64,000 bases of DNA from Microscillaceae bacterium (GTDB lineage: Bacteria > Bacteroidota > Bacteroidia > Cytophagales > Microscillaceae): positions 1 through 64,000 of the forward strand of contig JANWZA010000017.1 in assembly GCA_025054775.1 (NCBI GenBank), given 5' to 3'. Below the pieces are notes generated by a model. That model saw nothing but the letters and a program-made list of their open reading frames with translations. It was not told the origin of the DNA and made no database searches. Every line of letters begins with the position of its first letter. The first letter of the stretch is position 1. The position numbers were made by a program, and so were the translations under genes. This document shows, in pieces, positions 1 to 64,000 of the stretch.

Positions 1-2
1 TT

Positions 3-89
3 ACAAAAAAATTAGATGGGGTCAGTCAAACTGCGAATAAAAACCTTCGCAGACAAGCAATTAAACAATCTTCTCGCTACAAATATTGA
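3..89 (+). CDS. Possible 3' end of a gene entering from the left
   Basis: A reading frame open from the left edge ends at a TGA at 87-89. It encodes a basic 28-residue tail ending in SSRYKY. Basic C-termini of this sort are plausible for a DNA- or RNA-associated protein, but no family can be named from so little. It may also be a chance open frame, since only 84 bases are open. Confidence 0.3.
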   Translation, partial: TKKLDGVSQTANKNLRRQAIKQSSRYKY

Positions 90-254
90 AGTTTTTGCCT
101 CACGAATACAAGTTATCTTTGTAACAGCTAATTCACCAAAAAACTACGCTAAACATAGTTTTTAGATTTAATAAATTAAGTGGATTGCTACAAGGTATGA
201 AGTAAAAAATTTCTCCCGAACCCATATTTTTCGTAAACTAAATTCTAATAAATC

Positions 255-389
255 ATGAAAAAACAAAGTAATCATCAAGCGGACATCAAGAATCCCAACA
301 AGGGGACAAAAGGTACAAACATTACCTACGACAAGGCACAAGGCAATCGCGGCAAACAACTGAACCCAAACTGGAAAAAAAGTAAGTAA
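255..389 (+). CDS. Small conserved-looking hydrophilic protein, 44 aa
   Basis: An ATG at 255 opens a 44-codon frame ending in TAA at 387-389. The product is very polar, rich in Asn, Lys and Gln, with no hydrophobic stretch. It carries NPN-type motifs near both ends (KNPNKG and LNPNWK) and a central YDKAQGNR segment. From memory, short Bacteroidota proteins with NPN, Q-A and NR motifs are common and uncharacterised, and this fits that pattern. It is unlikely to be chance because the composition is so regular and a strong hairpin follows at 417-453. The function is unknown. The longer frame on the opposite strand here is a shadow. Confidence 0.6.
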   Translation: MKKQSNHQADIKNPNKGTKGTNITYDKAQGNRGKQLNPNWKKSK

Positions 390-416
390 TTTATGCTTAC
401 AACACAACTTTTACGT

Positions 417-453
417 GAGAGGTTTCTCTCCAAAATTTTGGAGAGAGCCTCTC
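417..453. repeat. Strong inverted repeat downstream of the 44-aa gene
   Basis: The arms pair GAGAGG with CCTCTC around a perfect inner palindrome of CTCTCCAAAA and TTTTGGAGAG. No T-run follows on either strand, so this is not a textbook terminator. It could still end transcription or stabilise the 3' end of the small gene's mRNA. The rest of 454-640 shows nothing recognisable. Confidence 0.6.
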
Positions 454-642
454 AAAAAGAACGAGAACAAAAAATTGGAACACTTATTTTACGTGCATTA
501 TTGGTTAAGTTTTTGATATACAATTACTTATGAAAAAGATTTTGAGTAATTGAAAAAATGATTAAACTCTTGGGTTGTAGTTTTCAAATACTTAATCTTA
601 TAGATTATGCGAATACTTATCCAAGGTTGGGCCGCCTAACTC

Positions 643-690
643 ACGTAAAAATTAAGTTCCACTTTCCAAGCCCTAAGACTCAGAAAGTGG
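643..690 (-). terminator. Terminator-like hairpin after the M1 aminopeptidase
   Basis: On the minus strand, just beyond the stop codon at 698, the arms CCACTTTC and GAAAGTGG (659-666 and 683-690) form a hairpin. It is followed by a T-rich stretch (the A-run at 646-650 read in reverse). Position and tail fit intrinsic termination of the aminopeptidase transcript. Confidence 0.55.
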
Positions 691-697
691 AGCGAAC

Positions 698-2575
698 TCA
701 CTGAATAATCGCATCTAATGAATTGACAGCCACAAAATGATAATTAGGGCGGGCTTTTTGGTAAATTTCTTTTGCCATTTGCTTGCCTTTTTCAGTTTTA
801 AGTAAGGCTTTGTACAGAGGCATTAGAAATTTACGTCTGCCTACGTTTTGTAAAAAGTTAGCTAACTGTGGATAGGCTTTTTCGTACTCTTTTTCAATCG
901 CTAATTCAAACCAAGCCGTAAGGATCTCACTATTGCTCGAATTAGTAAAATTAAGCTGCTGGTCTAACTTTGTCAAATCCTCTTTGGTCAGGTTTTTAGG
1001 CAAGTTTCTTAGGAAGAATAACCATTCATGACTTGACCAATTTTGCGTAGCTTGCTTATCAATTTCTTGATTTTCAATATATTTTTGTATCGTTTGGGCT
1101 ACTTTAACAAAACGTTCTGAAACAGGTTTTTGGCAATTTTTAGGCAATCCTTTTTCGTAAATCCACTGCTCAATGCCTATTTTTTCAGCCTCAGGAAGTT
1201 TCTCTTTCAAATATTTCACAAAGCGTTCAGTATCCATAGTTTTGAAAGAGAACTCCTTAAAATAATTGCTCAAAAAAGCGTCAAATTTTTCTCTTCCTAC
1301 CTGATTTTCAAGAGTGAGTAAAAAGAAATTTCCTTTCTCGTAAGCAATTTCTGTAACGCCTTCATCTGGATTGCGGTCTTTGAGGTTAAGTTTAAGTTTG
1401 GTATCTTCATTATTTTCGCCCAACTCTTGTAGCGTTTTTTGTAAATCTTCATACCCTAAAACTGAAAGCATATCAAAGTAAGATTTGCCGTAAAGAGCTT
1501 CCATAATTCTACGCTCAAAGTAAACAGTAAAGCCCTCGTTGAGCCAAATATCGTTCCAAGTGGCATTAGTTACCAAATTTCCTGACCAGGAGTGGGCTAA
1601 TTCATGAGCAATGAGCGAAGTAAGTGATCTATCCCCTACTAAAATGGTAGGAGTAGCGAAGGTAATGCGTGGGTTTTCCATCCCTCCAAAAGGAAAACTG
1701 GGTGGAAGTACAATTACATCATACCTGCCCCAAGGATACTTTATACCTGAAATCTTTTCAGCAGCTTCTAGCATCTTTTCTAAATCGGCAAATTCATATA
1801 CCGCTTTTTTGAGTGTAACAGGTTCAGCATATACGCCTGAACGTTCTCCGATTTTTTCAAACTGAATATCTCCCACAGCAAGGGCAAGCAAGTAAGCAGG
1901 AATAGGTTGGGGCATTTTGTATTCATAAATCCCTTTTTCATTACGTTGTTGTGGATTTTCGGCACTCATCACCGCCATCAAATCTTTTGGAACTTGTACT
2001 TTTGCCGTATAAGTAAAGCGAATACCTGGGCTATCTTGACAGGGTACCCAGCTACGTGCTAAAATTGCTTGCGACTGCGTGAACAAGAAAGGCTTTTGCT
2101 TACCTGCAGTTTGTTGTGGGGTGAGCCATTGCAACGCTTCCGCTTGCGGGCTAGTGCGATAGTGAATAGTAACTGCTTTGCTCTCAGGGCTAATCTTAAT
2201 TTTGAGTGCCGAGCCCAAATACTTTACCTTTTCACCTAACCAAAAGGGAGTTTCTTTACCATTATCTAAAAGCACCTTTTCAATCGTAAGCCCTTGTGTA
2301 TCAAGAACGATTGTATCGCCTTGGGCTTTGTTCTCAAAATGGATAGTAGCCTTACCTACAAGAATTTTCTTGTCAAAATCTACTTGCAAATCTAAATCTA
2401 AATGATTCATAACCACTTCTTGTGGGCGTGCAAAGGAATGAACATCTTTCGCATAAGCCCCTAAATTTTCATTATTCATAGTCTTTTTTTCACTTTTTTG
2501 TTCGCTTTGGCAGGTAGTGAGGACTAAAAGCCATACCCCGTACCAAATAAACATAGCATTTTTTTTCATATTCAT
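698..2575 (-). CDS. M1 family zinc aminopeptidase, predicted lipoprotein (625 aa)
   Basis: A gluzincin metallopeptidase that removes N-terminal residues from peptides. The zinc site is fully visible: HELAHSW with His324, Glu325 and His328, then Glu347 in NEGFTVYFE, which is the exact HEXXH-X18-E spacing of the M1 family. The exopeptidase GGMEN motif lies upstream. Length and order (N-terminal beta domain, catalytic domain, helical C-terminus) resemble the leukotriene A4 hydrolase-like branch. The N-terminus has a hydrophobic stretch ending in TTCQSE, a lipobox-like cysteine, so the enzyme is probably membrane-anchored and faces the periplasm or outside. It is monocistronic and diverges from the acyl-CoA dehydrogenase. 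Confidence 0.93.
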   Translation of the reverse strand: MNMKKNAMFIWYGVWLLVLTTCQSEQKSEKKTMNNENLGAYAKDVHSFARPQEVVMNHLDLDLQVDFDKKILVGKATIHFENKAQGDTIVLDTQGLTIEKVLLDNGKETPFWLGEKVKYLGSALKIKISPESKAVTIHYRTSPQAEALQWLTPQQTAGKQKPFLFTQSQAILARSWVPCQDSPGIRFTYTAKVQVPKDLMAVMSAENPQQRNEKGIYEYKMPQPIPAYLLALAVGDIQFEKIGERSGVYAEPVTLKKAVYEFADLEKMLEAAEKISGIKYPWGRYDVIVLPPSFPFGGMENPRITFATPTILVGDRSLTSLIAHELAHSWSGNLVTNATWNDIWLNEGFTVYFERRIMEALYGKSYFDMLSVLGYEDLQKTLQELGENNEDTKLKLNLKDRNPDEGVTEIAYEKGNFFLLTLENQVGREKFDAFLSNYFKEFSFKTMDTERFVKYLKEKLPEAEKIGIEQWIYEKGLPKNCQKPVSERFVKVAQTIQKYIENQEIDKQATQNWSSHEWLFFLRNLPKNLTKEDLTKLDQQLNFTNSSNSEILTAWFELAIEKEYEKAYPQLANFLQNVGRRKFLMPLYKALLKTEKGKQMAKEIYQKARPNYHFVAVNSLDAIIQ

Positions 2576-2918
2576 AGTAGTCTCGTAAAATAAAATGTTG
2601 AGGTAAGAGTCAAAGGCTACAAATATGTAAAAAAGCCAAGAAAAAACATCATTGCAATTATTACGAAAAGGTAATTTTTATTACAAACAATGTATTCTGT
2701 GTAGCTTTGCAGTAACTATATTTTGAGGAGTTCTCTGCATCCTGTTCGCTTTACTTGGAGGTAACAGAAATATTCAAAAATAAGTTAGCATTCACCAAAC
2801 TTTTGAGCAAAAATTCTCTGCTTTGTGATTTCAATTCTAATAAAATCATGTAATTTTGTGCATTAGTAGTTTTTAGCACTTTAGGCTTTTTGTTTCTCAC
2901 TCCAAAATCTAGAAAATT
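2576..2918. other. Intergenic region between divergent genes
   Basis: This 343-base spacer separates the divergent aminopeptidase and acyl-CoA dehydrogenase. A TAATTTTG box at 2851-2858 matches the Bacteroidota -7 consensus TAnnTTTG and would start the dehydrogenase transcript about 55 bases before its ATG. I see no matching TTG at the right distance. A moderately GC-rich patch near 2724-2770 is vaguely like the palindromic repeats around fabI but too degenerate to call. Confidence 0.5.
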
Positions 2919-4094
2919 ATGGCAACAACCCTATTAGATACGCCTTATTTCCCTTACTTTCTCACTGAAGAGCACATTAGCGTAAGAAATGCAGCCCGAG
3001 AATTTGCGCAGCGCGAGCTTTTGCCCGGTGTAATAGAACGTGATACCTACGAGAAATTTCCTGAAGAGCAGATTAAAAAAATGGCAGAGCTTGGGTTCAT
3101 GGGGATGATGGTAAGTCCTCAATACGATGGTGGTGGCATGGATACCATAAGCTACGTGTTAGCTATGGAGGAGATTTCTAAAATAGATGCGTCGGCTGCG
3201 GTATGTATGTCAGTGAACAATTCTTTAGTATGCTGGGGGCTGGAAAAATATGGGACAGAAGAGCAAAAACAAAAGTATTTGCGTCCTTTAGCACGTGGAG
3301 AAAAACTTGGGGCCTTTTGCCTTTCTGAACCTGAAGCTGGCTCTGACGCCACTTCTCAAAAGACTACTGCCGTGGACATGGGAGACTACTACTTACTAAA
3401 TGGCACAAAAAATTGGATTACTAATGGAAACTCTGCCTCAATTTATTTGGTAATGGCTCAAACTCACCCTGAATTAGGGCATAAAGGGATAAACTGTTTG
3501 ATTGTAGAACGAGGCATGGAAGGTTTTGTAGTAGGCAAAAAAGAAGAAAAAATGGGGATTCGTGGTTCGGATACACACTCGCTCATGTTCACAGACGTGA
3601 AAGTCCCTAAGGCAAATCGTATTGGGGAAGAGGGGTTTGGATTCAAATTTGCTATGAATACCCTCAATGGGGGGCGTATTGGGATTGCAGCCCAAGCCTT
3701 AGGGATTGCCTCAGGAGCTTACGAACTAGCACTCAAATACTCCAAAGAACGTAAATCGTTTGGTAAACCTATTTGTGAGCATCAACTCATACAAGCCAAA
3801 TTAGCACAAATGGCAACCAAAATAGAAGCCGCAAGGTTGCTCGTATTACACGCCGCCAAACTTAAAGATGCAGGACAAGACTTCATTAAAGAAGCTGCCA
3901 TGGCAAAACTTTTTGCCTCAGAAGTAGCTATGTGGGTAACTACCGAAGCCGTACAAGTACACGGAGGATATGGTTATGTGAAAGAGTTTCACGTAGAGCG
4001 TCTTATGCGTGATGCTAAAATTACACAAATCTACGAGGGAACCTCTGAAATTCAGCAAATTATTATTGCACGTGAAATATTGAAACAACTTTAA
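2919..4094 (+). CDS. Acyl-CoA dehydrogenase (391 aa)
   Basis: A flavoprotein that oxidises acyl-CoA to trans-2-enoyl-CoA in fatty-acid or branched-chain amino-acid breakdown. Family signatures are present in order: the FAD-binding FCLSEPEAGSDA and WITNG segments in the middle, and the C-terminal QVHGGYGY and YEGTSEIQ motifs. The latter carries the catalytic glutamate position of short/medium-chain enzymes. The length is normal for a single-domain butyryl-CoA dehydrogenase-type member. The exact chain length cannot be decided from sequence. It stands alone, ends in a convergent hairpin with the RNA methylase, and has a -7 box at 2851-2858. Confidence 0.93.
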   Translation: MATTLLDTPYFPYFLTEEHISVRNAAREFAQRELLPGVIERDTYEKFPEEQIKKMAELGFMGMMVSPQYDGGGMDTISYVLAMEEISKIDASAAVCMSVNNSLVCWGLEKYGTEEQKQKYLRPLARGEKLGAFCLSEPEAGSDATSQKTTAVDMGDYYLLNGTKNWITNGNSASIYLVMAQTHPELGHKGINCLIVERGMEGFVVGKKEEKMGIRGSDTHSLMFTDVKVPKANRIGEEGFGFKFAMNTLNGGRIGIAAQALGIASGAYELALKYSKERKSFGKPICEHQLIQAKLAQMATKIEAARLLVLHAAKLKDAGQDFIKEAAMAKLFASEVAMWVTTEAVQVHGGYGYVKEFHVERLMRDAKITQIYEGTSEIQQIIIAREILKQL

Positions 4095-4106
4095 TCCATT
4101 CTAACC

Positions 4107-4132
4107 CTGCTCAAAGGCTTTTCTTTGAGCAG
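4107..4132. terminator. Convergent-gene hairpin
   Basis: A perfect 10-bp stem, CTGCTCAAAG with CTTTGAGCAG, closes a six-base loop midway between the convergent acyl-CoA dehydrogenase and RNA methylase genes. It lacks a clear T-tail. Position and strength suggest a bidirectional transcript end. Confidence 0.6.
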
Positions 4133-4161
4133 AGGTAAAATCACTAAGAATTTTCAAGCAA

Positions 4162-4704
4162 TCAAGATTTTAGTTGTTGGTTATATTTTACCCAACAGTC
4201 CCAAAGTAAAATACCTGCACTTACAGCTACATTAAAGGAGTGTTTAGTTCCAAACTGGGGAATTTCAACGCTGAAATCTACCTGCTTAATAACTTCGTCT
4301 TCTACTCCAAAGATTTCATTCCCAAAAATGAAAGCATATTTTTGAGTAGCCTCAATTTTGAAATTTTGTAGCAAAATGCTTTCATCTGTTTGTTCTAAGG
4401 CAACTAAGATGTAGCCTGCCTCTTTTAGCTTTTCTATTGCTTTGATAGTATGGGTAACGTATTCCCACTCTACTGACTCAGTAGCTCCTAAGGCAGTTCG
4501 GTTAATTTCACGCTGCGGTGGTGTACCTGTAATACCGCAGAGATATATTTTTTCTACCCGAAAGGCATCGGCAGTGCGAAATACCGAGCCTATGTTGTTG
4601 AGACTCCGCACATTATCTAATACTAATACAAAAGGGGTTTTATGAGCCTCTTTGAATTGCTCTATGTTAATTCTATTTAGTTCTTCAGTAGTAAGCTTTC
4701 GCAT
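4162..4704 (-). CDS. SpoU/TrmH family RNA 2'-O-methyltransferase (180 aa)
   Basis: A SAM-dependent SPOUT-fold enzyme that methylates ribose 2'-OH in tRNA or rRNA. The three SpoU motifs can be followed: LDNVRSLNNIGSVFRTADAF with the conserved N and R (motif 1), FIFGNEIFGV (motif 2) and IPQFGTKHSFNVAVSAGILL (motif 3, forming the knot). It consists essentially of the catalytic domain, which fits the short TrmH-like class. The RNA target cannot be assigned. Confidence 0.9.
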   Translation of the reverse strand: MRKLTTEELNRINIEQFKEAHKTPFVLVLDNVRSLNNIGSVFRTADAFRVEKIYLCGITGTPPQREINRTALGATESVEWEYVTHTIKAIEKLKEAGYILVALEQTDESILLQNFKIEATQKYAFIFGNEIFGVEDEVIKQVDFSVEIPQFGTKHSFNVAVSAGILLWDCWVKYNQQLKS

Positions 4705-5057
4705 AGATAAAAGTAGTTTTTACAACTAAGTAAGTTTAATTTTATGCCATGTACTTACTTGTTTGACAAATATTTTAAGAAAATTTAGACAAACTAGTGT
4801 ACTTTCTGCTGTGAAATTTTCGTACAAATAACTTCAAAATTCATACAAAAATAAAATTATTATGCTTATTTTTTGTTACAATAATATGTAATTTTGCCGT
4901 ATAATGTTCTTTTGCCCAAATTTTTCTATTTTCAAAAATAAATGTAGGATAAGAGAGAAAAAAGAGCAAAAGTATTAGCAATAGCTTACAAATTATTTTT
5001 GGCTTGGCATGGTTGAAAGACTGGCAAAAGCATAAATTTTAGCTTGTATTTACAATA
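4705..5057. other. Intergenic region before the K+ channel gene
   Basis: This 353-base AT-rich spacer lies between divergent genes. A TAATTTTG box at 4889-4896 matches the Bacteroidota -7 element but lies about 160 bases before the channel ATG. A TTTG at 4872-4875 is too close to be its -33 partner. No RNA gene or repeat is evident. Confidence 0.4.
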
Positions 5058-6134
5058 ATGGCAGTAAAACGGCTTAAATTTCTTTTTTTATCTATTCCTG
5101 AATACCTTTCACAAAGGCTTAATCGTTTTTTTTTCGCTATTATCTTGTCGCTTCTAAGTATTACCATTGGGACTTTGGGCTTCCACTGGATAGAGGACTA
5201 TACTTGGATAGAGGCTCTCTATATGAGTGTAATTACTATTTCCACTGTAGGTTTTGGAGAAGTTCACCCACTTTCTAATTTTGGCAAAATTTTTACCTCG
5301 ATTTTTATTATCTATAATTTAGCTGTTTTTACTTTTCTACTCTCCATTATTACAAGTTTTATTATGGAGGGAGAGTTGAAAAACGTACTTCAAAATTATT
5401 TTTTATTGAAGAAAGTGAATCAGTTGGAAAATCATATCATTCTCTGTGGCTTTGGCAAAAATGGGCGCAAAGTTGCAGAAGAGTTAATTAAAAATGAAAT
5501 TGAATTTGTAGCAATTGATAAGCAAAAGGAAACATTACAAGGAACTCATTACCAAGCACTTTCAAAGAAAATACTTTTTATTGAAGGAGATGCTACCGAT
5601 GATGAGATCTTACAAATGGCAGGAGTATTAAAAGCAAAAGCAATTATTACCACCCTTCCCAAAGATTCGGATAGTGTGTATATTGCTTTGAGTGCTAAGC
5701 AAATGAATCCTAAAATTAAAGTGATTGCACGTGCTAATGAGCCAAGTTCAGAAAGTAAATTGCTTAGGGCAGGAGCAGATAAGTTGGTACGTCCTGACCA
5801 AATTAGCGGTACGTATATGGCAAATTTGATTACTAGACCTGAAATTACTGAGTTTTTGGATATTATTAGTGGCATGGGTGAGCTCAAATTAGAGGAGTTT
5901 TATTTTGAGGAGTTTAAGGAGGAGTATAAAAATCAAACTATCAAAGATTTGCATATAAGAGAAAATACAGGGGTAATGATTTTAGGCTTCAAAGATGATG
6001 TAAGAGGATTCATTATCAACCCAAGCCCTAATACTATCTTGGGTACAGGGGATATTATGATTGTATTAGGTACTACTGAACAACTGCAAAAATTTGCTAG
6101 TTTATATACTAATAAGAATTATAAGCCTAAATAA
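5058..6134 (+). CDS. Potassium channel with RCK (TrkA-N/TrkA-C) domains (358 aa)
   Basis: An ion channel subunit for K+ flux gated by a cytosolic regulator. Residues about 20-110 hold two membrane helices with a pore loop whose filter reads TVGFG. This is followed by an RCK/TrkA-N Rossmann domain starting at IILCGFGKNGRKVAEEL (GxGxxG nucleotide site), and a TrkA-C domain occupies the last 90 residues or so. This 2-TM plus RCK layout is that of MthK- and GsuK-type channels. The N-terminus is short and basic, with no signal peptide needed. The ATG at 5058 gives the normal length. It is monocistronic and convergent with tpiA. Confidence 0.9.
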   Translation: MAVKRLKFLFLSIPEYLSQRLNRFFFAIILSLLSITIGTLGFHWIEDYTWIEALYMSVITISTVGFGEVHPLSNFGKIFTSIFIIYNLAVFTFLLSIITSFIMEGELKNVLQNYFLLKKVNQLENHIILCGFGKNGRKVAEELIKNEIEFVAIDKQKETLQGTHYQALSKKILFIEGDATDDEILQMAGVLKAKAIITTLPKDSDSVYIALSAKQMNPKIKVIARANEPSSESKLLRAGADKLVRPDQISGTYMANLITRPEITEFLDIISGMGELKLEEFYFEEFKEEYKNQTIKDLHIRENTGVMILGFKDDVRGFIINPSPNTILGTGDIMIVLGTTEQLQKFASLYTNKNYKPK

Positions 6135-6206
6135 AATAGTTTGTACTTTTATTTGGATTTTTCCAACTAGGAATTAAGTGTAAAAATAAGTGTAAAAAAT
6201 ATCGTT

Positions 6207-6974
6207 TTATTTCATTCTGCTTTTTACGATTTCAATAAAGTCGCGTGCTTTGAGCGAAGCCCCCCCAATTAGCCCTCCATCTACATCAGGGCAGGCGAAT
6301 AATTCGGGTGCATTGCTTGGGTTGCAACTTCCGCCATACAAGATGGTGCAATTTTGGGCAATTGTTTCTCCGTAGTGGCTTGCAATGTGTTTTCTTAAAA
6401 CCGCATGCATAGCTTGGGCTTGTTCGCTGCTTGCGTTTATGCCTGTTCCGATTGCCCATACAGGCTCATAAGCAATAACAATTTGAGCAAACTCTTCAGC
6501 AGGTAAATGAAACAAGCCTTCACTGATTTGTTGGCAAACTAACTCCTCATGACCTCCTGCATTGCGTTCAGCTAAGGTTTCCCCACAGCAAAAGATAGGG
6601 TGAATATTGTTTTTGAGTAGTAGGTTCACTTTCTCTGCTAGTTGTTGGCTATGTTCTTGAAAATATTGTCTGCGTTCACTATGCCCTACCAAACAGTACC
6701 GCACAGGAATAGAAGCTAACATCTCTGCCGAAACCTCTCCTGTGAACGCCCCTGAAGGCTTATGATAGCAATTTTGTGCTCCAAGTTGGATAGTACTTTG
6801 GGCTAACATTTTGCTGATAGGATACAAGTGCACGAAGGGAACTGCTAAAATAATTTCTACTGAAGTTTGAGATAGTTCGGTTTGGGCAATTGTAAGAATT
6901 TCACTAGCAAGGGCTAATCCCTCAGGTAGGGTTTTGTTCATTTTCCAGTTGCCTGCTACAATTTTTTTTCGCAT
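6207..6974 (-). CDS. tpiA: Triosephosphate isomerase (255 aa)
   Basis: Interconverts glyceraldehyde-3-phosphate and dihydroxyacetone phosphate in glycolysis and gluconeogenesis. Catalytic elements are all present: GNWKMNKT with the active-site lysine, CLVGHSERR with the histidine, and AYEPVWAIGTG with the glutamate, then the C-terminal phosphate loop GGLIGGASL. I start at the ATG at 6974 because the product then begins MRKKIVAGNWKM as in the family. A TATCTTTG -7 box at 7020-7027 lies inside the longer open frame, which would otherwise overlap the upstream membrane-protein gene. Confidence 0.96.
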   Translation of the reverse strand: MRKKIVAGNWKMNKTLPEGLALASEILTIAQTELSQTSVEIILAVPFVHLYPISKMLAQSTIQLGAQNCYHKPSGAFTGEVSAEMLASIPVRYCLVGHSERRQYFQEHSQQLAEKVNLLLKNNIHPIFCCGETLAERNAGGHEELVCQQISEGLFHLPAEEFAQIVIAYEPVWAIGTGINASSEQAQAMHAVLRKHIASHYGETIAQNCTILYGGSCNPSNAPELFACPDVDGGLIGGASLKARDFIEIVKSRMK

Positions 6975-7065
6975 AGTTTTTTTTTGATAAAAAATTTGAA
7001 AATTGAATTTATGACTTTGCAAAGATAGGTGATTATTTGAAAAAGGCGGTTTTTGAAAAGAAAAA

Positions 7066-8163
7066 CTACGCATTTGTCTCCAAATCAGTAGAGCGAATTT
7101 TGTAAAATACTACATAGCTCCATACCCAAGGCGAAAGCCATATCCCAACTTCTAACAAGAGAAAAATGCCTAAGTGCAGGCATATGCCCAAACCTAAAAA
7201 AAGCCATTTGAAGCGTGGAAAGTAAAAGATAAGGGGAAAGGTTAATTCAATAGCCACGGCAAAGATTGAACACAAGGTGCTAATTGGTTCGTAAGCAAAA
7301 AGCCACATTCCCCACTCAGCTTGATGCATTTGGGCATGGGTTTGCAAATTCAAAGGGTGAAACCATGCCAAACCACCAATCAAAATTTTTTCTGCTCCTG
7401 CTAAAAAGTACAAACTTGCTATGGAAACTTGCATCAAACGGATAGTCCATAAATTTTCAAATTGACTCTGCTGGATTTGATAAACCAAAGCAGGCAGAAG
7501 CATTACCAAAAACGTAAGCGGTACGTAAGGGTGGTCTATCTTGTGAAAACTATGCAAGTAGCCTTGCAACAAGACAAAATTTGTCATAGCTATTAAGCTG
7601 AAAATCAAAGAATAAGAACCTAGTAATGCCGTAAGTGAAAAACTTATTAACATCAGCCCCCAAAGAAAATAAAAGCCTTCGGCAGAAAGTAAAGGTAATT
7701 TTAGGATTTTGAGCAAAAAAATAGGCTTGTAAAATTCAGGAAATTCACTATACAGGGTTAAATCTATTGCCCACGTGTGCGAAGCCCACACACATAACAT
7801 AACTATAATTCGTGATAACCATTTTGCCTCGTTAGCTGTGAGAGCAAGTTGCCAAAAACGTTGCCATTGCCTCTTGGGTCTGGGTTGAGAAAGGTAGTAA
7901 AAACCTACGCTATACACAAACAAAACTAACGCTAAACGCAACAAAATATTATCGGTTTTGGCTAAAAAAAATTCTAATGGAAACCGTTGCTTTTCTACCC
8001 AAAAACGCGGATAAAACCAATCAACGAGCCATGCCCAAGCCGAAGGTTTGCCTTGATAAATCAAAACTACCTCACTCCGAAGCAAAAAAATGTAAGTTAG
8101 CCCTAAACACAGCCCCAAGGTCCAGAGTAAGCCGAACCAAAATTGTAACTTATTGATTTTCAA
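7066..8163 (-). CDS. Polytopic membrane protein, HTTM/VKGC-like (365 aa)
   Basis: An integral membrane protein with about nine hydrophobic helices. Segments such as HPYVPLTFLVMLLPA, YFLAGAEKILIGGLAWF and LGICLHLGIFLLLEVG resemble the HTTM (horizontally transferred transmembrane) domain shared with vitamin K-dependent gamma-carboxylases. Bacterial HTTM proteins have no settled function. The assignment rests on this motif resemblance only. A TATTTTTG -7 box at 8210-8217 precedes it. It ends 92 bases before tpiA and may be co-transcribed, although tpiA has its own promoter box. Confidence 0.6.
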   Translation of the reverse strand: MKINKLQFWFGLLWTLGLCLGLTYIFLLRSEVVLIYQGKPSAWAWLVDWFYPRFWVEKQRFPLEFFLAKTDNILLRLALVLFVYSVGFYYLSQPRPKRQWQRFWQLALTANEAKWLSRIIVMLCVWASHTWAIDLTLYSEFPEFYKPIFLLKILKLPLLSAEGFYFLWGLMLISFSLTALLGSYSLIFSLIAMTNFVLLQGYLHSFHKIDHPYVPLTFLVMLLPALVYQIQQSQFENLWTIRLMQVSIASLYFLAGAEKILIGGLAWFHPLNLQTHAQMHQAEWGMWLFAYEPISTLCSIFAVAIELTFPLIFYFPRFKWLFLGLGICLHLGIFLLLEVGIWLSPWVWSYVVFYKIRSTDLETNA

Positions 8164-8606
8164 GACTAATTTTTTGTAAAATACTTGTGTTCTTATACGC
8201 TAACAATCACAAAAATAGCAGATATTTTAGAAAAACTATCGACAAGGGCTAATAACCGACTTTCCAAAAGTTCCTAGCTTTTAGAAAATTCATACTTTGA
8301 GTCAATAGTTGAAAATTTTTAAGTATTTGGGTGTTCCCTTCGCCCTTTTCGCTTGGCTCAAAGGGCTTCGGGGCAGGCTTTGCAGGGCTTCGCTAACGCT
8401 TTGGTGTTTGCACTAAGCCTCTCGGGCTTGCCCTTTCAATCCCTAATGCATTTTTTGTAGCTTTCTAAAAATTGTAAACTTGGAGAAACTTTACACGCAA
8501 AAAAATCGGAATGCCAAAAATTTTGAATTTTCAGTAAATAATCTTTAATTCACGGCTTCAAATCAGGATGTAAAGTATCATTGTTTCACACACATTTTGT
8601 TTTTGT
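8164..8606. other. Intergenic region before fabI
   Basis: This 443-base spacer between divergent genes contains the REP-like element at 8330-8446, clearly more GC-rich than its surroundings. The remaining 160 bases up to the fabI ATG are AT-rich. I find no full TAnnTTTG promoter for fabI; the closest is CACATTTTG just before the start codon. Confidence 0.5.
8330..8446. repeat. REP-like palindromic intergenic element, copy 1
   Basis: A GC-rich island in an AT-rich spacer. It begins near GTGTTCCCTTCGCC, contains a perfect stem of GCCCTTT and AAAGGGC (8342-8348 and 8360-8366), continues through GGGGCAGGCTTTGCAGGGC, and ends CAATCCCTAA. A shorter relative lies on the other side of fabI at about 9570-9654. 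From memory, elements with this GTTCCC ... GGGGCAGGCTTTGCAGGGC ... CCCTAA structure are dispersed in many Bacteroidota genomes. No coding frame is convincing. Confidence 0.65.
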
Positions 8607-9425
8607 ATGGCATATAATCTGTTGAAAGGAAAGCGTGGTATCATTACAGGGGCTTTGGACGAGAAATCTATTGCGTGGCGCGTTGCCCTCAAAGCAAAAG
8701 AAGAGGGTGCAGTGTTCACGCTAACAAATGCTCCCGTAGCTTTGCGCATGGGGCAGGTAAAAGAATTAGCTAAAATATGCGAAGCTGAACTCATACCTGC
8801 TGATGCCACTTCAGTAGAAGATTTGACTACGCTTTTCCAAAAATCTATGGAAGTACTAGGGGGAAAAATCGATTTTTTGCTTCATTCTATTGGCATGAGT
8901 CCGAATGTACGTAAAGGGCGTAGCTATGGTGATTTGAAATATGATGACTTTTTGAAAAGTATTGATATTTCAGCTATTTCATTACACAAGATGCTCCACG
9001 TAGCTGAAAAATTAGATGCCTTTAACGAATATGCCTCTGTGGTCGCTTTGTCTTACATTGCTGCACAGCGCACCTTCCCTAGCTATTCGGATATGGCACA
9101 AGCTAAGGCGGTTTTGGAATCCATTGCCCGTAGCTATGGAGAGCGATTAGGGCGAATGAAAAAAGTGCGGGTAAATACAGTTTCTCAATCACCTACCAAA
9201 ACCACAGCAGGCACAGGAATAGAAGGATTTGATGCTTTTTTTGAATATGCCAACGCCATGTCGCCCTTAGGAAATGCCACAGCAGATGATTGTGCAGACT
9301 ACGTGGTTACGCTCTTTTCTGACCTCACTCGCAAAGTAACTATGCAAAATCTTTACCACGACGGAGGGTTCTCCTCTATGGGTATGTCCGATGCTTTAAT
9401 TGAAATGATAAAGCCTAAATCATAA
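8607..9425 (+). CDS. fabI: Enoyl-[acyl-carrier-protein] reductase, FabI type (272 aa)
   Basis: Catalyses the NAD(P)H-dependent last step of each type II fatty-acid elongation cycle. It is an SDR-fold enzyme with a nucleotide-binding start (KGKRGIITGALDEKSIAW), the LHSIGMSP loop after strand 4, and an active-site SYSDMAQAK segment carrying the Tyr-x6-Lys pair typical of FabI. The SQSPTKTTAGTGI loop and VTMQNLYHDGGFSSMG end match Bacteroidota FabI closely. The start ATG gives the family's usual N-terminus. It stands alone between two REP-like elements. Confidence 0.95.
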   Translation: MAYNLLKGKRGIITGALDEKSIAWRVALKAKEEGAVFTLTNAPVALRMGQVKELAKICEAELIPADATSVEDLTTLFQKSMEVLGGKIDFLLHSIGMSPNVRKGRSYGDLKYDDFLKSIDISAISLHKMLHVAEKLDAFNEYASVVALSYIAAQRTFPSYSDMAQAKAVLESIARSYGERLGRMKKVRVNTVSQSPTKTTAGTGIEGFDAFFEYANAMSPLGNATADDCADYVVTLFSDLTRKVTMQNLYHDGGFSSMGMSDALIEMIKPKS

Positions 9426-9777
9426 CAACTAGTGTGTGCAACGATTTTTTGGGTTTTATTTTATTTTTGAGTTTGTAACTTTTTATGAATTACAAAACCT
9501 GTAAGTCAAGTACTTAACTTTGAAAAAGTTACACAACTAATTTTCGTTTAGTATAAAAAGCTATCTTTTCAGGAGTTCCTTTTGCCTTTTTCGCCTCACT
9601 CAAAAGGCAAAGGGGGGGCTTTACAGGGCACAGAGAGTTTAATTATTCGTTAGGGTTTATGAATAGAAGAAATTTTGAAATGTAACTTTTTGATTTTCAG
9701 AATAATTTTGCATGTGTAGAAAATCTACCTTACAAACTTAAATCCTAAACAAGTTTTTTCAACTGGTTTGTTCTTGT
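9426..9777. other. Intergenic region between convergent fabI and purB
   Basis: This 352-base spacer downstream of both genes holds the second REP-like element (about 9570-9654). The remainder is AT-rich with no recognisable gene or regulatory site. Confidence 0.5.
9570..9654. repeat. REP-like palindromic intergenic element, copy 2 (degenerate)
   Basis: It shares the order of blocks seen in copy 1: AGGAGTTCC, a stem of GCCTTTT and AAAAGGC (9584-9590 and 9602-9608), then GGGGGGGCTTTACAGGGC, ending near GTTAGGG. The compensating difference in the stem (GCCTTTT/AAAAGGC here, GCCCTTT/AAAGGGC in copy 1) keeps the hairpin paired, which suggests the structure matters. Confidence 0.55.
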
Positions 9778-11121
9778 CTAGGTAATTCCTACATAGTTAA
9801 AAGGTGTAATTTGTTTCAGTTCTTGTTTCACCTCGGGGCGAATATTTAGTGTATCAATAAATTGGTGTAAATTTTCTTGTGAGATATGCGGTTGAGTACG
9901 TATAAATTGTTTCAAAGCCTCGTAAGGTTGGTTATATTGTTCTCTACGTAGAATGGTTTGAATAGCCTCTGCCACGACTATCCAATTTTTTTCTAAATCC
10001 TGTTGCAAAGCGGGTTCGTTGAGTTGTAATCTGCTCAACCCTTTCATAATAGATTTGTAGCTAATGATACAGTAGCTAAAAGCGGTTCCTATATTTCGCA
10101 ACACGGTGGAGTCAGTCAAATCTCTTTGCAGGCGAGAGATGGGCAATTTTGCGGCAAAATGCTCAAAAAGAGCATTTGCAATGCCTAGATTTCCTTCGGC
10201 GTTTTCAAAATCAATTGGATTCACTTTGTGAGGCATAGCCGAAGAGCCTATTTCGTAAGGTTGTATCCTTTGTTTAAAATAGTTCAAAGAAATGTAATGC
10301 CAGAGGTCTCGGCAAAGGTCAATTAAAATCGTGTTAATACGCTTGAAGTTATCAAATAGAGCGGCGAGGTTGTCATAATGTTCAATTTGAGTAGTAAATT
10401 GAGTTCGCTTTAAGCCCAGTTTTTGTACGAAAGTATTAGCAAAATTTACCCAATCAACTTCGGGATAAGCCACTACATGGGCATTAAAATTCCCTGTGGC
10501 GCCACCAAATTTAGCACTATAAGGTACTTGTTTGAGCATATTCATTTGTTGTTCTAAACGTTCTACAAATACCATAAACTCCTTTCCTACAGTAGTAGGG
10601 GAGGCGGGTTGCCCATGAGTGCGTGCCAGCATGGGAATTGCTTTGTACTCAAAAACGGCATGGATAAGGTTTTCAACAAGGGCTTGCAAGAGAGGATAAA
10701 TTTCATAGTGTAATGCCTCTTTGAGCAAAAGAGGCAGAGCGGTATTATTCACATCTTGAGAGGTTAGCCCAAAATGTATAAATTCTTGATAGTCTGTCAA
10801 GTTTAAGGCTTTTAGCTGATTTTTGAGATAATACTCTATAGCTTTTACATCATGATTAGTAGTTTGTTCTATTTGCTTAATTTCAAATGCTTGGGCAGGA
10901 GTAAAATGCTTATAAATTTGGCGCAGGGCTTCGTATTTTTGAGTATCCACAGAGCGGAGTTGTGGGAGTGGCAGTTCGCACAAAGCGATAAAATATTCTA
11001 TCTCTACCCACAAGCGATAGCGAATAAAAGCAAATTCAGAAAAATAACGAGCCAATGAAGCGACCTTTCCTCGGTATCTGCCATCAATAGGTGAAATAGC
11101 CGTAAGCACGTTTAGATCCAT
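9778..11121 (-). CDS. purB: Adenylosuccinate lyase (447 aa)
   Basis: Cleaves adenylosuccinate to AMP and SAICAR to AICAR, releasing fumarate in purine synthesis. The fumarase/aspartase superfamily signature GSSAMPHKVNPIDFENAEGN is intact. The catalytic-site region TSQDVNNTA and the RTHGQPASPTT motif are present, and the product begins LTAISPIDGRYRGKV as in other PurB proteins. The length is normal. It is divergent from the HAMP-GAF gene. Other purine genes in this window (purD, apt) are not adjacent. Confidence 0.96.
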   Translation of the reverse strand: MDLNVLTAISPIDGRYRGKVASLARYFSEFAFIRYRLWVEIEYFIALCELPLPQLRSVDTQKYEALRQIYKHFTPAQAFEIKQIEQTTNHDVKAIEYYLKNQLKALNLTDYQEFIHFGLTSQDVNNTALPLLLKEALHYEIYPLLQALVENLIHAVFEYKAIPMLARTHGQPASPTTVGKEFMVFVERLEQQMNMLKQVPYSAKFGGATGNFNAHVVAYPEVDWVNFANTFVQKLGLKRTQFTTQIEHYDNLAALFDNFKRINTILIDLCRDLWHYISLNYFKQRIQPYEIGSSAMPHKVNPIDFENAEGNLGIANALFEHFAAKLPISRLQRDLTDSTVLRNIGTAFSYCIISYKSIMKGLSRLQLNEPALQQDLEKNWIVVAEAIQTILRREQYNQPYEALKQFIRTQPHISQENLHQFIDTLNIRPEVKQELKQITPFNYVGIT

Positions 11122-11194
11122 AATTTTACCAATAAAATTGGTGAGAACAAAATATTTGGCTTAATCATTGAGTAAGAATGTAAAGATATTTTTC

Positions 11195-11202
11195 TACATT
11201 TG
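11195..11202 (+). promoter_or_regulatory. -7 box (TACATTTG) that decides the start of the HAMP-GAF gene
   Basis: A perfect TAnnTTTG element lies between the first possible start (TTG at 11168) and the ATG at 11240. Transcription from here would begin around 11210, so only the ATG at 11240 would be included. A TTG at 11168-11170 could be the -33 element, but the 24-base spacer is longer than usual. Confidence 0.5.
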
Positions 11203-11239
11203 CAGCAATTCTTCTATTGCACCACAAAAGTACAGAAAT

Positions 11240-13093
11240 ATGTTCGGTATTACACTACAAAAGCTAACAATTCGTACTAAAATTATTGCTTTGGGGATTG
11301 TTTTAGCAGTTCTGCTCACTTCTAATTTTTTAGTTGTCCTCTATTATGAATCTATTTTTGAGGAGGTTGAGCAATCTATTAACGTTATTAGCAGTAATAA
11401 AGCCTTTGCCCAACAAGTGGCTTTGTATGCCAACCTTGTCAAAGAAGGTAAAACAGAAGCACGTAAATATTTGAAAGAAGCCCTTGAAAAGCACGAGGCT
11501 ACGGTGCAAGCTATGAAGGTTGGCGGTATCTCCACCCCGTTCAACACTCAACTGATTCCTGTCCCCACTGAGGTATTGCCTGCCTTTAATCTTTCGCAAA
11601 ATCTGTGGGAAAAATACAGTCGCCAAGCAGAAATCATATTGAACGAAAACATTTTTATTGATAGCTTGTCAGTAACCGAATTAGCAGAAAATACAACTAT
11701 CCAACGCTCAAAAACGCTCAACCCGCGAGTAGCTAAAGCTATTCAATTCTTGAATGATAATGCCCCAGAAATGTTGGCAAAAGATAGTGAAATTGTGCGT
11801 GGTTATATCGCTCATTTTCAAGGAATTAAAGCCGAAAGACGTACCGTTAATTTTGTCTTGTATCTTGTCAATCTCATCTTTATCGTTTTAGCCTATCTCT
11901 TTATCAATTCGCATATCCTGAAACCTCTGGACGATATGCTTATGATTGAACAATACATTGCTGAAGGAACTTTTGACTGCAAAATTCCCCATAAATACAA
12001 CGATGAAATTGGACGCGTGGTAGAGTCAGTAAATACCTTATTCAAAGATTTACAAAATGCCACCGACTTCATAACTAGCATGGGCGAAGGAAACTTAAAC
12101 GTAGAGTATCAAACATTACATAGCAACTTGCAAAAAGATAAACTCGGGCTTTCACTCCTAGAAATGCGCAATAAATTATTAGAGGCTGCTGAAAATGATA
12201 GACAACGTAACTGGATTGCCGAAGGATTAGCCAAGTTTGCTGATATTTTGCGTAAAGAAAGCGACAACCCCGATTTTAATTACATCTTGATTGCTAATTT
12301 GGTGAAATACCTCAATGCTAACCAAGGCGGATTATTCATTGTGAATGATGACAACCCCCAAGATATTTTCATGGAAATGATAGCCTGCTATGCTTTTGAG
12401 AAAAAGAAGTACGTTACAAAACGCGTAAACAAAGGTGAAGGTTTAGTAGGTACAGTGTACCAAGAAGGCAGTACAATGTACCTGACCGAAGTGCCTCAAG
12501 ACTATATAAACATCACCTCAGGATTAGGAGAGGCTAACCCTAGATCTATTTTGATTGTTCCTTTTAGGCTCAATAATGATGTGTACGGCATTGTGGAATT
12601 AGCTTCTTTTGAAGAGTTTAAGCCTTATCAAATTGAGTTTGTAGAAAAATTAGGCGAAAGCATTGCCTCTACCTTCTCTACTTTGCGAAGTAAGGCTAAA
12701 ACTCAAAAACTATTAGAAGAGTCTTTGCTTTTAAGTGAGAAAATGAAAGCCCAAGAAGAGGAGATGCGCCAAAATTTAGAAGAGTTAGTTGCTACCCAAG
12801 AAGAAGTACAACGCAAAAACAAACTCATGGAAGAGCAAAAGGCACGGCTAGAAGAAGCCTTAGAGCAACAAATCAAACGTAATGAACTCTTGAAAGCCGA
12901 ACAAGAACAAATTAAAGAGAACCTCGCCTATGTTATGCGAATACAACAAGAGCAACAAAATCGTATTGAGGTACTCATGCAACAAAAACAAGACCTTGAA
13001 AGACAACTTTTAGAACAACGACAAGTTACTGAAGAGGCTCGCCTCGCCGAACAAATCCTACGCAGACGATTAGAGGAAAAAGAGCGTGCATAA
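11240..13093 (+). CDS. Membrane sensor with HAMP and GAF domains and a long coiled coil (617 aa)
   Basis: A signalling protein without a recognisable catalytic output. In order: an N-terminal membrane helix (IIALGIVLAVLLTSNFLVV), an extracytoplasmic region of about 170 residues, a second membrane helix (FVLYLVNLIFIVLAYLF), a HAMP linker (HILKPLDDM to EIGRVVESVNTLF), a GAF domain (about residues 350-510), then roughly 110 residues of Glu/Gln-rich coiled coil to the end. The product stops where a histidine kinase or phosphatase domain would be expected. Such receptors probably act through a partner protein, but none is adjacent. The ATG at 11240 is chosen over the upstream TTG on the promoter evidence. 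Confidence 0.8.
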   Translation: MFGITLQKLTIRTKIIALGIVLAVLLTSNFLVVLYYESIFEEVEQSINVISSNKAFAQQVALYANLVKEGKTEARKYLKEALEKHEATVQAMKVGGISTPFNTQLIPVPTEVLPAFNLSQNLWEKYSRQAEIILNENIFIDSLSVTELAENTTIQRSKTLNPRVAKAIQFLNDNAPEMLAKDSEIVRGYIAHFQGIKAERRTVNFVLYLVNLIFIVLAYLFINSHILKPLDDMLMIEQYIAEGTFDCKIPHKYNDEIGRVVESVNTLFKDLQNATDFITSMGEGNLNVEYQTLHSNLQKDKLGLSLLEMRNKLLEAAENDRQRNWIAEGLAKFADILRKESDNPDFNYILIANLVKYLNANQGGLFIVNDDNPQDIFMEMIACYAFEKKKYVTKRVNKGEGLVGTVYQEGSTMYLTEVPQDYINITSGLGEANPRSILIVPFRLNNDVYGIVELASFEEFKPYQIEFVEKLGESIASTFSTLRSKAKTQKLLEESLLLSEKMKAQEEEMRQNLEELVATQEEVQRKNKLMEEQKARLEEALEQQIKRNELLKAEQEQIKENLAYVMRIQQEQQNRIEVLMQQKQDLERQLLEQRQVTEEARLAEQILRRRLEEKERA

Positions 13094-13210
13094 CATAGAT
13101 AAGCCTAAAATCCGCTCTTTAGGCAAGAAGCTCAAAAAATGTATAGCAAAGTTAGTAAATCGTTTAACTTTGCATATCTTTTGTTGCTGTAATACTTTCT
13201 CTCAACCGCT

Positions 13211-14599
13211 ATGAAAAGCTATCTAGACCTTATAGAGCAAACCTTCTTCTTCCCAACACCCGAGTTTAGAGTAGAAAACAACGAACTTTTATTTAATGAT
13301 GTACCTCTCATGCCTATTATTGAACAATATGGTACACCTCTAAAACTCACCTATTTGCCTAAAATTAGCCAAAAGATTCAATTTGCTAAACAAATCTTTC
13401 AAGAGGCTATTCAAAAACATAATTACGGTAAGGAATACATTTACTGTTATTGCACCAAGTCCTCACATTTCAGATTTATCATGGAACAAACCTTACGCAA
13501 TGGCACACACATGGAAACCTCCTCTGCCTTTGATATTCCTATCGTCAAGCAACTCTACCATGACGGCAAACTTACCAAACAACACTATATCATTTGTAAC
13601 GGATTCAAAACGGAGCAGTACAAACAATATATTAGCGAAATTTTATTAGAGGGCTTCAATTGCATACCAATTTTAGATAACTTGAAAGAAATTGAAGCCT
13701 ACGAACCGCTGCCCCTAGAAAAAATAAATTTGGGTATTAGAGTAGCTACAGACGAAGAGCCGAAATTTGAATTTTATACCTCACGCCTGGGCATACGCTA
13801 TAATGAGGTAGAGCAGTTCTATAAACAAAAAATTGCCACTAATCCCAAATTCCGGCTCAAAATGTTACATTTTTTTGTTAATACAGGTATACGCGACACA
13901 GCATACTACTGGAGTGAGTTTAGCCGTTTCATTTATAAATATTGTGAAATAAAAAAGATTTGCCCTGACTTAGATAGCGTAGATATTGGAGGAGGTTTCC
14001 CCATCAAAACCTCTATCCATTTTGATTATAACTACGCATACATGGCAGAGGAGATAGTAAAAAATATAAAATTGATTTGCCAAAAAAATGGCGTAGATGT
14101 GCCGCATATCTTTACCGAATTTGGTAGCTATACCGTAGGAGAAAGTGGAGCAATTATCTATTCAGTTTTAGATCAAAAGCTACAAAACGATAAAGAGTGC
14201 TGGTATATGATTGATGGATCGCTTATTACTCAATTGCCTGACATTTGGGGATTGAACCAAAAATACATTATGCTTGCTATCAATAACTGGGGAAATACGC
14301 ACCAAAGAGTAAATATTGGTGGAATTACTTGCGACTCTATGGACTATTACAGTTCTGAAGCTCACATCAATGCAGTATTTCTACCCAACTTTGAGCCACA
14401 CGAAAAACAATATATTGGATTTTTCCACACAGGAGCATACCAAGAATCGTTAGGAGGATATGGAGGTATCCAGCATTGCCTTATACCTGCCCCTAAGCAC
14501 ATTATTATAGATAGAGATGCTCAAGGTAACCTCACGCATACACTTTTTGCCCCAGAACAAACTCAAGAAAGTATGCTCAAAATTTTAGGATACTTGTAG
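13211..14599 (+). CDS. speA: Arginine decarboxylase, Bacteroidota type, PLP fold III (462 aa)
   Basis: Predicted to decarboxylate arginine to agmatine for polyamine synthesis. The alanine-racemase-like barrel carries the PLP lysine in YCYCTKSSHF, a glycine-rich phosphate loop DIGGGFP and the TEFGSYTVG segment; the C-terminal beta domain follows. Length and the N-terminal FPTPEF...EQYGTPLKLTYLP pattern match proteins annotated as arginine decarboxylase in Flavobacteriia and Cytophagia. It is unlike the 650-residue E. coli enzyme, so the substrate (arginine or a related diamino acid) is by family inference. A TAACTTTG -7 box lies at 13165-13172. Confidence 0.78.
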   Translation: MKSYLDLIEQTFFFPTPEFRVENNELLFNDVPLMPIIEQYGTPLKLTYLPKISQKIQFAKQIFQEAIQKHNYGKEYIYCYCTKSSHFRFIMEQTLRNGTHMETSSAFDIPIVKQLYHDGKLTKQHYIICNGFKTEQYKQYISEILLEGFNCIPILDNLKEIEAYEPLPLEKINLGIRVATDEEPKFEFYTSRLGIRYNEVEQFYKQKIATNPKFRLKMLHFFVNTGIRDTAYYWSEFSRFIYKYCEIKKICPDLDSVDIGGGFPIKTSIHFDYNYAYMAEEIVKNIKLICQKNGVDVPHIFTEFGSYTVGESGAIIYSVLDQKLQNDKECWYMIDGSLITQLPDIWGLNQKYIMLAINNWGNTHQRVNIGGITCDSMDYYSSEAHINAVFLPNFEPHEKQYIGFFHTGAYQESLGGYGGIQHCLIPAPKHIIIDRDAQGNLTHTLFAPEQTQESMLKILGYL

Positions 14600-14803
14600 C
14601 AATTTTTTGGCAATGAAGGTGTTAAATGGTTACTCTTGCTTGGCACAAGGGCTTTCTATTGATAAATAAAAGCTATTTCTCAAATTTTTTCCTGAAATAT
14701 TTCTTTCCCTATAGCCCTATTCAATCAAAAATGTACCCAAAAAAAGCTATCTTTGTAGAATATTTTTTTTTAATTTTTGACTACTAAATCCTAATAATTA
14801 CTT

Positions 14804-16255
14804 ATGATGTTACGTAATTTTCTTCTTTTGACAGGATGTTACCTGTGGGTATCTATTTTCTCTTTGCAAGCCCAAGAAAATCTCATTCCTAATCCGGGCT
14901 TTGAAAATTACAAAAAATTGCCTAACGAAGATGGCTGTTTTTTGGATTATGTAGAAAGTTGGCATAACTTGAATGGCAAAAAAAGTTATCCTAATGCCAC
15001 TCCTGATTATTTGCACCGAAGAGGAAGCAACAATGGTAAAGTGAGTACAGCCTATTTTGCCGCAGTAGAACCCCAAGAAGGTGAGGCAATGACAGGTGTC
15101 ATTGTTATACCTAATCGACCTTTTTACGAGTATGTTTGCGCACCGCTCATTCGACCTTTAGAAAGAGGTAAACGCTATGAATTGAGTTTTTATGTGAATA
15201 ATGGCGCACCTAAATATTGCAAATGCTCGGGACGCGGCTTCGGCGTCTATTTTTCAGAAGGTATGCCCAAACAACAACAAGCCGAACAGATTGAGGCAGA
15301 GCCACAATTTGTAGTAGAAGATAACCTATACACCAAAGAGTGGCAGAAAGTAGGCATACAATTCACCGCAGACAAGGCTTACACACACCTAACAGTTGGC
15401 TACTTTGCCAAGCCCAAAGACTTAAACATGAAAGATATTACAGGCGGTTTGAGCGATTGTATCTACTTTTTTGTAGATAATTTTGAACTAAAACTTATTC
15501 CCACACAAGGAAGGAGTGATTTGGTAGTACAGAACCTACCCACAGGAATTACAAATTTTAGCTCTAAATTTGGAAAAGTAAGTATCGAGGAAACTTCTAC
15601 CAAACCTACACCAAAAGAGCCTACCGAGTACACCATGCTTGTGCGAGTACAAGTAAAAGACAAAAAAACAAACAAAAACCTATCCGCCCAAATAAGCCTC
15701 ATAGATTTGGTAACTAAGCAAGAAATTGCACAAGCTACCCTCACCGAAAGCCAAAATACTTACACCTTTGCCCTACCTAAACCACAACAAAGGTATGGAA
15801 TATTTGCCAAAGCGAAGGGCTATGTAGAGGCAAGCGAAAATACCGAACCGCAAACCTTGAAACAAGACCTAACCATAGAAAAAACTATTTTCCTTAGCCC
15901 TTTGCAAAAAGGTGAAACTATTGTACTAAAAAATATCTATTTTGAAACTGCCAAAGCCGACCTGCGCCCTGAAGCCTTCGTAGAATTGCAAAAACTACTT
16001 AACCTCATGAAGGATAATCCTAAACTTACAGTAGAAATTGCAGGACATACCGACAGTGAGGGCGAGGATTACAAAAACATGGATTTATCCCGCAGACGTG
16101 CTGAGGCAGTAGTGCAATATCTCAAAGCAAATCAAATTGAAGCTAACCGCTTAAAAAGTATCGGATATGGTGAAACCAAGCCCATTGCCCCCAATGAAAC
16201 TCCCGAAGGAAGACAGCAAAACCGACGAGTAGAGTTTAAGATAATTGATTTTTAG
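14804..16255 (+). CDS. OmpA-family cell-envelope protein (483 aa)
   Basis: An exported protein likely anchored to peptidoglycan. It has a signal peptide ending around LQAQ, then a Bacteroidota-type NLIPNPGFE segment beginning a carbohydrate-binding-like beta domain (residues about 25-225). A linker and a small beta domain (about 260-350) follow. A C-terminal OmpA-like domain (about 365-480) carries the IYFETAKADLRPEA and GHTDSEGEDYKNMDLSRRRAEAV motifs, including the peptidoglycan-binding Asp and Arg positions. A TATCTTTG -7 box at 14748-14755 sits about 50 bases before the ATG. It is convergent with prfB. Confidence 0.88.
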   Translation: MMLRNFLLLTGCYLWVSIFSLQAQENLIPNPGFENYKKLPNEDGCFLDYVESWHNLNGKKSYPNATPDYLHRRGSNNGKVSTAYFAAVEPQEGEAMTGVIVIPNRPFYEYVCAPLIRPLERGKRYELSFYVNNGAPKYCKCSGRGFGVYFSEGMPKQQQAEQIEAEPQFVVEDNLYTKEWQKVGIQFTADKAYTHLTVGYFAKPKDLNMKDITGGLSDCIYFFVDNFELKLIPTQGRSDLVVQNLPTGITNFSSKFGKVSIEETSTKPTPKEPTEYTMLVRVQVKDKKTNKNLSAQISLIDLVTKQEIAQATLTESQNTYTFALPKPQQRYGIFAKAKGYVEASENTEPQTLKQDLTIEKTIFLSPLQKGETIVLKNIYFETAKADLRPEAFVELQKLLNLMKDNPKLTVEIAGHTDSEGEDYKNMDLSRRRAEAVVQYLKANQIEANRLKSIGYGETKPIAPNETPEGRQQNRRVEFKIIDF

Positions 16256-16264
16256 TAAGTTTTT

Positions 16265-16301
16265 CCAACTTTCCAAATATTCTAAACCTTTGGAAAGTTG
16301 G
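16265..16301. terminator. Convergent-gene hairpin between the OmpA gene and prfB
   Basis: A perfect 10-bp stem, CCAACTTTCC with GGAAAGTTGG, closes a 17-base loop in the 65-base gap between the two stop codons. It has no strong T-tail and is probably a shared transcript end. Confidence 0.55.
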
Positions 16302-16320
16302 TGAATGCTAATAATCCAAT

Positions 16321-17398
16321 CTAATTTTCCATTAAGAAGGCTTTCATAAAGTCAGTAATATCTCCGTTGAGTACATTCTGCACATCGGTACGCTCCCAGC
16401 CCGTGCGTGTATCTTTAACTAACTTGTAGGGGTGAAGTATGTAATTTCGGATTTGAGAGCCAAAATCAATGCGTTTTTTTGTTCCTTCAAGGCGTGCTTT
16501 TTCTTCATTTCTACGTTCAATTTCGGCTTGGTAAAGACGCGATTTGAGCATTTTTAGAGCAGTTTCTTTATTTTGCAGTTGAGAACGTTCCTGTTGGCAC
16601 TCAATTACAATACCCGTAGGTTTGTGTTTTAGCCTTACTGCGGTTTCTACTTTGTTTACATTCTGCCCACCTGCTCCACCAGAGCGAAAAGTGTCCCATT
16701 CAATATCATTTGGGTTGATTTCTATTTGAATGGTATCATCTACCACAGGGTAGGCAAAAACTGAGGCAAAAGAGGTTTCACGGCTGCCGCCAGAATTAAA
16801 AGGCGAAATACGTACCAAGCGGTGTACTCCCGTTTCAGATTTAAGATAACCATAAGCAAATTCACCTTCAAATTCCAGCGTAGCAGATTTGATACCTGCA
16901 ATATCACCTTGTTGCAAATAGACTTGCCTTACTGTAAAGCCGTTTTTCTGTCCCCAAAGGATATACATACGCATTAGCATCTCCGCCCAGTCGCAGCTAT
17001 CTGTACCACCTGCCCCCGAGTTTATATCAATCATAGCACTTAACTGATCCTCCTCTGAAGACATCATTTTTTTGAACTCCAAACTTTCTACTTGAGTTGC
17101 TAATTGGTTAAAAGCGGTACGCGTTTCGGCTTCAGTGGCTTCTTCGGCTTCATAGAAATCATACAAAACCTCAAAGTCTTCTAGATTACGTTGTAGTGCA
17201 TCAATAGCATCGGTCCAATATTTCAAAGATTTGATTTCTTTCAAGATTTTTTGGGCTTGTTGCGAATTGTCCCAAAAATGAGGTTGTTGCGTTTGTTGTT
17301 CTAACTTTTGAACTTGTGCCAGGCGGTTGTCGTAGTCAAAGATACCTCCTCAAAGCCGAGATACGGGCTTTTATGTCTTTTATTTGTTCTTTGGTCAT
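16321..17398 (-). CDS. prfB: Peptide chain release factor 2 with programmed +1 frameshift (358 aa)
   Basis: Recognises UAA and UGA and releases the nascent chain. The gene begins at ATG 17398 and reads 20 codons to an in-frame TGA at 17338-17336. The site reads AGGAGG TAT CTT TGA C, the classic RF2 autoregulatory slip site with an internal Shine-Dalgarno-like AGGAGG. A +1 shift at CTT-T continues into the long frame from GAC at 17337, giving 358 residues, close to the family's 365. The SPF stop-recognition motif (RISPFNSGG) and the GGQ motif ([11 protein letters not shown]) are intact. The promoter is at 17431-17462. Annotating only the long frame loses about 50 N-terminal residues. Confidence 0.95.
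17336..17347 (-). promoter_or_regulatory. RF2 programmed frameshift site
   Basis: On the minus strand the bases read AGG TAT CTT TGA, preceded by AGG to form AGGAGG. The spacing between the purine-rich element and CTT-TGA is that required for +1 slippage. When RF2 is scarce the UGA is read slowly and ribosomes shift, making more RF2. Confidence 0.93.
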
Positions 17399-17430
17399 AA
17401 AATTTAAAGATAAGTAAACATTTTATGGTG

Positions 17431-17462
17431 CAAAATTACAAAGGTTTTTCAATTCTTACAAA
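17431..17462 (-). promoter_or_regulatory. prfB promoter, full Bacteroidota consensus
   Basis: On the minus strand TTTG (17462-17459), a 20-base spacer and TAATTTTG (17438-17431) match the -33/-7 consensus exactly. The predicted start is about 25-30 bases before the prfB ATG at 17398. The -33 box nearly touches the stop codon of the TonB-dependent receptor gene upstream. Confidence 0.75.
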
Positions 17463-19808
17463 TTAAAATGTAATATTTACTCCTCCCAGAATACGGATAG
17501 GATTTTGAGGTGCCCCTGCGGCAAGTTCGGCTTGTGCAGCTGCTCCCGTGAGTGTACTTTCAGGGGAAGCGCCAAGGTTTACGTTATAGTACCTTACATC
17601 AAATAGATTTTTACCTATAATAAAAAAAGTGAGGTCTTTGCGTAAGTGGTAATTTACAGAAAGATTAAGCAAGGTATAACCCTTGATTGTTTGACGTTGC
17701 GTAGGTATTTCATTTGGATCTTGTGGTTGGCGGAGAGTAAAGGTTCGTTGTTTACTTACTATTTGCAAGCGAGGCGAAAGAGTCCATTTACCCACGTGCA
17801 CATCTGTAACCCAACGGAACATGAGCGGTGTAATAGCAGAGGCTTGCTGTGTGATTTTTTTGCCATTTTGCGTATCTATTACGTTACCCTCAACATAGCT
17901 CAACGCAAAAAATCCTGTAACTCTTCCTTTGCTTCCTATTTTGCTCAAATAATCTACTTGCACGGTGCCACCGAAATTACGTTGTCTGCCTTGATTAATA
18001 GTTACTTCAATAAACCCGACAGGAAAACCCTTATAAGTGCCATCGTACAGTTGGGTAGTGAGAGCATCAGAGGCATAAGCAAATAAGCCCTCTAAAAGTG
18101 AATAATACGCATTAACCGAAAAGCCAATATTATTGTTAAGAAAAGAACTAATGCCTAATTCAAAGGTTTGTACGGTTTGAGGTTTGAGGTTAGGGTTAGG
18201 TAATCGGAAGAAAGCCGATTGATAAGTAGCCCCATTATCTAAGGTGAAAAAAGTACCAAATTGGTCATAAGCCATCAAAGGTGAAGGGGCAAGAAAAGCT
18301 GAACCATACAAGGTTTTGAGCGTAGTTTTTTTGTTTACTTCCCAAACAATCCCCAAGCGTGGGTTGAAAGTGCTACCGTAGCGCGTGTTATAGTCAAAGC
18401 GTGAACCTGTAGTGAAAGATATTTTTTCGGTAGGTTTGTAGAGCAGTTGAGCAAAGCCTCCCACATTACCGTAAGGAATTTTAGGAATATCTGCCTCAAT
18501 GCCTTCAGGTCGCAAGGGGCTACGGCTTCCTATGATAATGCCGCGTGCCTCGCGCCGATTGGTAGGATATTGCAAATCATGTCCTCTTGGAATAGAAAAA
18601 AAGTCTTCGTAAGTAATTCCTGCACTCAAATCTATTTTGGAACTTAAATTGTAGCTGAATAATTGCTCAAATTTCCACATTCTACCATAAGAAAATAAAT
18701 AAGCTTTGTTCAGCCCTGTGTAAACATTTCTGAATACGCTATTAGGGTTCAAATCATAACGGCTACCGATTAAAAAGGTAGTAGATTGCCATCTGCCCCA
18801 AGTTTGGTTATAGACCGCACTGAGCGTAGAAACGTTATGCCCAAAAAGTGAGCCTTGATTGTAGACTACATTGTTGGGGTTGCCTGCATAGGTACTTGGA
18901 GAGATAGAGCCATTTCTAAAAAAGGAAATGCTTAATTTTTTCACTTGCAACTTAGCGTGTAAAGCATAGGCACTCAAAGGTGTAAGTTTGTCTGAAGGGT
19001 GCACAGGTTCAGTAGAACCAAAAGTACCAAAAACCGTATTAAATTGGTTGGTTTGCAGGGCTTCTTTCATGCCCTTAAAATCTTGTGGATACCAACGACT
19101 CAAATTAGTAAGTGCGTCATAATGATATTGTCCACCAAAACTAAGATAAATGTCCTTGGTAAATTTTTTTGTAGTAGCTACTCCCCCCGTAACGGTTTCA
19201 TACATTCCACCTTGCAAATTGATATGGGTTCTATTGGGGCTTTGGGCATCTTGCGAAATGATATTGATAACACCAGAGAAAGCATCTGCTCCATATAGAG
19301 CCGAAGCAGGACCGAAGACTACTTCTACTTGTTTGGCAAAATTTACAGGGTAATTTTCTATTACAGGAATAACATCATTAGTAGGAGAGGAGATACGTAC
19401 ACCATCAAGCAAAATGATAAACCTATCCATACGGTGAATACCACGCAGAGTAACATCATTCATCCATCGGGGGTCTACGGCATTTTCAATCTTTACATCG
19501 GGCAAATCCTGCAAAACATCAGCCAAAGAGAGGTAGTTTCGTTGTCGAATTTGCTCTGCAGTAATAATATAAATGGTTGCAGGAGCTTTGCTATTTTTCT
19601 GAACATTGGTTCGGCTGGTTGTAATTACATCGGCTTGCAAAATATCGGCTAAACTTTGCGTATTTTGTTTGCCCATGAGGTTGAGTAGTTCGTCCATGAG
19701 TACTGCCTCAGAGGGCTGTTTCAAGCTATCGGTTTGGGCTTGTAGAAGCAAACAATTAGATAATAGTAGCAGAAAGCATAAAGGAAAGTCGTAGAAATAC
19801 CATTTCAT
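17463..19808 (-). CDS. TonB-dependent outer-membrane receptor (781 aa)
   Basis: An outer-membrane beta-barrel that imports a bulky ligand using TonB energy. It has a signal peptide (cleavage near LQAQ). The plug domain (residues about 60-200) shows LADVLQDLPDV, VTLRGIHRMDRFIILLDGV and VFGPASALYGADAFSGVINII. A barrel of about 550 residues ends in an aromatic-terminated strand (GGVNITF). There is no adjacent SusD-like protein, so it is not a SusC-type glycan importer; the layout is closer to siderophore/colicin-type receptors. The ligand is unknown. A TACCTTTG -7 box lies at 19846-19853. Confidence 0.92.
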   Translation of the reverse strand: MKWYFYDFPLCFLLLLSNCLLLQAQTDSLKQPSEAVLMDELLNLMGKQNTQSLADILQADVITTSRTNVQKNSKAPATIYIITAEQIRQRNYLSLADVLQDLPDVKIENAVDPRWMNDVTLRGIHRMDRFIILLDGVRISSPTNDVIPVIENYPVNFAKQVEVVFGPASALYGADAFSGVINIISQDAQSPNRTHINLQGGMYETVTGGVATTKKFTKDIYLSFGGQYHYDALTNLSRWYPQDFKGMKEALQTNQFNTVFGTFGSTEPVHPSDKLTPLSAYALHAKLQVKKLSISFFRNGSISPSTYAGNPNNVVYNQGSLFGHNVSTLSAVYNQTWGRWQSTTFLIGSRYDLNPNSVFRNVYTGLNKAYLFSYGRMWKFEQLFSYNLSSKIDLSAGITYEDFFSIPRGHDLQYPTNRREARGIIIGSRSPLRPEGIEADIPKIPYGNVGGFAQLLYKPTEKISFTTGSRFDYNTRYGSTFNPRLGIVWEVNKKTTLKTLYGSAFLAPSPLMAYDQFGTFFTLDNGATYQSAFFRLPNPNLKPQTVQTFELGISSFLNNNIGFSVNAYYSLLEGLFAYASDALTTQLYDGTYKGFPVGFIEVTINQGRQRNFGGTVQVDYLSKIGSKGRVTGFFALSYVEGNVIDTQNGKKITQQASAITPLMFRWVTDVHVGKWTLSPRLQIVSKQRTFTLRQPQDPNEIPTQRQTIKGYTLLNLSVNYHLRKDLTFFIIGKNLFDVRYYNVNLGASPESTLTGAAAQAELAAGAPQNPIRILGGVNITF

Positions 19809-20257
19809 ACTATCAAAAATTAAGATTTGAAATAGCTATCTATTTCAAAGGTAAAAAAATTTGTTGAAGTAAGAGTCATTAGTAATGAAATTTAATAAAC
19901 TCTTAAAATAGGCTTAAATTATAGGAGAATTATAGGAGCTAGAGGCTTGTTACTTTGAAAAATGCAATTTATTTATTTTTTGATTATTATAGGTAGCCAA
20001 CCAAAACGCATTTCTCATTTACTTCGTGTAAGCTTATGCCCGAGATAACATTAGCGAAGATAATTTTAGTTTTTTGTAGATTACAAAACAATGTAAATCA
20101 GCTTTTTTGCTTTGAAAAATTTACAGAACTTCTTTTGCTTTGATGTAAGTTAGTTATCTTTACTTCCCCAATGTCTTTAAGATTAAAGCTATTGGGGAGT
20201 TGAAAGAATAAATCAGCAAAAAATACAGGTTTTATAAGAATAAGCCAATTCCCAAAA
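19809..20257. other. Intergenic region between the TonB receptor gene and ugd
   Basis: This 449-base spacer contains the receptor's -7 box (19846-19853). Near the ugd end there is a hairpin with arms CCCCAAT and ATTGGGG (20166-20172 and 20191-20197) that may end the ugd transcript. The middle 250 bases show no gene or repeat I can support. Confidence 0.5.
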
Positions 20258-21571
20258 TTATGGACGAATAATCTCTCTACCGATGCTGTAATAGGTATAG
20301 CCTAACTCTTGCATTTGGGCAAGATCGAAAAGATTTCTACCATCAAATATTACTTTGTTTTTTAGTAATTTGTTAATTACCTCAAAATCAGGAGTTCTAA
20401 ACATAGACCATTCAGTAAAAATCAGCAGCGCTTCGGCTTCTAGTAGGGCTCCATAAGGACTTTCAGCATACTCCAATTTATCGCCAAAGATTTGTTTTAC
20501 ATTATTCATGGCTTCTGGGTCATACACACGCAGTTTGGCTCCTGCTTCTAAAAGGATTTTAATGTTATCCAAGGCAGGGGCTTCTCGAATATCATCTGTA
20601 TTCGGTTTGAAGGAGAGCCCCCATATAGCTAATTGTCTGCCTTTTAGGTCGTTATTGAAATATTGATAAACGTATGGCAATAATTTAATTTTTTGGCTCT
20701 TATTCACTTCCATAACTGCATGCAGGATTTTGAAGTCATATCCTACATCCTTAGAAGTTTTGGCCAAAGCCTGTACGTCTTTGGGAAAACAACTTCCTCC
20801 ATAACCAATTCCTGCAAACAAGAAGCGATTGCCGATACGTGTATCCGTACCAATGCCTCTGCGAATAGCATCCACATTTGCTCCTACTCTTTCGCACAGG
20901 TTGGCTATCTCATTCATAAATGTAATTTTCGTTGCTAAAAAGGCATTAGCAGCATATTTAGTCATTTCAGCAGAACGCTCGTCCATAAAAATAAGAGGAT
21001 TACCTTGGCGAATGAAAGGAGCATATAATTTCTCCATTATTTTTTTTGCTCTTTCTGATTTAGTACCTACCACCACTCGCTCAGGTTTCATGAAATCTTC
21101 TACGGCAACCCCTTCACGCAAGAACTCAGGATTAGAAACTACATCAAATTCTACTTTGGCATGTCGGGCAATAATTTCTCGCACTTTTTCGGCTGTACCC
21201 ACAGGTACGGTGCTTTTGCCTACTACTATAACATAGTGGTCTATGAGTTTGCCTAGGTCATCGGCTACTTTTAATACGTATTTAAGGTCAGCAGAGCCAT
21301 CTTCTTCTGGCGGTGTAGGTAAAGCCAAGAAAATGATTTGAGCTTCTTTGATACCCTCTGCCAAATCAGTAGTAAAAAATAGACGATTTTGTTTGAGGTT
21401 TCGCTCAAAAAGAACCTCTAACCCTGGCTCAAAAATGGTAATTATTCCTTGTTTTAGTTTGTTAATTTTATTTTCGTCAATATCAATACAAGTAACAGTG
21501 TTGCCTGTTTCTGCAAGGCATGTACCTGTAACTAAACCTACATATCCTGTACCTACTACGGCTATTTTCAT
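20258..21571 (-). CDS. ugd: UDP-glucose 6-dehydrogenase (437 aa)
   Basis: Oxidises UDP-glucose to UDP-glucuronate using two NAD+, feeding polysaccharide and capsule synthesis. The N-terminal Rossmann domain begins MKIAVVGTGYVGLVTG. The catalytic region is GIGYGGSCFPKDVQAL, with the nucleophilic cysteine in GGSCFPKD. The C-terminal UDP-binding domain contains WGLSFKPNTDDIREAPA. I use the ATG at 21571: it gives the family N-terminus, and a TAACTTTG -7 box at 21623-21630 lies within the longer frame. No other sugar-nucleotide gene is next to it. Confidence 0.95.
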   Translation of the reverse strand: MKIAVVGTGYVGLVTGTCLAETGNTVTCIDIDENKINKLKQGIITIFEPGLEVLFERNLKQNRLFFTTDLAEGIKEAQIIFLALPTPPEEDGSADLKYVLKVADDLGKLIDHYVIVVGKSTVPVGTAEKVREIIARHAKVEFDVVSNPEFLREGVAVEDFMKPERVVVGTKSERAKKIMEKLYAPFIRQGNPLIFMDERSAEMTKYAANAFLATKITFMNEIANLCERVGANVDAIRRGIGTDTRIGNRFLFAGIGYGGSCFPKDVQALAKTSKDVGYDFKILHAVMEVNKSQKIKLLPYVYQYFNNDLKGRQLAIWGLSFKPNTDDIREAPALDNIKILLEAGAKLRVYDPEAMNNVKQIFGDKLEYAESPYGALLEAEALLIFTEWSMFRTPDFEVINKLLKNKVIFDGRNLFDLAQMQELGYTYYSIGREIIRP

Positions 21572-21693
21572 AATTTTGCGTTTAAGAGAGTTTGGTTTTT
21601 CTGTGCAATTAAGATTCGGCTTCAAAGTTAGTGGTTTTATGCAAATAAATCAGGGAAGGAATAGCTTTTAGGGCTTTTTTATTTAGTTAATAA

Positions 21694-21724
21694 TTTGATT
21701 TATGAAAAAAAAACTTTATTTTTG
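21694..21724 (+). promoter_or_regulatory. Promoter upstream of the siaB-like gene
   Basis: TTTG (21694-21697), a 19-base spacer and TATTTTTG (21717-21724) fit the Bacteroidota consensus. It would give a long leader of about 170 bases before the ATG at 21901. The leader holds only a possible 18-codon frame starting at 21780, which I do not claim as a gene. Confidence 0.6.
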
Positions 21725-21900
21725 CGAACAATACAAAGAAATCCTAGTCAAGCGTTTTTTTCGATGTAAGAAGTTTTGAATGGTAAACATGGCTGATGGT
21801 AAAGATACTTTTGTTAAGGAAAGAGTGTCAATTTGAAAAAATTGGTACGAAATTATAGTATAAGGATTTGGTAGTGTATTCAAGAAAAAACTTATGTGCT

Positions 21901-22461
21901 ATGAGTGTAGTTCCTAAATTGACTGTTTATCAATATTGCAAAGATATGGAGCAGAATAATATTATTCTTAGCTTCAAAGGTACTGTTTCACAAGAGATTT
22001 TAGCTGACGTAGGTATTAGCTTGCGTACCAAGTTCGGTGCACATAATTTGAGCAAAAAAATATTTGCGATATTTGTAGAATTAGCACAAAATATTTATCA
22101 CCATTCAGCACAAAAAGAGTACTTGGTTACCAAGGGGCGCCCCTCGGGGATAGGACTGATTATGGTACAAAATATGCCCGATCATCTTGTTCTTACCTCT
22201 GGTAATGTGATAAATATGCAACAAAAAGCTAAACTTTTGAATAAATGTGAGTACATCAATTCCTTAGATGAAGAAGCTTTGAGAGAGTACTATAAAAGCC
22301 AACGCAAAAAGCCCGATGCAGGTGGAACTGGGGCTAATATTGGGCTAATAGACATAGCGCGTAGGTCAGGCTATCCACTTGCTTATTCCATTCAAGATAT
22401 TGATGATGAATACGCTTTTTTTGCCTTGTCTGTTCGGGTAAATAAAGAGGATGAGGCCTAG
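21901..22461 (+). CDS. siaB: SiaB-family protein kinase (186 aa)
   Basis: Resembles SiaB (DUF6272), the kinase that phosphorylates SiaC on a threonine in the Pseudomonas aggregation/biofilm pathway. A GHKL-like N-box is visible (FVELAQNIYHHS) and glycine-rich ATP-lid segments follow (PSGIGLIMV and GGTGANIGLIDIARRSG). It is soluble, with no membrane helix. ATG 21901 is preferred over the TTG at 21868. The next gene encodes its SiaC partner, which strongly supports the call. The P. aeruginosa partners SiaA (phosphatase) and SiaD (diguanylate cyclase) are not nearby. Confidence 0.8.
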   Translation: MSVVPKLTVYQYCKDMEQNNIILSFKGTVSQEILADVGISLRTKFGAHNLSKKIFAIFVELAQNIYHHSAQKEYLVTKGRPSGIGLIMVQNMPDHLVLTSGNVINMQQKAKLLNKCEYINSLDEEALREYYKSQRKKPDAGGTGANIGLIDIARRSGYPLAYSIQDIDDEYAFFALSVRVNKEDEA

Positions 22462-22630
22462 CTTCCATATTTCATTTTCAAAAAACTAAAAAGAGTGATT
22501 TTGTAAGTTTCCCAAATATAAAATTTTGATTTTCAGTCAGTTCCAATTTCTAAAAAGTCAAAATCTCTGTTAGTTGAGTATAAAATCACTAATCAATATT
22601 GACAAAACTAAAATAAAACAGTGTCTTACC

Positions 22631-23008
22631 ATGGAGAATTTCTATATTGAGGGCTCAAGTTATATTCCTGAAGTTCATTTTGATGCCCAAACAGGTATTC
22701 TCAATATTTCTGGCGAATCTTATCACGAATATACCTTAGAGTTTTTTCAACCTATTTTTGATTGGCTTGCTGAATATACCGCAGAACCAGGTAAAACAAT
22801 TACGCTTAATTTTAGAATGACTTATTTTAATACTGCCTCTTCACGTAGATTTTTAGAAATTATGGGCTTTTTGGAAGATTATCAGTATAATAAGGGTGGA
22901 AAGGTAACTATCAATTGGTATTACGAGAAATCAGATTTGGACATGTTAGAAAGTGGTGAGGAGTATGCCGAAGATGTGAAATTAGAATTTAATCTTATAC
23001 CTTATTAG
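22631..23008 (+). CDS. siaC: SiaC-family regulatory phosphoprotein (125 aa)
   Basis: A DUF1987 protein that acts as the phosphorylation-switched target of SiaB. The product is a small alpha/beta protein. The motif TYFNTASSRRF places a threonine at residue 68, the same number as the phosphorylated Thr68 of Pseudomonas SiaC. The ATG at 22631 is chosen because the upstream TTG-initiated extension is basic and unlike the family. It follows siaB by 169 bases, so it may share the transcript. Confidence 0.82.
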   Translation: MENFYIEGSSYIPEVHFDAQTGILNISGESYHEYTLEFFQPIFDWLAEYTAEPGKTITLNFRMTYFNTASSRRFLEIMGFLEDYQYNKGGKVTINWYYEKSDLDMLESGEEYAEDVKLEFNLIPY

Positions 23009-23098
23009 CTATATTGTAAATCAACTTAGTTAGCATTATTTTATGCCCTGTATAATGGCGGCTAATTTTACTCCTTATCTTTTATTTCTTATCTTTTG

Positions 23099-23124
23099 TA
23101 CGAAAAACTGCTAATTGATTTTGC
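23099..23124. repeat. Direct repeat, copy 1
   Basis: A 26-base sequence containing ACTGCTAATTGATTTTGC. It recurs at 23262-23287 with one mismatch, 163 bases apart and in the same orientation. Confidence 0.75.
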
Positions 23125-23261
23125 CACACCTAATCATTTATATCTGAAAGAATTGTATCAACCTTACAGGTATACTATTTGTGAACTAATTCTCTTTTCT
23201 TTAATTTTAGACCAACAATTTCCTACAGCCTCACAACAGGAGTAAGTTTTTTTCCTTTTTT

Positions 23262-23287
23262 TACGGAAAACTGCTAATTGATTTTGC
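23262..23287. repeat. Direct repeat, copy 2
   Basis: Matches copy 1 (23099-23124) at 25 of 26 positions. It could be a duplicated fragment or a binding site upstream of the small membrane-protein gene. Confidence 0.75.
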
Positions 23288-23409
23288 TAAATTTAGTATG
23301 AAGTTTATTATCAAACTAAAAGGAAAGCCCAAGAAATAACTCTTGGTAAATATTATTAGATAAATATCAAAAAAACTTAGCTCTGAAAAAAAAATCTTGC
23401 ATAAAAACT

Positions 23410-23733
23410 ATGAAAAATGCTCTGCCCTCTGACTCTTACTTTCAAACACCGCCGCCTTGGTGGTATGTATTTGCTTTAGGAGGAGTTAGTACATTAGCAA
23501 TTTTTGCCTTTATGGCTCCTTTGTCTGTTTTATTGCCTTATCAGAAAATATTAAAAAGCCTGTTTTTATTAGTAGGGCTTATTCACTTATTAGAGGCAAT
23601 CTATGCTTATTGGCTAGCCTCTAAAAGCCCACTCAAATCCAAACGTTGGCAATGGACTTGCCAAACGCTTTTTCTAGGAATTTACTCTTTAATTTTGCTT
23701 AAACGATTAGTAAAAAAATATGCAACTACTTAA
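23410..23733 (+). CDS. Small membrane protein, DUF4499/TMEM254-like (107 aa)
   Basis: A three-helix membrane protein: WWYVFALGGVSTLAIFAFM, LKSLFLLVGLIHLLEAIYAY and WTCQTLFLGIYSLILL. The LIH..E..YA motif, followed by a basic loop and W..QTLFLG..SL, resembles the conserved core of TMEM254 (DUF4499), a small eukaryotic membrane protein also seen in some bacteria. The function of the family is unknown. The resemblance is by eye and needs a profile search. It lies before the PASTA gene but is separated from it by that gene's own -7 box. Confidence 0.6.
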   Translation: MKNALPSDSYFQTPPPWWYVFALGGVSTLAIFAFMAPLSVLLPYQKILKSLFLLVGLIHLLEAIYAYWLASKSPLKSKRWQWTCQTLFLGIYSLILLKRLVKKYATT

Positions 23734-23851
23734 AATAGAAAAAAGATACGAAATTGAGCAAAATGCCTATGTCTCGTAATTTATTCACTTTTTACTAAAT
23801 TTTAAATTTGTGTTTACTTTTTTGTGTTATTACCTCGCGCCTAATCAATCT

Positions 23852-24886
23852 ATGAGAAAAAAGATTGTTATAATTAAAACTGACTCTTGGACAGATGTTG
23901 CTATTCATTTAGGCATTGTCATTTGTTTGTCGATAATGTTATTTATTTTCTTTTTTGCTAACTACCTGCCTTATATTACCAATCATGGAGAGAGTGTAGT
24001 CGTTCCTGATTTAAGAGGATTAGAATTAGAAAAAGCGATTGAGTTATTAGAAAGCAAAGATTTAGAATATGCTATTAAGGACTCGGTTTATTCCAAACAC
24101 CACAAGCCTAATACTGTTCTTTCGCAATTTCCAGAGGCGGGTTCTCGGATAAAGCAAAGCCGAAAGATTTACATAGTTATCAATCCGTTAGTGCCTCCTA
24201 AAATTCCTATGCCTAAATTAGTAGGGCTTTCATTTGAGATTGCTCTTTTAGAGCTGAAAAATAAAGATTTAGAATTAGGTAAAATTAGATATGTACCTCA
24301 TATTTCATCTAATACCGTACTAGAACAATGGTTGAATGGGCAAAAAATTAACCCAGGACAACCTGTTATGAAAGGTACAAAAATAGATCTTATACTAAGT
24401 GATGGCGTAGGGCAGACGGAGTTTGACGTACCTGAATTGGTAGGATTACATTTGAGCGAAGCGGAAACCGTTATCCGAGGTAGTGATTTGGAAGTAGGTA
24501 ATATTCAATATGACAACACCAGCGATGAGCCTCCTGGTACAGTGATTAGGCAAAATCCCGAGCCTTACATAGGTACACAAACTGAAGATGACACAGAGGA
24601 TCGTGTGAGAAATAAGATAAAAACAGGGCAAATGATTGACCTGTGGGTGTCAGGTACTCCAGTGCCAAAACCGAGAAAAAATATCTTTTTTGGCGATGAG
24701 GAAATAGACAATAAACCTATTAAAGATACGTTTAGAAAAGGACAGGTACGTAAAAGTAGTGATATTGAGCGTATTCGGAAAAAGCGCATGGGCATAAAAG
24801 AAGATAAAGAAAAAAAGCAAAATACAAGAAATAGCCCTAATAATGAATTGAATAAAGAAAATGAAAAAATAGAGGCAGAGAAATAA
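23852..24886 (+). CDS. Membrane-anchored protein with three PASTA domains (344 aa)
   Basis: A single-pass protein with one N-terminal helix (VAIHLGIVICLSIMLFIFFFA) and three extracytoplasmic PASTA repeats. They begin at VVVPDLRGLELEKAIELL, IPMPKLVGLSFEIALLEL and FDVPELVGLHLSEAETVI. A lysine-rich disordered tail of about 80 residues follows. PASTA domains bind peptidoglycan fragments in kinases and PBPs. Here there is no kinase or transpeptidase domain, as is usual for Bacteroidota stand-alone PASTA proteins. The ATG at 23852 is preferred because a TAAATTTG -7 box at 23803-23810 overlaps the earlier GTG. The secreted-protein gene starts seven bases after the stop, so they form an operon. Confidence 0.88.
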   Translation: MRKKIVIIKTDSWTDVAIHLGIVICLSIMLFIFFFANYLPYITNHGESVVVPDLRGLELEKAIELLESKDLEYAIKDSVYSKHHKPNTVLSQFPEAGSRIKQSRKIYIVINPLVPPKIPMPKLVGLSFEIALLELKNKDLELGKIRYVPHISSNTVLEQWLNGQKINPGQPVMKGTKIDLILSDGVGQTEFDVPELVGLHLSEAETVIRGSDLEVGNIQYDNTSDEPPGTVIRQNPEPYIGTQTEDDTEDRVRNKIKTGQMIDLWVSGTPVPKPRKNIFFGDEEIDNKPIKDTFRKGQVRKSSDIERIRKKRMGIKEDKEKKQNTRNSPNNELNKENEKIEAEK

Positions 24887-24892
24887 AAACAG

Positions 24893-26830
24893 ATGCAGAA
24901 AAAGATTAAATATGTGTGTATAGGTAATTGTTTAATTTTTGTAGCAAATGCTGAGCGACAAATAGGTCAAGTAGGGTGTATTATTACCTGGGTTCTTTTC
25001 TTGTGGGGAGGTCTGATTTGCCAAACGAAAGGGCAATTACTAATACAGCCTGAGCCACAAAATATTAACCTACTTACTCGCCCTACACAAACTTGTCAAG
25101 AATGGCAATCCTATCAATATACTACGGAGGCAGTACCGCTTACACTGCCTTTTTTTGATGACTTCTCTACTACAAAAACCTATACCCCTGATACAACTCT
25201 CTGGTTCAAGAGTGGTGTGTATATCAATAATGACTTACCAATCAACCCACCTACATTCAATGTAGCTTCTTTTGACGGCTTAAATGCCGCAGGTATGCCT
25301 TATAACTTTGCAGACGCCTTTGCCGAAGGCTACGCCGATACATTAACCAGTAAACCTATTGATTTAAGCCCTTACAGCCCTGCTGACTCCCTCTATTTAA
25401 GTTTTTTTTGGCAAGCCACAGGACTAGGAGAAATGCCCGACAATACCGACTCGCTTAGTGTCTGGTTTAAGGATAATACTAATACCTGGCGATACGTATG
25501 GGGAAAGTTAGGAAGTCAGGAAATTGACCAAAGAAAATTCTTTCAAGTCTTGTTACCTGTACGCAATACTATTTTTTTTCATTCTCAATTTCAGTTCAGA
25601 TTTATGGCAAAAGGTAGACTTTCAGGACCTTACGACGTATGGCATATAGATTATGTTTATCTCAATATTAATCGGTACTGGAATGATTTTTTTGTTAAAG
25701 ATGTGGCTTGCACTATTTCCCCTAATTTTGTGTTAAAGCCTTATACAGCTATGCCCATGAAACATTTTAGGGCAAATCCAATCTTATTCAGTACAGATAC
25801 GCTCAAAACGCAAATCATGAACCAAAATAATGTCTTTAACGTAGTGCAACATCAAGCCCAACTTAAAGAAAGTGTAACGAATACTAATTTAGGAAATTTG
25901 GGTAGTGGTTTTGTACTCCTAAATGGTTCTCAAAGGCAAAACTACGATATAGCGCACCAGCCCTCACTTATTCCCACTCATTTGGATAGTGCCAAAATTA
26001 TGTATGAATTTGTTATCAATTCAGGTGATAATGCAACTACTATTCAAGGTATCAACTTGCGAAGAAATGATACTATTCGCAGAGTTACGCACCTAACTAA
26101 TTATCTAGCCTATGATGATGGCACTGCTGAATATGGCGCGGGTACTAACCAACGCCTCGCGCAAGTGGCGTGTAGGTTTTTTATACCTGAAAAGGATACG
26201 ATTACAGACGTACAAATGTACGTCATGCCTATGGAAACTAACCTATTAGGGCAGACTTTTGTGCTTACAATTTGGAAGAAATTAACTAATCGTGACGAGG
26301 ACGTATTGCATAGGCAAAGCGTACCTATTACCTATCCTACCCAAAGAAATAAGTTTTTTAATATCAAACTTAATAAGGCTATACCCGTACAAGATACTTT
26401 TTATATAGGTTGGCGGCAAAATACTAATGATATGCTTACTGTCGGCTTTGACCGCAATACTGATAGTGGTTCACATATTTTTTACAATATCTTAAACGTT
26501 TGGGCAGAAAATACCCAACTCAAAGGCAGTTTTATGATTCGTCCCGTATTTGGCAAATCTACTATAACACAATCTATTGATTATGAAATCATTAGTCCAA
26601 TTATACAAGTATATCCTAATCCCGCTACGCATTACCTTGTAGTAGAAGGATTAGCAATGCAAAAAATTGAATTGTATGATACTAACAGTGTCTTATGGCA
26701 CACCCAAGAGGCAAATGGAGAAAGTAAATTGCAAATCGATCAATTAGAAAAACTCCCCCAAGGGCAATATTTTCTTAAGATTTATACCTTACAAGGCAAT
26801 CTCCTCGTGCAGAAGGTAATAATTTTTTGA
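24893..26830 (+). CDS. Secreted protein with type IX secretion C-terminal sorting domain (645 aa)
   Basis: A large exported beta-rich protein of unknown activity. A hydrophobic export segment (IITWVLFLWGGLI) lies about 25 residues in. The body shows jelly-roll-like stretches (for example LSPYSPADSLYLSFFWQATG) but no enzyme motif I recognise. The last 75 residues are a classic type A sorting domain: VYPNPATHYLVVEGL ... GQYFLKIYTLQGNLLVQKVIIF. Cargo of this type crosses the outer membrane by the type IX system and is released or attached at the surface. It is co-transcribed with the PASTA gene, with a terminator at 26843-26860. Confidence 0.85.
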   Translation: MQKKIKYVCIGNCLIFVANAERQIGQVGCIITWVLFLWGGLICQTKGQLLIQPEPQNINLLTRPTQTCQEWQSYQYTTEAVPLTLPFFDDFSTTKTYTPDTTLWFKSGVYINNDLPINPPTFNVASFDGLNAAGMPYNFADAFAEGYADTLTSKPIDLSPYSPADSLYLSFFWQATGLGEMPDNTDSLSVWFKDNTNTWRYVWGKLGSQEIDQRKFFQVLLPVRNTIFFHSQFQFRFMAKGRLSGPYDVWHIDYVYLNINRYWNDFFVKDVACTISPNFVLKPYTAMPMKHFRANPILFSTDTLKTQIMNQNNVFNVVQHQAQLKESVTNTNLGNLGSGFVLLNGSQRQNYDIAHQPSLIPTHLDSAKIMYEFVINSGDNATTIQGINLRRNDTIRRVTHLTNYLAYDDGTAEYGAGTNQRLAQVACRFFIPEKDTITDVQMYVMPMETNLLGQTFVLTIWKKLTNRDEDVLHRQSVPITYPTQRNKFFNIKLNKAIPVQDTFYIGWRQNTNDMLTVGFDRNTDSGSHIFYNILNVWAENTQLKGSFMIRPVFGKSTITQSIDYEIISPIIQVYPNPATHYLVVEGLAMQKIELYDTNSVLWHTQEANGESKLQIDQLEKLPQGQYFLKIYTLQGNLLVQKVIIF

Positions 26831-26842
26831 TTATATTTTTAT

Positions 26843-26860
26843 GCCTATGATAGGCTTTTT
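26843..26860 (+). terminator. Intrinsic terminator of the PASTA/T9SS-cargo operon
   Basis: A short hairpin with arms GCCTA and TAGGC and a three-base loop, followed directly by TTTTT, 13 bases after the stop codon at 26830. Confidence 0.7.
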
Positions 26861-26886
26861 GGTAGGCTGAAAGTCATGCCATTATT

Positions 26887-27285
26887 TCAAATCAAATACG
26901 CCCAAACACTCTCCCAAGTATTCATTTCTTGCCCACTGTGCCATTCTACAAAGGTATTGTTTTGCAAACGTTGGATATACTTTTGCAAAATGGCATGATT
27001 TCTTTGCCCTATCCAAGTACCTTTGTGTTGATTTTGGATAACTTTTTCTAAAAAAGGCATTACGGTTGCTACACTTGCCTTCGGTTCGGCTTGGGTAATG
27101 AGCAAAAACTTGGTGCAGTCGGTTACTAACTGTGTGAATTGTTTTTGCAATGATATTTCGCTAAAATTGTCCCACTCTAATAGCAGCGCGTCTTTGGGTT
27201 TGTGAGTATGTAAATAAGTCAAAAATGGATTTAGGCTAAAAACAGGGCATTTTTCGTAAAGCGAAAGGTGAAAAATGATGTTCAT
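26887..27285 (-). CDS. Uncharacterised protein (132 aa)
   Basis: A soluble-looking protein with no signal peptide, membrane helix or motif I recognise. It is moderately hydrophobic with several Trp residues. The ATG at 27285 leaves a 19-base gap after the OsmC gene on the same strand; the longer frame to 27324 would overlap it. Tight spacing suggests co-transcription with the OsmC protein. Confidence 0.65.
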   Translation of the reverse strand: MNIIFHLSLYEKCPVFSLNPFLTYLHTHKPKDALLLEWDNFSEISLQKQFTQLVTDCTKFLLITQAEPKASVATVMPFLEKVIQNQHKGTWIGQRNHAILQKYIQRLQNNTFVEWHSGQEMNTWESVWAYLI

Positions 27286-27304
27286 AGCTAAAATTCTTAA
27301 TTTT

Positions 27305-27712
27305 TTATGCAAAATTGAATACAATATTTTGCACTATGTCAGGGTGCAGGCTTAGTCCTACGGGGCAGGTGTGGGCTATTTGTTGTAAAAATTGTTTTTG
27401 AGTTTCAGTGTAATTATGGTTTGGAAACTCAAATACGATATCTATTTGCTTAATCTTTCGTGGTTGGCTTGTCATGTGTTTAGTAATTTGATAGGTTACT
27501 CCCGTTAAATCAATATTTTCCTTTTGAGCAGCAATCGCCATAATGGTCATCATACAACTACCTAAGGCAGCACAAACTAAATCGGTAGGTGAAAAAGCCT
27601 CTCCTTTTCCGTGGTTATCAGTTGGGGCATCGGTGATGATAGTATTGCCTGACTGCAAGTGCGTAGCTTCGGTACGCAAATTTCCTACATAACGGGCTTG
27701 GATTGTGGGCAT
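27305..27712 (-). CDS. OsmC/Ohr family peroxidase-like protein (135 aa)
   Basis: A small dimeric thiol protein of the OsmC superfamily, usually protecting against organic hydroperoxides. The two conserved cysteines are visible, one in LGSCMMTIMAIAA on the long central helix and one in CPVGLSLHPDI. Length and the EAFSPTDLVCAALG segment place it with YhfA/OsmC-like members rather than Ohr. It is probably in an operon with the following unknown gene. Confidence 0.88.
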   Translation of the reverse strand: MPTIQARYVGNLRTEATHLQSGNTIITDAPTDNHGKGEAFSPTDLVCAALGSCMMTIMAIAAQKENIDLTGVTYQITKHMTSQPRKIKQIDIVFEFPNHNYTETQKQFLQQIAHTCPVGLSLHPDIVQNIVFNFA

Positions 27713-27871
27713 AGGTATTTAATATAAGAAGTTTTAACTTACAGCTTATTGATTTTCAAAGGGTAGATTTTCATCAAAAAATTTCTTCTTGTTAAATTTA
27801 ATTGATTACTTGTAGATTTTACTTGAAAAAAACCTACAAAGTTTGTTGACTTTATAGGCTTAGTATTAGGA

Positions 27872-28714
27872 TTAAATTTTATCTTTGAAACGGTTGTACG
27901 TTTCAGGGTCATAATCTTTGAGAATGGTTTTGAGAGCCTCTAACATTACTTTGAGCGAGCCGTCAGTTTGGCGGCGAAGCATCATACCCAAGATACGATT
28001 AAAATATACACATTGGCTTTGCCCTACGTTGGCATAGTGCTTTTGTTCATAAGTTTGGGTAAGGATTTGCCCTTCAAAATTGGTTTCTTTTTGGGCTTTT
28101 TCAAAATATTCTTTGGCTAAACGCTCAAAGAGGGGTTTGTTTTTTAGCACTTCGGCTATCAGCATGGTTGCATCACGAAAATAATCTTTGAGACTAATAT
28201 CGTAAATTTTTTGGTAAGTTAATTTTTGGAATTGGGTAGTGGGTTTTACATACAATTTATCAAAGGCGATTTTAAGGGCTTGCGGATTGAAAAATCGGAA
28301 GCCATACTGCTCGTCTAAGCCTTTCTCAGAAGGCAAAGGTATGATTTTTTGAATAGGCTCTACTCCAAACAAGGCTTTGAAATTCTGACTAAATTTACTT
28401 CGCTTGCCATAAAAAGCCGCCCAATTCCAGTAGGCTTCCTCGTCAAGAGCAATCACCAAGCCGTAATATTTGTAAGCGGGTGAACCTTCGCATTGGTTTT
28501 GGGGTACGGCTTTTACCACTTCTCTTTCGTTCAAAAAAATAGACGTGATAGTGACTGTGTTCTCATCCTCTGCACCTCTGTTAGGAGTCAGGCAGGTATT
28601 GAGTAGAATGTTTTGTCGCACCTCGTCCAAAGTAGGTGGCAGTGCAGGCTGCGTAAAGGCGAAAAACAAGGCTAAACTAACAAGTAAAGCCACGGCATAG
28701 AGTTTAGTTTTCAT
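27872..28714 (-). CDS. Exported protein of unknown function (280 aa)
   Basis: It begins with a clear signal peptide (KLYAVALLVSLALFFAFTQPA). The mature region is mostly alpha-helical and polar, with four cysteines (in NTCLTP, QNQCEG and SQCVYF among others) and no catalytic motif I recognise. It has a good promoter of its own at 28755-28785. A second TATTTTTG box at 28723-28730 sits almost on the start codon. Confidence 0.75.
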   Translation of the reverse strand: MKTKLYAVALLVSLALFFAFTQPALPPTLDEVRQNILLNTCLTPNRGAEDENTVTITSIFLNEREVVKAVPQNQCEGSPAYKYYGLVIALDEEAYWNWAAFYGKRSKFSQNFKALFGVEPIQKIIPLPSEKGLDEQYGFRFFNPQALKIAFDKLYVKPTTQFQKLTYQKIYDISLKDYFRDATMLIAEVLKNKPLFERLAKEYFEKAQKETNFEGQILTQTYEQKHYANVGQSQCVYFNRILGMMLRRQTDGSLKVMLEALKTILKDYDPETYNRFKDKI

Positions 28715-28754
28715 GAGATTTGCAAAAATAAGAAGTTGATGAATAAGTGAATGG

Positions 28755-28785
28755 CAAATGTAAGTAGAAAAAATGAGTTTCTCAA
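28755..28785 (-). promoter_or_regulatory. Promoter of the exported unknown protein gene
   Basis: On the minus strand TTG (28785-28783), a 20-base spacer and TACATTTG (28762-28755) fit the Bacteroidota -33/-7 pattern, about 40 bases upstream of the ATG at 28714. Confidence 0.65.
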
Positions 28786-28801
28786 TTTTTCTATGATTTT
28801 T

Positions 28802-31800
28802 TTAATTTTTTTCTGCACTTTGCTTGTAATTTTCCTTGAAATGCTGAAAAGCGTTTAGTAAATTTTTCCACTCTTGGTCTTTGGGCAACTTGGTTTCTTG
28901 GTTTTTGAGTTGTTGCTCAATATGTTTAGCCCAAAATGCAACTTGTGCCACGCCGAGTGTGCCTGCATTGCCTTTGAGCGTGTGCAATTCTTTGAGCAAA
29001 GTTGCTTTATCTTTCTTTTTGATAGCCTCTTGGCAAGTAGCCAAAATCTGTGTAGCTTCTTGTTCAAATTCCTCTAGGGAGGTCAAAACCAATTCTTTGC
29101 CACCGTATTTTTCTAATTGTGCTAGAACTTCGGTTTGGAGGATAGGTAAATCTTTGTTTATCAAATTGTTTTGAATATCTTGCTTATCTTGGGTTTCTTG
29201 ATTTTCTTGATTTTGAATGTTTTGTTTATCTTGTATGGTGTTTTGATAGGTAACCACGGGCTTAGGAAGTTCTGTGGGGGGCACTTTTTCTTTGGGTAAA
29301 TGGGCGAGGATTTGTTTTACCTTTTCTACGAGGTTTTGTGCGCGAATAGGTTTGGCAATGTAATCATCAAGCCCTTGTGCCAAAAATCGCTCTTTGTCTT
29401 CTTTCATAGAGTAGGCAGTCATAGCGATAATAGGTGGCAGGTGTGGTAAGTTAAGTTGCCTAAGTTTTTGTGTGGTTTGCACGCCATCCATGTCAGGCAT
29501 TTGAATATCCATGAAAATAACATCGTAGAGATAGGTGGCATTTCGTACTTTTTCAATAGCTTCAAAGCCACTGCTTGCCAAATCTACTTTGCAACCAATT
29601 CGTAAGAGGATTTGACTTGCTACTTTTTGGTTAATTTGGTTATCGTCTACTAATAAAATATAAGGGGCATGCTCCACGGCAAAGCGTTCTTGCAGGAAGG
29701 AAGTGCCCTCCTCTTCGGTCTGCAAAGCATAAACGGGGAGCGAGCCTGTAGTTTGTGTTTGAAAAGTAAACCAAAAGGTGCTGCCTTTGCCTAGTTCAGA
29801 CTCTACGTGAATTTCCCCATTCATTAAACGGCATAGTTCTTTGGAAATAGAAAGCCCTAAGCCTGTTCCTGAATAGGATTTGGAAAAGGAGTTATCTAAT
29901 TGACGGAAGGTAGTAAAAAGTTTACTCATGTTCTCTTCACTAATGCCGATTCCTGTGTCGTTAACTGCTACTTTGAGCCATAGATACGGTGGCTCTTGCT
30001 TGTAGAGGCTTATTTGCAAATCAATTTTGCCATTTTTGGTAAATTTTATTGCATTAGAAACTAGGTTAGCAATAATTTGTAACAAACGCGTCTCATCGGC
30101 AATGATGTAGGTGGGTACGTCAGAGTGGATATAGTAAGACAAGGTATTGCCTCTAAGCGAAGCCTGTTGCAAGAAAAGAGTATGTACTTTTTCAATCGTT
30201 TGGTGAAAGTGTATGGGCTTTTGGTGTAATTCCATTTTGCCTGCTTCTATTTTGGAGAGGTCAAGAATATCGTTGAGAATATTGAGTAGAGTTTCAGACG
30301 ATTTTTTGATAGTGAGCATATATTCTCTTTGCTCTTCGTTTAGGGGGGTGGTCATCATGAGGTCAATCATACCAATGACGCCGTTCATAGGGGTGCGAAT
30401 TTCATGGCTCATGTTCGCTAAAAAACTTTCCTTAACTTTGAGCGATTTTTCGGCAAGTTCTTTGGCTTTTAACACCTCTTCGGTAGCTTTTTTGAGTTCG
30501 GTAATATCTCGTACTACGCCCTCAATAGCTTGTGGCTTACCCTCTTCATTTACAATGAGCTTGATGTTAGAAATTCCACTCAAAATATTTCCTTGTTTGG
30601 TAATGAGGTCTGTTTCAAGGTTCTTGATTTTTCTTTTTTGTAGAATTTCTTTTAAGGCATTTTTGAGGGAGTTGCCCTCAACAGCAAATTCGCTAATATT
30701 CCTTCCAATCACTTCTTTGGGGTAGTAGCCCATGATTTCATACACCGAAGGGCTAATAATTTGGATATTCCCTTGCAAATCGGCTTGGTAATAAATATCT
30801 TGAAAGGACTCAAAGATATTTCTAAATTTCTCTTCACTTTCTTTTAGGGCAATTTCGGCTTGCTTTTTTTCTGTAATATCGTGGGCAATAGCAGATACTT
30901 CTTCTATAGTGCCATCAGCTAATCGAATAGGATTAAGAAAAACCTCTTGCCAGCGTACCTCTTGGGCTTGTGTAAGTATACGGATTTCAAAATGTTGTGG
31001 TTTTCCTGCAAAAGCGAGGCGGTACTTGTCAAGCCAAAAATCAAATACGCCTGCTTTTCGCATGGCTTCTGCCAAGTCGGGCATATTCACGTTCAATTTA
31101 GGTTCAATACCAAATTGTGCTACAATTGCATCTAAATAATTTTGGTTAAAAGAAGTAAATTGATACCGTCGGTTAAGCGAACACATCAAATGCGTACCGC
31201 TCTCAAAGATGGACTTAAGTCTTGCGGTTTGGTTATTCAGTTTCTCCTCGTTTTGCTTTCTTTGGATAGCAAGAGCAATTTGCCCTGAAATGAAGTCTAA
31301 TAATTCTAAATCGGCATAAGTATAAGTCTCTTCACTTTTGTAAGATTTGACGGAGATGATGCCAATAATTTCATTTTCTACTTTGAGGGGAACACCCATC
31401 CAGATTTTAGGAATAGGACCGAATATGCGAATGTTACGTTCTTTTTGTAATTTGAGAATATCTTTTTGGTATAGGAAGACGGCTTTTTGTGTTTCTACCA
31501 CGTAATCAGTCAAATCTTCCCCTGCTTTGCGTCGGTGAACGCAACCTTCACTTTCGCGGGCTTCATCAACGAAATAAGGAAAATAGATGTACTCGCGATT
31601 GGGTTCATAGAGTTTTATATAGAAATTATTCGCATCAATGACTTTGGCTAACTCTTGGTGGATAGCTTGGTAAAGTTGATTCAGATTTTTACTCCTTACG
31701 GTGAGGTTAGCGATGCTATAATACAAATTTTGGGCTTTTTCAGCACGTAGCTTATCCGTAACATCGTACAGAATTGCCCGAATTATGGCAGGCTTGCCCT

Positions 31801-32623
31801 CTTCATTATATTTGAAACTTAAATTTCCCTCTACATATATCTTTTGTTGATTTCGGTTAATGATAGTAGTTTCAAATTTGAGTAAGGTTTCACCTCGTGC
31901 AATGCGTTCAATCAAGTCAAGAGTATTTTTTCTTACAGAAGGCTCAATCAAATCGAAGACTTTAAGTTGAGCCAACTCTTCATTGGTATAACCTGTTTTT
32001 CGCTTGAAGGCTTTATTGACAAACAAAAAATCACCTTTGGCGGTGCAAATCGTGATGATATCGTGCGAATTGTCAAATAGATCTTGTAAGACCTCGTTAG
32101 TGGTTTTGAGTGCTTGCTCTACTTTTTGTTTTTCGGTAATATCCTCGCCAAGTTTGGTGAGAGCCGTGATTTCACCTTCGCTATCGTGTAAGATAACAGA
32201 AGTAAAATTTATCCATCTAAGGCTACCATTTTTGGCTTTAAGCCTGCAAGTAGCACTCTCCCAAAAGGCCTCTTTTTGAAAAACCTTTTGGTGATAATTG
32301 CGTCTACTGGATTGTTCTTCAGGGATGATCAGCATCTCAAAAAAGTCTTTTCCTATCAGCTCGTGAGGTAAATAACCGAAGGTTTGAGCGGTAAATAAAT
32401 TACAATAAGTAATTTTGCCATCTTTTTCTATTGTGAAGCAAATCAAATTTAGATTATCAAACGGTTGAGTGGTATGGTGGAAACTTTCAATATTTTGTAA
32501 TCTATGCACAGCTCTAAAAAACTGCCAATCTCGTATAATTTGGGCTTGTTCTTCTAAGAGTTGTAGTCTACGGTTTAGTTCTATAATCTCTTTTTCTAGT
32601 GCTTCGCGAGTTTTGGTTTCCAT
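28802..32623 (-). CDS. Multi-PAS hybrid histidine kinase with receiver and HPt domains (1273 aa)
   Basis: A soluble phosphorelay protein. The order is: N-terminal coiled coil (1-35), two PAS/PAC domains (about 45-295), a GAF domain (about 300-455), two more PAS/PAC domains (about 460-710), HisKA with the phospho-histidine at His740 (NMSHEIRTP), HATPase (GTGLGLSISKEL near 921), a receiver with Asp1039 (FMDIQMPDMDG), a low-complexity Gln/Asn/Asp linker, and an HPt domain with His1214 (LHTLKGNAGTLG). All relay residues are present. No membrane helix is seen once the start is set at ATG 32623; the longer frame adds an unlikely hydrophobic leader. The ligand is unknown and no separate response regulator is adjacent. 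Confidence 0.92.
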   Translation of the reverse strand: METKTREALEKEIIELNRRLQLLEEQAQIIRDWQFFRAVHRLQNIESFHHTTQPFDNLNLICFTIEKDGKITYCNLFTAQTFGYLPHELIGKDFFEMLIIPEEQSSRRNYHQKVFQKEAFWESATCRLKAKNGSLRWINFTSVILHDSEGEITALTKLGEDITEKQKVEQALKTTNEVLQDLFDNSHDIITICTAKGDFLFVNKAFKRKTGYTNEELAQLKVFDLIEPSVRKNTLDLIERIARGETLLKFETTIINRNQQKIYVEGNLSFKYNEEGKPAIIRAILYDVTDKLRAEKAQNLYYSIANLTVRSKNLNQLYQAIHQELAKVIDANNFYIKLYEPNREYIYFPYFVDEARESEGCVHRRKAGEDLTDYVVETQKAVFLYQKDILKLQKERNIRIFGPIPKIWMGVPLKVENEIIGIISVKSYKSEETYTYADLELLDFISGQIALAIQRKQNEEKLNNQTARLKSIFESGTHLMCSLNRRYQFTSFNQNYLDAIVAQFGIEPKLNVNMPDLAEAMRKAGVFDFWLDKYRLAFAGKPQHFEIRILTQAQEVRWQEVFLNPIRLADGTIEEVSAIAHDITEKKQAEIALKESEEKFRNIFESFQDIYYQADLQGNIQIISPSVYEIMGYYPKEVIGRNISEFAVEGNSLKNALKEILQKRKIKNLETDLITKQGNILSGISNIKLIVNEEGKPQAIEGVVRDITELKKATEEVLKAKELAEKSLKVKESFLANMSHEIRTPMNGVIGMIDLMMTTPLNEEQREYMLTIKKSSETLLNILNDILDLSKIEAGKMELHQKPIHFHQTIEKVHTLFLQQASLRGNTLSYYIHSDVPTYIIADETRLLQIIANLVSNAIKFTKNGKIDLQISLYKQEPPYLWLKVAVNDTGIGISEENMSKLFTTFRQLDNSFSKSYSGTGLGLSISKELCRLMNGEIHVESELGKGSTFWFTFQTQTTGSLPVYALQTEEEGTSFLQERFAVEHAPYILLVDDNQINQKVASQILLRIGCKVDLASSGFEAIEKVRNATYLYDVIFMDIQMPDMDGVQTTQKLRQLNLPHLPPIIAMTAYSMKEDKERFLAQGLDDYIAKPIRAQNLVEKVKQILAHLPKEKVPPTELPKPVVTYQNTIQDKQNIQNQENQETQDKQDIQNNLINKDLPILQTEVLAQLEKYGGKELVLTSLEEFEQEATQILATCQEAIKKKDKATLLKELHTLKGNAGTLGVAQVAFWAKHIEQQLKNQETKLPKDQEWKNLLNAFQHFKENYKQSAEKN

Positions 32624-32711
32624 AAAATCAAAAAGCAGACAAAATTTGTAAGAAAGATAGTAAAAAAGATGGTAAAATACTAAAAAATAGTTCAAAAACA
32701 GGTGACTAAAC

Positions 32712-32741
32712 TTGTATTTTCAACAAAAAAACATACTTTTG
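32712..32741 (+). promoter_or_regulatory. apt promoter
   Basis: TTG (32712-32714), a 19-base spacer and TACTTTTG (32734-32741) fit the Bacteroidota consensus, leaving a leader of about 98 bases before the apt ATG. Confidence 0.65.
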
Positions 32742-32845
32742 CATCTCAAATTAGTAGGTAAATTTTCATGGTTATGTAAAATAAATAATATTCGGAAAAT
32801 TACCAAATGATTAGTATTTTTTACTTTTACTTCTTTTACTAAAAT

Positions 32846-33361
32846 ATGCATTTGGCTGACTTTATTCGTAATGTGCCTGATTTTCCCAAAAAAGGTATTA
32901 TTTTTAAGGATATAACCACACTACTTAAACACCCAGAGGCATTTCAAGCTACGGCACAAGCCCTCTTTGAACAAGTACGACATCTACCTATTACGAAGGT
33001 GGTAGGTATAGAGTCTCGCGGATTTATCTTCGGAGCAGTACTGGCTGAAAAATTGAGGGCAGGTTTTGTACCAATTCGTAAACCTAACAAACTACCTGCC
33101 GCAGTGTATTCCCAGTCTTATACCCTAGAATATGGACAAGATGCTATCCAAATGCATCAAGACGCTATTCAACCTGGAGACTATGTGCTATTACACGACG
33201 ACCTTCTAGCCACAGGAGGAACTGCCAAAGCCGCCTGCCAACTCATAGAGCAAGCAGGGGGAAAGGTTGTGTTAATTTCTTTTGTTATAGAATTAGTCTT
33301 TCTTAATGGTAGAAAAGAACTTACTGACTATCCAGTTCAATCTTTGATTACTTATTCTTAA
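32846..33361 (+). CDS. apt: Adenine phosphoribosyltransferase (171 aa)
   Basis: Salvages adenine to AMP using PRPP. The N-terminal IRNVPDFPKKGIIFKDITTLL and VVGIESRGFIFGA motifs, and the PRPP loop VLLHDDLLATGGTAKAA, are diagnostic. The length matches the family. It is monocistronic with its own promoter and diverges from the hybrid kinase gene. Confidence 0.96.
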   Translation: MHLADFIRNVPDFPKKGIIFKDITTLLKHPEAFQATAQALFEQVRHLPITKVVGIESRGFIFGAVLAEKLRAGFVPIRKPNKLPAAVYSQSYTLEYGQDAIQMHQDAIQPGDYVLLHDDLLATGGTAKAACQLIEQAGGKVVLISFVIELVFLNGRKELTDYPVQSLITYS

Positions 33362-33663
33362 TTCCTGATTAAGTGAGACAAGAGTAAATAGCAAAATTAC
33401 ATACAAGATGCTTTATAGGTAAATACAAGCCTTATGCAGGCATTTCGTAAATCACTAACTTGCTAATAGTCAAAAGGTTAGTTTTTAGATGTATGCTATG
33501 CAACAAAAAAATACTTGTAAGGATTTTTGATTTATGAATTTTTTGTTAATTTTACATTTTAAGAAAAAACGTAAATCTAACTTTCAATTGCATAAATTGT
33601 TTTCAAATTCATTTCAAATTCATAAACACTCAAATTCATAAACACTTTTTCTACAACTAAGAT
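33362..33663. other. Intergenic region with a 16-bp tandem duplication
   Basis: This 302-base AT-rich spacer between apt and the DUF4397 gene has, near its right end, two perfect adjacent copies of a 16-base unit (33615-33646), with a partial copy before them. No clear TAnnTTTG box is seen. Confidence 0.5.
33615..33646. repeat. Tandem 16-bp duplication
   Basis: CAAATTCATAAACACT occurs at 33615-33630 and again at 33631-33646 without a gap. A partial copy (CAAATTCAT) starts at 33604. It sits 17 bases before the lipoprotein ATG, in the likely leader or promoter. Confidence 0.85.
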
Positions 33664-34629
33664 ATGTTGAAAAAACTACTTACTTTACATTCTCACACCT
33701 CCCCAACAGTTCGTTTTGTGGGAGTATGCTTACTTATAGTCATGGCTAATATAAGTTGCCGTAAATTTGATAGTTTAGAAGTAAAAGGGGATGCACGTTT
33801 GCTTATCTTTAATGCCGCACCCGATATTCCCCCTATCAACGTTTTTGTGGGCAATAGTGAAAAACCTATTAACCTTGAACCTGTGGGCTATACCCCACGT
33901 GTGAACGCAGGGAGTTATCGACCTATCCCTCACGGAAATCAACGTATTACGGTAAAAGACGTACAAGGGGGAATTATCGGCATAGTGCAAGACGCTTTAA
34001 CTAACTACATTGCTCACACCCCTTACTCACTTTTCGTAATCGGCTCACGAAGTTTTCGCGATCGATGGCGCGAACTTACGCTTTTGCCTGCATACATAGA
34101 TGGTATTCTTTTGAGTAGGTATCCCGCCACACAAGGTAGACCTGCAGGGGATTACAATCGCGACGGGGTATTTGATGATAAAGACCGCGATGGATATGCC
34201 AAGGAAGTATTTTTTATGCGTATGAACACTACCATACACGTAATTCCTGACAATCGCTCTTCAAGACCTACCAACCAATTTACTGCTATCAGATTAGTAA
34301 ATGGAGCCCCCGATGCTGTAGATTTAGTTCCTGCAGGTACTGATCCTGCTGTTAATCCTTATGGCTCAGCTACCCATCCTCTTATTGGGCGTGCCTTTGA
34401 TGAGCGCATTAGTTTTGATTTTAATGCTTCTTTGCAGGAGTTTGTGGAGATTCCTGCAGGGCAAACCATGGTATTTCGGGCTACTGAAATTCCAGATCTT
34501 CAATTACTCACCATTCCTGGACAGGAATTGAAAGGAGGTAAAATGTATACTGTTATATTATCAGGTTATTATGAGCCACCTGTAAATGGTGCTCCTCGCT
34601 TAAAATACACTTTGGTAGAACATAACTAA
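33664..34629 (+). CDS. DUF4397 domain lipoprotein (321 aa)
   Basis: A predicted lipoprotein (lipobox near VMANISC) with a DUF4397 beta domain beginning ARLLIFNAAPDIPPINVFVG. A second related segment starts around IRLVNGAPDAVDLVPAG, suggesting a repeat of the same fold. Between them, residues about 160-172 read DYNRDGVFDDKD, an EF-hand-like DxNxDGxxDxxD loop. The family's function is unknown. It is probably displayed in the cell envelope. A strong bidirectional terminator follows. Confidence 0.8.
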   Translation: MLKKLLTLHSHTSPTVRFVGVCLLIVMANISCRKFDSLEVKGDARLLIFNAAPDIPPINVFVGNSEKPINLEPVGYTPRVNAGSYRPIPHGNQRITVKDVQGGIIGIVQDALTNYIAHTPYSLFVIGSRSFRDRWRELTLLPAYIDGILLSRYPATQGRPAGDYNRDGVFDDKDRDGYAKEVFFMRMNTTIHVIPDNRSSRPTNQFTAIRLVNGAPDAVDLVPAGTDPAVNPYGSATHPLIGRAFDERISFDFNASLQEFVEIPAGQTMVFRATEIPDLQLLTIPGQELKGGKMYTVILSGYYEPPVNGAPRLKYTLVEHN

Positions 34630-34651
34630 GGACTTAGGCTTATTTGAAAAT

Positions 34652-34691
34652 AAAACAACCTATAAGGTGTACCTTCCTTATAGGTTGTTTT
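34652..34691. terminator. Bidirectional terminator between the DUF4397 gene and menB
   Basis: A perfect 16-bp stem, AAAACAACCTATAAGG with CCTTATAGGTTGTTTT, closes an eight-base loop. Its arms end in A4 and T4, so it can work on both strands. It abuts the menB stop at 34693. Confidence 0.85.
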
Positions 34692-34692
34692 A

Positions 34693-35553
34693 CTATGGAA
34701 ATTTAGGAAATTTATGGAAATTAGGTTTTCGTTTTTCTAAAAAGGCATTTTTACCTTCTTTTGCCTCGTCAGTGAGGTAATATAACAAAGTGGCATTTCC
34801 TGCCAACTCTTGAATACCTGCTTGCCCATCTAACTCGGCATTGAATGCAGATTTAAGCATACGTAAAGCCAAAGGGGATTTATCTAAAATTTTTTCACAC
34901 CATTCAATAGTAGTTTGCTCTAGCTGCTCCAAAGGTACTACTTTATTTACCAAGCCCATTTGTAGGGCTTCTTGTGCATCATATACATCACACAAGTACC
35001 AAATTTCACGTGCTTTTTTCTGCCCTACGATACGTGCCAAATATGAAGCTCCAAAACCTCCGTCAAAGCTACCTACCTTGGGGCCAGTTTGTCCGAATTT
35101 AGCATTATCTGCAGCGATGGTTAAATCACACACTACGTGAAGGACATGCCCTCCCCCAATTGCCCAGCCAGCTACCATAGCAATTACAGGCTTGGGAATA
35201 GAGCGGATTTGTTTTTGCAAATCTAATACATTTAAGCGAGGGATACCGTCTTTGCCTACATAGCCGCCGTCTCCTCTCACGCTTTGGTCTCCCCCACTAC
35301 AAAAGGCTTCGTTCCCTTCACCTGTAATGATAATTACACCAATCTTATCATCATAACGGCAAAAGTCCATTGCCTCGCGCATTTCTATAATAGTTTGCGG
35401 GGTAAAGGCATTTCGCTTGTGTGGTCGATTGATGCTAATTTTTGCAATTCCTACGTTTCGGTCTGCAGGTTGATAATATTGAAATAAAATTTCCTCGTAT
35501 TCTTTTAGTGTTTGCCAAGTAATTACTTTGTTTATTTTTTCTGTGGTTTGCAT
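34693..35553 (-). CDS. menB: 1,4-dihydroxy-2-naphthoyl-CoA synthase (286 aa)
   Basis: Closes the second ring of menaquinone from o-succinylbenzoyl-CoA. It has a crotonase fold with [14 protein letters not shown] at the start of the core, the oxyanion-hole region [17 protein letters not shown] typical of MenB, and [22 protein letters not shown]. The C-terminal helix ends [11 protein letters not shown], also MenB-like. Other men genes are not present in the window. Confidence 0.94.
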
Positions 35554-35639
35554 ACGTGTAAAGAGTTGAAAAAGATGTAGAAACTATTGAAAAAACATCG
35601 TTAAAAGCTAAATGTTTTCAAAAATTAGAGCTAAATAAA

Positions 35640-36938
35640 CTAAGCTAAGTCTATTATTAGGTCTTTTCCAATGTCTTTGCGATAGTATTTGCCTTCAAAG
35701 TGAATATTGCAAGCAACATGGAGACTTTTTTGTAAGGCATTCTGCAAGCTACTTGCTGAGGCTGTAACTGCCAGTACGCGCCCTCCATTAGTTATAAGTT
35801 TTTGGTTTTCAGTGCTTCGGGTAGTTCCTGCATGGAAGATAATTACCTCTTGTGGCAGATTTTGGGGCAGGGTAATAGGAAATCCTTTTTCGTATTTTTC
35901 AGGATAGCCTTGGGAAACGAGCATTATTGTTGTGGTAAAGTCAGGGTTGATTTGTAGCTTAAAATTAGCTAATTTCTTTTGTAAGGTTGCCTCAAAAAGG
36001 GCTATTAGATCAGTTTGTAAGCGTGGTAAAATGACTTCGGCTTCAGGATCTCCTAAACGGCAATTATATTCTATCACATACGGGTTGCCTTGCACATTCA
36101 TTAAGCCAAAAAATATAAAACCTTGGTAAACAATACCTTCTTTTTTCAGACCTTGTAAGGTAGGTTCAATGATTTGGTTTTTTACTTTTTGCATGAAAGT
36201 TGTATCGGCAAAGGGTACAGGGGAGACTGCTCCCATGCCACCTGTGTTAGGTCCTGTGTCGCCCTCACCGATACGTTTGTAATCTTTGGCTTCAGGCAAA
36301 AGTACGTAGTTCTCTCCGTCAGTAAGGATAAAAACCGAGAGTTCAATCCCTTGCAGGAATTGCTCAATAAGCACTTTTTGTCCTGCTTCTCCAAAAGTGT
36401 TGTTTAAGAGCATGTTTTTGAGGGTTTGTTCGGCTTGTGTTATGGTAGGAGCGATTACCACACCTTTGCCTGCTGCCAAACCGTCAGCTTTAAGTACAAT
36501 AGGAAGAGTATGGTTTTGCAGATATTGTATACCTTCTTCAAAATTTTCTTTGGTAAAAGTTCGGGCTCGTGCGGTAGGAATACCATATTTGAGCATAAAT
36601 TGTTTGCTCCAATCTTTACTTCCTTCTATTTTTGCTCCTGTTCGGTTAGGTCCTATAATTGGAATGTCTTTGAGAGCAGCTTGGGCTTCAAAGTAATCTT
36701 TTATACCTTTCACTAAAGGCTCTTCTGAACCTACTACAATTAGGTTGATATGGTTTTGCACACAAAATTGCCTTATTTGCTCAAAATGTTTGATAGGTAT
36801 GTTAATATTTATACCTATTTGTGCTGTACCCGCATTGCCTTGAGCGATAAACAACTTTTCACAAAGGGGACTTTGAGCCATTTTCCAAGCCAAGGCGTGT
36901 TCTCTGCCACCATTGCCTAAAAGCAGGATTTTGTACAT
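35640..36938 (-). CDS. purD: Phosphoribosylamine-glycine ligase (432 aa)
   Basis: The second step of purine synthesis, forming GAR from phosphoribosylamine, glycine and ATP. It begins KILLLGNGGREHALAWKM, the PurD N-terminus. The ATP-grasp core has VLKADGLAAGKGV and the metal/phosphate segment IEYNCRLGDPEAEVILPRL, and the C-terminal domain contains GGRVLAVTA. All are conserved and the length is standard. It is flanked by menB downstream and metG upstream on the same strand with gaps of about 86 bases. Confidence 0.96.
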   Translation of the reverse strand: MYKILLLGNGGREHALAWKMAQSPLCEKLFIAQGNAGTAQIGININIPIKHFEQIRQFCVQNHINLIVVGSEEPLVKGIKDYFEAQAALKDIPIIGPNRTGAKIEGSKDWSKQFMLKYGIPTARARTFTKENFEEGIQYLQNHTLPIVLKADGLAAGKGVVIAPTITQAEQTLKNMLLNNTFGEAGQKVLIEQFLQGIELSVFILTDGENYVLLPEAKDYKRIGEGDTGPNTGGMGAVSPVPFADTTFMQKVKNQIIEPTLQGLKKEGIVYQGFIFFGLMNVQGNPYVIEYNCRLGDPEAEVILPRLQTDLIALFEATLQKKLANFKLQINPDFTTTIMLVSQGYPEKYEKGFPITLPQNLPQEVIIFHAGTTRSTENQKLITNGGRVLAVTASASSLQNALQKSLHVACNIHFEGKYYRKDIGKDLIIDLA

Positions 36939-37024
36939 ATTTTTGTTAAGAAAAGAAGTTTTGTAGTTATTTAGCCCACTTTTTTGGGCAAAAGTTGTAA
37001 TTGTGCTTATTTTAATTTAAATAA

Positions 37025-39100
37025 TTAACTTACTGTTCCCCCATTTACCAAGGGTTTGGAGGGATGAATAAAAGCCAAACTACCATCGTAATTTGTAGCC
37101 ATAAGTAACATTCCTTGCGAATGGATACCCATAATTTTGCGTGGGGCTAAATTGACCAACACGCAAACTTGCTTACCAATAATTTCCTCTGGGCTAAAAT
37201 ATTCACCTATACCACTGGCAATAGTTCTTTTGTCTATGCCTGTATCTACTTCTAATTTGAGTATTTTTTTGCTACCTTTCACTTTTTCAGCGTGTAAGAT
37301 AGTAGCTATTCGTATGTCCATTTTCTGAAAATCCTCGTACTGAATTTCGGGTTTGGCAGGCTGGGGTTGATGTTGAGCTATTTTTATTTGTTTTTTTATA
37401 TTTTGTAGTTTTTGGATTTGTTTTTCAATGGCTTTATCCTCAATTTTTTCAAATAATAGCCCTAAATTTTGGATAGTTTGTTGGGGGGGTAGCAAGTCAA
37501 TTCGTCCTGCCTCTGCCCATAGGCGGGGGGTAAGTTGTAACATTTCACGGATTTTTTGACTACTAAACGGTAGAAATGGTTCAAGCAAGATACTCAAATT
37601 TGCCGCAAGTTGGAGGGCAAGGTGCAAAACAGTAGCCATGCGTTGCTTACTTTCTAGGGTATTTTCTTTGGCAAGTTTCCAGGGGGCATTGTCTTGTAAA
37701 TACTTGTTGCCTATACTTGAAAGTTCCATAACTGATGCCAAAGCCTCGCGGAAGCGGTAGTTCTCAATAGCTTGGGCAATTTGGGCAGGGAAGCGTTTTA
37801 TGCTCTCAATTAGTTGATTATCAATAGCTTGTAATTCGTAACAAGGAGGGACTTTTGCCTCAAAATTTTGTTGTGTAAGTACGATAGCTCGGTTGATGAA
37901 ATTGCCTAAATTCGCTACTAGTTCATTATTATTTTTTGCTTGAAAATCCTTCCAAGTGAAATCGTTATCTTTATTTTCAGGCATATTTGCACAAAGGACA
38001 TATCGAAGAGTATCTTGTTGGTTAGGAAAATCAGCCAGATACTCGTGTAACCATACTGCCCAGTTTCGCGAAGTGGAAATTTTATCACCTTCTAAATTCA
38101 TAAACTCGTTAGCAGGCACATTATCAGGCAAGATATAGTCGCCATGGGCTTTAAGCATAGCAGGAAAAATAAGACAATGAAACACGATATTATCTTTTCC
38201 TATGAAGTGAATAAGTTGTGTGTCAGGGCTTTGCCAATAAGTTTTCCAGTCTAATCCTTTCAGTTCGCATAGTTCTTTGGTAGCCGAAATGTAGCCAATA
38301 GGGGCATCAAACCAAACATAAAGTACTTTCCCTTTTGCTTCAGGAATATTCAGAGGCAGAGGTACGCCCCAGTCTAGATCGCGAGTAACGGCACGTGGGT
38401 TCAGCCCTTGTTCTAACCACGATTTGCATTGCCCAAAAACATTATTTTTCCAACTACTTTCTTTGCTTAGTACCCATGCTTGTAACCATTCTTTTTGGTG
38501 TCTATCTAAGGGCAGGTACCAGTGCAGGGTCTTTTTGCGGATAGGTGGAGTATCGCTCAATTTGGAACAGGGGTTAATCAATTCATCGGGGCTGAGCGTA
38601 GTGCCGCATTTTTCGCATTGGTCGCCATAGGCGTTGGGGTTTCCACATTTAGGGCAAGTGCCTACAATATACCTATCTGCTAAAAATCTTTGAGCTTTTT
38701 GGTCAAAAAATTGTTCACTTTCTACCACTAAAAATTCATTTTTTTTGTGCAGTTTTAGAAAAAAATCGGAAGAGGTTTGGTAATGGATAGGTTTAGAGGT
38801 ACGGCTGTAAATATCAAATGAAATACCGATACCTTGGAAGGATTGTTCTATCAAGGTGTGGTATTTATCTACTACTTGTTGGGGCGTAAGTCCTTCTTTT
38901 TCAGCACGTATTGTAATAGGAACTCCATGCTCGTCAGAACCACTAACGAACAAAATGTCGGCTTGGCAAAGGCGTTTGTAGCGGACAAAAATATCAGCAG
39001 GAAGGTAACAGCCTGCCAAATGCCCAATATGCACAGGACCGTTGGCATAAAGTAGAGCAGCGGTAACTAAGGTTCTCTTATAGGTTTGTGGTGTGTTCAT
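37025..39100 (-). CDS. metG: Methionyl-tRNA synthetase (691 aa)
   Basis: Charges tRNA-Met. It is a class I synthetase with the HIGH-type motif PVHIGHLAG near the N-terminus. A zinc knob follows ([18 protein letters not shown]). The KMSKS loop appears as KISTSRN, the form I recall in other Bacteroidota. An anticodon-binding helical domain and a C-terminal EMAP/Trbp111 tRNA-binding domain ([17 protein letters not shown]) complete it. The ATG at 39100 is chosen because the promoter at 39127-39157 lies inside the longer frame. Confidence 0.96.
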
Positions 39101-39126
39101 ATCAAGAAATAGCGAAGTTTGGTTTG

Positions 39127-39157
39127 CAAAGGTAGTTTTTTTTTGTGGTTTGCCAAA
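39127..39157 (-). promoter_or_regulatory. metG promoter
   Basis: On the minus strand TTTG (39157-39154), a 19-base spacer and TACCTTTG (39134-39127) match the consensus. Transcription would start about 20 bases before the ATG at 39100, which excludes the upstream in-frame start. Confidence 0.75.
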
Positions 39158-39294
39158 GGAGAGGCGGTTGCTTATATAAGCTTGTATTTTCAACTACTTG
39201 CAAAGGTATTTTCAAGAAAAGGAGATTTTTAAGTAAAAAACAAGAGTTTTTTTGTAAAATTGCAAGTCAATTTGATTTCATTTTGTGAAAAGAT

Positions 39295-39534
39295 ATGAAA
39301 GTTATTGCCAATATTCCTCATGACTCTTGTAATATTACCATTTATGCTTGGAATCAGAAATATCTTATCAAATATGAGCAAGATGATTTGGAACAGACCT
39401 ACAAGATTAGTGAAGTGGAAATAAGCAATGAGAAAGAGGTACGTGAAATTGCTGAAAATAAGCTGTTTATTAAGCGAGTCTTGGATAGGTTTAGCGAAAT
39501 GCGTGCTGATTTAATGCAAGCTATGGGGTGGTAG
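39295..39534 (+). CDS. Small conserved Bacteroidota protein (79 aa)
   Basis: A soluble alpha/beta protein starting MKVIANIPHDSCNITIYAWNQ, with a glutamate-rich middle and a C-terminal helix ending in MGW. I recall similar 70-80-residue proteins with this IANIPH start across Bacteroidota, annotated only as hypothetical. No function is known. It sits between metG and the tRNA-Arg gene. Confidence 0.75.
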   Translation: MKVIANIPHDSCNITIYAWNQKYLIKYEQDDLEQTYKISEVEISNEKEVREIAENKLFIKRVLDRFSEMRADLMQAMGW

Positions 39535-39610
39535 AAGGTTATTAGGAGATAAATAAAGAGGCCTAAAAATTTGTATCTTCAGGCTTCTACCACACTTTTA
39601 GGACAAGGTG

Positions 39611-39684
<74 letters not shown>

Positions 39685-39819
39685 TTACAAGAGATTTTTC
39701 GCAAAGTTATATTATTTTTTTGATTTGAAAATTATTTTTCAAACTTTTTATAAAAAGCTATCCCACCGTGAGCCAACTTGTTGTCTAGTTTTAGCTTGGT
39801 TTGAATAGCTTTTTTAGGG

Positions 39820-40101
39820 TTAGAAAATGCTCTGAAGTTTCATAGCTACGCTCATATCGCCTTCAATGCGCATTTTGCCACTCATAAAGGCAGTAGTAGG
39901 ATTCAACTCGCCCGATAGCATGGCTTGTAAATCTTCAGAACTTACAAAAATGGTACATTGTGCCTCTTTGTCCTCATTGCTTACGCTTCCGTTTGTGCCA
40001 TCTACATAAAATACTCCTTCATTGGCTACAAATTTTACGGTTGCTCCAAAGGGATTGCCTTGCGCTTTGCTCGCTAACATTTGATTGATTTGCTCTACCA
40101 T
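39820..40101 (-). CDS. SCP2 sterol-binding-domain protein (93 aa)
   Basis: A single SCP2-fold domain, a hydrophobic-ligand carrier. Family features include FVANEGVFYVDGTNGSVS, CTIFVSSEDLQAMLSGELNPTTAFMSGKMRIEGDMSVAMKLQSIF. The last segment is the diagnostic SCP2 C-terminus. Such small proteins probably bind acyl chains or lipids; the ligand is unknown. Confidence 0.9.
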   Translation of the reverse strand: MVEQINQMLASKAQGNPFGATVKFVANEGVFYVDGTNGSVSNEDKEAQCTIFVSSEDLQAMLSGELNPTTAFMSGKMRIEGDMSVAMKLQSIF

Positions 40102-40204
40102 GACTTTGTGTGAGTTTTGTAATTTGAAATGAAAAAGTATGAAAAATTATAGACTAAAAATTAGTTCACGATTAAAACTCTTGTTAAAGATTATTGTTTT
40201 CCAA

Positions 40205-40729
40205 CTATTGTAGTATTTTTTTCTTTTCTTGGGTGGTAGCAGGCAAGAGATTTCGCTTTCGCAAAATAGACTCTACAAATTTTACATCATTACTTGTGTT
40301 AAAAATATTGAATGGTAAATGAATAAATTGTACGTTAGATATCCACAAGTGGAAAGCATCGGCAGTTTTTTCGGCACTTTTTATCATATCCCATTTAATT
40401 TGCATAGCTTCTTTGTTATTGATTTTCAGCAGAATGTAGCGGTTATCTATTTCATACATATATTTGTTGAACATCACTTGGTTTTGCTTGAGTTGTGTAG
40501 CTCCTACGAATTGAGCATACCAAAATAAAAAGAAAAAGCCTGCAAAAATAGGAGCTAAAAAATAAATCCAAATATTAGGATAAACTAAGTTGAGCAGTAA
40601 ATTAAATAAAATGATGCCAAAGAAAATCGCCGCACCTATCCACCATTTTCTTTTCATAGTACGCCTAAAAGCTACTTTAATGTAGTATTTTGTATCTAAT
40701 TGATGTTTTTTCGTTTTAGCAATAACCAT
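40205..40729 (-). CDS. YcxB-like membrane protein (174 aa)
   Basis: Two adjacent membrane helices (WWIGAAIFFGIILFNLLLNLV and WIYFLAPIFAGFFFLFW) are followed by a cytoplasmic beta domain. The sequence IKWDMIKSAEKTADAFHLWISNVQFIHLPF is typical of the YcxB-like C-terminal domain. The function is unknown. Confidence 0.7.
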   Translation of the reverse strand: MVIAKTKKHQLDTKYYIKVAFRRTMKRKWWIGAAIFFGIILFNLLLNLVYPNIWIYFLAPIFAGFFFLFWYAQFVGATQLKQNQVMFNKYMYEIDNRYILLKINNKEAMQIKWDMIKSAEKTADAFHLWISNVQFIHLPFNIFNTSNDVKFVESILRKRNLLPATTQEKKKILQ

Positions 40730-40815
40730 GGCTTGCGTTGAGGAGTAGTATAGAACGTTTCAAATTTCTGCTTCAAAGTTCGCATTTTTTTTCAATTTAA
40801 CCTACTTACTTAGAT

Positions 40816-40855
40816 GAAAAAATGCCTTCACAACAGACCTCTTATGTGAAGGCAT
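40816..40855 (-). terminator. Intrinsic terminator after the ATP-grasp gene
   Basis: Read on the minus strand, arms ATGCCTTCACA and TGTGAAGGCAT (11 bp) are followed by a T-run. It lies 58 bases beyond the stop at 40913. Confidence 0.85.
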
Positions 40856-40912
40856 TATACAGAGGTTCAATTTGTTTACTAAAAAATAGAATGCCTTTAA
40901 TTTTGTTTAATT

Positions 40913-42127
40913 TTAATGAGTTGGCTTTTCAGGCACGGGTGCCGAGGCGTGGTATTGCTCACGAATGATATGTGCATAGGTATCTAATAATTCCATGATG
41001 CGTTCTTTTTTTTCGGATTGAAAAATAAATCCAATATGGTATTCCAAGTTAGCACGCCAGTAGATTTCAGGATCTTGAAATTGACTTGTATCAGTGTGCT
41101 GGAAACGCGAGAGCGACATAATAATTCCACTATATTTATTAGTTATAGGAGGTAGTACGTACTCTTCTCCTTTGAGTAAAGCGGTTTCTAATTTTGCCCA
41201 CTCGCGCCAAAGGTTAATACCTGACGAGGCTTCTATCATTTCAACGAGGTGTGCCCCGCCCACACGTGCAGAAGTTTCTAAGAAATAAAACTTACCATCT
41301 TCTTTACATTTAATAAATTCGGAGTGAGAAGTACAACTTTGCATACCAAAGGCTTTTAGTACTTCTTGGTTCATCTTTTTGAGGGCTTTATCTTCTTTTG
41401 AATTAAAATCCAAAGTCATAGAGCGAAATATGCCTCCTTCGTGAGACACCTCTATAGGGGGAGCTAAATAACGACTAGATCTTTGGAAGATGGCTTTTCC
41501 GTGTAGTGAAATGCTGTCTACATGAAATACATCCCCAGGCTTAAACTGCTCAATTAAAAATCGGTAGCGGTTATCTCCTAAGGAGTGGATTACTTGCCAT
41601 GCCTCTTCCAAAGAATGTACTTTTTTAATACCTGTAGCAGAGGCTTCGGAGCGGGGTTTAATAAGCCATGGGGCTTGTGTAGTTTGTAAATATTCAGTAA
41701 TGCTAAGGTCGTGAAATAGAGATTGAAATGGAGGTACATTGATACCTGCATTAGCAGCGCGCATTCGCATAGCTAATTTATCTCTAAAATATTGTGCCGT
41801 AGTAAAGCCCATGCCTGGTATTCTAAACGTTTCACGCAAGATAGCGGCTTTTTCTACATCAAAATCATCAAGGGCTACAATGCAATCAATCTTACGTGAA
41901 CGCATTAAATAGGCTACCCCTAAGATAAGTTTTTCGTGGTTCTGCGGAGTATTTTCGCCACTTTCTATCATAAAAAATTCGTCTATATATTCCCTAGGCC
42001 AGGGCTTATGTTCTAATTTTTTTTCGGTAATAAAATAAACCGTGTTTCCTGCTTCTTTGCAAGCACGTAAAAATTCTGAACCCTTATAGTAAGTAGATAT
42101 ACACAAAAACGCAAATGGTGTGTGCAT
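40913..42127 (-). CDS. ATP-grasp ligase, carboxylate-amine type (404 aa)
   Basis: An ATP-dependent ligase of unknown substrate. A pre-ATP-grasp Rossmann-like start (FAFLCISTYYKGSEFLRACKEAG) leads into the ATP-grasp core. The core has PWLIKPRSEASATGIKKV (ATP-binding lysine), RFLIEQFKPGDVFHVDSI, and SEFIKCKEDGKFYFLETSARVGGAHLVEMI with the metal-binding Glu and Arg. This arrangement resembles the carbamoyl-phosphate-synthase-like and carnosine-synthase-like ATP-grasp enzymes that make amide bonds. No NRPS or peptide-tailoring gene is adjacent, so the product cannot be inferred. Confidence 0.8.
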   Translation of the reverse strand: MHTPFAFLCISTYYKGSEFLRACKEAGNTVYFITEKKLEHKPWPREYIDEFFMIESGENTPQNHEKLILGVAYLMRSRKIDCIVALDDFDVEKAAILRETFRIPGMGFTTAQYFRDKLAMRMRAANAGINVPPFQSLFHDLSITEYLQTTQAPWLIKPRSEASATGIKKVHSLEEAWQVIHSLGDNRYRFLIEQFKPGDVFHVDSISLHGKAIFQRSSRYLAPPIEVSHEGGIFRSMTLDFNSKEDKALKKMNQEVLKAFGMQSCTSHSEFIKCKEDGKFYFLETSARVGGAHLVEMIEASSGINLWREWAKLETALLKGEEYVLPPITNKYSGIIMSLSRFQHTDTSQFQDPEIYWRANLEYHIGFIFQSEKKERIMELLDTYAHIIREQYHASAPVPEKPTH

Positions 42128-42479
42128 AGGATTTAGTTTTGTTGGATATAGTTTGAAAAAGAGGATAATTTCAGGAAATGGTAATCATTGGTCTTTTTAG
42201 AGCTTTGTAGGAGCTTTTAGAATGTTTATCTCAAAGTTTTAATTTCGTGAATATAATTTCTTTTTTTGAATTGACAAAATTTGGTTTTATGTTTTTAGGT
42301 CATGGAAAAAATACAATTATCAAATTGTTGGTAAACTGATTGATAACGTTGTTGTGATTATTATTTTGGAATACAATCCCTAAACTTTGCAATCATTTTT
42401 ATTTTTTTGTCTACTGATTAGTTTTTTCTTTTCTTTGCACTTTGCAACTATACAGGAATGCTTACTTTTGGTTAAATAC
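42128..42479. other. Intergenic region before the symporter gene
   Basis: An AT-rich spacer of about 350 bases between divergent genes. I see no full -7 box or repeat. The open frame continues upstream to a TTG at 42387, so the true start could lie inside this interval. Confidence 0.4.
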
Positions 42480-43955
42480 GTGAATAGTGGTCTTGTTCTG
42501 GTTATACTTTTTTTCTATTTTGGCGTTTTGTTGCTTATAGCTCATTTCACGGGTAAGCAAAGCCATTCCAAAGATTTTTTCGTAGCTAACAAGCAGGCCC
42601 CATGGTATTTGGTAGCTTTTGGCATGATAGGTAGTTCGCTTTCAGGGGTTACGTTTATTTCCATTCCAGGTGCGGTATATAATCCGAAGAATCCTGCATT
42701 AAGTTCACAATTTTCTTATTTTCAGGTAGTTTTGGGCTATTTGTTAGGCTATTGGGTAATTGGTACAATCCTTATGCCTTTGTACTATCGGCTCAATTTA
42801 ATTTCTATTTACACCTATTTGGAGCAGCGCTTGGGATTTTGGTCTTACAAAATAGGAGCTTTTTTCTTTTTGCTCTCGCGCACTATTGGGGCCTCACTTC
42901 GTATTTTTTTGGCGGCAAGCGTGTTGCAATTAGCTTTGTTTGATGCTTGGAACATTCCTTTTGAAATTACAGCAGTAGTAAGCATTTTTTTGATTTGGGT
43001 CTATACCTACAAGGGCGGTATCAAAACAATTATTTGGACGGATACCTTACAAACTGCTTTTTTGGTAACTGCCTTGTTATCAAGTATTTGGCTTATCAAA
43101 AATGAGCTTAATCTTTCTTTTGTGGGTTTGGTAAATGCCATTGTAGATAGCCCTTATAGTCGTATTTTCTTTTTTGAAGATTGGAACGATAACCGCTATT
43201 TTTTCAAACAATTTTTTGCAGGTACGTTCATTGCTATCGCCATGACAGGGCTTGACCAAGACTTGATGCAAAAAAATTTGAGTTGTAAAAATATTCATGA
43301 AGCCCAAAAAAATATGTTTTGGTTTTGCGTGGTGTTGGTTTTTGTCAATATTTTATTTTTGAGTTTAGGAGCTTCGCTTTATCTATACGCTACGCACAAA
43401 GATATTCCTTTACCTGCCCAAACTGATAAGCTATATCCTATGTTAGCATTTCAGCACTTTGGTATATTAGCGAGTGTGGCTTTTTTGTTAGGTATTACAG
43501 CGGCAACCTATGCAAGTGCCGATGCAGCACTGGCTTCGCTCACAACCTCGTTTTGTATTGATTTTCTAAACATTAGCCAAAAAACGGAGGCACAAAAACA
43601 GAAAGCTATTCGTTGGGTACACGTGGGCTTCTCCGTGATTTTGGTAGTGGTGATGCTCATTTTTAAGCAAATTAATAATGATAATGTTATCAATAGTTTG
43701 TTCAAAATTGCAGGCTATACCTACGGACCCTTGCTAGGATTATATGCGTTTGGGCTGTTCACACGTTGGCAAGTGCACGATAGGTTTGTACCGTTGGTTT
43801 GTATTATTAGCCCTTGGTTTTGTTGGATTTTACAAGCTAATTCAGAGGTATGGTTTAGAGGCTATCGCTTTGGTTTTGAGTTACTTATCTTGAATGGGTT
43901 GCTTACCTTTATAGGCTTATGTTTGATAGCTAAAAGAAATATAAAATTAGAGTGA
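42480..43955 (+). CDS. Sodium:solute symporter, SSS family (491 aa)
   Basis: A polytopic carrier coupling Na+ entry to solute uptake, with about 13 helices. The family start LVLVILFFYFGVLLLIAHFTGK and the motif FFVANKQAPWYLVAFGMIGSSLSGVTFISIPGAVY are diagnostic; the latter holds the first sodium-site region. I place the start at the GTG at 42480 because it gives the usual SSS N-terminus and length. No ATG is available in frame nearby; the earliest alternative is TTG 42387. The substrate is unknown (sugar, nucleobase or acid). Confidence 0.85.
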   Translation: MNSGLVLVILFFYFGVLLLIAHFTGKQSHSKDFFVANKQAPWYLVAFGMIGSSLSGVTFISIPGAVYNPKNPALSSQFSYFQVVLGYLLGYWVIGTILMPLYYRLNLISIYTYLEQRLGFWSYKIGAFFFLLSRTIGASLRIFLAASVLQLALFDAWNIPFEITAVVSIFLIWVYTYKGGIKTIIWTDTLQTAFLVTALLSSIWLIKNELNLSFVGLVNAIVDSPYSRIFFFEDWNDNRYFFKQFFAGTFIAIAMTGLDQDLMQKNLSCKNIHEAQKNMFWFCVVLVFVNILFLSLGASLYLYATHKDIPLPAQTDKLYPMLAFQHFGILASVAFLLGITAATYASADAALASLTTSFCIDFLNISQKTEAQKQKAIRWVHVGFSVILVVVMLIFKQINNDNVINSLFKIAGYTYGPLLGLYAFGLFTRWQVHDRFVPLVCIISPWFCWILQANSEVWFRGYRFGFELLILNGLLTFIGLCLIAKRNIKLE

Positions 43956-44126
43956 AGACTGTAAAAAAACACGCATCAAGTGAGTATCTATCTTTAAGCG
44001 TAAATAAGCATAAAAATAAGCCTAAAATATACTAATTTAGAACCAAAACGAAACAAATTTTACAATATGGTAGTTTTGTGAGTAGGCTTATTAACGAGTC
44101 TTTCATTTTTTTAATTTTTTTGGACT

Positions 44127-44966
44127 ATGCAACTGCCACTCTACGAAACTACCACTTTTCAATGTAGCAAACTTATTACTGAGCACTATAGTACATCTTT
44201 TACATTAGGTATCAAAACATTAGCTAAAAAATACCACTTGCCTATTTTTGCAATTTATGGTTTTGTACGCTATGCTGATGAAATTGTGGATACGTTTCAT
44301 GAGTATGATAAAGCCGAATTATTAGCTGACTTTAAGCGTGATACCTACAAAGCTATAGAAAATCGGATTAGCCTCAACCCAGTGCTACATTCATTCCAAA
44401 TTGTGGTACATCAATATAAAATAGAGCGTGAATTGATTGACGCTTTTCTGCATAGTATGGAAATGGATTTGTATCAATCTAAATACAATAGTGGTAGCTA
44501 TCAAGAATACATTTATGGCTCTGCTGAGGTAGTAGGGCTGATGTGCTTACGTGTGTTTTGCGAAGGTGATGAGGCTCTATATCAAAAACTTAAAGCTCCT
44601 GCTCGTAGTTTAGGTGCCGCCTTTCAGAAAGTGAATTTTTTGCGTGATATTCGTAGCGATTTTCACGATAGGGGACGCACCTACTTTCCTGGAGTTAATT
44701 TTTTTCAGTTTTCAGAACAAGATAAAAAATTGATTGAACAGGATATTCAAAAAGATTTTGACCACGCCTATCAAGGTATTATGCAATTACCCAAAGGGGC
44801 AAAATTGGGTGTGTATTTGGCTTATCAATATTATCAAACTTTATTTAATAAAATAAAAAAACTCCCCCCTAATAAAATTCTTCAAGAGCGTGTACGTGTA
44901 CCCGATAACAAAAAACTGATACTTTTGGCGCAAATCTATTTGCAAAATGCATTTAGCTTAATTTAG
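44127..44966 (+). CDS. crtB: Phytoene/squalene synthase family protein (279 aa)
   Basis: A head-to-head prenyl synthase, most likely making phytoene for carotenoids. The two aspartate-rich motifs are present: RYADEIVDTF (first) and NFLRDIRSDFHDRGRTYFP (second). The N-terminal HYSTSFTLGIKTL is typical of the family. No desaturase (crtI) is adjacent, which is unusual because crtB and crtI are often clustered in Bacteroidota. A TAGTTTTG -7 box is at 44071-44078. Confidence 0.88.
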   Translation: MQLPLYETTTFQCSKLITEHYSTSFTLGIKTLAKKYHLPIFAIYGFVRYADEIVDTFHEYDKAELLADFKRDTYKAIENRISLNPVLHSFQIVVHQYKIERELIDAFLHSMEMDLYQSKYNSGSYQEYIYGSAEVVGLMCLRVFCEGDEALYQKLKAPARSLGAAFQKVNFLRDIRSDFHDRGRTYFPGVNFFQFSEQDKKLIEQDIQKDFDHAYQGIMQLPKGAKLGVYLAYQYYQTLFNKIKKLPPNKILQERVRVPDNKKLILLAQIYLQNAFSLI

Positions 44967-45093
44967 TACTTAGCTTTCTGACGAAGTTTATTCCAAAATT
45001 TTTTCTAACTTTGCAAACTTTTTGTTGAGTTTTGCCTTGCAAAAGGCTATGCCCTATAATTTTTGTAAGGCGTGTATTTTGCGAAAAATATAA

Positions 45094-46240
45094 ATGAAAA
45101 CTTCCATAGATAGTTTAATGTAAAAAGAATTCGGGAGAAACTACCTAAACTTTTTCAAATGGCAGAGTTAGAAAAAAGGGTAGAGCAAAGTAGTATATCA
45201 AACTACCTAAGGCAGGAACCAACCCCAGAGGCGTAGAAATGACAGGAGAAACCTTAAAAACTTTGATAGAACACAGCAAAATTCTAAAAATATTCATAAA
45301 TTGGCAAAAAGAAGGTATTAATTTGGATGCCTTTGAACTTTGGAAAAAGGCTAATTATGGTAAAAACCAAACAAAAAAAGGTACTGCAACAAGTAGCTTT
45401 GGCACAAATGGTAGGATTAATCACAATTCAGACAAATCTTATAATTCTAAACTCTATTCAGAAATAGAGAGAGTAGAGAATTTGTCAAACGTAGAAAATC
45501 CTTTGCCAAAGCAATTTCAGAATACGTTTATCTTGGGAAATGCTGAAAATATGCATCAACTACCAGATAATTATATTCACCTAATGATTACTTCACCACC
45601 TTACAATATTACCAAAGAGTATGATAAAGATTTAGCTTTATCTGAATATCTACAAATGCTTGAAAATGTTTTTCGAGAAACTTACAGGGTTGTTGGTAAA
45701 TGGTGGACGAGCTTGTATGAATGTGGCTAATTTAGATAGAAAACCCTACATTCCTTTGTCTGATTACATCTCCCAAATCATGATAAAAATAGGCTTTAAC
45801 ATGCGTAGCGAGATTTTTTGGCAAAAAGGAGCTGGAGCGGGCGTTCAATGGCTTGGGGTAGTTGGATGTCCGCCTCTAATCCTGTATTTAAAGACACCCA
45901 CAAATATATTTTGGTGTTTTCAAAAGGAGATTACAAGAGAAGTAGTAGAAATAAAAAAAGTACCATTAGCAAAGAACAATTTATGGAATGGACAAAATCG
46001 GTATGGACTATAAACCCTGAAAGTGCAAAAAAAAATAGGACACCCTGACCCTTTTCCTGAAGAGTTAACTTATAGATTGATACAACTCTTATCTTTTGAA
46101 AATTTAGACTCTTTTATGGGAAGTGGAACCAGTGTGGTTAAGCTCTGAAAAGTAACCGCAGGTTTATAGGATATGGTGTAGAATCTCAATACATAACTTG
46201 GCTGAAAATAGAACAATCCAATAAAATTGTCATTCATTGA
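45094..46240 (+). pseudogene. Decayed type II DNA methyltransferase (N4/N6-amino group)
   Basis: The reading frame changes repeatedly, yet translated pieces join into one methyltransferase. From 45239: an N-terminal region, then motif IV as TSPPYN (about 45594-45611). There is a shift near 45690 into LVNGGRACMNVANLDRKPYIPLSDYI. A second shift near 45840 leads to AWGSWMSASNPVFKDTHKYILVFSKG. A third at the A9 run (46026-46034) leads to IGHPDPFPEELTYRL and motif I as FMGSGTS. A fourth near 46144 leads to ALKSNRRFIGYGVES and the stop at 46238. Upstream pieces from 45094 (MKTSIDS, then RIREKLPKLFQMAELEKRVEQS) suggest two further breaks and an ancestor of about 380 aa. The motif IV-before-I order marks the beta class. 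No restriction gene partner is recognisable. Confidence 0.85.
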
Positions 46241-46378
46241 GAGTAAAGAAAAAGAAAACAACTAAAATTTTTCGTATCTAAACATATTGGCATTTACAAC
46301 AAATTACTTTGCTGTATGCAAAGTAAATAATTCAAAGAACAATATTTGTGCTTTTGTACGTATAAAATTACAATAAGA

Positions 46379-46394
46379 GGGATAACCGCATCCC
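46379..46394 (+). other. Small hairpin in the metH leader
   Basis: GGGAT and ATCCC pair around a six-base loop 27 bases before the metH ATG. It does not match a cobalamin, SAM or SAH riboswitch that I know. It may simply be a leader hairpin. Confidence 0.35.
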
Positions 46395-46420
46395 AAGCCT
46401 TTGTTTTTTGAAATGAATTT

Positions 46421-49400
46421 ATGAATATCTACGAAATTTTGCAACAACGCATCCTCGTGCTTGATGGTGGCATGGGGACTATGATACAACGTTATCGCCT
46501 CAAAGAAGAGGATTATAGAGGAGAAAGATTTAAGGATTTTCCCTATCCTTTGAAAGGAAATAATGATTTATTAGTCATTACGCAACCTCACGTCGTTAAA
46601 GAAATTCATTGGGCTTATTTAGAGGCAGGAGCAGATATCATTGAAACTAACACGTTCAATAGTAATGCCATTTCTATGGAAGATTATCACATGGCAGACC
46701 TCGTATATGAACTTAACTACCATGCTGCTAAACTTGCCAAAGAAGCCTGCATTGAATATACCCAAAAAACACCTAAAAAACCACGTTTCGTAGCAGGTTC
46801 TATCGGACCTACTACTAAAACGGCTTCTATTTCTCCTGATGTGAACGACCCAGGTTTCAGAGCAATCACTTTTGATGAATTAGTAATAGCTTATACCGAA
46901 CAATTGCGTGGCTTAATTGATGGAGGGATAGATATTGTTTTGGTAGAAACCGTGTTTGATACGCTCAATGCCAAAGCCGCACTCTTTGCCATAGAAACCT
47001 ATTTTGAAAAAATTGGGCGAAGGCTTCCCGTTATGGTGTCAGGTACAATTACAGACCAAAGTGGACGCACACTTTCAGGACAAACCACTGAGGCATTCTT
47101 GTATTCTCTGTCGCATCTGCCTTTATTAAGTATTGGGCTAAATTGTGCCTTAGGAGCCGACTTGATGCGTCCTTACATACAAATTTTAGCCAAAGAAGCC
47201 CCTTTCTTTACCTCAGCTCACCCTAATGCAGGGCTCCCTAACGAAATGGGCGAATATGACCAAGATGCCAATGAAATGGCAAAAATTGTAGAAGGATTTT
47301 TGAAAGAGGGTCTAGTCAATATTATCGGAGGCTGTTGTGGTACCACCCCTGCTCATATCCAAAAAATTGCCGAATTAGCTGAAAAATATCCCCCTCGTGC
47401 CTTACCTGAACCCGATAAATTCCTGCGTTTGAGTGGGTTAGAGGGAATTAAAATTACACCTGCTACTAATTTCATTAACATCGGTGAGCGAACCAATGTA
47501 ACAGGTTCAGCTAAATTTGCCAAACTTATCAAAGAAGGAAAATACGAAGAAGCCCTTAGCATCGCCCGAGACCAAGTAGAGGGAGGCGCCCAAATCATTG
47601 ATGTAAATATGGACGAGGGTATGCTTGACTCCGAGACCGCTATGGTAAAATTCCTAAACCTTATTGCCTCAGAACCAGATATTGCCAAATTGCCTATCAT
47701 GATTGATAGCTCTAAATGGTCGGTTATTGAGGCAGGGCTGAAATGCATGCAAGGCAAAGGTATTGTAAATTCAATTTCTTTGAAAGAAGGTGAAGAAAAA
47801 TTTATTGAATATGCCAACAAAATACGCAAATACGGTGCAGCGGTAGTTGTCATGGCTTTCGACGAACAAGGGCAAGCCGATACCTACGAAAGACGTATTG
47901 AGATTTGCCAACGTGCCTACACTATTTTAGTGCATAAAGTGGGCTTCCCACCACAAGACATCATTTTTGACCCTAATATTCTCACCGTTGCCACAGGTAT
48001 CGAAGAACACAATAACTATGCCGTAGATTTTATCAATGCTACGCGTTGGATAAAACAAAATCTACCCTATGCCAAAGTGTCAGGTGGAGTGAGCAACATC
48101 TCCTTCTCTTTCAGAGGCAATAATCCTGTACGTGAGGCTATGCACTCAGCTTTTCTTTACCACGCTATCAAAGCAGGTATGGACATGGGTATCGTAAATG
48201 CAGGCATGATTGAAGTTTATGAAAATATTCCCAAAGATTTGCTAGAACGAGTGGAAGATGTGTTGCTTAACCGCAGACCTGATGCTACAGAACGACTAGT
48301 AGAATTTGCAGAACAATACAAATCCAAAGGAAAAGAAAAAGTAACTGACGATGCTTGGCGAAATACCCCTGTAGAGGAAAGATTAAAGTATGCACTAATT
48401 AAGGGAATTACCGATTATATTGACCAAGATACCGAAGAAGCTCGCCAAAAATACGGAAAACCATTGAGTGTTATTGAAGGACCTCTCATGGCAGGTATGA
48501 ACATCGTGGGTGATTTGTTCGGAGAAGGCAAGATGTTTCTGCCCCAAGTAGTTAAAAGTGCGCGGGTGATGAAAAAGGCTGTTGCCTACCTTATGCCTTT
48601 CATGGAAGCCGAAAAACAAGCTAATGCCCACCTAAATAACAATGGGGAACAGAAAAAAATTCTCTTAGCTACCGTAAAAGGCGACGTACACGATATTGGA
48701 AAAAATATTGTAGGTGTGGTGTTGGCTTGCAACAATTATGAAGTAATTGACTTAGGAGTAATGGTTCCCGCAGATAAAATTCTAGAAACTGCCGAAAAAG
48801 AGAAAGTAGATATTATTGGTTTAAGCGGACTAATTACCCCAAGCCTTGATGAAATGATCTTTGTTGCGCAAGAAATGCAAAGACGAAATTTCAAGATACC
48901 CCTACTAATTGGAGGGGCTACTACGTCGCGTATCCATACAGCAGTAAAAATAGCTCCTATGTACGAAAGTCCTGTCATTCACGTACTTGATGCTTCGCGT
49001 AGTGTGCCTGTGGTAAGTAACTTGCTTAGCCCTGAAACAAAAGAAAAATTTATCCAAGAAATTAGAGAGGAGTATGACCGTATGCGAGAGGGACATGCCA
49101 ACCGCAAAAAAGATAAGAAATTTACTAGTTTGGCAGAAGCCCGTAAAAGACGCATGCAGTTAGATTGGAAAAATTACATTCCTCCTAAACCTAAATATTT
49201 AGGTACGAAGACCTTCTCAAGCTACAATCTAGCTGAAATTGCTCAATATATTGACTGGACACCCTTTTTCCAAACATGGGAACTCCACGGACGTTTTCCT
49301 AAAATTTTAGATGATGAAATCGTAGGACAAGAAGCGCGTAGGCTTTATCAAGATGCCCAAAGAATGTTACAAACTATCATTGCCCAAGAGTGGTTTACAG

Positions 49401-50101
49401 CTAAGGCAGTTCTAGGCTTTTTTCCCGCTAATACCAATGGAAATTGTGATGACATTGAAGTATATTCGCAAAATAAAACAAGCAAAATAGCTACTTTACG
49501 TTTCCTCCGACAGCAAGCCGAAAGAGCCCCTAATGTGCCCTACCTTTCGCTTGCCGATTTTGTCGCACCTTTTGATACTAATCTTACCGATTATATCGGT
49601 GGCTTTGCTGTATCTATCTTTGGAGCAGAAGAGAAAGCTAAACAATTTGAACAAAACCACGACGATTACAACAGTATTATGGTGAAGGCTCTTGCTGATA
49701 GATTTGCCGAAGCCTTTGCCGAACTCTTGCACGAGAGAGTACGTAAAGAATTTTGGGGCTATGCACCTAACGAAAAACTTGACAATGAACAACTGATTCG
49801 CGAACAATACCAAGGTATACGTCCAGCCCCCGGCTACCCTGCCTGCCCTGACCATACCGAAAAAATTACACTTTTCAAATTACTGGATGCACAAAAAGCC
49901 ATCGGCATACAACTTACTGAGAATTTGGCTATGTATCCTGCCGCCTCAGTGTCAGGATTTTACTTCTCACATCCTGAAAGTAAATACTTTGGAGTAGGAA
50001 AAATAGAAAAAGACCAAGTGCAAGACTATGCCCAGCGAAAAGGTATCAGCTTAGAGGAGGCTGAAAAATGGCTCCGCTCTTCTTTGAATTATGATTTGTA
50101 A
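46421..50101 (+). CDS. metH: Cobalamin-dependent methionine synthase (1226 aa)
   Basis: Transfers a methyl group from 5-methyl-THF to homocysteine through methylcobalamin. All four modules are in order. The homocysteine domain (about 1-325) has GLNCALG and the zinc cysteines in GGCCGTTP. The pterin domain is about 350-610. The B12 cap and binding module is about 645-890, with the cobalt-ligand His757 in DVHDIGKN. The C-terminal SAM-binding activation domain (about 920-1226) contains [10 protein letters not shown]. It is full length with no frame break, unlike the pseudogene just upstream. No recognisable B12 riboswitch is seen in the 180-base leader. Confidence 0.97.
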
Positions 50102-50228
50102 GTATAAATAAAGTTCAGAATGTGTTTTAACAAAGAAATTATGCCTACTCCTGTAATACGTTTAACGACAACTCATTGAGCTACAACCTAAAACAAAATT
50201 TACATAAGCCCTTAATTCTTTTCATTTC

Positions 50229-50942
50229 TCACAAGTTCTGCTCAATTTCCTTGAAAGCATTTTGTATGGTCTCAAAATGGGTTTTGGAGAGGCTAAAACC
50301 GCCGTAAAAGGCATATTCAAAGTAAAAAATAATTTGCTTGAATTGATTTTTGGGCAAATTTGTGGGTAGTTCTTTGTAATAGTCGTAATTAGTTTTGTCC
50401 GCTTGCCAGTGGATGTATTTCTTGTCAGTGAGTAGTTTAAGCGTTTTTAGGTAATATAAACGTGTAGCTTGGCGATAGTCCTGACGTTGTAGAGCGAATT
50501 TAATTTGCGTATCAAAATCGGTGTTGTGGATTTCTTGAGCTAAAAGTTCGTTTTCAGCAGTACGGTTTGGGTTGCGGTTGTGGTGTAGAAAAAGTACTTT
50601 ATCTGCTCCTGCAAGCCTGATAATGAAGTAGATAAATAGAACTGTACAAAACGCATACAGAGCATAAAGCCAATAGGTTCGCTTTTCAGTAGTGTTTAAG
50701 GTTTGATAAAATTTTTGCCAAAGCCATTCCTTAAATCGTTGCCAAAGTGAAAGCCGTTCAGGGTTGGGTTTGCGGTCATACTTAAATTGTGGTTCTGAAG
50801 CATATTCTTGTATTTTAGCTTTATTAAAGCTGCGTAGTGGGTAGGTAGTAAGGCTATCAGGTTTGGCAACAAGGCAGAACGGAAGACCTATGATAAGCAC
50901 ATAGCCGAGTATATAAAAAAGTAACTTTTCACGCATGGGCAT
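50229..50942 (-). CDS. DUF4129 membrane protein (237 aa)
   Basis: An N-terminal signal or anchor segment (FYILGYVLIIGLPFCLVA), a short external region, a membrane helix (YWLYALYAFCTVLFIYFIIRLAG) and a cytoplasmic helical domain. The last contains QIKFALQRQDYRQATRLYYLKTLKLLTDKKYI, the core of the DUF4129 family. In Bacteroidota such proteins usually sit near DUF4350, MoxR ATPase or TPR genes. Here only the TPR gene is adjacent. The second ATG (50936) is an equally possible start. Confidence 0.75.
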   Translation of the reverse strand: MPMREKLLFYILGYVLIIGLPFCLVAKPDSLTTYPLRSFNKAKIQEYASEPQFKYDRKPNPERLSLWQRFKEWLWQKFYQTLNTTEKRTYWLYALYAFCTVLFIYFIIRLAGADKVLFLHHNRNPNRTAENELLAQEIHNTDFDTQIKFALQRQDYRQATRLYYLKTLKLLTDKKYIHWQADKTNYDYYKELPTNLPKNQFKQIIFYFEYAFYGGFSLSKTHFETIQNAFKEIEQNL

Positions 50943-51070
50943 AATTTGATAAAAAGCAGTGCAAAAATAGCTTATCTTTTGATTTGAAGCTAATTTTCGT
51001 TTTTCTGCTGTTGAATTTTTTAAGCCTTTTGCAAATTATAGAAAAAATTACATTAGAGGTCAAAGACTTT

Positions 51071-52516
51071 CTAATTTATTTCATGGGCTTTGTGAAAAAT
51101 GCTGTTTTGTTTTAAGTGTGCTTTGCGTTCTTTTTGGTTTTGCCAAAAGATTAAAAACAAAGCAGTAATAAGTATCAAAGTAACGGCTATGAATAGGAGA
51201 TAATACCACCGAAATTGTTGCTCTTTTTGAGCCAGGTCATTTTTGAGTTGTTGTATCAAAAGTTCATTTTCTTTTTGGTTGGTTTGATAGATGTTTTGCA
51301 GTTGGTGAATTTTTTCCAAAGTTTGTGCATTCAAAAGCGAGTCTTGGGTTTTAATCCAAAGTTTTTGGTATTGATAGGCTTGGGCAAAGTCATTGTTTTG
51401 GGCATAAATTTCAGAGAGTACTTGGTAAGCATCTTTTTCAAATTCTTTGGCTTTAACTTCAGAGGCAATTTGTAGCCCACGTTTGAGGTAAATAATAGCT
51501 TGTGGAAAATCTTGTTGGGCGGCATAGAGTTCACCAATGCTATTCAAGGTAGAAGCTATGCCTTTTTTATCGCCCAAATTTTCGCGAATTTGTAGAGCCT
51601 GTTGCAAGATTTTGAGGGCTTTTTCAAATTGTTGTTGCTTTTTGTAGATATTGCCGATATTAGTCATTACTAAAGCCATGTTTTGTTTGTCTTGCAGTTC
51701 CTCAAAAATGTGCAATGTTTTTTGGTAACTTTCTAAGGCTTCTGTAAGCTGATTGTCATTTTCTTGTAAGGCTCCTAAGTTGTTCAGGGCAGTAGCCATA
51801 GCCTGTTTATCGGCTATTTTTTGGGCTTTTTGGTAGGCTTGTACAAAATAGAAGTTGGCTTTGGGGTAGTTTTGTAAGTTCTTATACACGATGCCAATAT
51901 TGTTGAGCAGGAGCGAAATTTCGTATTCATCTTTTAGCTTTTCTTGAATTTTGAGGGCATTTAGATAGTATTCTAATGCTTTAGGATAGTTAGCCTGAGC
52001 AGTCATAACTGCTCCCAAGCAATTTAAAGTTTCAGCAATTCCTTCGGATTGGTTGGCTTGTTTATAGAGTTTTTGAGCTTCAGTAAGGTATTCAGTGGCT
52101 TTTTCAAATAGAGTTTGATAGTAATACATTAGCCCCATTTCTTTGAGTGTAAAGGCAATATGCTCTAAAAGAGCAGTTTCTTTGTAGTATTTGAGGGCAT
52201 TGCGATATTGGGCAAGGGCTTGTGCATAGTTTTGTTGTGCCTTATAGGCTTGAGCTAATTGTAGGTAGCCTTCGGCAATTCCTTCGGTATAGTTCAATTC
52301 TTGGGCTAATTGGATAGCTTGTTGTGCAGTCTGGATTGATTTTTGTGGCTGATTTGCTTGTTGGTAGGTTTGGGCTAATTGGTTAAGGGCATCGGCTTTG
52401 CTTGTTTTTGCAGGCTGGTGGGCAATAGCTTGTAGCAAACTATCTATTTGCGTATTTAGCTGTGCCTTTACCGAGAAGCACGCACACAGCAAAACCAATA
52501 CTCTTATCTTTTGCAT
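51071..52516 (-). CDS. TPR-repeat protein with C-terminal membrane helix (481 aa)
   Basis: A signal peptide (KIRVLVLLCACFSVKAQ) is followed by about nine tetratricopeptide repeats (residues about 20-385; for example ALNNLGALQENDNQLTEALESYQKTLHIFEEL). A coiled coil (about 390-440) and one membrane helix (YYLLFIAVTLILITALFLIFW) follow, with a 24-residue tail. This is the sensor half of the common Bacteroidota TPR-TM-kinase or TPR-TM-LuxR proteins, but it ends right after the helix. No output domain is encoded downstream in any frame that I can see. A -7 box (TATCTTTG) lies at 52577-52584. Confidence 0.85.
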   Translation of the reverse strand: MQKIRVLVLLCACFSVKAQLNTQIDSLLQAIAHQPAKTSKADALNQLAQTYQQANQPQKSIQTAQQAIQLAQELNYTEGIAEGYLQLAQAYKAQQNYAQALAQYRNALKYYKETALLEHIAFTLKEMGLMYYYQTLFEKATEYLTEAQKLYKQANQSEGIAETLNCLGAVMTAQANYPKALEYYLNALKIQEKLKDEYEISLLLNNIGIVYKNLQNYPKANFYFVQAYQKAQKIADKQAMATALNNLGALQENDNQLTEALESYQKTLHIFEELQDKQNMALVMTNIGNIYKKQQQFEKALKILQQALQIRENLGDKKGIASTLNSIGELYAAQQDFPQAIIYLKRGLQIASEVKAKEFEKDAYQVLSEIYAQNNDFAQAYQYQKLWIKTQDSLLNAQTLEKIHQLQNIYQTNQKENELLIQQLKNDLAQKEQQFRWYYLLFIAVTLILITALFLIFWQNQKERKAHLKQNSIFHKAHEIN

Positions 52517-52644
52517 AAAGTTAATTTACTACTAATTTTGACGTCAGTTTGTGCTGGGCAAAAACCTAATTTTGCCCAAAGATAATATTTTTCTTGAAAA
52601 AAACGAAAAAATGAAGAAATTTTTGCTCAAAATAGCTATCATTC

Positions 52645-52674
52645 GCCTTGATTAGCATCTAATAAGGCTTTTTT
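52645..52674. terminator. Hairpin with T-tail on the + strand
   Basis: GCCTTGATTAG and CTAATAAGGC pair around a three-base loop, then TTTTTT. The T-tail faces the + strand, where no upstream gene is present. For the minus-strand fabG-like gene, which ends at 52706, it is a stem without a T-tail. It may block antisense reading or act bidirectionally. Confidence 0.5.
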
Positions 52675-52705
52675 GCTCTGGTTTGATGTAACCTTGGTGG
52701 GGTAA

Positions 52706-53458
52706 CTATCCACCCAAGTAAGCTCCGCCATCTACTACGAATGTCTGCCCTGTAATAAAACTCGCCTCATCAGAAGCTAAAAAAGCTACTATATTGGCAA
52801 TATCTTCAGGTTTTCCTAAGCGACGCACAGGAATTTTTTGTATCATTTGCTCACGTATAGGGGCAGGAACGGTTGCTAACATTTCAGTATCAATGGCGCC
52901 AGGAGCCACAGCATTCACATTGATGTTATATTTGCCCAACTCACGCCCCCAAACCATAGTCATACCTGACACACCCGCTTTAGCAGCTACGTAATTAGTT
53001 TGACCAAAATTACCATAAATGCCTACTACTGATGAAATATTGATAATTTTACCATACATTGCCTGCGACATAAAAGGAGCTACCGCCTTTGAGCAATTGA
53101 AGACTCCTGTTAAGTTTACATCAATCACACTTTGCCACTGCTCTTCAGTCATTTTCAAAAAAGAAGCATCACGTACAATGCCTGCATTATTAACTAAGAT
53201 ATCAATTTTTCCAAACATTTCTATCACTTTTTGTACTGCTTCTTGCACCGATGCTAACTTCGTAATGTTTACATTAGGCATAGCTATTATCTTTCTGCCC
53301 GTACTTTGGGCTATTTCTTGGGCAGATTTTTCTGCTTTTTCGGTTTGTATGTCCCAAATTACTACGTCTGCTCCCTCTTGGGCTAATTTGAGAGCAATGC
53401 CTTTACCAATACCTTGTGCGGCACCTGTAACAATAGCGGTTTTATTTTCTAAACGCAT
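52706..53458 (-). CDS. fabG: 3-oxoacyl-ACP reductase-like SDR (250 aa)
   Basis: An NADPH-dependent ketoreductase of the short-chain dehydrogenase family. The GAAQGIGKG nucleotide loop, the NNAG strand, the catalytic Ser (ISSVVG) and YVAAK, and the C-terminal GQTFVVDGG are all present. It is FabG by similarity. FabG paralogues are common, so an acetoacetyl-CoA or other reductase role is possible. The ATG at 53458 gives the family N-terminus (MRLENKTAIVTG). It is not clustered with fabI. Confidence 0.85.
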   Translation of the reverse strand: MRLENKTAIVTGAAQGIGKGIALKLAQEGADVVIWDIQTEKAEKSAQEIAQSTGRKIIAMPNVNITKLASVQEAVQKVIEMFGKIDILVNNAGIVRDASFLKMTEEQWQSVIDVNLTGVFNCSKAVAPFMSQAMYGKIINISSVVGIYGNFGQTNYVAAKAGVSGMTMVWGRELGKYNINVNAVAPGAIDTEMLATVPAPIREQMIQKIPVRRLGKPEDIANIVAFLASDEASFITGQTFVVDGGAYLGG

Positions 53459-53674
53459 ATGATTGTATTGTAATGAAGTTATATTTGTAATGAGTTTGGC
53501 GTAATCAAAAAGTAAGATAAAAGTATTGTGCAAAGCTATATTTTTTTTTGGATATAAAAGTGCCAAAGACTGCTAACTCAAATAGATGAGAGTAAAAAAT
53601 AACTATTTTTGTAACCCAAACACATGGATAAAATATATTTTTACAACCTAAATTTTCGATAGTTATACCATGTT

Positions 53675-54097
53675 ATGAAGATGTACCAAATTTTTGCCTT
53701 TATTTCTATGTTGTTTGCAGGGCTTACTTCAGTTGTTGCGAAAGTAGGGCTAAAAAATGTAAGTGGTGATACGGGTTTAGCAGTTAGAACGAGTTTCGTA
53801 TTTTTGTTCATATGGTTAAATATCGTGATGTTTCACTCACTTAAAGAGTTTACACATCTTACCCGAAAGGATATAATTTTTTTAGGCTTATCCGCTCTAA
53901 CCACTTCACTGTCCTGGATTTTTTATTACAAAGCAATCAAAATAGGGAATGTTTCAGAAGTAGCCTTAATTGATAAGGCAAGTATTGTACTAACGCTTTT
54001 TTTAGCAATCGTTTTTTTGCGTGAACCACTTACTTGGCAAATTTTAGTGGGTTGTTTGCTTATATTAGCAGGACTTTGGGTGCTTGTACTAAAATAG
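53675..54097 (+). CDS. EamA-domain transporter, single-domain (140 aa)
   Basis: A small membrane protein with about five helices forming a single EamA (DMT superfamily) repeat. The most characteristic segment is IFYYKAIKIGNVSEVALIDKASIVLTLFLAIVFLREPLTW. Most EamA proteins have two repeats; this half-size form probably functions as a dimer. The substrate is unknown. A TATTTTTG -7 box lies at 53604-53611. Confidence 0.87.
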   Translation: MKMYQIFAFISMLFAGLTSVVAKVGLKNVSGDTGLAVRTSFVFLFIWLNIVMFHSLKEFTHLTRKDIIFLGLSALTTSLSWIFYYKAIKIGNVSEVALIDKASIVLTLFLAIVFLREPLTWQILVGCLLILAGLWVLVLK

Positions 54098-54204
54098 GTT
54101 AAGTTGTTGCTATTTGTAGTACTTAATCTAAATTTTCTAAGCTTACAGAAGCTTGTGATTCAAATCAATAAAGCACAGAGGAATTCAGCTAAGAGAAAAA
54201 CTGC

Positions 54205-55611
54205 TTACTCGTCGTTTTCAAGGTTATGGATTTCTTTTTGGGTAGGTTCTGTAAATTCTTCTGAATTTTCTAAATCTAAGTTAAGTTCAAGGTCATTTTC
54301 TTTGTCTTCTGATGGCTCGCTGGTTAAGTTGTCAGTAAGGTTGTTCTCTTCCTGAGAAGAATAATTAGATTCATTTTCAAAAGGTAAGGGTGGGCTTTCC
54401 ACTAAGTCGTCTGTGGTAATTTCTGCAGAAGGGGAGGGCTTTTGTAGTGTTGTACAACTTTCAGTAATTGGTTGTGAGGCTAATTGTGTTGGTTTTCTTA
54501 AAGTAAGGATAGGTTTGTTTTGAAGCCAAATACGTCCTGTACCTGCCAAGATGACAGTATAGGCAAACTCGGTTTGGAAAGGATTAGCCCAAGCTTGTAG
54601 TTTATCCATGTCTATTTCTATACCATTGTCAAAAGCGAGAATATGAGCTAAATTTACACGAATAGCATCATTGTCCAACTCCTCTTCTAAAATCTCATCA
54701 GCACTTTGCAAGAAGACGAGTTTCTCGCCTTTAAGTTTAAGCAAGGTAAAAGGGGCTTGTGTTTGCTCTGATACAAGAGCCTCATATTGTAAAAAAGGGC
54801 TAATTTGAACTCCTTGCATAGCACAAAGAAAATTTTGGGCTTGTACTATAATTTCTTGATTATCAAAACTTACTAAATCTAAGGCAATTACTTCTCCGCC
54901 CTGTGGGTTTGTAAGTTTTATGAGAGCTTCATTTTCTTGGGAGGTATTTATGCAATGCGCCCAAAGGAAGGGATAAGAGGGCTGTTTTTCACTTGGTTGT
55001 TCAGTAGTTTCGTTGTTATCCTCGTTTGGGGTTGAGTCCTCATCGATTATGGAATCATTAGGAGGGGGAGATTGGGGGGCTTCCAAGTCATAGTCTTGGG
55101 ACGTTTCTTCTTCAGGGGTTTCTGCTGGTTCTTGGTGATTTTGTTGCTTATTAAATGTTGTAGCTTTGGCAAAACTTTTTTTTATAGCTCCCCAAAGCTT
55201 TTCCATTAAGCTTTTATTTTCAACATCTTGGCTGGTTTTTTCATTCTCCTCCTTGCTAGTAGAAGGCATTTCAGATAGGTAATGATTTTCTGTTTCTTGC
55301 TCAAAGTCAGTAGGTTGTTCAGGTGAGGGTTCTAAAAAATTACTTTCTATCTCCTCTAAATCTGAGGTAATTTCACTTTCAAGTTCTGTTGCATTTTTCT
55401 CTGCTTCGCTAAAATCAGGAGGTTCGTATCCGTCATTAGGGCGTATTTCAACGTGAATTTCGGTTTGATGCCATAAAATATAACTTGGATTAGCAATCAC
55501 AATCGAATTAGGTAGAAGGCTAATTTCCAAAATATTATCATTTTTACCACTTGTTTCGTGTTTTATATTACCGAAAAGCATAACTTGAAAGAAATTAATT
55601 TGTAAAAACAT
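54205..55611 (-). CDS. AIM24-domain protein with an acidic insertion and tail (468 aa)
   Basis: The middle third resembles the AIM24 (DUF124) beta-sandwich: GGEVIALDLVSFDNQEIIVQAQNFLCAMQGVQ, then LLKLKGEKLVFLQSADEI, IRVNLAHILAFDNGIEIDM and LAGTGRIWLQNKP (about residues 215-370). The first strand of the fold seems to be at the N-terminus (ISLLPNSIVIANPSYILWHQTEI, about 30-55). About 150 Glu/Pro/Ser/Asn-rich residues separate it from the rest, and another acidic tail of about 95 residues follows. Overall charge is strongly negative. There is no signal peptide. The ATG at 55611 is chosen over a TTG at 55638. The function of AIM24 in bacteria is unknown. Confidence 0.65.
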   Translation of the reverse strand: MFLQINFFQVMLFGNIKHETSGKNDNILEISLLPNSIVIANPSYILWHQTEIHVEIRPNDGYEPPDFSEAEKNATELESEITSDLEEIESNFLEPSPEQPTDFEQETENHYLSEMPSTSKEENEKTSQDVENKSLMEKLWGAIKKSFAKATTFNKQQNHQEPAETPEEETSQDYDLEAPQSPPPNDSIIDEDSTPNEDNNETTEQPSEKQPSYPFLWAHCINTSQENEALIKLTNPQGGEVIALDLVSFDNQEIIVQAQNFLCAMQGVQISPFLQYEALVSEQTQAPFTLLKLKGEKLVFLQSADEILEEELDNDAIRVNLAHILAFDNGIEIDMDKLQAWANPFQTEFAYTVILAGTGRIWLQNKPILTLRKPTQLASQPITESCTTLQKPSPSAEITTDDLVESPPLPFENESNYSSQEENNLTDNLTSEPSEDKENDLELNLDLENSEEFTEPTQKEIHNLENDE

Positions 55612-56048
55612 CAAAAAGATTTGTCTTGAAAAACGCAATCATAAAGATACTAAAATTGAGGTAAGATTATAAAGATTGATAAAGTTCAATTAGAATAAAA
55701 ATAGCAACTTTGACTTAGAATGAAAACAATAAGCATATGAAGTATAATGACTTCTCAAAATAATAGCTCTTTAATACTCAAAAGCGATGTTTCGGTTTTT
55801 ATACAGCGTTATAAAATTCTGTAAATCAGCTAACTAATTTTGAAAAATCAAGCATGAACAAAATATTTCTGATTGATTTGTATTTGTTAAATTTACTATT
55901 TTTGTGATACATAGGCTTAGAAATTTGTATAGATTTTTGTTTTGCTTAATAAATTTCGTTTAATAATATACTTTTTCTCTTAGTATACTTTTTTTTTTTA
56001 ACTCTTTTCTAACAAATAAAAATCCAAATTTACGTTAGTTCTTGTGTT
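55612..56048. other. Intergenic region with an MFS promoter
   Basis: A spacer of about 435 bases between divergent genes. TTG (55873-55875), a 21-base spacer and TATTTTTG (55897-55904) make a reasonable promoter for the MFS gene with a leader of about 140 bases. The rest is very AT-rich and featureless. Confidence 0.5.
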
Positions 56049-57275
56049 ATGAATCGTACTGAACTTCGCCAACTTTTAAGTATTCCTGTAATTGTTGCCG
56101 CTTTGGGTTATTTTGTAGATATTTATGACTTACTGTTATTTAGTATTATTCGCGTGCAGAGCCTTCAAGGAATAGGAGTTAGTGCAAACGAATTAACAGA
56201 TAAAGGTTTGCTACTTATTAGTACACAAATGACAGGGATGATTATCGGCGGCATAGTTTGGGGGGTCTTGGGAGATAAACGGGGTCGCTTGTCAGTATTA
56301 TTCGGTTCTATTCTTACTTATTCTTTGGCGAATATAGCTAATGGCTTGGTGAGTACAGTAGAGCAATATGCTGTTTTAAGGTTTATTGCAGGGATTGGTT
56401 TAGCAGGTGAATTGGGAGCAGGTATTACTTTGGTAGCAGAAACACTGCCTCAACAAATTAGAGGTTATGGTACAACATTGGTAGCCTCAGTAGGAATGTT
56501 AGGAGCTGTACTAGCTTATTTTATCTCTGAAATTTTTGATTGGAGAACATGCTATTTTATTGGTGGATTTTTAGGATTATTGCTTTTACTTTTGCGGGTG
56601 AGCGTGTTTGAGTCAGCAATGTATGCTCAAATTAGAATGCAAAAGGTGCGCACAGGTGATTTTCTGATGCTTTTTGCCAAAAGAGAACGTTTTTGGCGTT
56701 ATTTTAATGCCGTATTCATTGGGTTGCCTTTATGGTTTATTATTGGTATTTTGGTTACACTTTCTCCTGAATTTGGCAGAGAAATGGGCTTTTCGGTGGT
56801 AATTAGTGCGGGCAAAGCGGTCATGTTTACCTACTTGGGCATTTCTTTGGGTGATATTTTGAGTGGTCTACTGAGCCAATATTTGCAATCGCGAAAAAAA
56901 GTAGTTTTTTTATTTGTATTGTTATCTTTTCTGTTTGAAGTATTGTATTTATATCCACTTTCTACGCAATGGGCTGGATTATTTTATTTGAATTGCTTTT
57001 TGCTTGGGGTAGCAGTGGGATATTGGGCATTGTTTGTAACAATTGCCGCTGAGCAATTTGGTACAAATTTACGGGCTACGGTTGCTACTACAGTACCTAA
57101 TTTTATTCGTGGTACAGTACCGCTGTTGTCAGTGTTATTTACCCTTTCCAAAGATTATTTTGGTATGATACAAGGGACACTTTGGGTGGCTGTCTTTTGT
57201 ACCATTGTCCCCTTGATTTGTTTGTACTTTTTGAAAGAAACCTTTGCCCGAGATTTGAATTACATTGAAGAATAA
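56049..57275 (+). CDS. MFS transporter (408 aa)
   Basis: A 12-helix major facilitator carrier. The loop 2-3 motif GDKRGRLS follows helix 2, and helix 4 has the RFIAGIGLAGELGAGITLVAETLP segment typical of the sugar/metabolite:H+ symporter groups. The C-terminal half shows a YFLKETFARDLNYIEE end. The substrate cannot be read from the sequence. It is monocistronic. Confidence 0.88.
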   Translation: MNRTELRQLLSIPVIVAALGYFVDIYDLLLFSIIRVQSLQGIGVSANELTDKGLLLISTQMTGMIIGGIVWGVLGDKRGRLSVLFGSILTYSLANIANGLVSTVEQYAVLRFIAGIGLAGELGAGITLVAETLPQQIRGYGTTLVASVGMLGAVLAYFISEIFDWRTCYFIGGFLGLLLLLLRVSVFESAMYAQIRMQKVRTGDFLMLFAKRERFWRYFNAVFIGLPLWFIIGILVTLSPEFGREMGFSVVISAGKAVMFTYLGISLGDILSGLLSQYLQSRKKVVFLFVLLSFLFEVLYLYPLSTQWAGLFYLNCFLLGVAVGYWALFVTIAAEQFGTNLRATVATTVPNFIRGTVPLLSVLFTLSKDYFGMIQGTLWVAVFCTIVPLICLYFLKETFARDLNYIEE

Positions 57276-57528
57276 GATAATTTAGTTGCTTTATTTGCAA
57301 ATTGATTAGTGTGATTTTCAGTAGTTTACTTTCCCTAAATAAAAGGAATTATTTTTTCAATATGATAATTCTATTAAAGAAGGTGATTTTGTAATTCGCA
57401 ATTTTTCAGATGAGGCAGATAAATTATAGAATTTTACAACTTATCAGTTGAACCGATAAGGTTATGGTTAGCCGTTAAGAAAATAAACTTCGCTTAATTT
57501 GAGTATAGGTGATGTTGCGTTTGAAAGT

Positions 57529-58110
57529 ATGCTTATCGTAGAACACGTTTATATTAGTGATGACGTTATAGAGCAAGCCTTTGTATGTCATTTGGAAAAA
57601 TGTAAGGGAGCTTGTTGTGTAGAAGGAGATGCAGGGGCTCCATTGGAGTTATCTGAAATAGAATGGATTGAGAAAAATTTTGAAAAGATAAAACCTTTTT
57701 TAAGGAAAGAAGCCTTGGAAGTAATTGCTAAAGAAGGCTTTTACGTACTTGACCGCGAGGGAGATTTTTGCACCCCTACAGTAGCAAGCCGTGAGTGTGT
57801 GTATGGTTCATACAATCAACAAGGAATTTTTGAATGTGGCTTTGAAAAAGCTTATCATGCAGGACACACTGATTTTAAGAAGCCGATTTCATGTCATTTG
57901 TATCCTATCCGCATCTTGAAACTTGGCAAAGAAGAGGCACTCAATTATCACGAGTGGCACGTATGTAGTGCGGCTTGTAGTTTAGGTAAAGCTCTACAAG
58001 TTCCTGTATATCAATTTCTTAAAGAGGCACTAATTCGTAAATATGGAGAAGCGTGGTATGCACAATTAGAGCGAACCGTGCGCGAGGTTCAGGAAAATCA
58101 AAAGGGATAG
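57529..58110 (+). CDS. DUF3109 cysteine-rich protein (193 aa)
   Basis: A soluble protein of the DUF3109 family, conserved in Bacteroidota. It has clustered cysteines in CHLEKCKGACC, FCTP, ECVYG, FECGF, ISCHLYPIRI and HVCSAACS. The spacing is suggestive of a zinc or iron-sulfur site, as in the related YkgJ/UPF0153 proteins. The function is unknown. The ATG at 57529 gives the family start; the frame extends back to a TTG at 57499. Its 3' end overlaps the convergent BamA-like gene by 13 bases. Confidence 0.85.
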   Translation: MLIVEHVYISDDVIEQAFVCHLEKCKGACCVEGDAGAPLELSEIEWIEKNFEKIKPFLRKEALEVIAKEGFYVLDREGDFCTPTVASRECVYGSYNQQGIFECGFEKAYHAGHTDFKKPISCHLYPIRILKLGKEEALNYHEWHVCSAACSLGKALQVPVYQFLKEALIRKYGEAWYAQLERTVREVQENQKG

Positions 58111-60596
58111 CCAATTCCTAAATTGAGGTTAAGAGCTTGTAAGTTCGGTTTTGTGGTTTTGATTATCCATTGCTCTTGCTTGTTAGTGGGGTCGTAGAGT
58201 TTCAGCCCAAAGTCAAAACGGAGTAGTACAAAGGGTAAATCAAAGCGAAAACCGAAGCCTGTACCAAGAGCAATTTGTGAAAGAAATAAAGGGAACTTAA
58301 ATTCACTACCATCGTCTAATCCTCGGTCAAAGTTCCAAACATTGCCTGCATCTAAAAATAAAGCCCCTTTCACAAAACTATACATAGGGAAACGATATTC
58401 TACATTTCCTTCTAATAAAATTTCCCCAGGGGCAATAGCTGGTCGGTTGCGGAGAGTATCAAAGATGGTACGTGCTCCTATACCGAGGCTCAAAGGGCGC
58501 CAAGCTCTTACGCTATTGCTTCCACCTGCAAATAAAAACTTCTCAAACGGAAGGGTATTGCTGAAACGGTACGGTTTGACTAAACCGCCATTAATACGAA
58601 AAGCTAAGCCATCTTGTAGGCCGAAAATGCGTTTGCGAAAATAATTGTATCCACCCGTAAGTTTGAAAAATTGAAAAATACGTAAGCCTAAAAATTCAGG
58701 GTTGTTTCTCAGAAGGTTATTAGGAATGAAATTGAGAGTAGAGCCGCCTGACTCAACTAAAAAACGCCAACTAATTACTGCTTTATTATGTTGAGCAGCG
58801 TTATTAGCATAGAGATAGTTTACGTAGATACTACTTACTAACGAACGGCTAAAACTTTGGCGTAGTTGCTCGCGATTAGGGAAGGTATTAAGTTGTTCTT
58901 CAAATTCAGCAGAGATACGTTGGGTGTTAATGATGTTCAAATCGGCAATGGTGAAATTGATAGTGTGGGCTTTGTATTGAAGCGTGTAAAGCATAGAAGC
59001 GTTGGTATTTACTCGAGTATATTCAGGGCGGCGGACAAAGTTATAGCCTGCTCCAATTTTAGTGCGTGGGTTGTAAGCATAGAGCTTGAGCCAAGGAAAA
59101 AAGAGCGTTGGATAGCGAATACCTGTGTTTATGCCAATAATTTGGCTATTATAGAATTCATTTCCCTGTCCAAAGACTGTTTGTCCATCGATCATGAACT
59201 GGAGACTATTTTCAAATATTTCACACCTACCAAAAACGTTGCGGTTTTTGAGAGAGAAATTAATAAAAGGTCCTGGAATGCCCGTTTGTCCTATGTTTAC
59301 GCCTATTTCAGTAGAAACTTGAAACTTCTCTGTAGGGCTGGTGTAAATGCGAAGGGTAGCTTTGTTTTTTGTGGTGTCAGGGGTTGGAATGTTAGCGAAC
59401 TTGAACATATCCAAAGTTTGGAGTAATTGTTGCGTTTGCGTAATATCCTCGTAGTTAAGTTTTTTGGGTGGGTAAAGTTGTATGCGTGTGTCTAATACTT
59501 TATATGCATAGCGAGGTCTTTTTCCTACAAATATGTGCGTGATATTAAGCCGTTTGGATTGTATGCTATCTATCTGATTTTTGTTTTCTTGGGTAATGTT
59601 GTCCATATAGAAATATACTTTATCAATAGTATAGGCTTGGTGCGGCTTGTCAGCATTATCTAAAATGATGAATTTCATATCTACGCCTTGGATAGATTTG
59701 TTTTTCTCATCTTTAAGGGTAGTATCTGCCAAAATTTTAATGAAGGCTTGATTAAAGAAAAAGTAACCTCTTTGGCGTAAAAATATTTCTATGCGTTTTC
59801 GCTCTGCGGCAATAGAGTCCTCGTCAAACCAGTGTCCTACTTTTACTAAAGCTTGTTTACGAAATAAATCTGTCTGTAAGAGTGAGTCAATGGCTTTATC
59901 ATAACAGCGGCTTTCATAGAGAATGCTATTGATTTTATAGGGTTTATTTTCAATGATGTTGTAAATAACTTTCATTCGTTTTTTAGGTAGTTCGTGCAAA
60001 GTATAGTTTACTCTACTTTTCAAGAAGCCTTTTTTTCGGTAATATTGAGCGAAGTTTTGTGCCGTTTGTCGGCAAATTGCTGTATCTACAAAAACAGGAG
60101 GGCTACCTACCACACGCATAAACCAATTTCCTTTATCTCGGCGGGTTTGTTTACGTGAGAGCTTTTTATCTTTCTGCTCATTGAGGCGCTTGATTTTATT
60201 CTCTAATTTTTGGTATAGGCGAGTATCTTGAGTGGTGTCTTGTTTAGCAATCAATTGACTAATTTTTTGGGTATACCATTCATTTAATTTTTCTATTTGT
60301 TGTTGTATGCGTTGTGGTTTGTGAAACCTTTTCCCAAATTGATAAATACCCACTTCAGGAATTATCCAAAGTAAAAAGCCATTAGGTTTTTGACGGTAGA
60401 GTGGTGTAAGCATTTCGGTTGGAATTTGGGTATTGCCTTTTATCTCTTGGGATTTAAGCAAGAAATCGCTCTCTTTCCACTCTTTGGTGCTAATGCATCC
60501 CGTAAGGCTAATGCATCCCGTAAGAATAAAAAGGCAAAATAATACCTTCCATACATGGTTCGTAAGGAGGAATGAAAATGACCGAAATTTGCTCAT
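58098..60596 (-). CDS. BamA/TamA-family outer-membrane assembly protein, predicted lipoprotein (832 aa)
   Basis: An Omp85-superfamily barrel. POTRA-like repeats occupy about residues 165-430 (for example RQTAQNFAQYYRKKGFLKSRVNYTL and YEDITQTQQLLQTLDMFKFANI). A C-terminal surface-antigen barrel follows, with FLFAGGSNSVRAWRP (the conserved RxW loop) and GAGFGF-like strands ending in LGIGYPF. Unlike E. coli BamA or TamA, the N-terminus is a lipoprotein signal (ILTGC), a form I recall for Bacteroidota TamA-like proteins. The lipobox is duplicated (see the repeat at 60489-60524). Its role is probably insertion or secretion of outer-membrane proteins. Confidence 0.88.
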   Translation of the reverse strand: MSKFRSFSFLLTNHVWKVLFCLFILTGCISLTGCISTKEWKESDFLLKSQEIKGNTQIPTEMLTPLYRQKPNGFLLWIIPEVGIYQFGKRFHKPQRIQQQIEKLNEWYTQKISQLIAKQDTTQDTRLYQKLENKIKRLNEQKDKKLSRKQTRRDKGNWFMRVVGSPPVFVDTAICRQTAQNFAQYYRKKGFLKSRVNYTLHELPKKRMKVIYNIIENKPYKINSILYESRCYDKAIDSLLQTDLFRKQALVKVGHWFDEDSIAAERKRIEIFLRQRGYFFFNQAFIKILADTTLKDEKNKSIQGVDMKFIILDNADKPHQAYTIDKVYFYMDNITQENKNQIDSIQSKRLNITHIFVGKRPRYAYKVLDTRIQLYPPKKLNYEDITQTQQLLQTLDMFKFANIPTPDTTKNKATLRIYTSPTEKFQVSTEIGVNIGQTGIPGPFINFSLKNRNVFGRCEIFENSLQFMIDGQTVFGQGNEFYNSQIIGINTGIRYPTLFFPWLKLYAYNPRTKIGAGYNFVRRPEYTRVNTNASMLYTLQYKAHTINFTIADLNIINTQRISAEFEEQLNTFPNREQLRQSFSRSLVSSIYVNYLYANNAAQHNKAVISWRFLVESGGSTLNFIPNNLLRNNPEFLGLRIFQFFKLTGGYNYFRKRIFGLQDGLAFRINGGLVKPYRFSNTLPFEKFLFAGGSNSVRAWRPLSLGIGARTIFDTLRNRPAIAPGEILLEGNVEYRFPMYSFVKGALFLDAGNVWNFDRGLDDGSEFKFPLFLSQIALGTGFGFRFDLPFVLLRFDFGLKLYDPTNKQEQWIIKTTKPNLQALNLNLGIGYPF
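60489..60524. repeat. Perfect 18-bp tandem duplication across the lipobox
   Basis: Two adjacent identical 18-base units encode LTGCIS twice at the N-terminus of the BamA-like protein. The copies are identical, so the duplication is recent or was maintained. Confidence 0.92.
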
Positions 60597-60758
60597 ATTT
60601 AGCTCAAAATGTTTACCTACTTTTCATAAGATAAAAATAATAAACTACGTATCAAAAATGGGTTTTTTGTATGATACCACTTGCAACCTATTCCCTTTAA
60701 CAACAAGAAATTTGTGAGAGATTTTTCTCAAAAGAGAAAAATGATTCACTAACTAATT

Positions 60759-61427
60759 CTATTGTTTGGTAAAAGGAAGCCAGTTATCATTCCAGTCGTA
60801 ATATTCTAGCCCTGCAAATTGCTTTTTGTAATCATAAAATGAAGGTACGTCGTAGCAATATCCTAAATAGAGGTAGCTTTTTTGATGCTGTTGTGCAAAA
60901 GTGATTTCGCAAAGAATGGTGTAGATGCCTAAGCTAAATTTTTCGTACTCGGGGAGAAACATGGCATACACACTGGACAAAGCAGTAGAGCCGACATCAA
61001 AGAAACTAACAGCGATGAGTTGATTTTGAGCATTATATACACAACACTCCATAGCAGGGCAGGGGTTTTGAGCGGGATTGTCAGGGTGCAAGAAATCGTA
61101 TATGATGCAAGGTTTATTGTCTTTGAAGCGTTTCTTTTGGAATTCAAAGATTTGATGTTTGGTTTCATTGATTGTAATAGGTTGGTAATCTACATGCATA
61201 CCTGCCATTTGGCATTTTTTAGTTATTTTGCGGTGTCGCTTTGAAGGTACATAATCGCTAATTTTGATACGCAAAGGTATTACTTTGACTTGCTTGTTTT
61301 CATGAATTGCGAGATTGTAGCAAAAAAAGTATTGTCCAAAGTGGCGCCAGCCTTTTGCCCAAAGGTTATCCATTTCTTGAGGGGGGGCGTGTTCTTTGAA
61401 CATGGAATAGGATAACAAGTAAGACAT
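60759..61427 (-). CDS. Arginyl/leucyl-tRNA-protein transferase-like protein (222 aa)
   Basis: Resembles the ATE/Bpt family, which adds Leu or Arg to protein N-termini for the N-degron pathway. The C-terminal GNAT-like ATE domain is clear: CVYNAQNQLIAVSFFDVGSTALSSVYAMFLPEYEKFSLGIYTILCEI and YLYLGYCYDVPSFYDYKKQF. The N-terminal half keeps PLRIKISDYVPSKRHRK but lacks the family's CxxC...CxxC cluster. The ATG at 61427 leaves 14 bases after lysS, so they are likely one operon. Confidence 0.75.
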   Translation of the reverse strand: MSYLLSYSMFKEHAPPQEMDNLWAKGWRHFGQYFFCYNLAIHENKQVKVIPLRIKISDYVPSKRHRKITKKCQMAGMHVDYQPITINETKHQIFEFQKKRFKDNKPCIIYDFLHPDNPAQNPCPAMECCVYNAQNQLIAVSFFDVGSTALSSVYAMFLPEYEKFSLGIYTILCEITFAQQHQKSYLYLGYCYDVPSFYDYKKQFAGLEYYDWNDNWLPFTKQ

Positions 61428-61441
61428 CTTTTTCAAGTATG

Positions 61442-63166
61442 TTATTTTAACCAACTTTCAATTTCTTCTTTGGTAGGGGCTTTTACCTCGTGGAGTTTCA
61501 TTTTTTTACGCATACCACTAATATCATTGAGCAATTTATTAGGATTAGCTTTTTTTAGCTCCTCGATTGTAGTGAAGCCCATCTTTTGCAAAATAGGAAT
61601 CAACTCTTCACGTACGCCGATGGCTATGTAATCTTCGGTTGGGGCTGTGGGGGCTTGTTTTTCAGGTCGCATTTGTGGGAAGAATAGCACGTCTTGTATA
61701 GAAGGTGAATTAGTGAAAAGCATTGTGATTCTATCCATACCGAATCCGATTCCTGAGGTAGGAGGCATGCCGTATTCCAGAGCGCGTAAGAAATCATAGT
61801 CGATATACATTGCCTCGTCGTCTCCGCGTTGTTGGAGTTTGAGTTGTTCCTCGAAGCGTTCGCGTTGCTCAAGTGGGTCATTCAATTCGGAGTAGGCATT
61901 GCATACTTCTTTTCCGTTTACGATCAACTCAAAACGCTCTGTAAGCCCTTGCTTTGAGCGATGCTTTTTAGTAAGGGGGGACATTTCTACGGGATAATCC
62001 AAAATGAAGGTAGGTTGGATGAGGTGTGGCTCACACTTTTCTCCGAAAAGTGCATCGATTAGTTTGCCTTTGCCCATGGATTCGTTTACTTCTATATGTA
62101 GCTGTTGGCACACGTTGCGCAGTTCTGCCTCTTCCATAGCTGAAATATCTATTCCTGTGTATTCTTTTATTGCCTCGTACATGGTTAGGCGGCGGAAGGG
62201 GGCTTTGAAATCAATTATTTTATCACCTACTTGAATTTGGGTTGTGCCATACAAGGTGAGGGCAAGTTTTTCAAACAAGTTTTCAGTGAATTTTGCCATC
62301 CAAATATAATCCTTGTAAGCTACGTACAACTCCAAAACGGTAAACTCGGGGTTGTGCATTCTGTCCATGCCTTCGTTGCGGAAGTCTTTGGCAAATTCGT
62401 ACACTCCTTCAAACCCTCCTACGATAAGGCGTTTTAGGTAGAGTTCGTTAGCGATGCGTAAGTAGAGGGGAATATCCAGTGCGTTGTGGTGGGTAATAAA
62501 AGGGCGTGCTGAAGCTCCTCCGGGGATAGGTTGCAAAATGGGGGTTTCTACCTCTAAATAGCCGAAGGAATTTAGGTATTCGCGTATAGTTTGGTAGATT
62601 TTAGTACGTTTGATAAAGACTTCTTTTACATGAGGGTTTACTACCAAATCTACATAGCGCTGGCGATAGCGGAATTCTGGGTCTGTAACGGCATCATAGG
62701 TGTTTCCTTTTTCATCTGTTTTTACTACGGGAAGCGGCTTTAAGGATTTAGCCAAGAGCGTAAGTTCCTTTACGTGAATGGAGATTTCTCCCATCTTTGT
62801 TCTAAATACGAAGCCTTTTACTCCGATAAAGTCTCCGTAATCTAATAGTTTTTTGAAGACTGTGTTATACAAGGTCTTATTTTCGGTGGGGCAGATGTCA
62901 TCTCTACGGAGATAAATTTGAATTTTTCCTTCGCTGTCTTGCAAATCGGCGAAGGAGGCACTGCCTTGTATGCGTACATTCATGAGCCTACCTGCCACAC
63001 TTACTGATTTGAGGGCTTCGTTATCAGGATTTTGCTCAAATAAGGTTTTGATTTGTTTAGAAGAGTGCGATACCTCGTACTCTGCAGCGGGGTAGGGGTC
63101 AATACCTAAATTTCGGAGTTCTTGTAGTTTATTTCTACGTAAAAGTTCCTGTTCACTTAGTTGCAT
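61442..63166 (-). CDS. lysS: Lysyl-tRNA synthetase, class II (574 aa)
   Basis: Charges tRNA-Lys. An N-terminal OB-fold anticodon domain ([23 protein letters not shown]) precedes the class II catalytic domain. That domain shows motif 1 ([21 protein letters not shown]), motif 2 ([20 protein letters not shown]) and motif 3 ([17 protein letters not shown]-like, here [19 protein letters not shown]). A C-terminal extension of about 65 residues after motif 3 (from [13 protein letters not shown]) looks like a helix-hairpin-helix appendage. The ATG at 63166 is supported by a TAACTTTG -7 box at 63193-63200. Confidence 0.96.
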
Positions 63167-63404
63167 ATTCAATTTAAGTTTGTTTTGTTTGGCAAAGTTA
63201 GTTAAAATTCTTTGGATTTGCTTCAAGCAAGAGAAAGAGAGAAAAGTTGGGTTAGGGCGATGGAATAGGTTGAGTACTATTGTACATATGCGAGCAACCC
63301 TAATTCATTACCGTATCACGATCTTGAAAAAGTTTTTTACGTTATTTTCTTACTATATATCAAAAACATATATGGTTATATCAATAGACTTTTACTTTTT
63401 AATG

Positions 63405-63719
63405 CTTAACGTTAAGTATTTAATAGTTAGTGTTAAACATGTAATATTTAATGTTTAGTATTTTATGATTTATGTTAAATTTTTGATGTTTAACATTAAG
63501 TATTTAATACTTCATGTTAATTATTTAGTATTAGAAAGTACATTTTTATTATTAGAAAATAAGCTTATAGCATTAAGAATTAGGCATTTACTATTAAAGT
63601 ATAAACATTTACTATTAAAAAGTAAACATTTATTATTAAAAATAAAACATAGACTATTAAAAATTAAACATGTACTAATAAAAATTAAACATTTACTATT
63701 AAAAAGTAAATTAAAAGTA
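63405..63719. repeat. 21-bp degenerate tandem repeat tract, 15 units
   Basis: Fifteen consecutive 21-base units without gaps, the right half best conserved around TTAAAAATTAAACATTTACTA. A weaker unit may precede it (63384-63404). All units keep one frame on the + strand and encode heptads of the form LK[IS]KHLL. One unit (63447-63467) has a TAG, splitting the frame. The tract lies between the divergent lysS promoter and the RND pump gene end. I treat it as a minisatellite rather than a gene. Confidence 0.88.
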
Positions 63720-63765
63720 TAAAGAGTTGATTTACTAATTACAAATACTATTTTTTTTGTATTAC

Positions 63766-64000
63766 TTAATATCTTTTTTCTGCTGCTTGGGCACGACTTG
63801 CCCTTGGTGAACGACGTTGCAAGAGGTAATTGTCTAGTTGTGCGTTTCTAAGAGCAATTTTATTGTAATGATAAAACAACTCAAAGATAATAGGAAAAAT
63901 GAGCAAAGTTAGGATTGTAGCACTCACCAAGCCGCCTATCACTACGATAGCCAAAGGTTTTTGCGTTTCTGAACCGATGCCCGTAGAAAGTGCGGCAGGC
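63766..64000 (-). CDS. RND efflux transporter, C-terminal part (CusA/AcrB-like)
   Basis: The last 77 residues of a large inner-membrane RND pump running off the right edge. The conserved end LSTGIGSETQKPLAIVVIGGLVSATILTLLIFPIIFELFY contains the 12th membrane helix. The motif fits both heavy-metal (CusA) and hydrophobe (AcrB) branches, so the substrate class is open. Only the 3' end is in the window. Confidence 0.92.
   Translation of the reverse strand, partial: PAALSTGIGSETQKPLAIVVIGGLVSATILTLLIFPIIFELFYHYNKIALRNAQLDNYLLQRRSPRASRAQAAEKRY

Follow-up and report, generated by a model that had tools for sequence, protein, structure and literature searches.

The locus described here lies in a stretch of 64,000 nucleotides from the genome of a Microscillaceae bacterium (hereafter the window) and carries a gene for an AIM24 protein of a long form, the parts of which are listed in Table 1. 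The first-pass annotation of this DNA had placed the gene at 54205–55611. The stop end of this span stands, with the gene read from the minus strand, but 55611 is an ATG upstream of the Met codon at 55581, and it is the latter that matches the starts of the relatives; a TTG at 55638 is a further alternative start. The assignment to AIM24 was confirmed by a match of PF01987 to residues 215–354 (E 6.5e-19; 68.9 bits against the curated Pfam cut-off of 25.7), and the same family is matched by all 18 members of alignment A2 (12 long and 6 canonical forms). The match covers positions 65–203 of the 205 of the profile, its late beginning at position 65 being due to the separation of the N-terminal strands from the core. 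TIGR00266, the hypothetical equivalog of canonical AIM24, gives the window protein 42 bits, which is below the NCBI cut-off of 96.6, and the protein should therefore not be named after it. The window gene is the only one in its genome with an AIM24 match above the cut-off. Two other Pfam families, Importin_rep_6 and Trypan_PARP, were hit by one member each and were discounted as low-complexity families.

Table 1. Parts of the long-form AIM24 gene in the window, with the evidence used to delimit them
Feature	Position	Strand	Residues	Properties and basis
Long-form AIM24 gene	54205–55581	minus	458 aa	stop codon 54205–54207; start at the Met that matches relatives' starts
N-terminal strands of the AIM24 fold	55420–55581	minus	1–54	strands drawn at 8–47; AF2 model, 1YOX superposition
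Acidic arm 1	55216–55419	minus	55–122 (68 aa)	net −19; alignment and AF2
Conserved basic helix segment	55162–55215	minus	123–140 (18 aa)	KSLMEKLWGAIKKSFAKA; net +4; alignment to canonical AIM24
Acidic Pro/Asn-rich arm 2	54973–55161	minus	141–203 (63 aa)	net −15; alignment and AF2
AIM24 core, without the canonical GGEG loops	54514–54972	minus	204–356	PF01987 match, AF2, superposition
Acidic C-terminal tail	54208–54513	minus	357–458 (102–103 aa)	net −19; low pLDDT; contains DLELNLDL

According to the AF2 models, the AIM24 domain is split with its whole fold retained, the N-terminal strands included, because these strands and the core jointly superpose on the solved structure 1YOX. In the model of the window protein, built from the 18-row alignment, the block of residues 21–50 has a pLDDT of 91–93, with lower values (48 and 70) for residues 1–20, and the core strands span residues 207 to 354. 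This model superposes on chain E of 1YOX with Z 23.9 and rmsd 3.3 over 200 of 203 residues (model residues 3–368), and the model of a relative, L005, with Z 24.4 and rmsd 2.0 over 197 of 203 residues, in both cases across the N-terminal strands and the core; other structural matches of the two models had Z under 5 and were discounted. Chain E has 203 observed residues, and the aligned range runs from 3 to 237, so that at least about 32 residues inside this range are unobserved in the solved structure. The initial suggestion of a beta-sandwich divided so that its first strands lie at the N-terminus is thus borne out by the predicted structures, in which those strands pack on the core in a confident model. 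The disorder attributed to the insert agrees with the pLDDT of about 39–60 in most arm and tail blocks, but does not extend to residues 58–79, at the beginning of arm 1, which form a helix with a pLDDT of about 68–75 in the window model; this helix is absent from the AF2 model of L005.

What had been taken for about 150 acidic residues inserted into the domain is indeed a long insertion, but, as aligned, it is two inserts, of 68 and 63 residues (net −19 and −15), flanking the basic (+4) helix segment that canonical AIM24 proteins also have. When six canonical AIM24s from the order are aligned with the window protein, the insertion points fall after the GDGS turn closing the fifth strand and directly before the THFTN strand. 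At the equivalent position a canonical protein has the helix segment QGFFGKLLSAGKRMLTGE (L014), and PA3696 has, between the same two strands, SLLGKLWSAGKRK (given also as SLLGKLWSAGKRKLGGE). The six canonical proteins, measured with the same boundaries, have 1 residue at the first site and 0 at the second, which supports the earlier remark that an insert of this size is unusual, and the two sites are identical in all 12 aligned long forms. An uninterrupted domain with a short helix connection, usual in AIM24 although no condition of Pfam, is therefore not what the window protein has. The core has kept nearly the same length, 146–152 residues in long forms against 152 in canonical ones, but the GGEG loop motif occurs in none of the 13 long forms and in all 17 canonical ones (once in 2, twice in 15).

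The arms do not look like copies of one another. At the 0.05 level, 10 of 12 proteins gave no similarity of arm 1 to arm 2 beyond that of composition; the remaining two, which did, belong to one genus. An origin of the arms by repeat or copying was rejected on this ground and because the window gene has weak repeats only, that between arm 2 and arm 1 being 16 nt at 88%. In composition, arm 1 exceeds arm 2 in acidity in 10 of 12 proteins, and arm 2 exceeds arm 1 in proline in 10 of 12.

Compared across relatives, the insert is not a one-off: the long form is present in 13 of 15 Microscillaceae genomes from 10 genera (G000–G009, G011, G012 and G014). One of these, G009, has both forms; G010 has canonical AIM24 only, and G013, which is 79% complete, has neither. 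The long-form profile matches 164 of 291 genomes of the order, 14 in the family and 150 of 276 outside it, and among the matches listed for these 276 other genomes none spans the insert. In a sample of the phylum the profile matches 87 of 395 genomes, the window's own included (86 of 394 others at 1e-10), again with no insert-spanning match among those listed for the 394 others. Eleven genes outside the family with long open frames were rejected as candidates, all 11 being canonical with an upstream frame that is open but unrelated. A search of named-organism sequences with the single window protein as query gave no match; with an alignment, six loci were found, five long matches and one short (L057), which probably correspond to family genomes already counted. 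Among the genomes searched and the matches listed for them, the long form is confined to one Bacteroidota family.

In a tree of 235 core columns, calculated without arms or helix, a single branch with support of 100/99 divides the 13 long forms from 14 canonical ones (L017, L021 and L027 were left out), and this division is present in 100% of 200 bootstrap trees. A single origin of the long form appears likely from these sequences, and is graded no higher because of the long terminal branches (L031 3.17, window 3.08, L074 1.54, L028 1.34 and L012 0.75, with a tree median of 0.17) and the position of the root, the tree being unrooted; the order within the long group is unsure. Alignment A1 comprised the window protein and 10 relatives. 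L031 was added to the long forms of A2 for counts over 13 rows, and as its frame ends at the end of the core, with no tail, the tests on tails have n = 12; L029 was left out of the sequence sets.

The lengths of arm 1 and arm 2 in the 12 aligned long forms are 68/63, 60/62, 50/45, 47/51, 58/55, 45/54, 78/63, 83/65, 38/38, 29/28, 38/44 and 27/24, a range of 24–83 aa; L031, measured after the other 12 and completing a sample of 13 sequences from 10 genera, has 71/80. The two lengths are correlated with r 0.94 over 9 genera, and with r 0.93 over 10 genera when L031 is included. Phylogenetic contrasts give 0.81 (12 contrasts), and none of 5000 permutations of the tips, which ignore relatedness, reached the observed coupling. 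The tail is coupled less, with contrasts of 0.31 to arm 1 and 0.53 to arm 2 (12 rows).

The charge of the protein stands out in the window, where its most negative 60-residue stretch (−19) is the most negative among the 45 ORFs of at least 100 aa, the next being −13, and it carries −65 in total, where seven other ORFs compared carry 0 to −25. The second acidic stretch had been called a tail in the first-pass annotation, and this description holds (Table 1). In 12 of 13 long forms each arm has a net acidic charge; in L031 (from G008), at similar length, the arms carry +2 and −6, and we therefore regard the charge as common and not as essential or invariant. The core is also shifted, from +2 to +5 in six canonical proteins to −1 to −15 in 12 long forms, and the helix remains basic, with a net charge of +2 to +4 in all 12 long forms. 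The features that do not vary are the mid helix and the near-equal arms, not the charge. An acidic–hydrophobic motif, [DE]L[DE][LIM], is found near the C-terminus of 6 of 13 long forms (window 54208–54330) and is possibly a short binding motif.

In three same-genus pairs the dN/dS values of the helix were 0.06, 0.02 and 0.00 (rough estimates, as the helix has 18 codons and dS is saturated in one pair), and those of the core 0.09, 0.06 and 0.03. The arms, at 0.08–0.35 (both below 1 in all three pairs), and the tail, at 0.17–0.50, are looser than the helix and the core. Compared across 9 genera, the helix has a mean identity of 0.34, lower than that of the core (0.38) or the N-terminal strands (0.40); the arms have 0.22–0.26. 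The hydrophobic moment of the window helix is 0.55 (shuffle p 0.006). Among the 10 long-form helices tested, the moment exceeds the shuffled values in 6 (p<0.05); significance was not reached in the other four (L011, L012, L028 and L074) or in the five canonical helices (5/5, p 0.05–0.09). The helix contains Trp in 11 of 13 long forms, the same place being taken by Phe in L028 and by Val in L074.

The canonical bacterial AIM24 proteins (PF01987/DUF124; solved as 1YOX, PA3696, and 1PG6, SpyM3_0169) share with the long form the fold and the helix segment between the same strands. They differ from it in having no arms, in retaining the GGEG loops and in a near-neutral C-terminus of 21–34 aa (six sequences). 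A paper of 2019 states of all bacterial AIM24 proteins that their physiological function is entirely unknown (PMC6677890). Among fungal relatives, IDC4 and EOP-1 are described as AIM24 proteins with a long low-complexity or disordered region; scaffolding was suggested for IDC4 (PMC6162560), and EOP-1 was seen to interact with itself (PMC13075794). Both have this additional region, rich in Pro/Gln, at the N-terminus, in contrast to the two acidic arms inside the domain found here. An AIM24 protein with a low-complexity or disordered N-terminal region is already known; of internal double arms, no published description was found among the matches listed, in which the subscription literature is sparsely covered.

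The placing of the AIM24 helix on long arms in this lineage marks it out as a candidate working part of the protein, which is a testable proposition. A constant helix, arms that are free in sequence and lengths that are matched fit a tethered contact helix, and our preferred reading, held tentatively at a probability of about 0.4, is that an AIM24 platform presents this helix to a membrane or to a partner. Against it stand the lower identity of the helix than of the core and the N-terminal strands across genera, the moments that fall short of significance, the helix drawn at the beginning of arm 1 in the window model and the small sample of 13 sequences from 10 genera. The beta-sandwich core would serve as the platform and is probably trimeric, by analogy with plant PAWH1/2, for which a homotrimer with a flat face has been modelled as a possibility (PMC6677890); the same paper gives these proteins a predicted C-terminal transmembrane segment and membership of an ER degradation complex, in which they are unlike the long form. 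The helix, basic and often amphipathic, would touch a target remote from the core, the likeliest being the cytoplasmic membrane, on its inner face, or a partner protein. The arms, acidic for the most part, would hold the helix extended and off the acidic core, and would set its reach. A membrane target could be in keeping with yeast mitochondrial Aim24, which resists alkaline extraction with no predicted transmembrane segment and is held to be tightly membrane-associated; the accessible part of its description does not mention internal acidic arms (PMC3975624). A partner protein as the target could be in keeping with the scaffolding suggested for fungal relatives (PMC6162560).

The reach of a loop is that of its shorter arm, and selection on reach would therefore hold the arms equal. 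It is conceivable, if doubtful, that the protein is a length-matched double tether, an oligomeric platform holding out on two flexible arms a helix that binds a membrane or a partner, in which the symmetry of the arms is itself selected, with the sequence and even the charge free to drift; this would be an architecture with arm-length symmetry as the selected trait. A lineage-wide lengthening of disorder, however, could couple the arms without any selection on reach, and the contrasts of 0.53 between arm 2 and the tail bear on this point. Alternatively, the arms might be near-neutral expansions, devoid of a specific role, in a fast-evolving form. The long end branches of several long forms (3.17 in L031, 3.08 in the window protein), the higher dN/dS of the arms and tail and the spread of arm lengths from 24 to 83 aa would all suit such an origin, but against it stand the occurrence of the arms in 13 of the 15 genomes (10 genera), their acidity in 12 of 13, their coupled lengths and, for each arm in each of the three pairs, a dN/dS below 1, and we consider this explanation unlikely. 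The long forms offer a natural series, from 24 to 83 residues per arm, in which one may ask whether the length of a flexible linker is under selection.

If the helix were packed on the core as a part of the fold, strong constraint on it would be expected as well. Such docking may be compatible with the AF2 models, since the helix (residues 125–141 in the window model) has a block pLDDT of about 54–60 in a prediction from an 18-row alignment without an aligned-error map. The arms and tail would then form an acidic brush that acts in solubility, in repelling neighbours or in scaffolding basic partners, and both the acidity of the arms in 12 of 13 long forms and the displacement of the core charge to negative values could be understood in this way. 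A docked helix, however, gives no reason for the arms to be equal, and a brush is at odds with the arms of L031, at +2 and −6, so that this alternative seems rather unlikely to us. The roles proposed at the outset from charge (scaffold, cation binding, surface charge) are likewise weakly favoured by the 12 proteins with acidic arms and opposed by the thirteenth. Binding or buffering of cations, for instance calcium, by the acidic arms and tail would exploit their high Asp/Glu content, which reaches a net charge of −40 in the most acidic single arm; but this content varies widely, the arms of L031 show no strong acidity and the protein has no known cation-binding domain, AIM24 being the sole Pfam family matched at E values up to 10. 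We regard this role as very improbable.

The surroundings of the gene vary. Across 15 stretches (around 13 long and 2 canonical genes; ORFs of at least 90 aa; some limited by contig ends) no conserved gene order was found except in two genomes of genus g4. The window and G011 have in common a short-chain dehydrogenase and a TPR protein, both from large families and in a different order; an ORF of about 138 aa is common to G005 and G008, and an ABC ATPase to G007 and G011. Related neighbours that we take to be FtsY-like lie near the long AIM24 gene of G001 (L083, 1509–2462) and near the canonical one of G010 (L086, 10619–11674), which may point to a common ancestral locus or be due to chance. 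The long AIM24 gene of G009 (L074, 7330–8352) is preceded by a reading frame of 405 aa (L074, 5918–7135) that is acidic at its start. Elsewhere in the window, at 45239–46013 on the plus strand, the start of an N6/N4 DNA methyltransferase (PF01555, E 2.4e-6) lies in an ORF that ends at 45730; the next ORF (45660–46013) overlaps it in a different frame, an arrangement that looks like a decayed methyltransferase gene.
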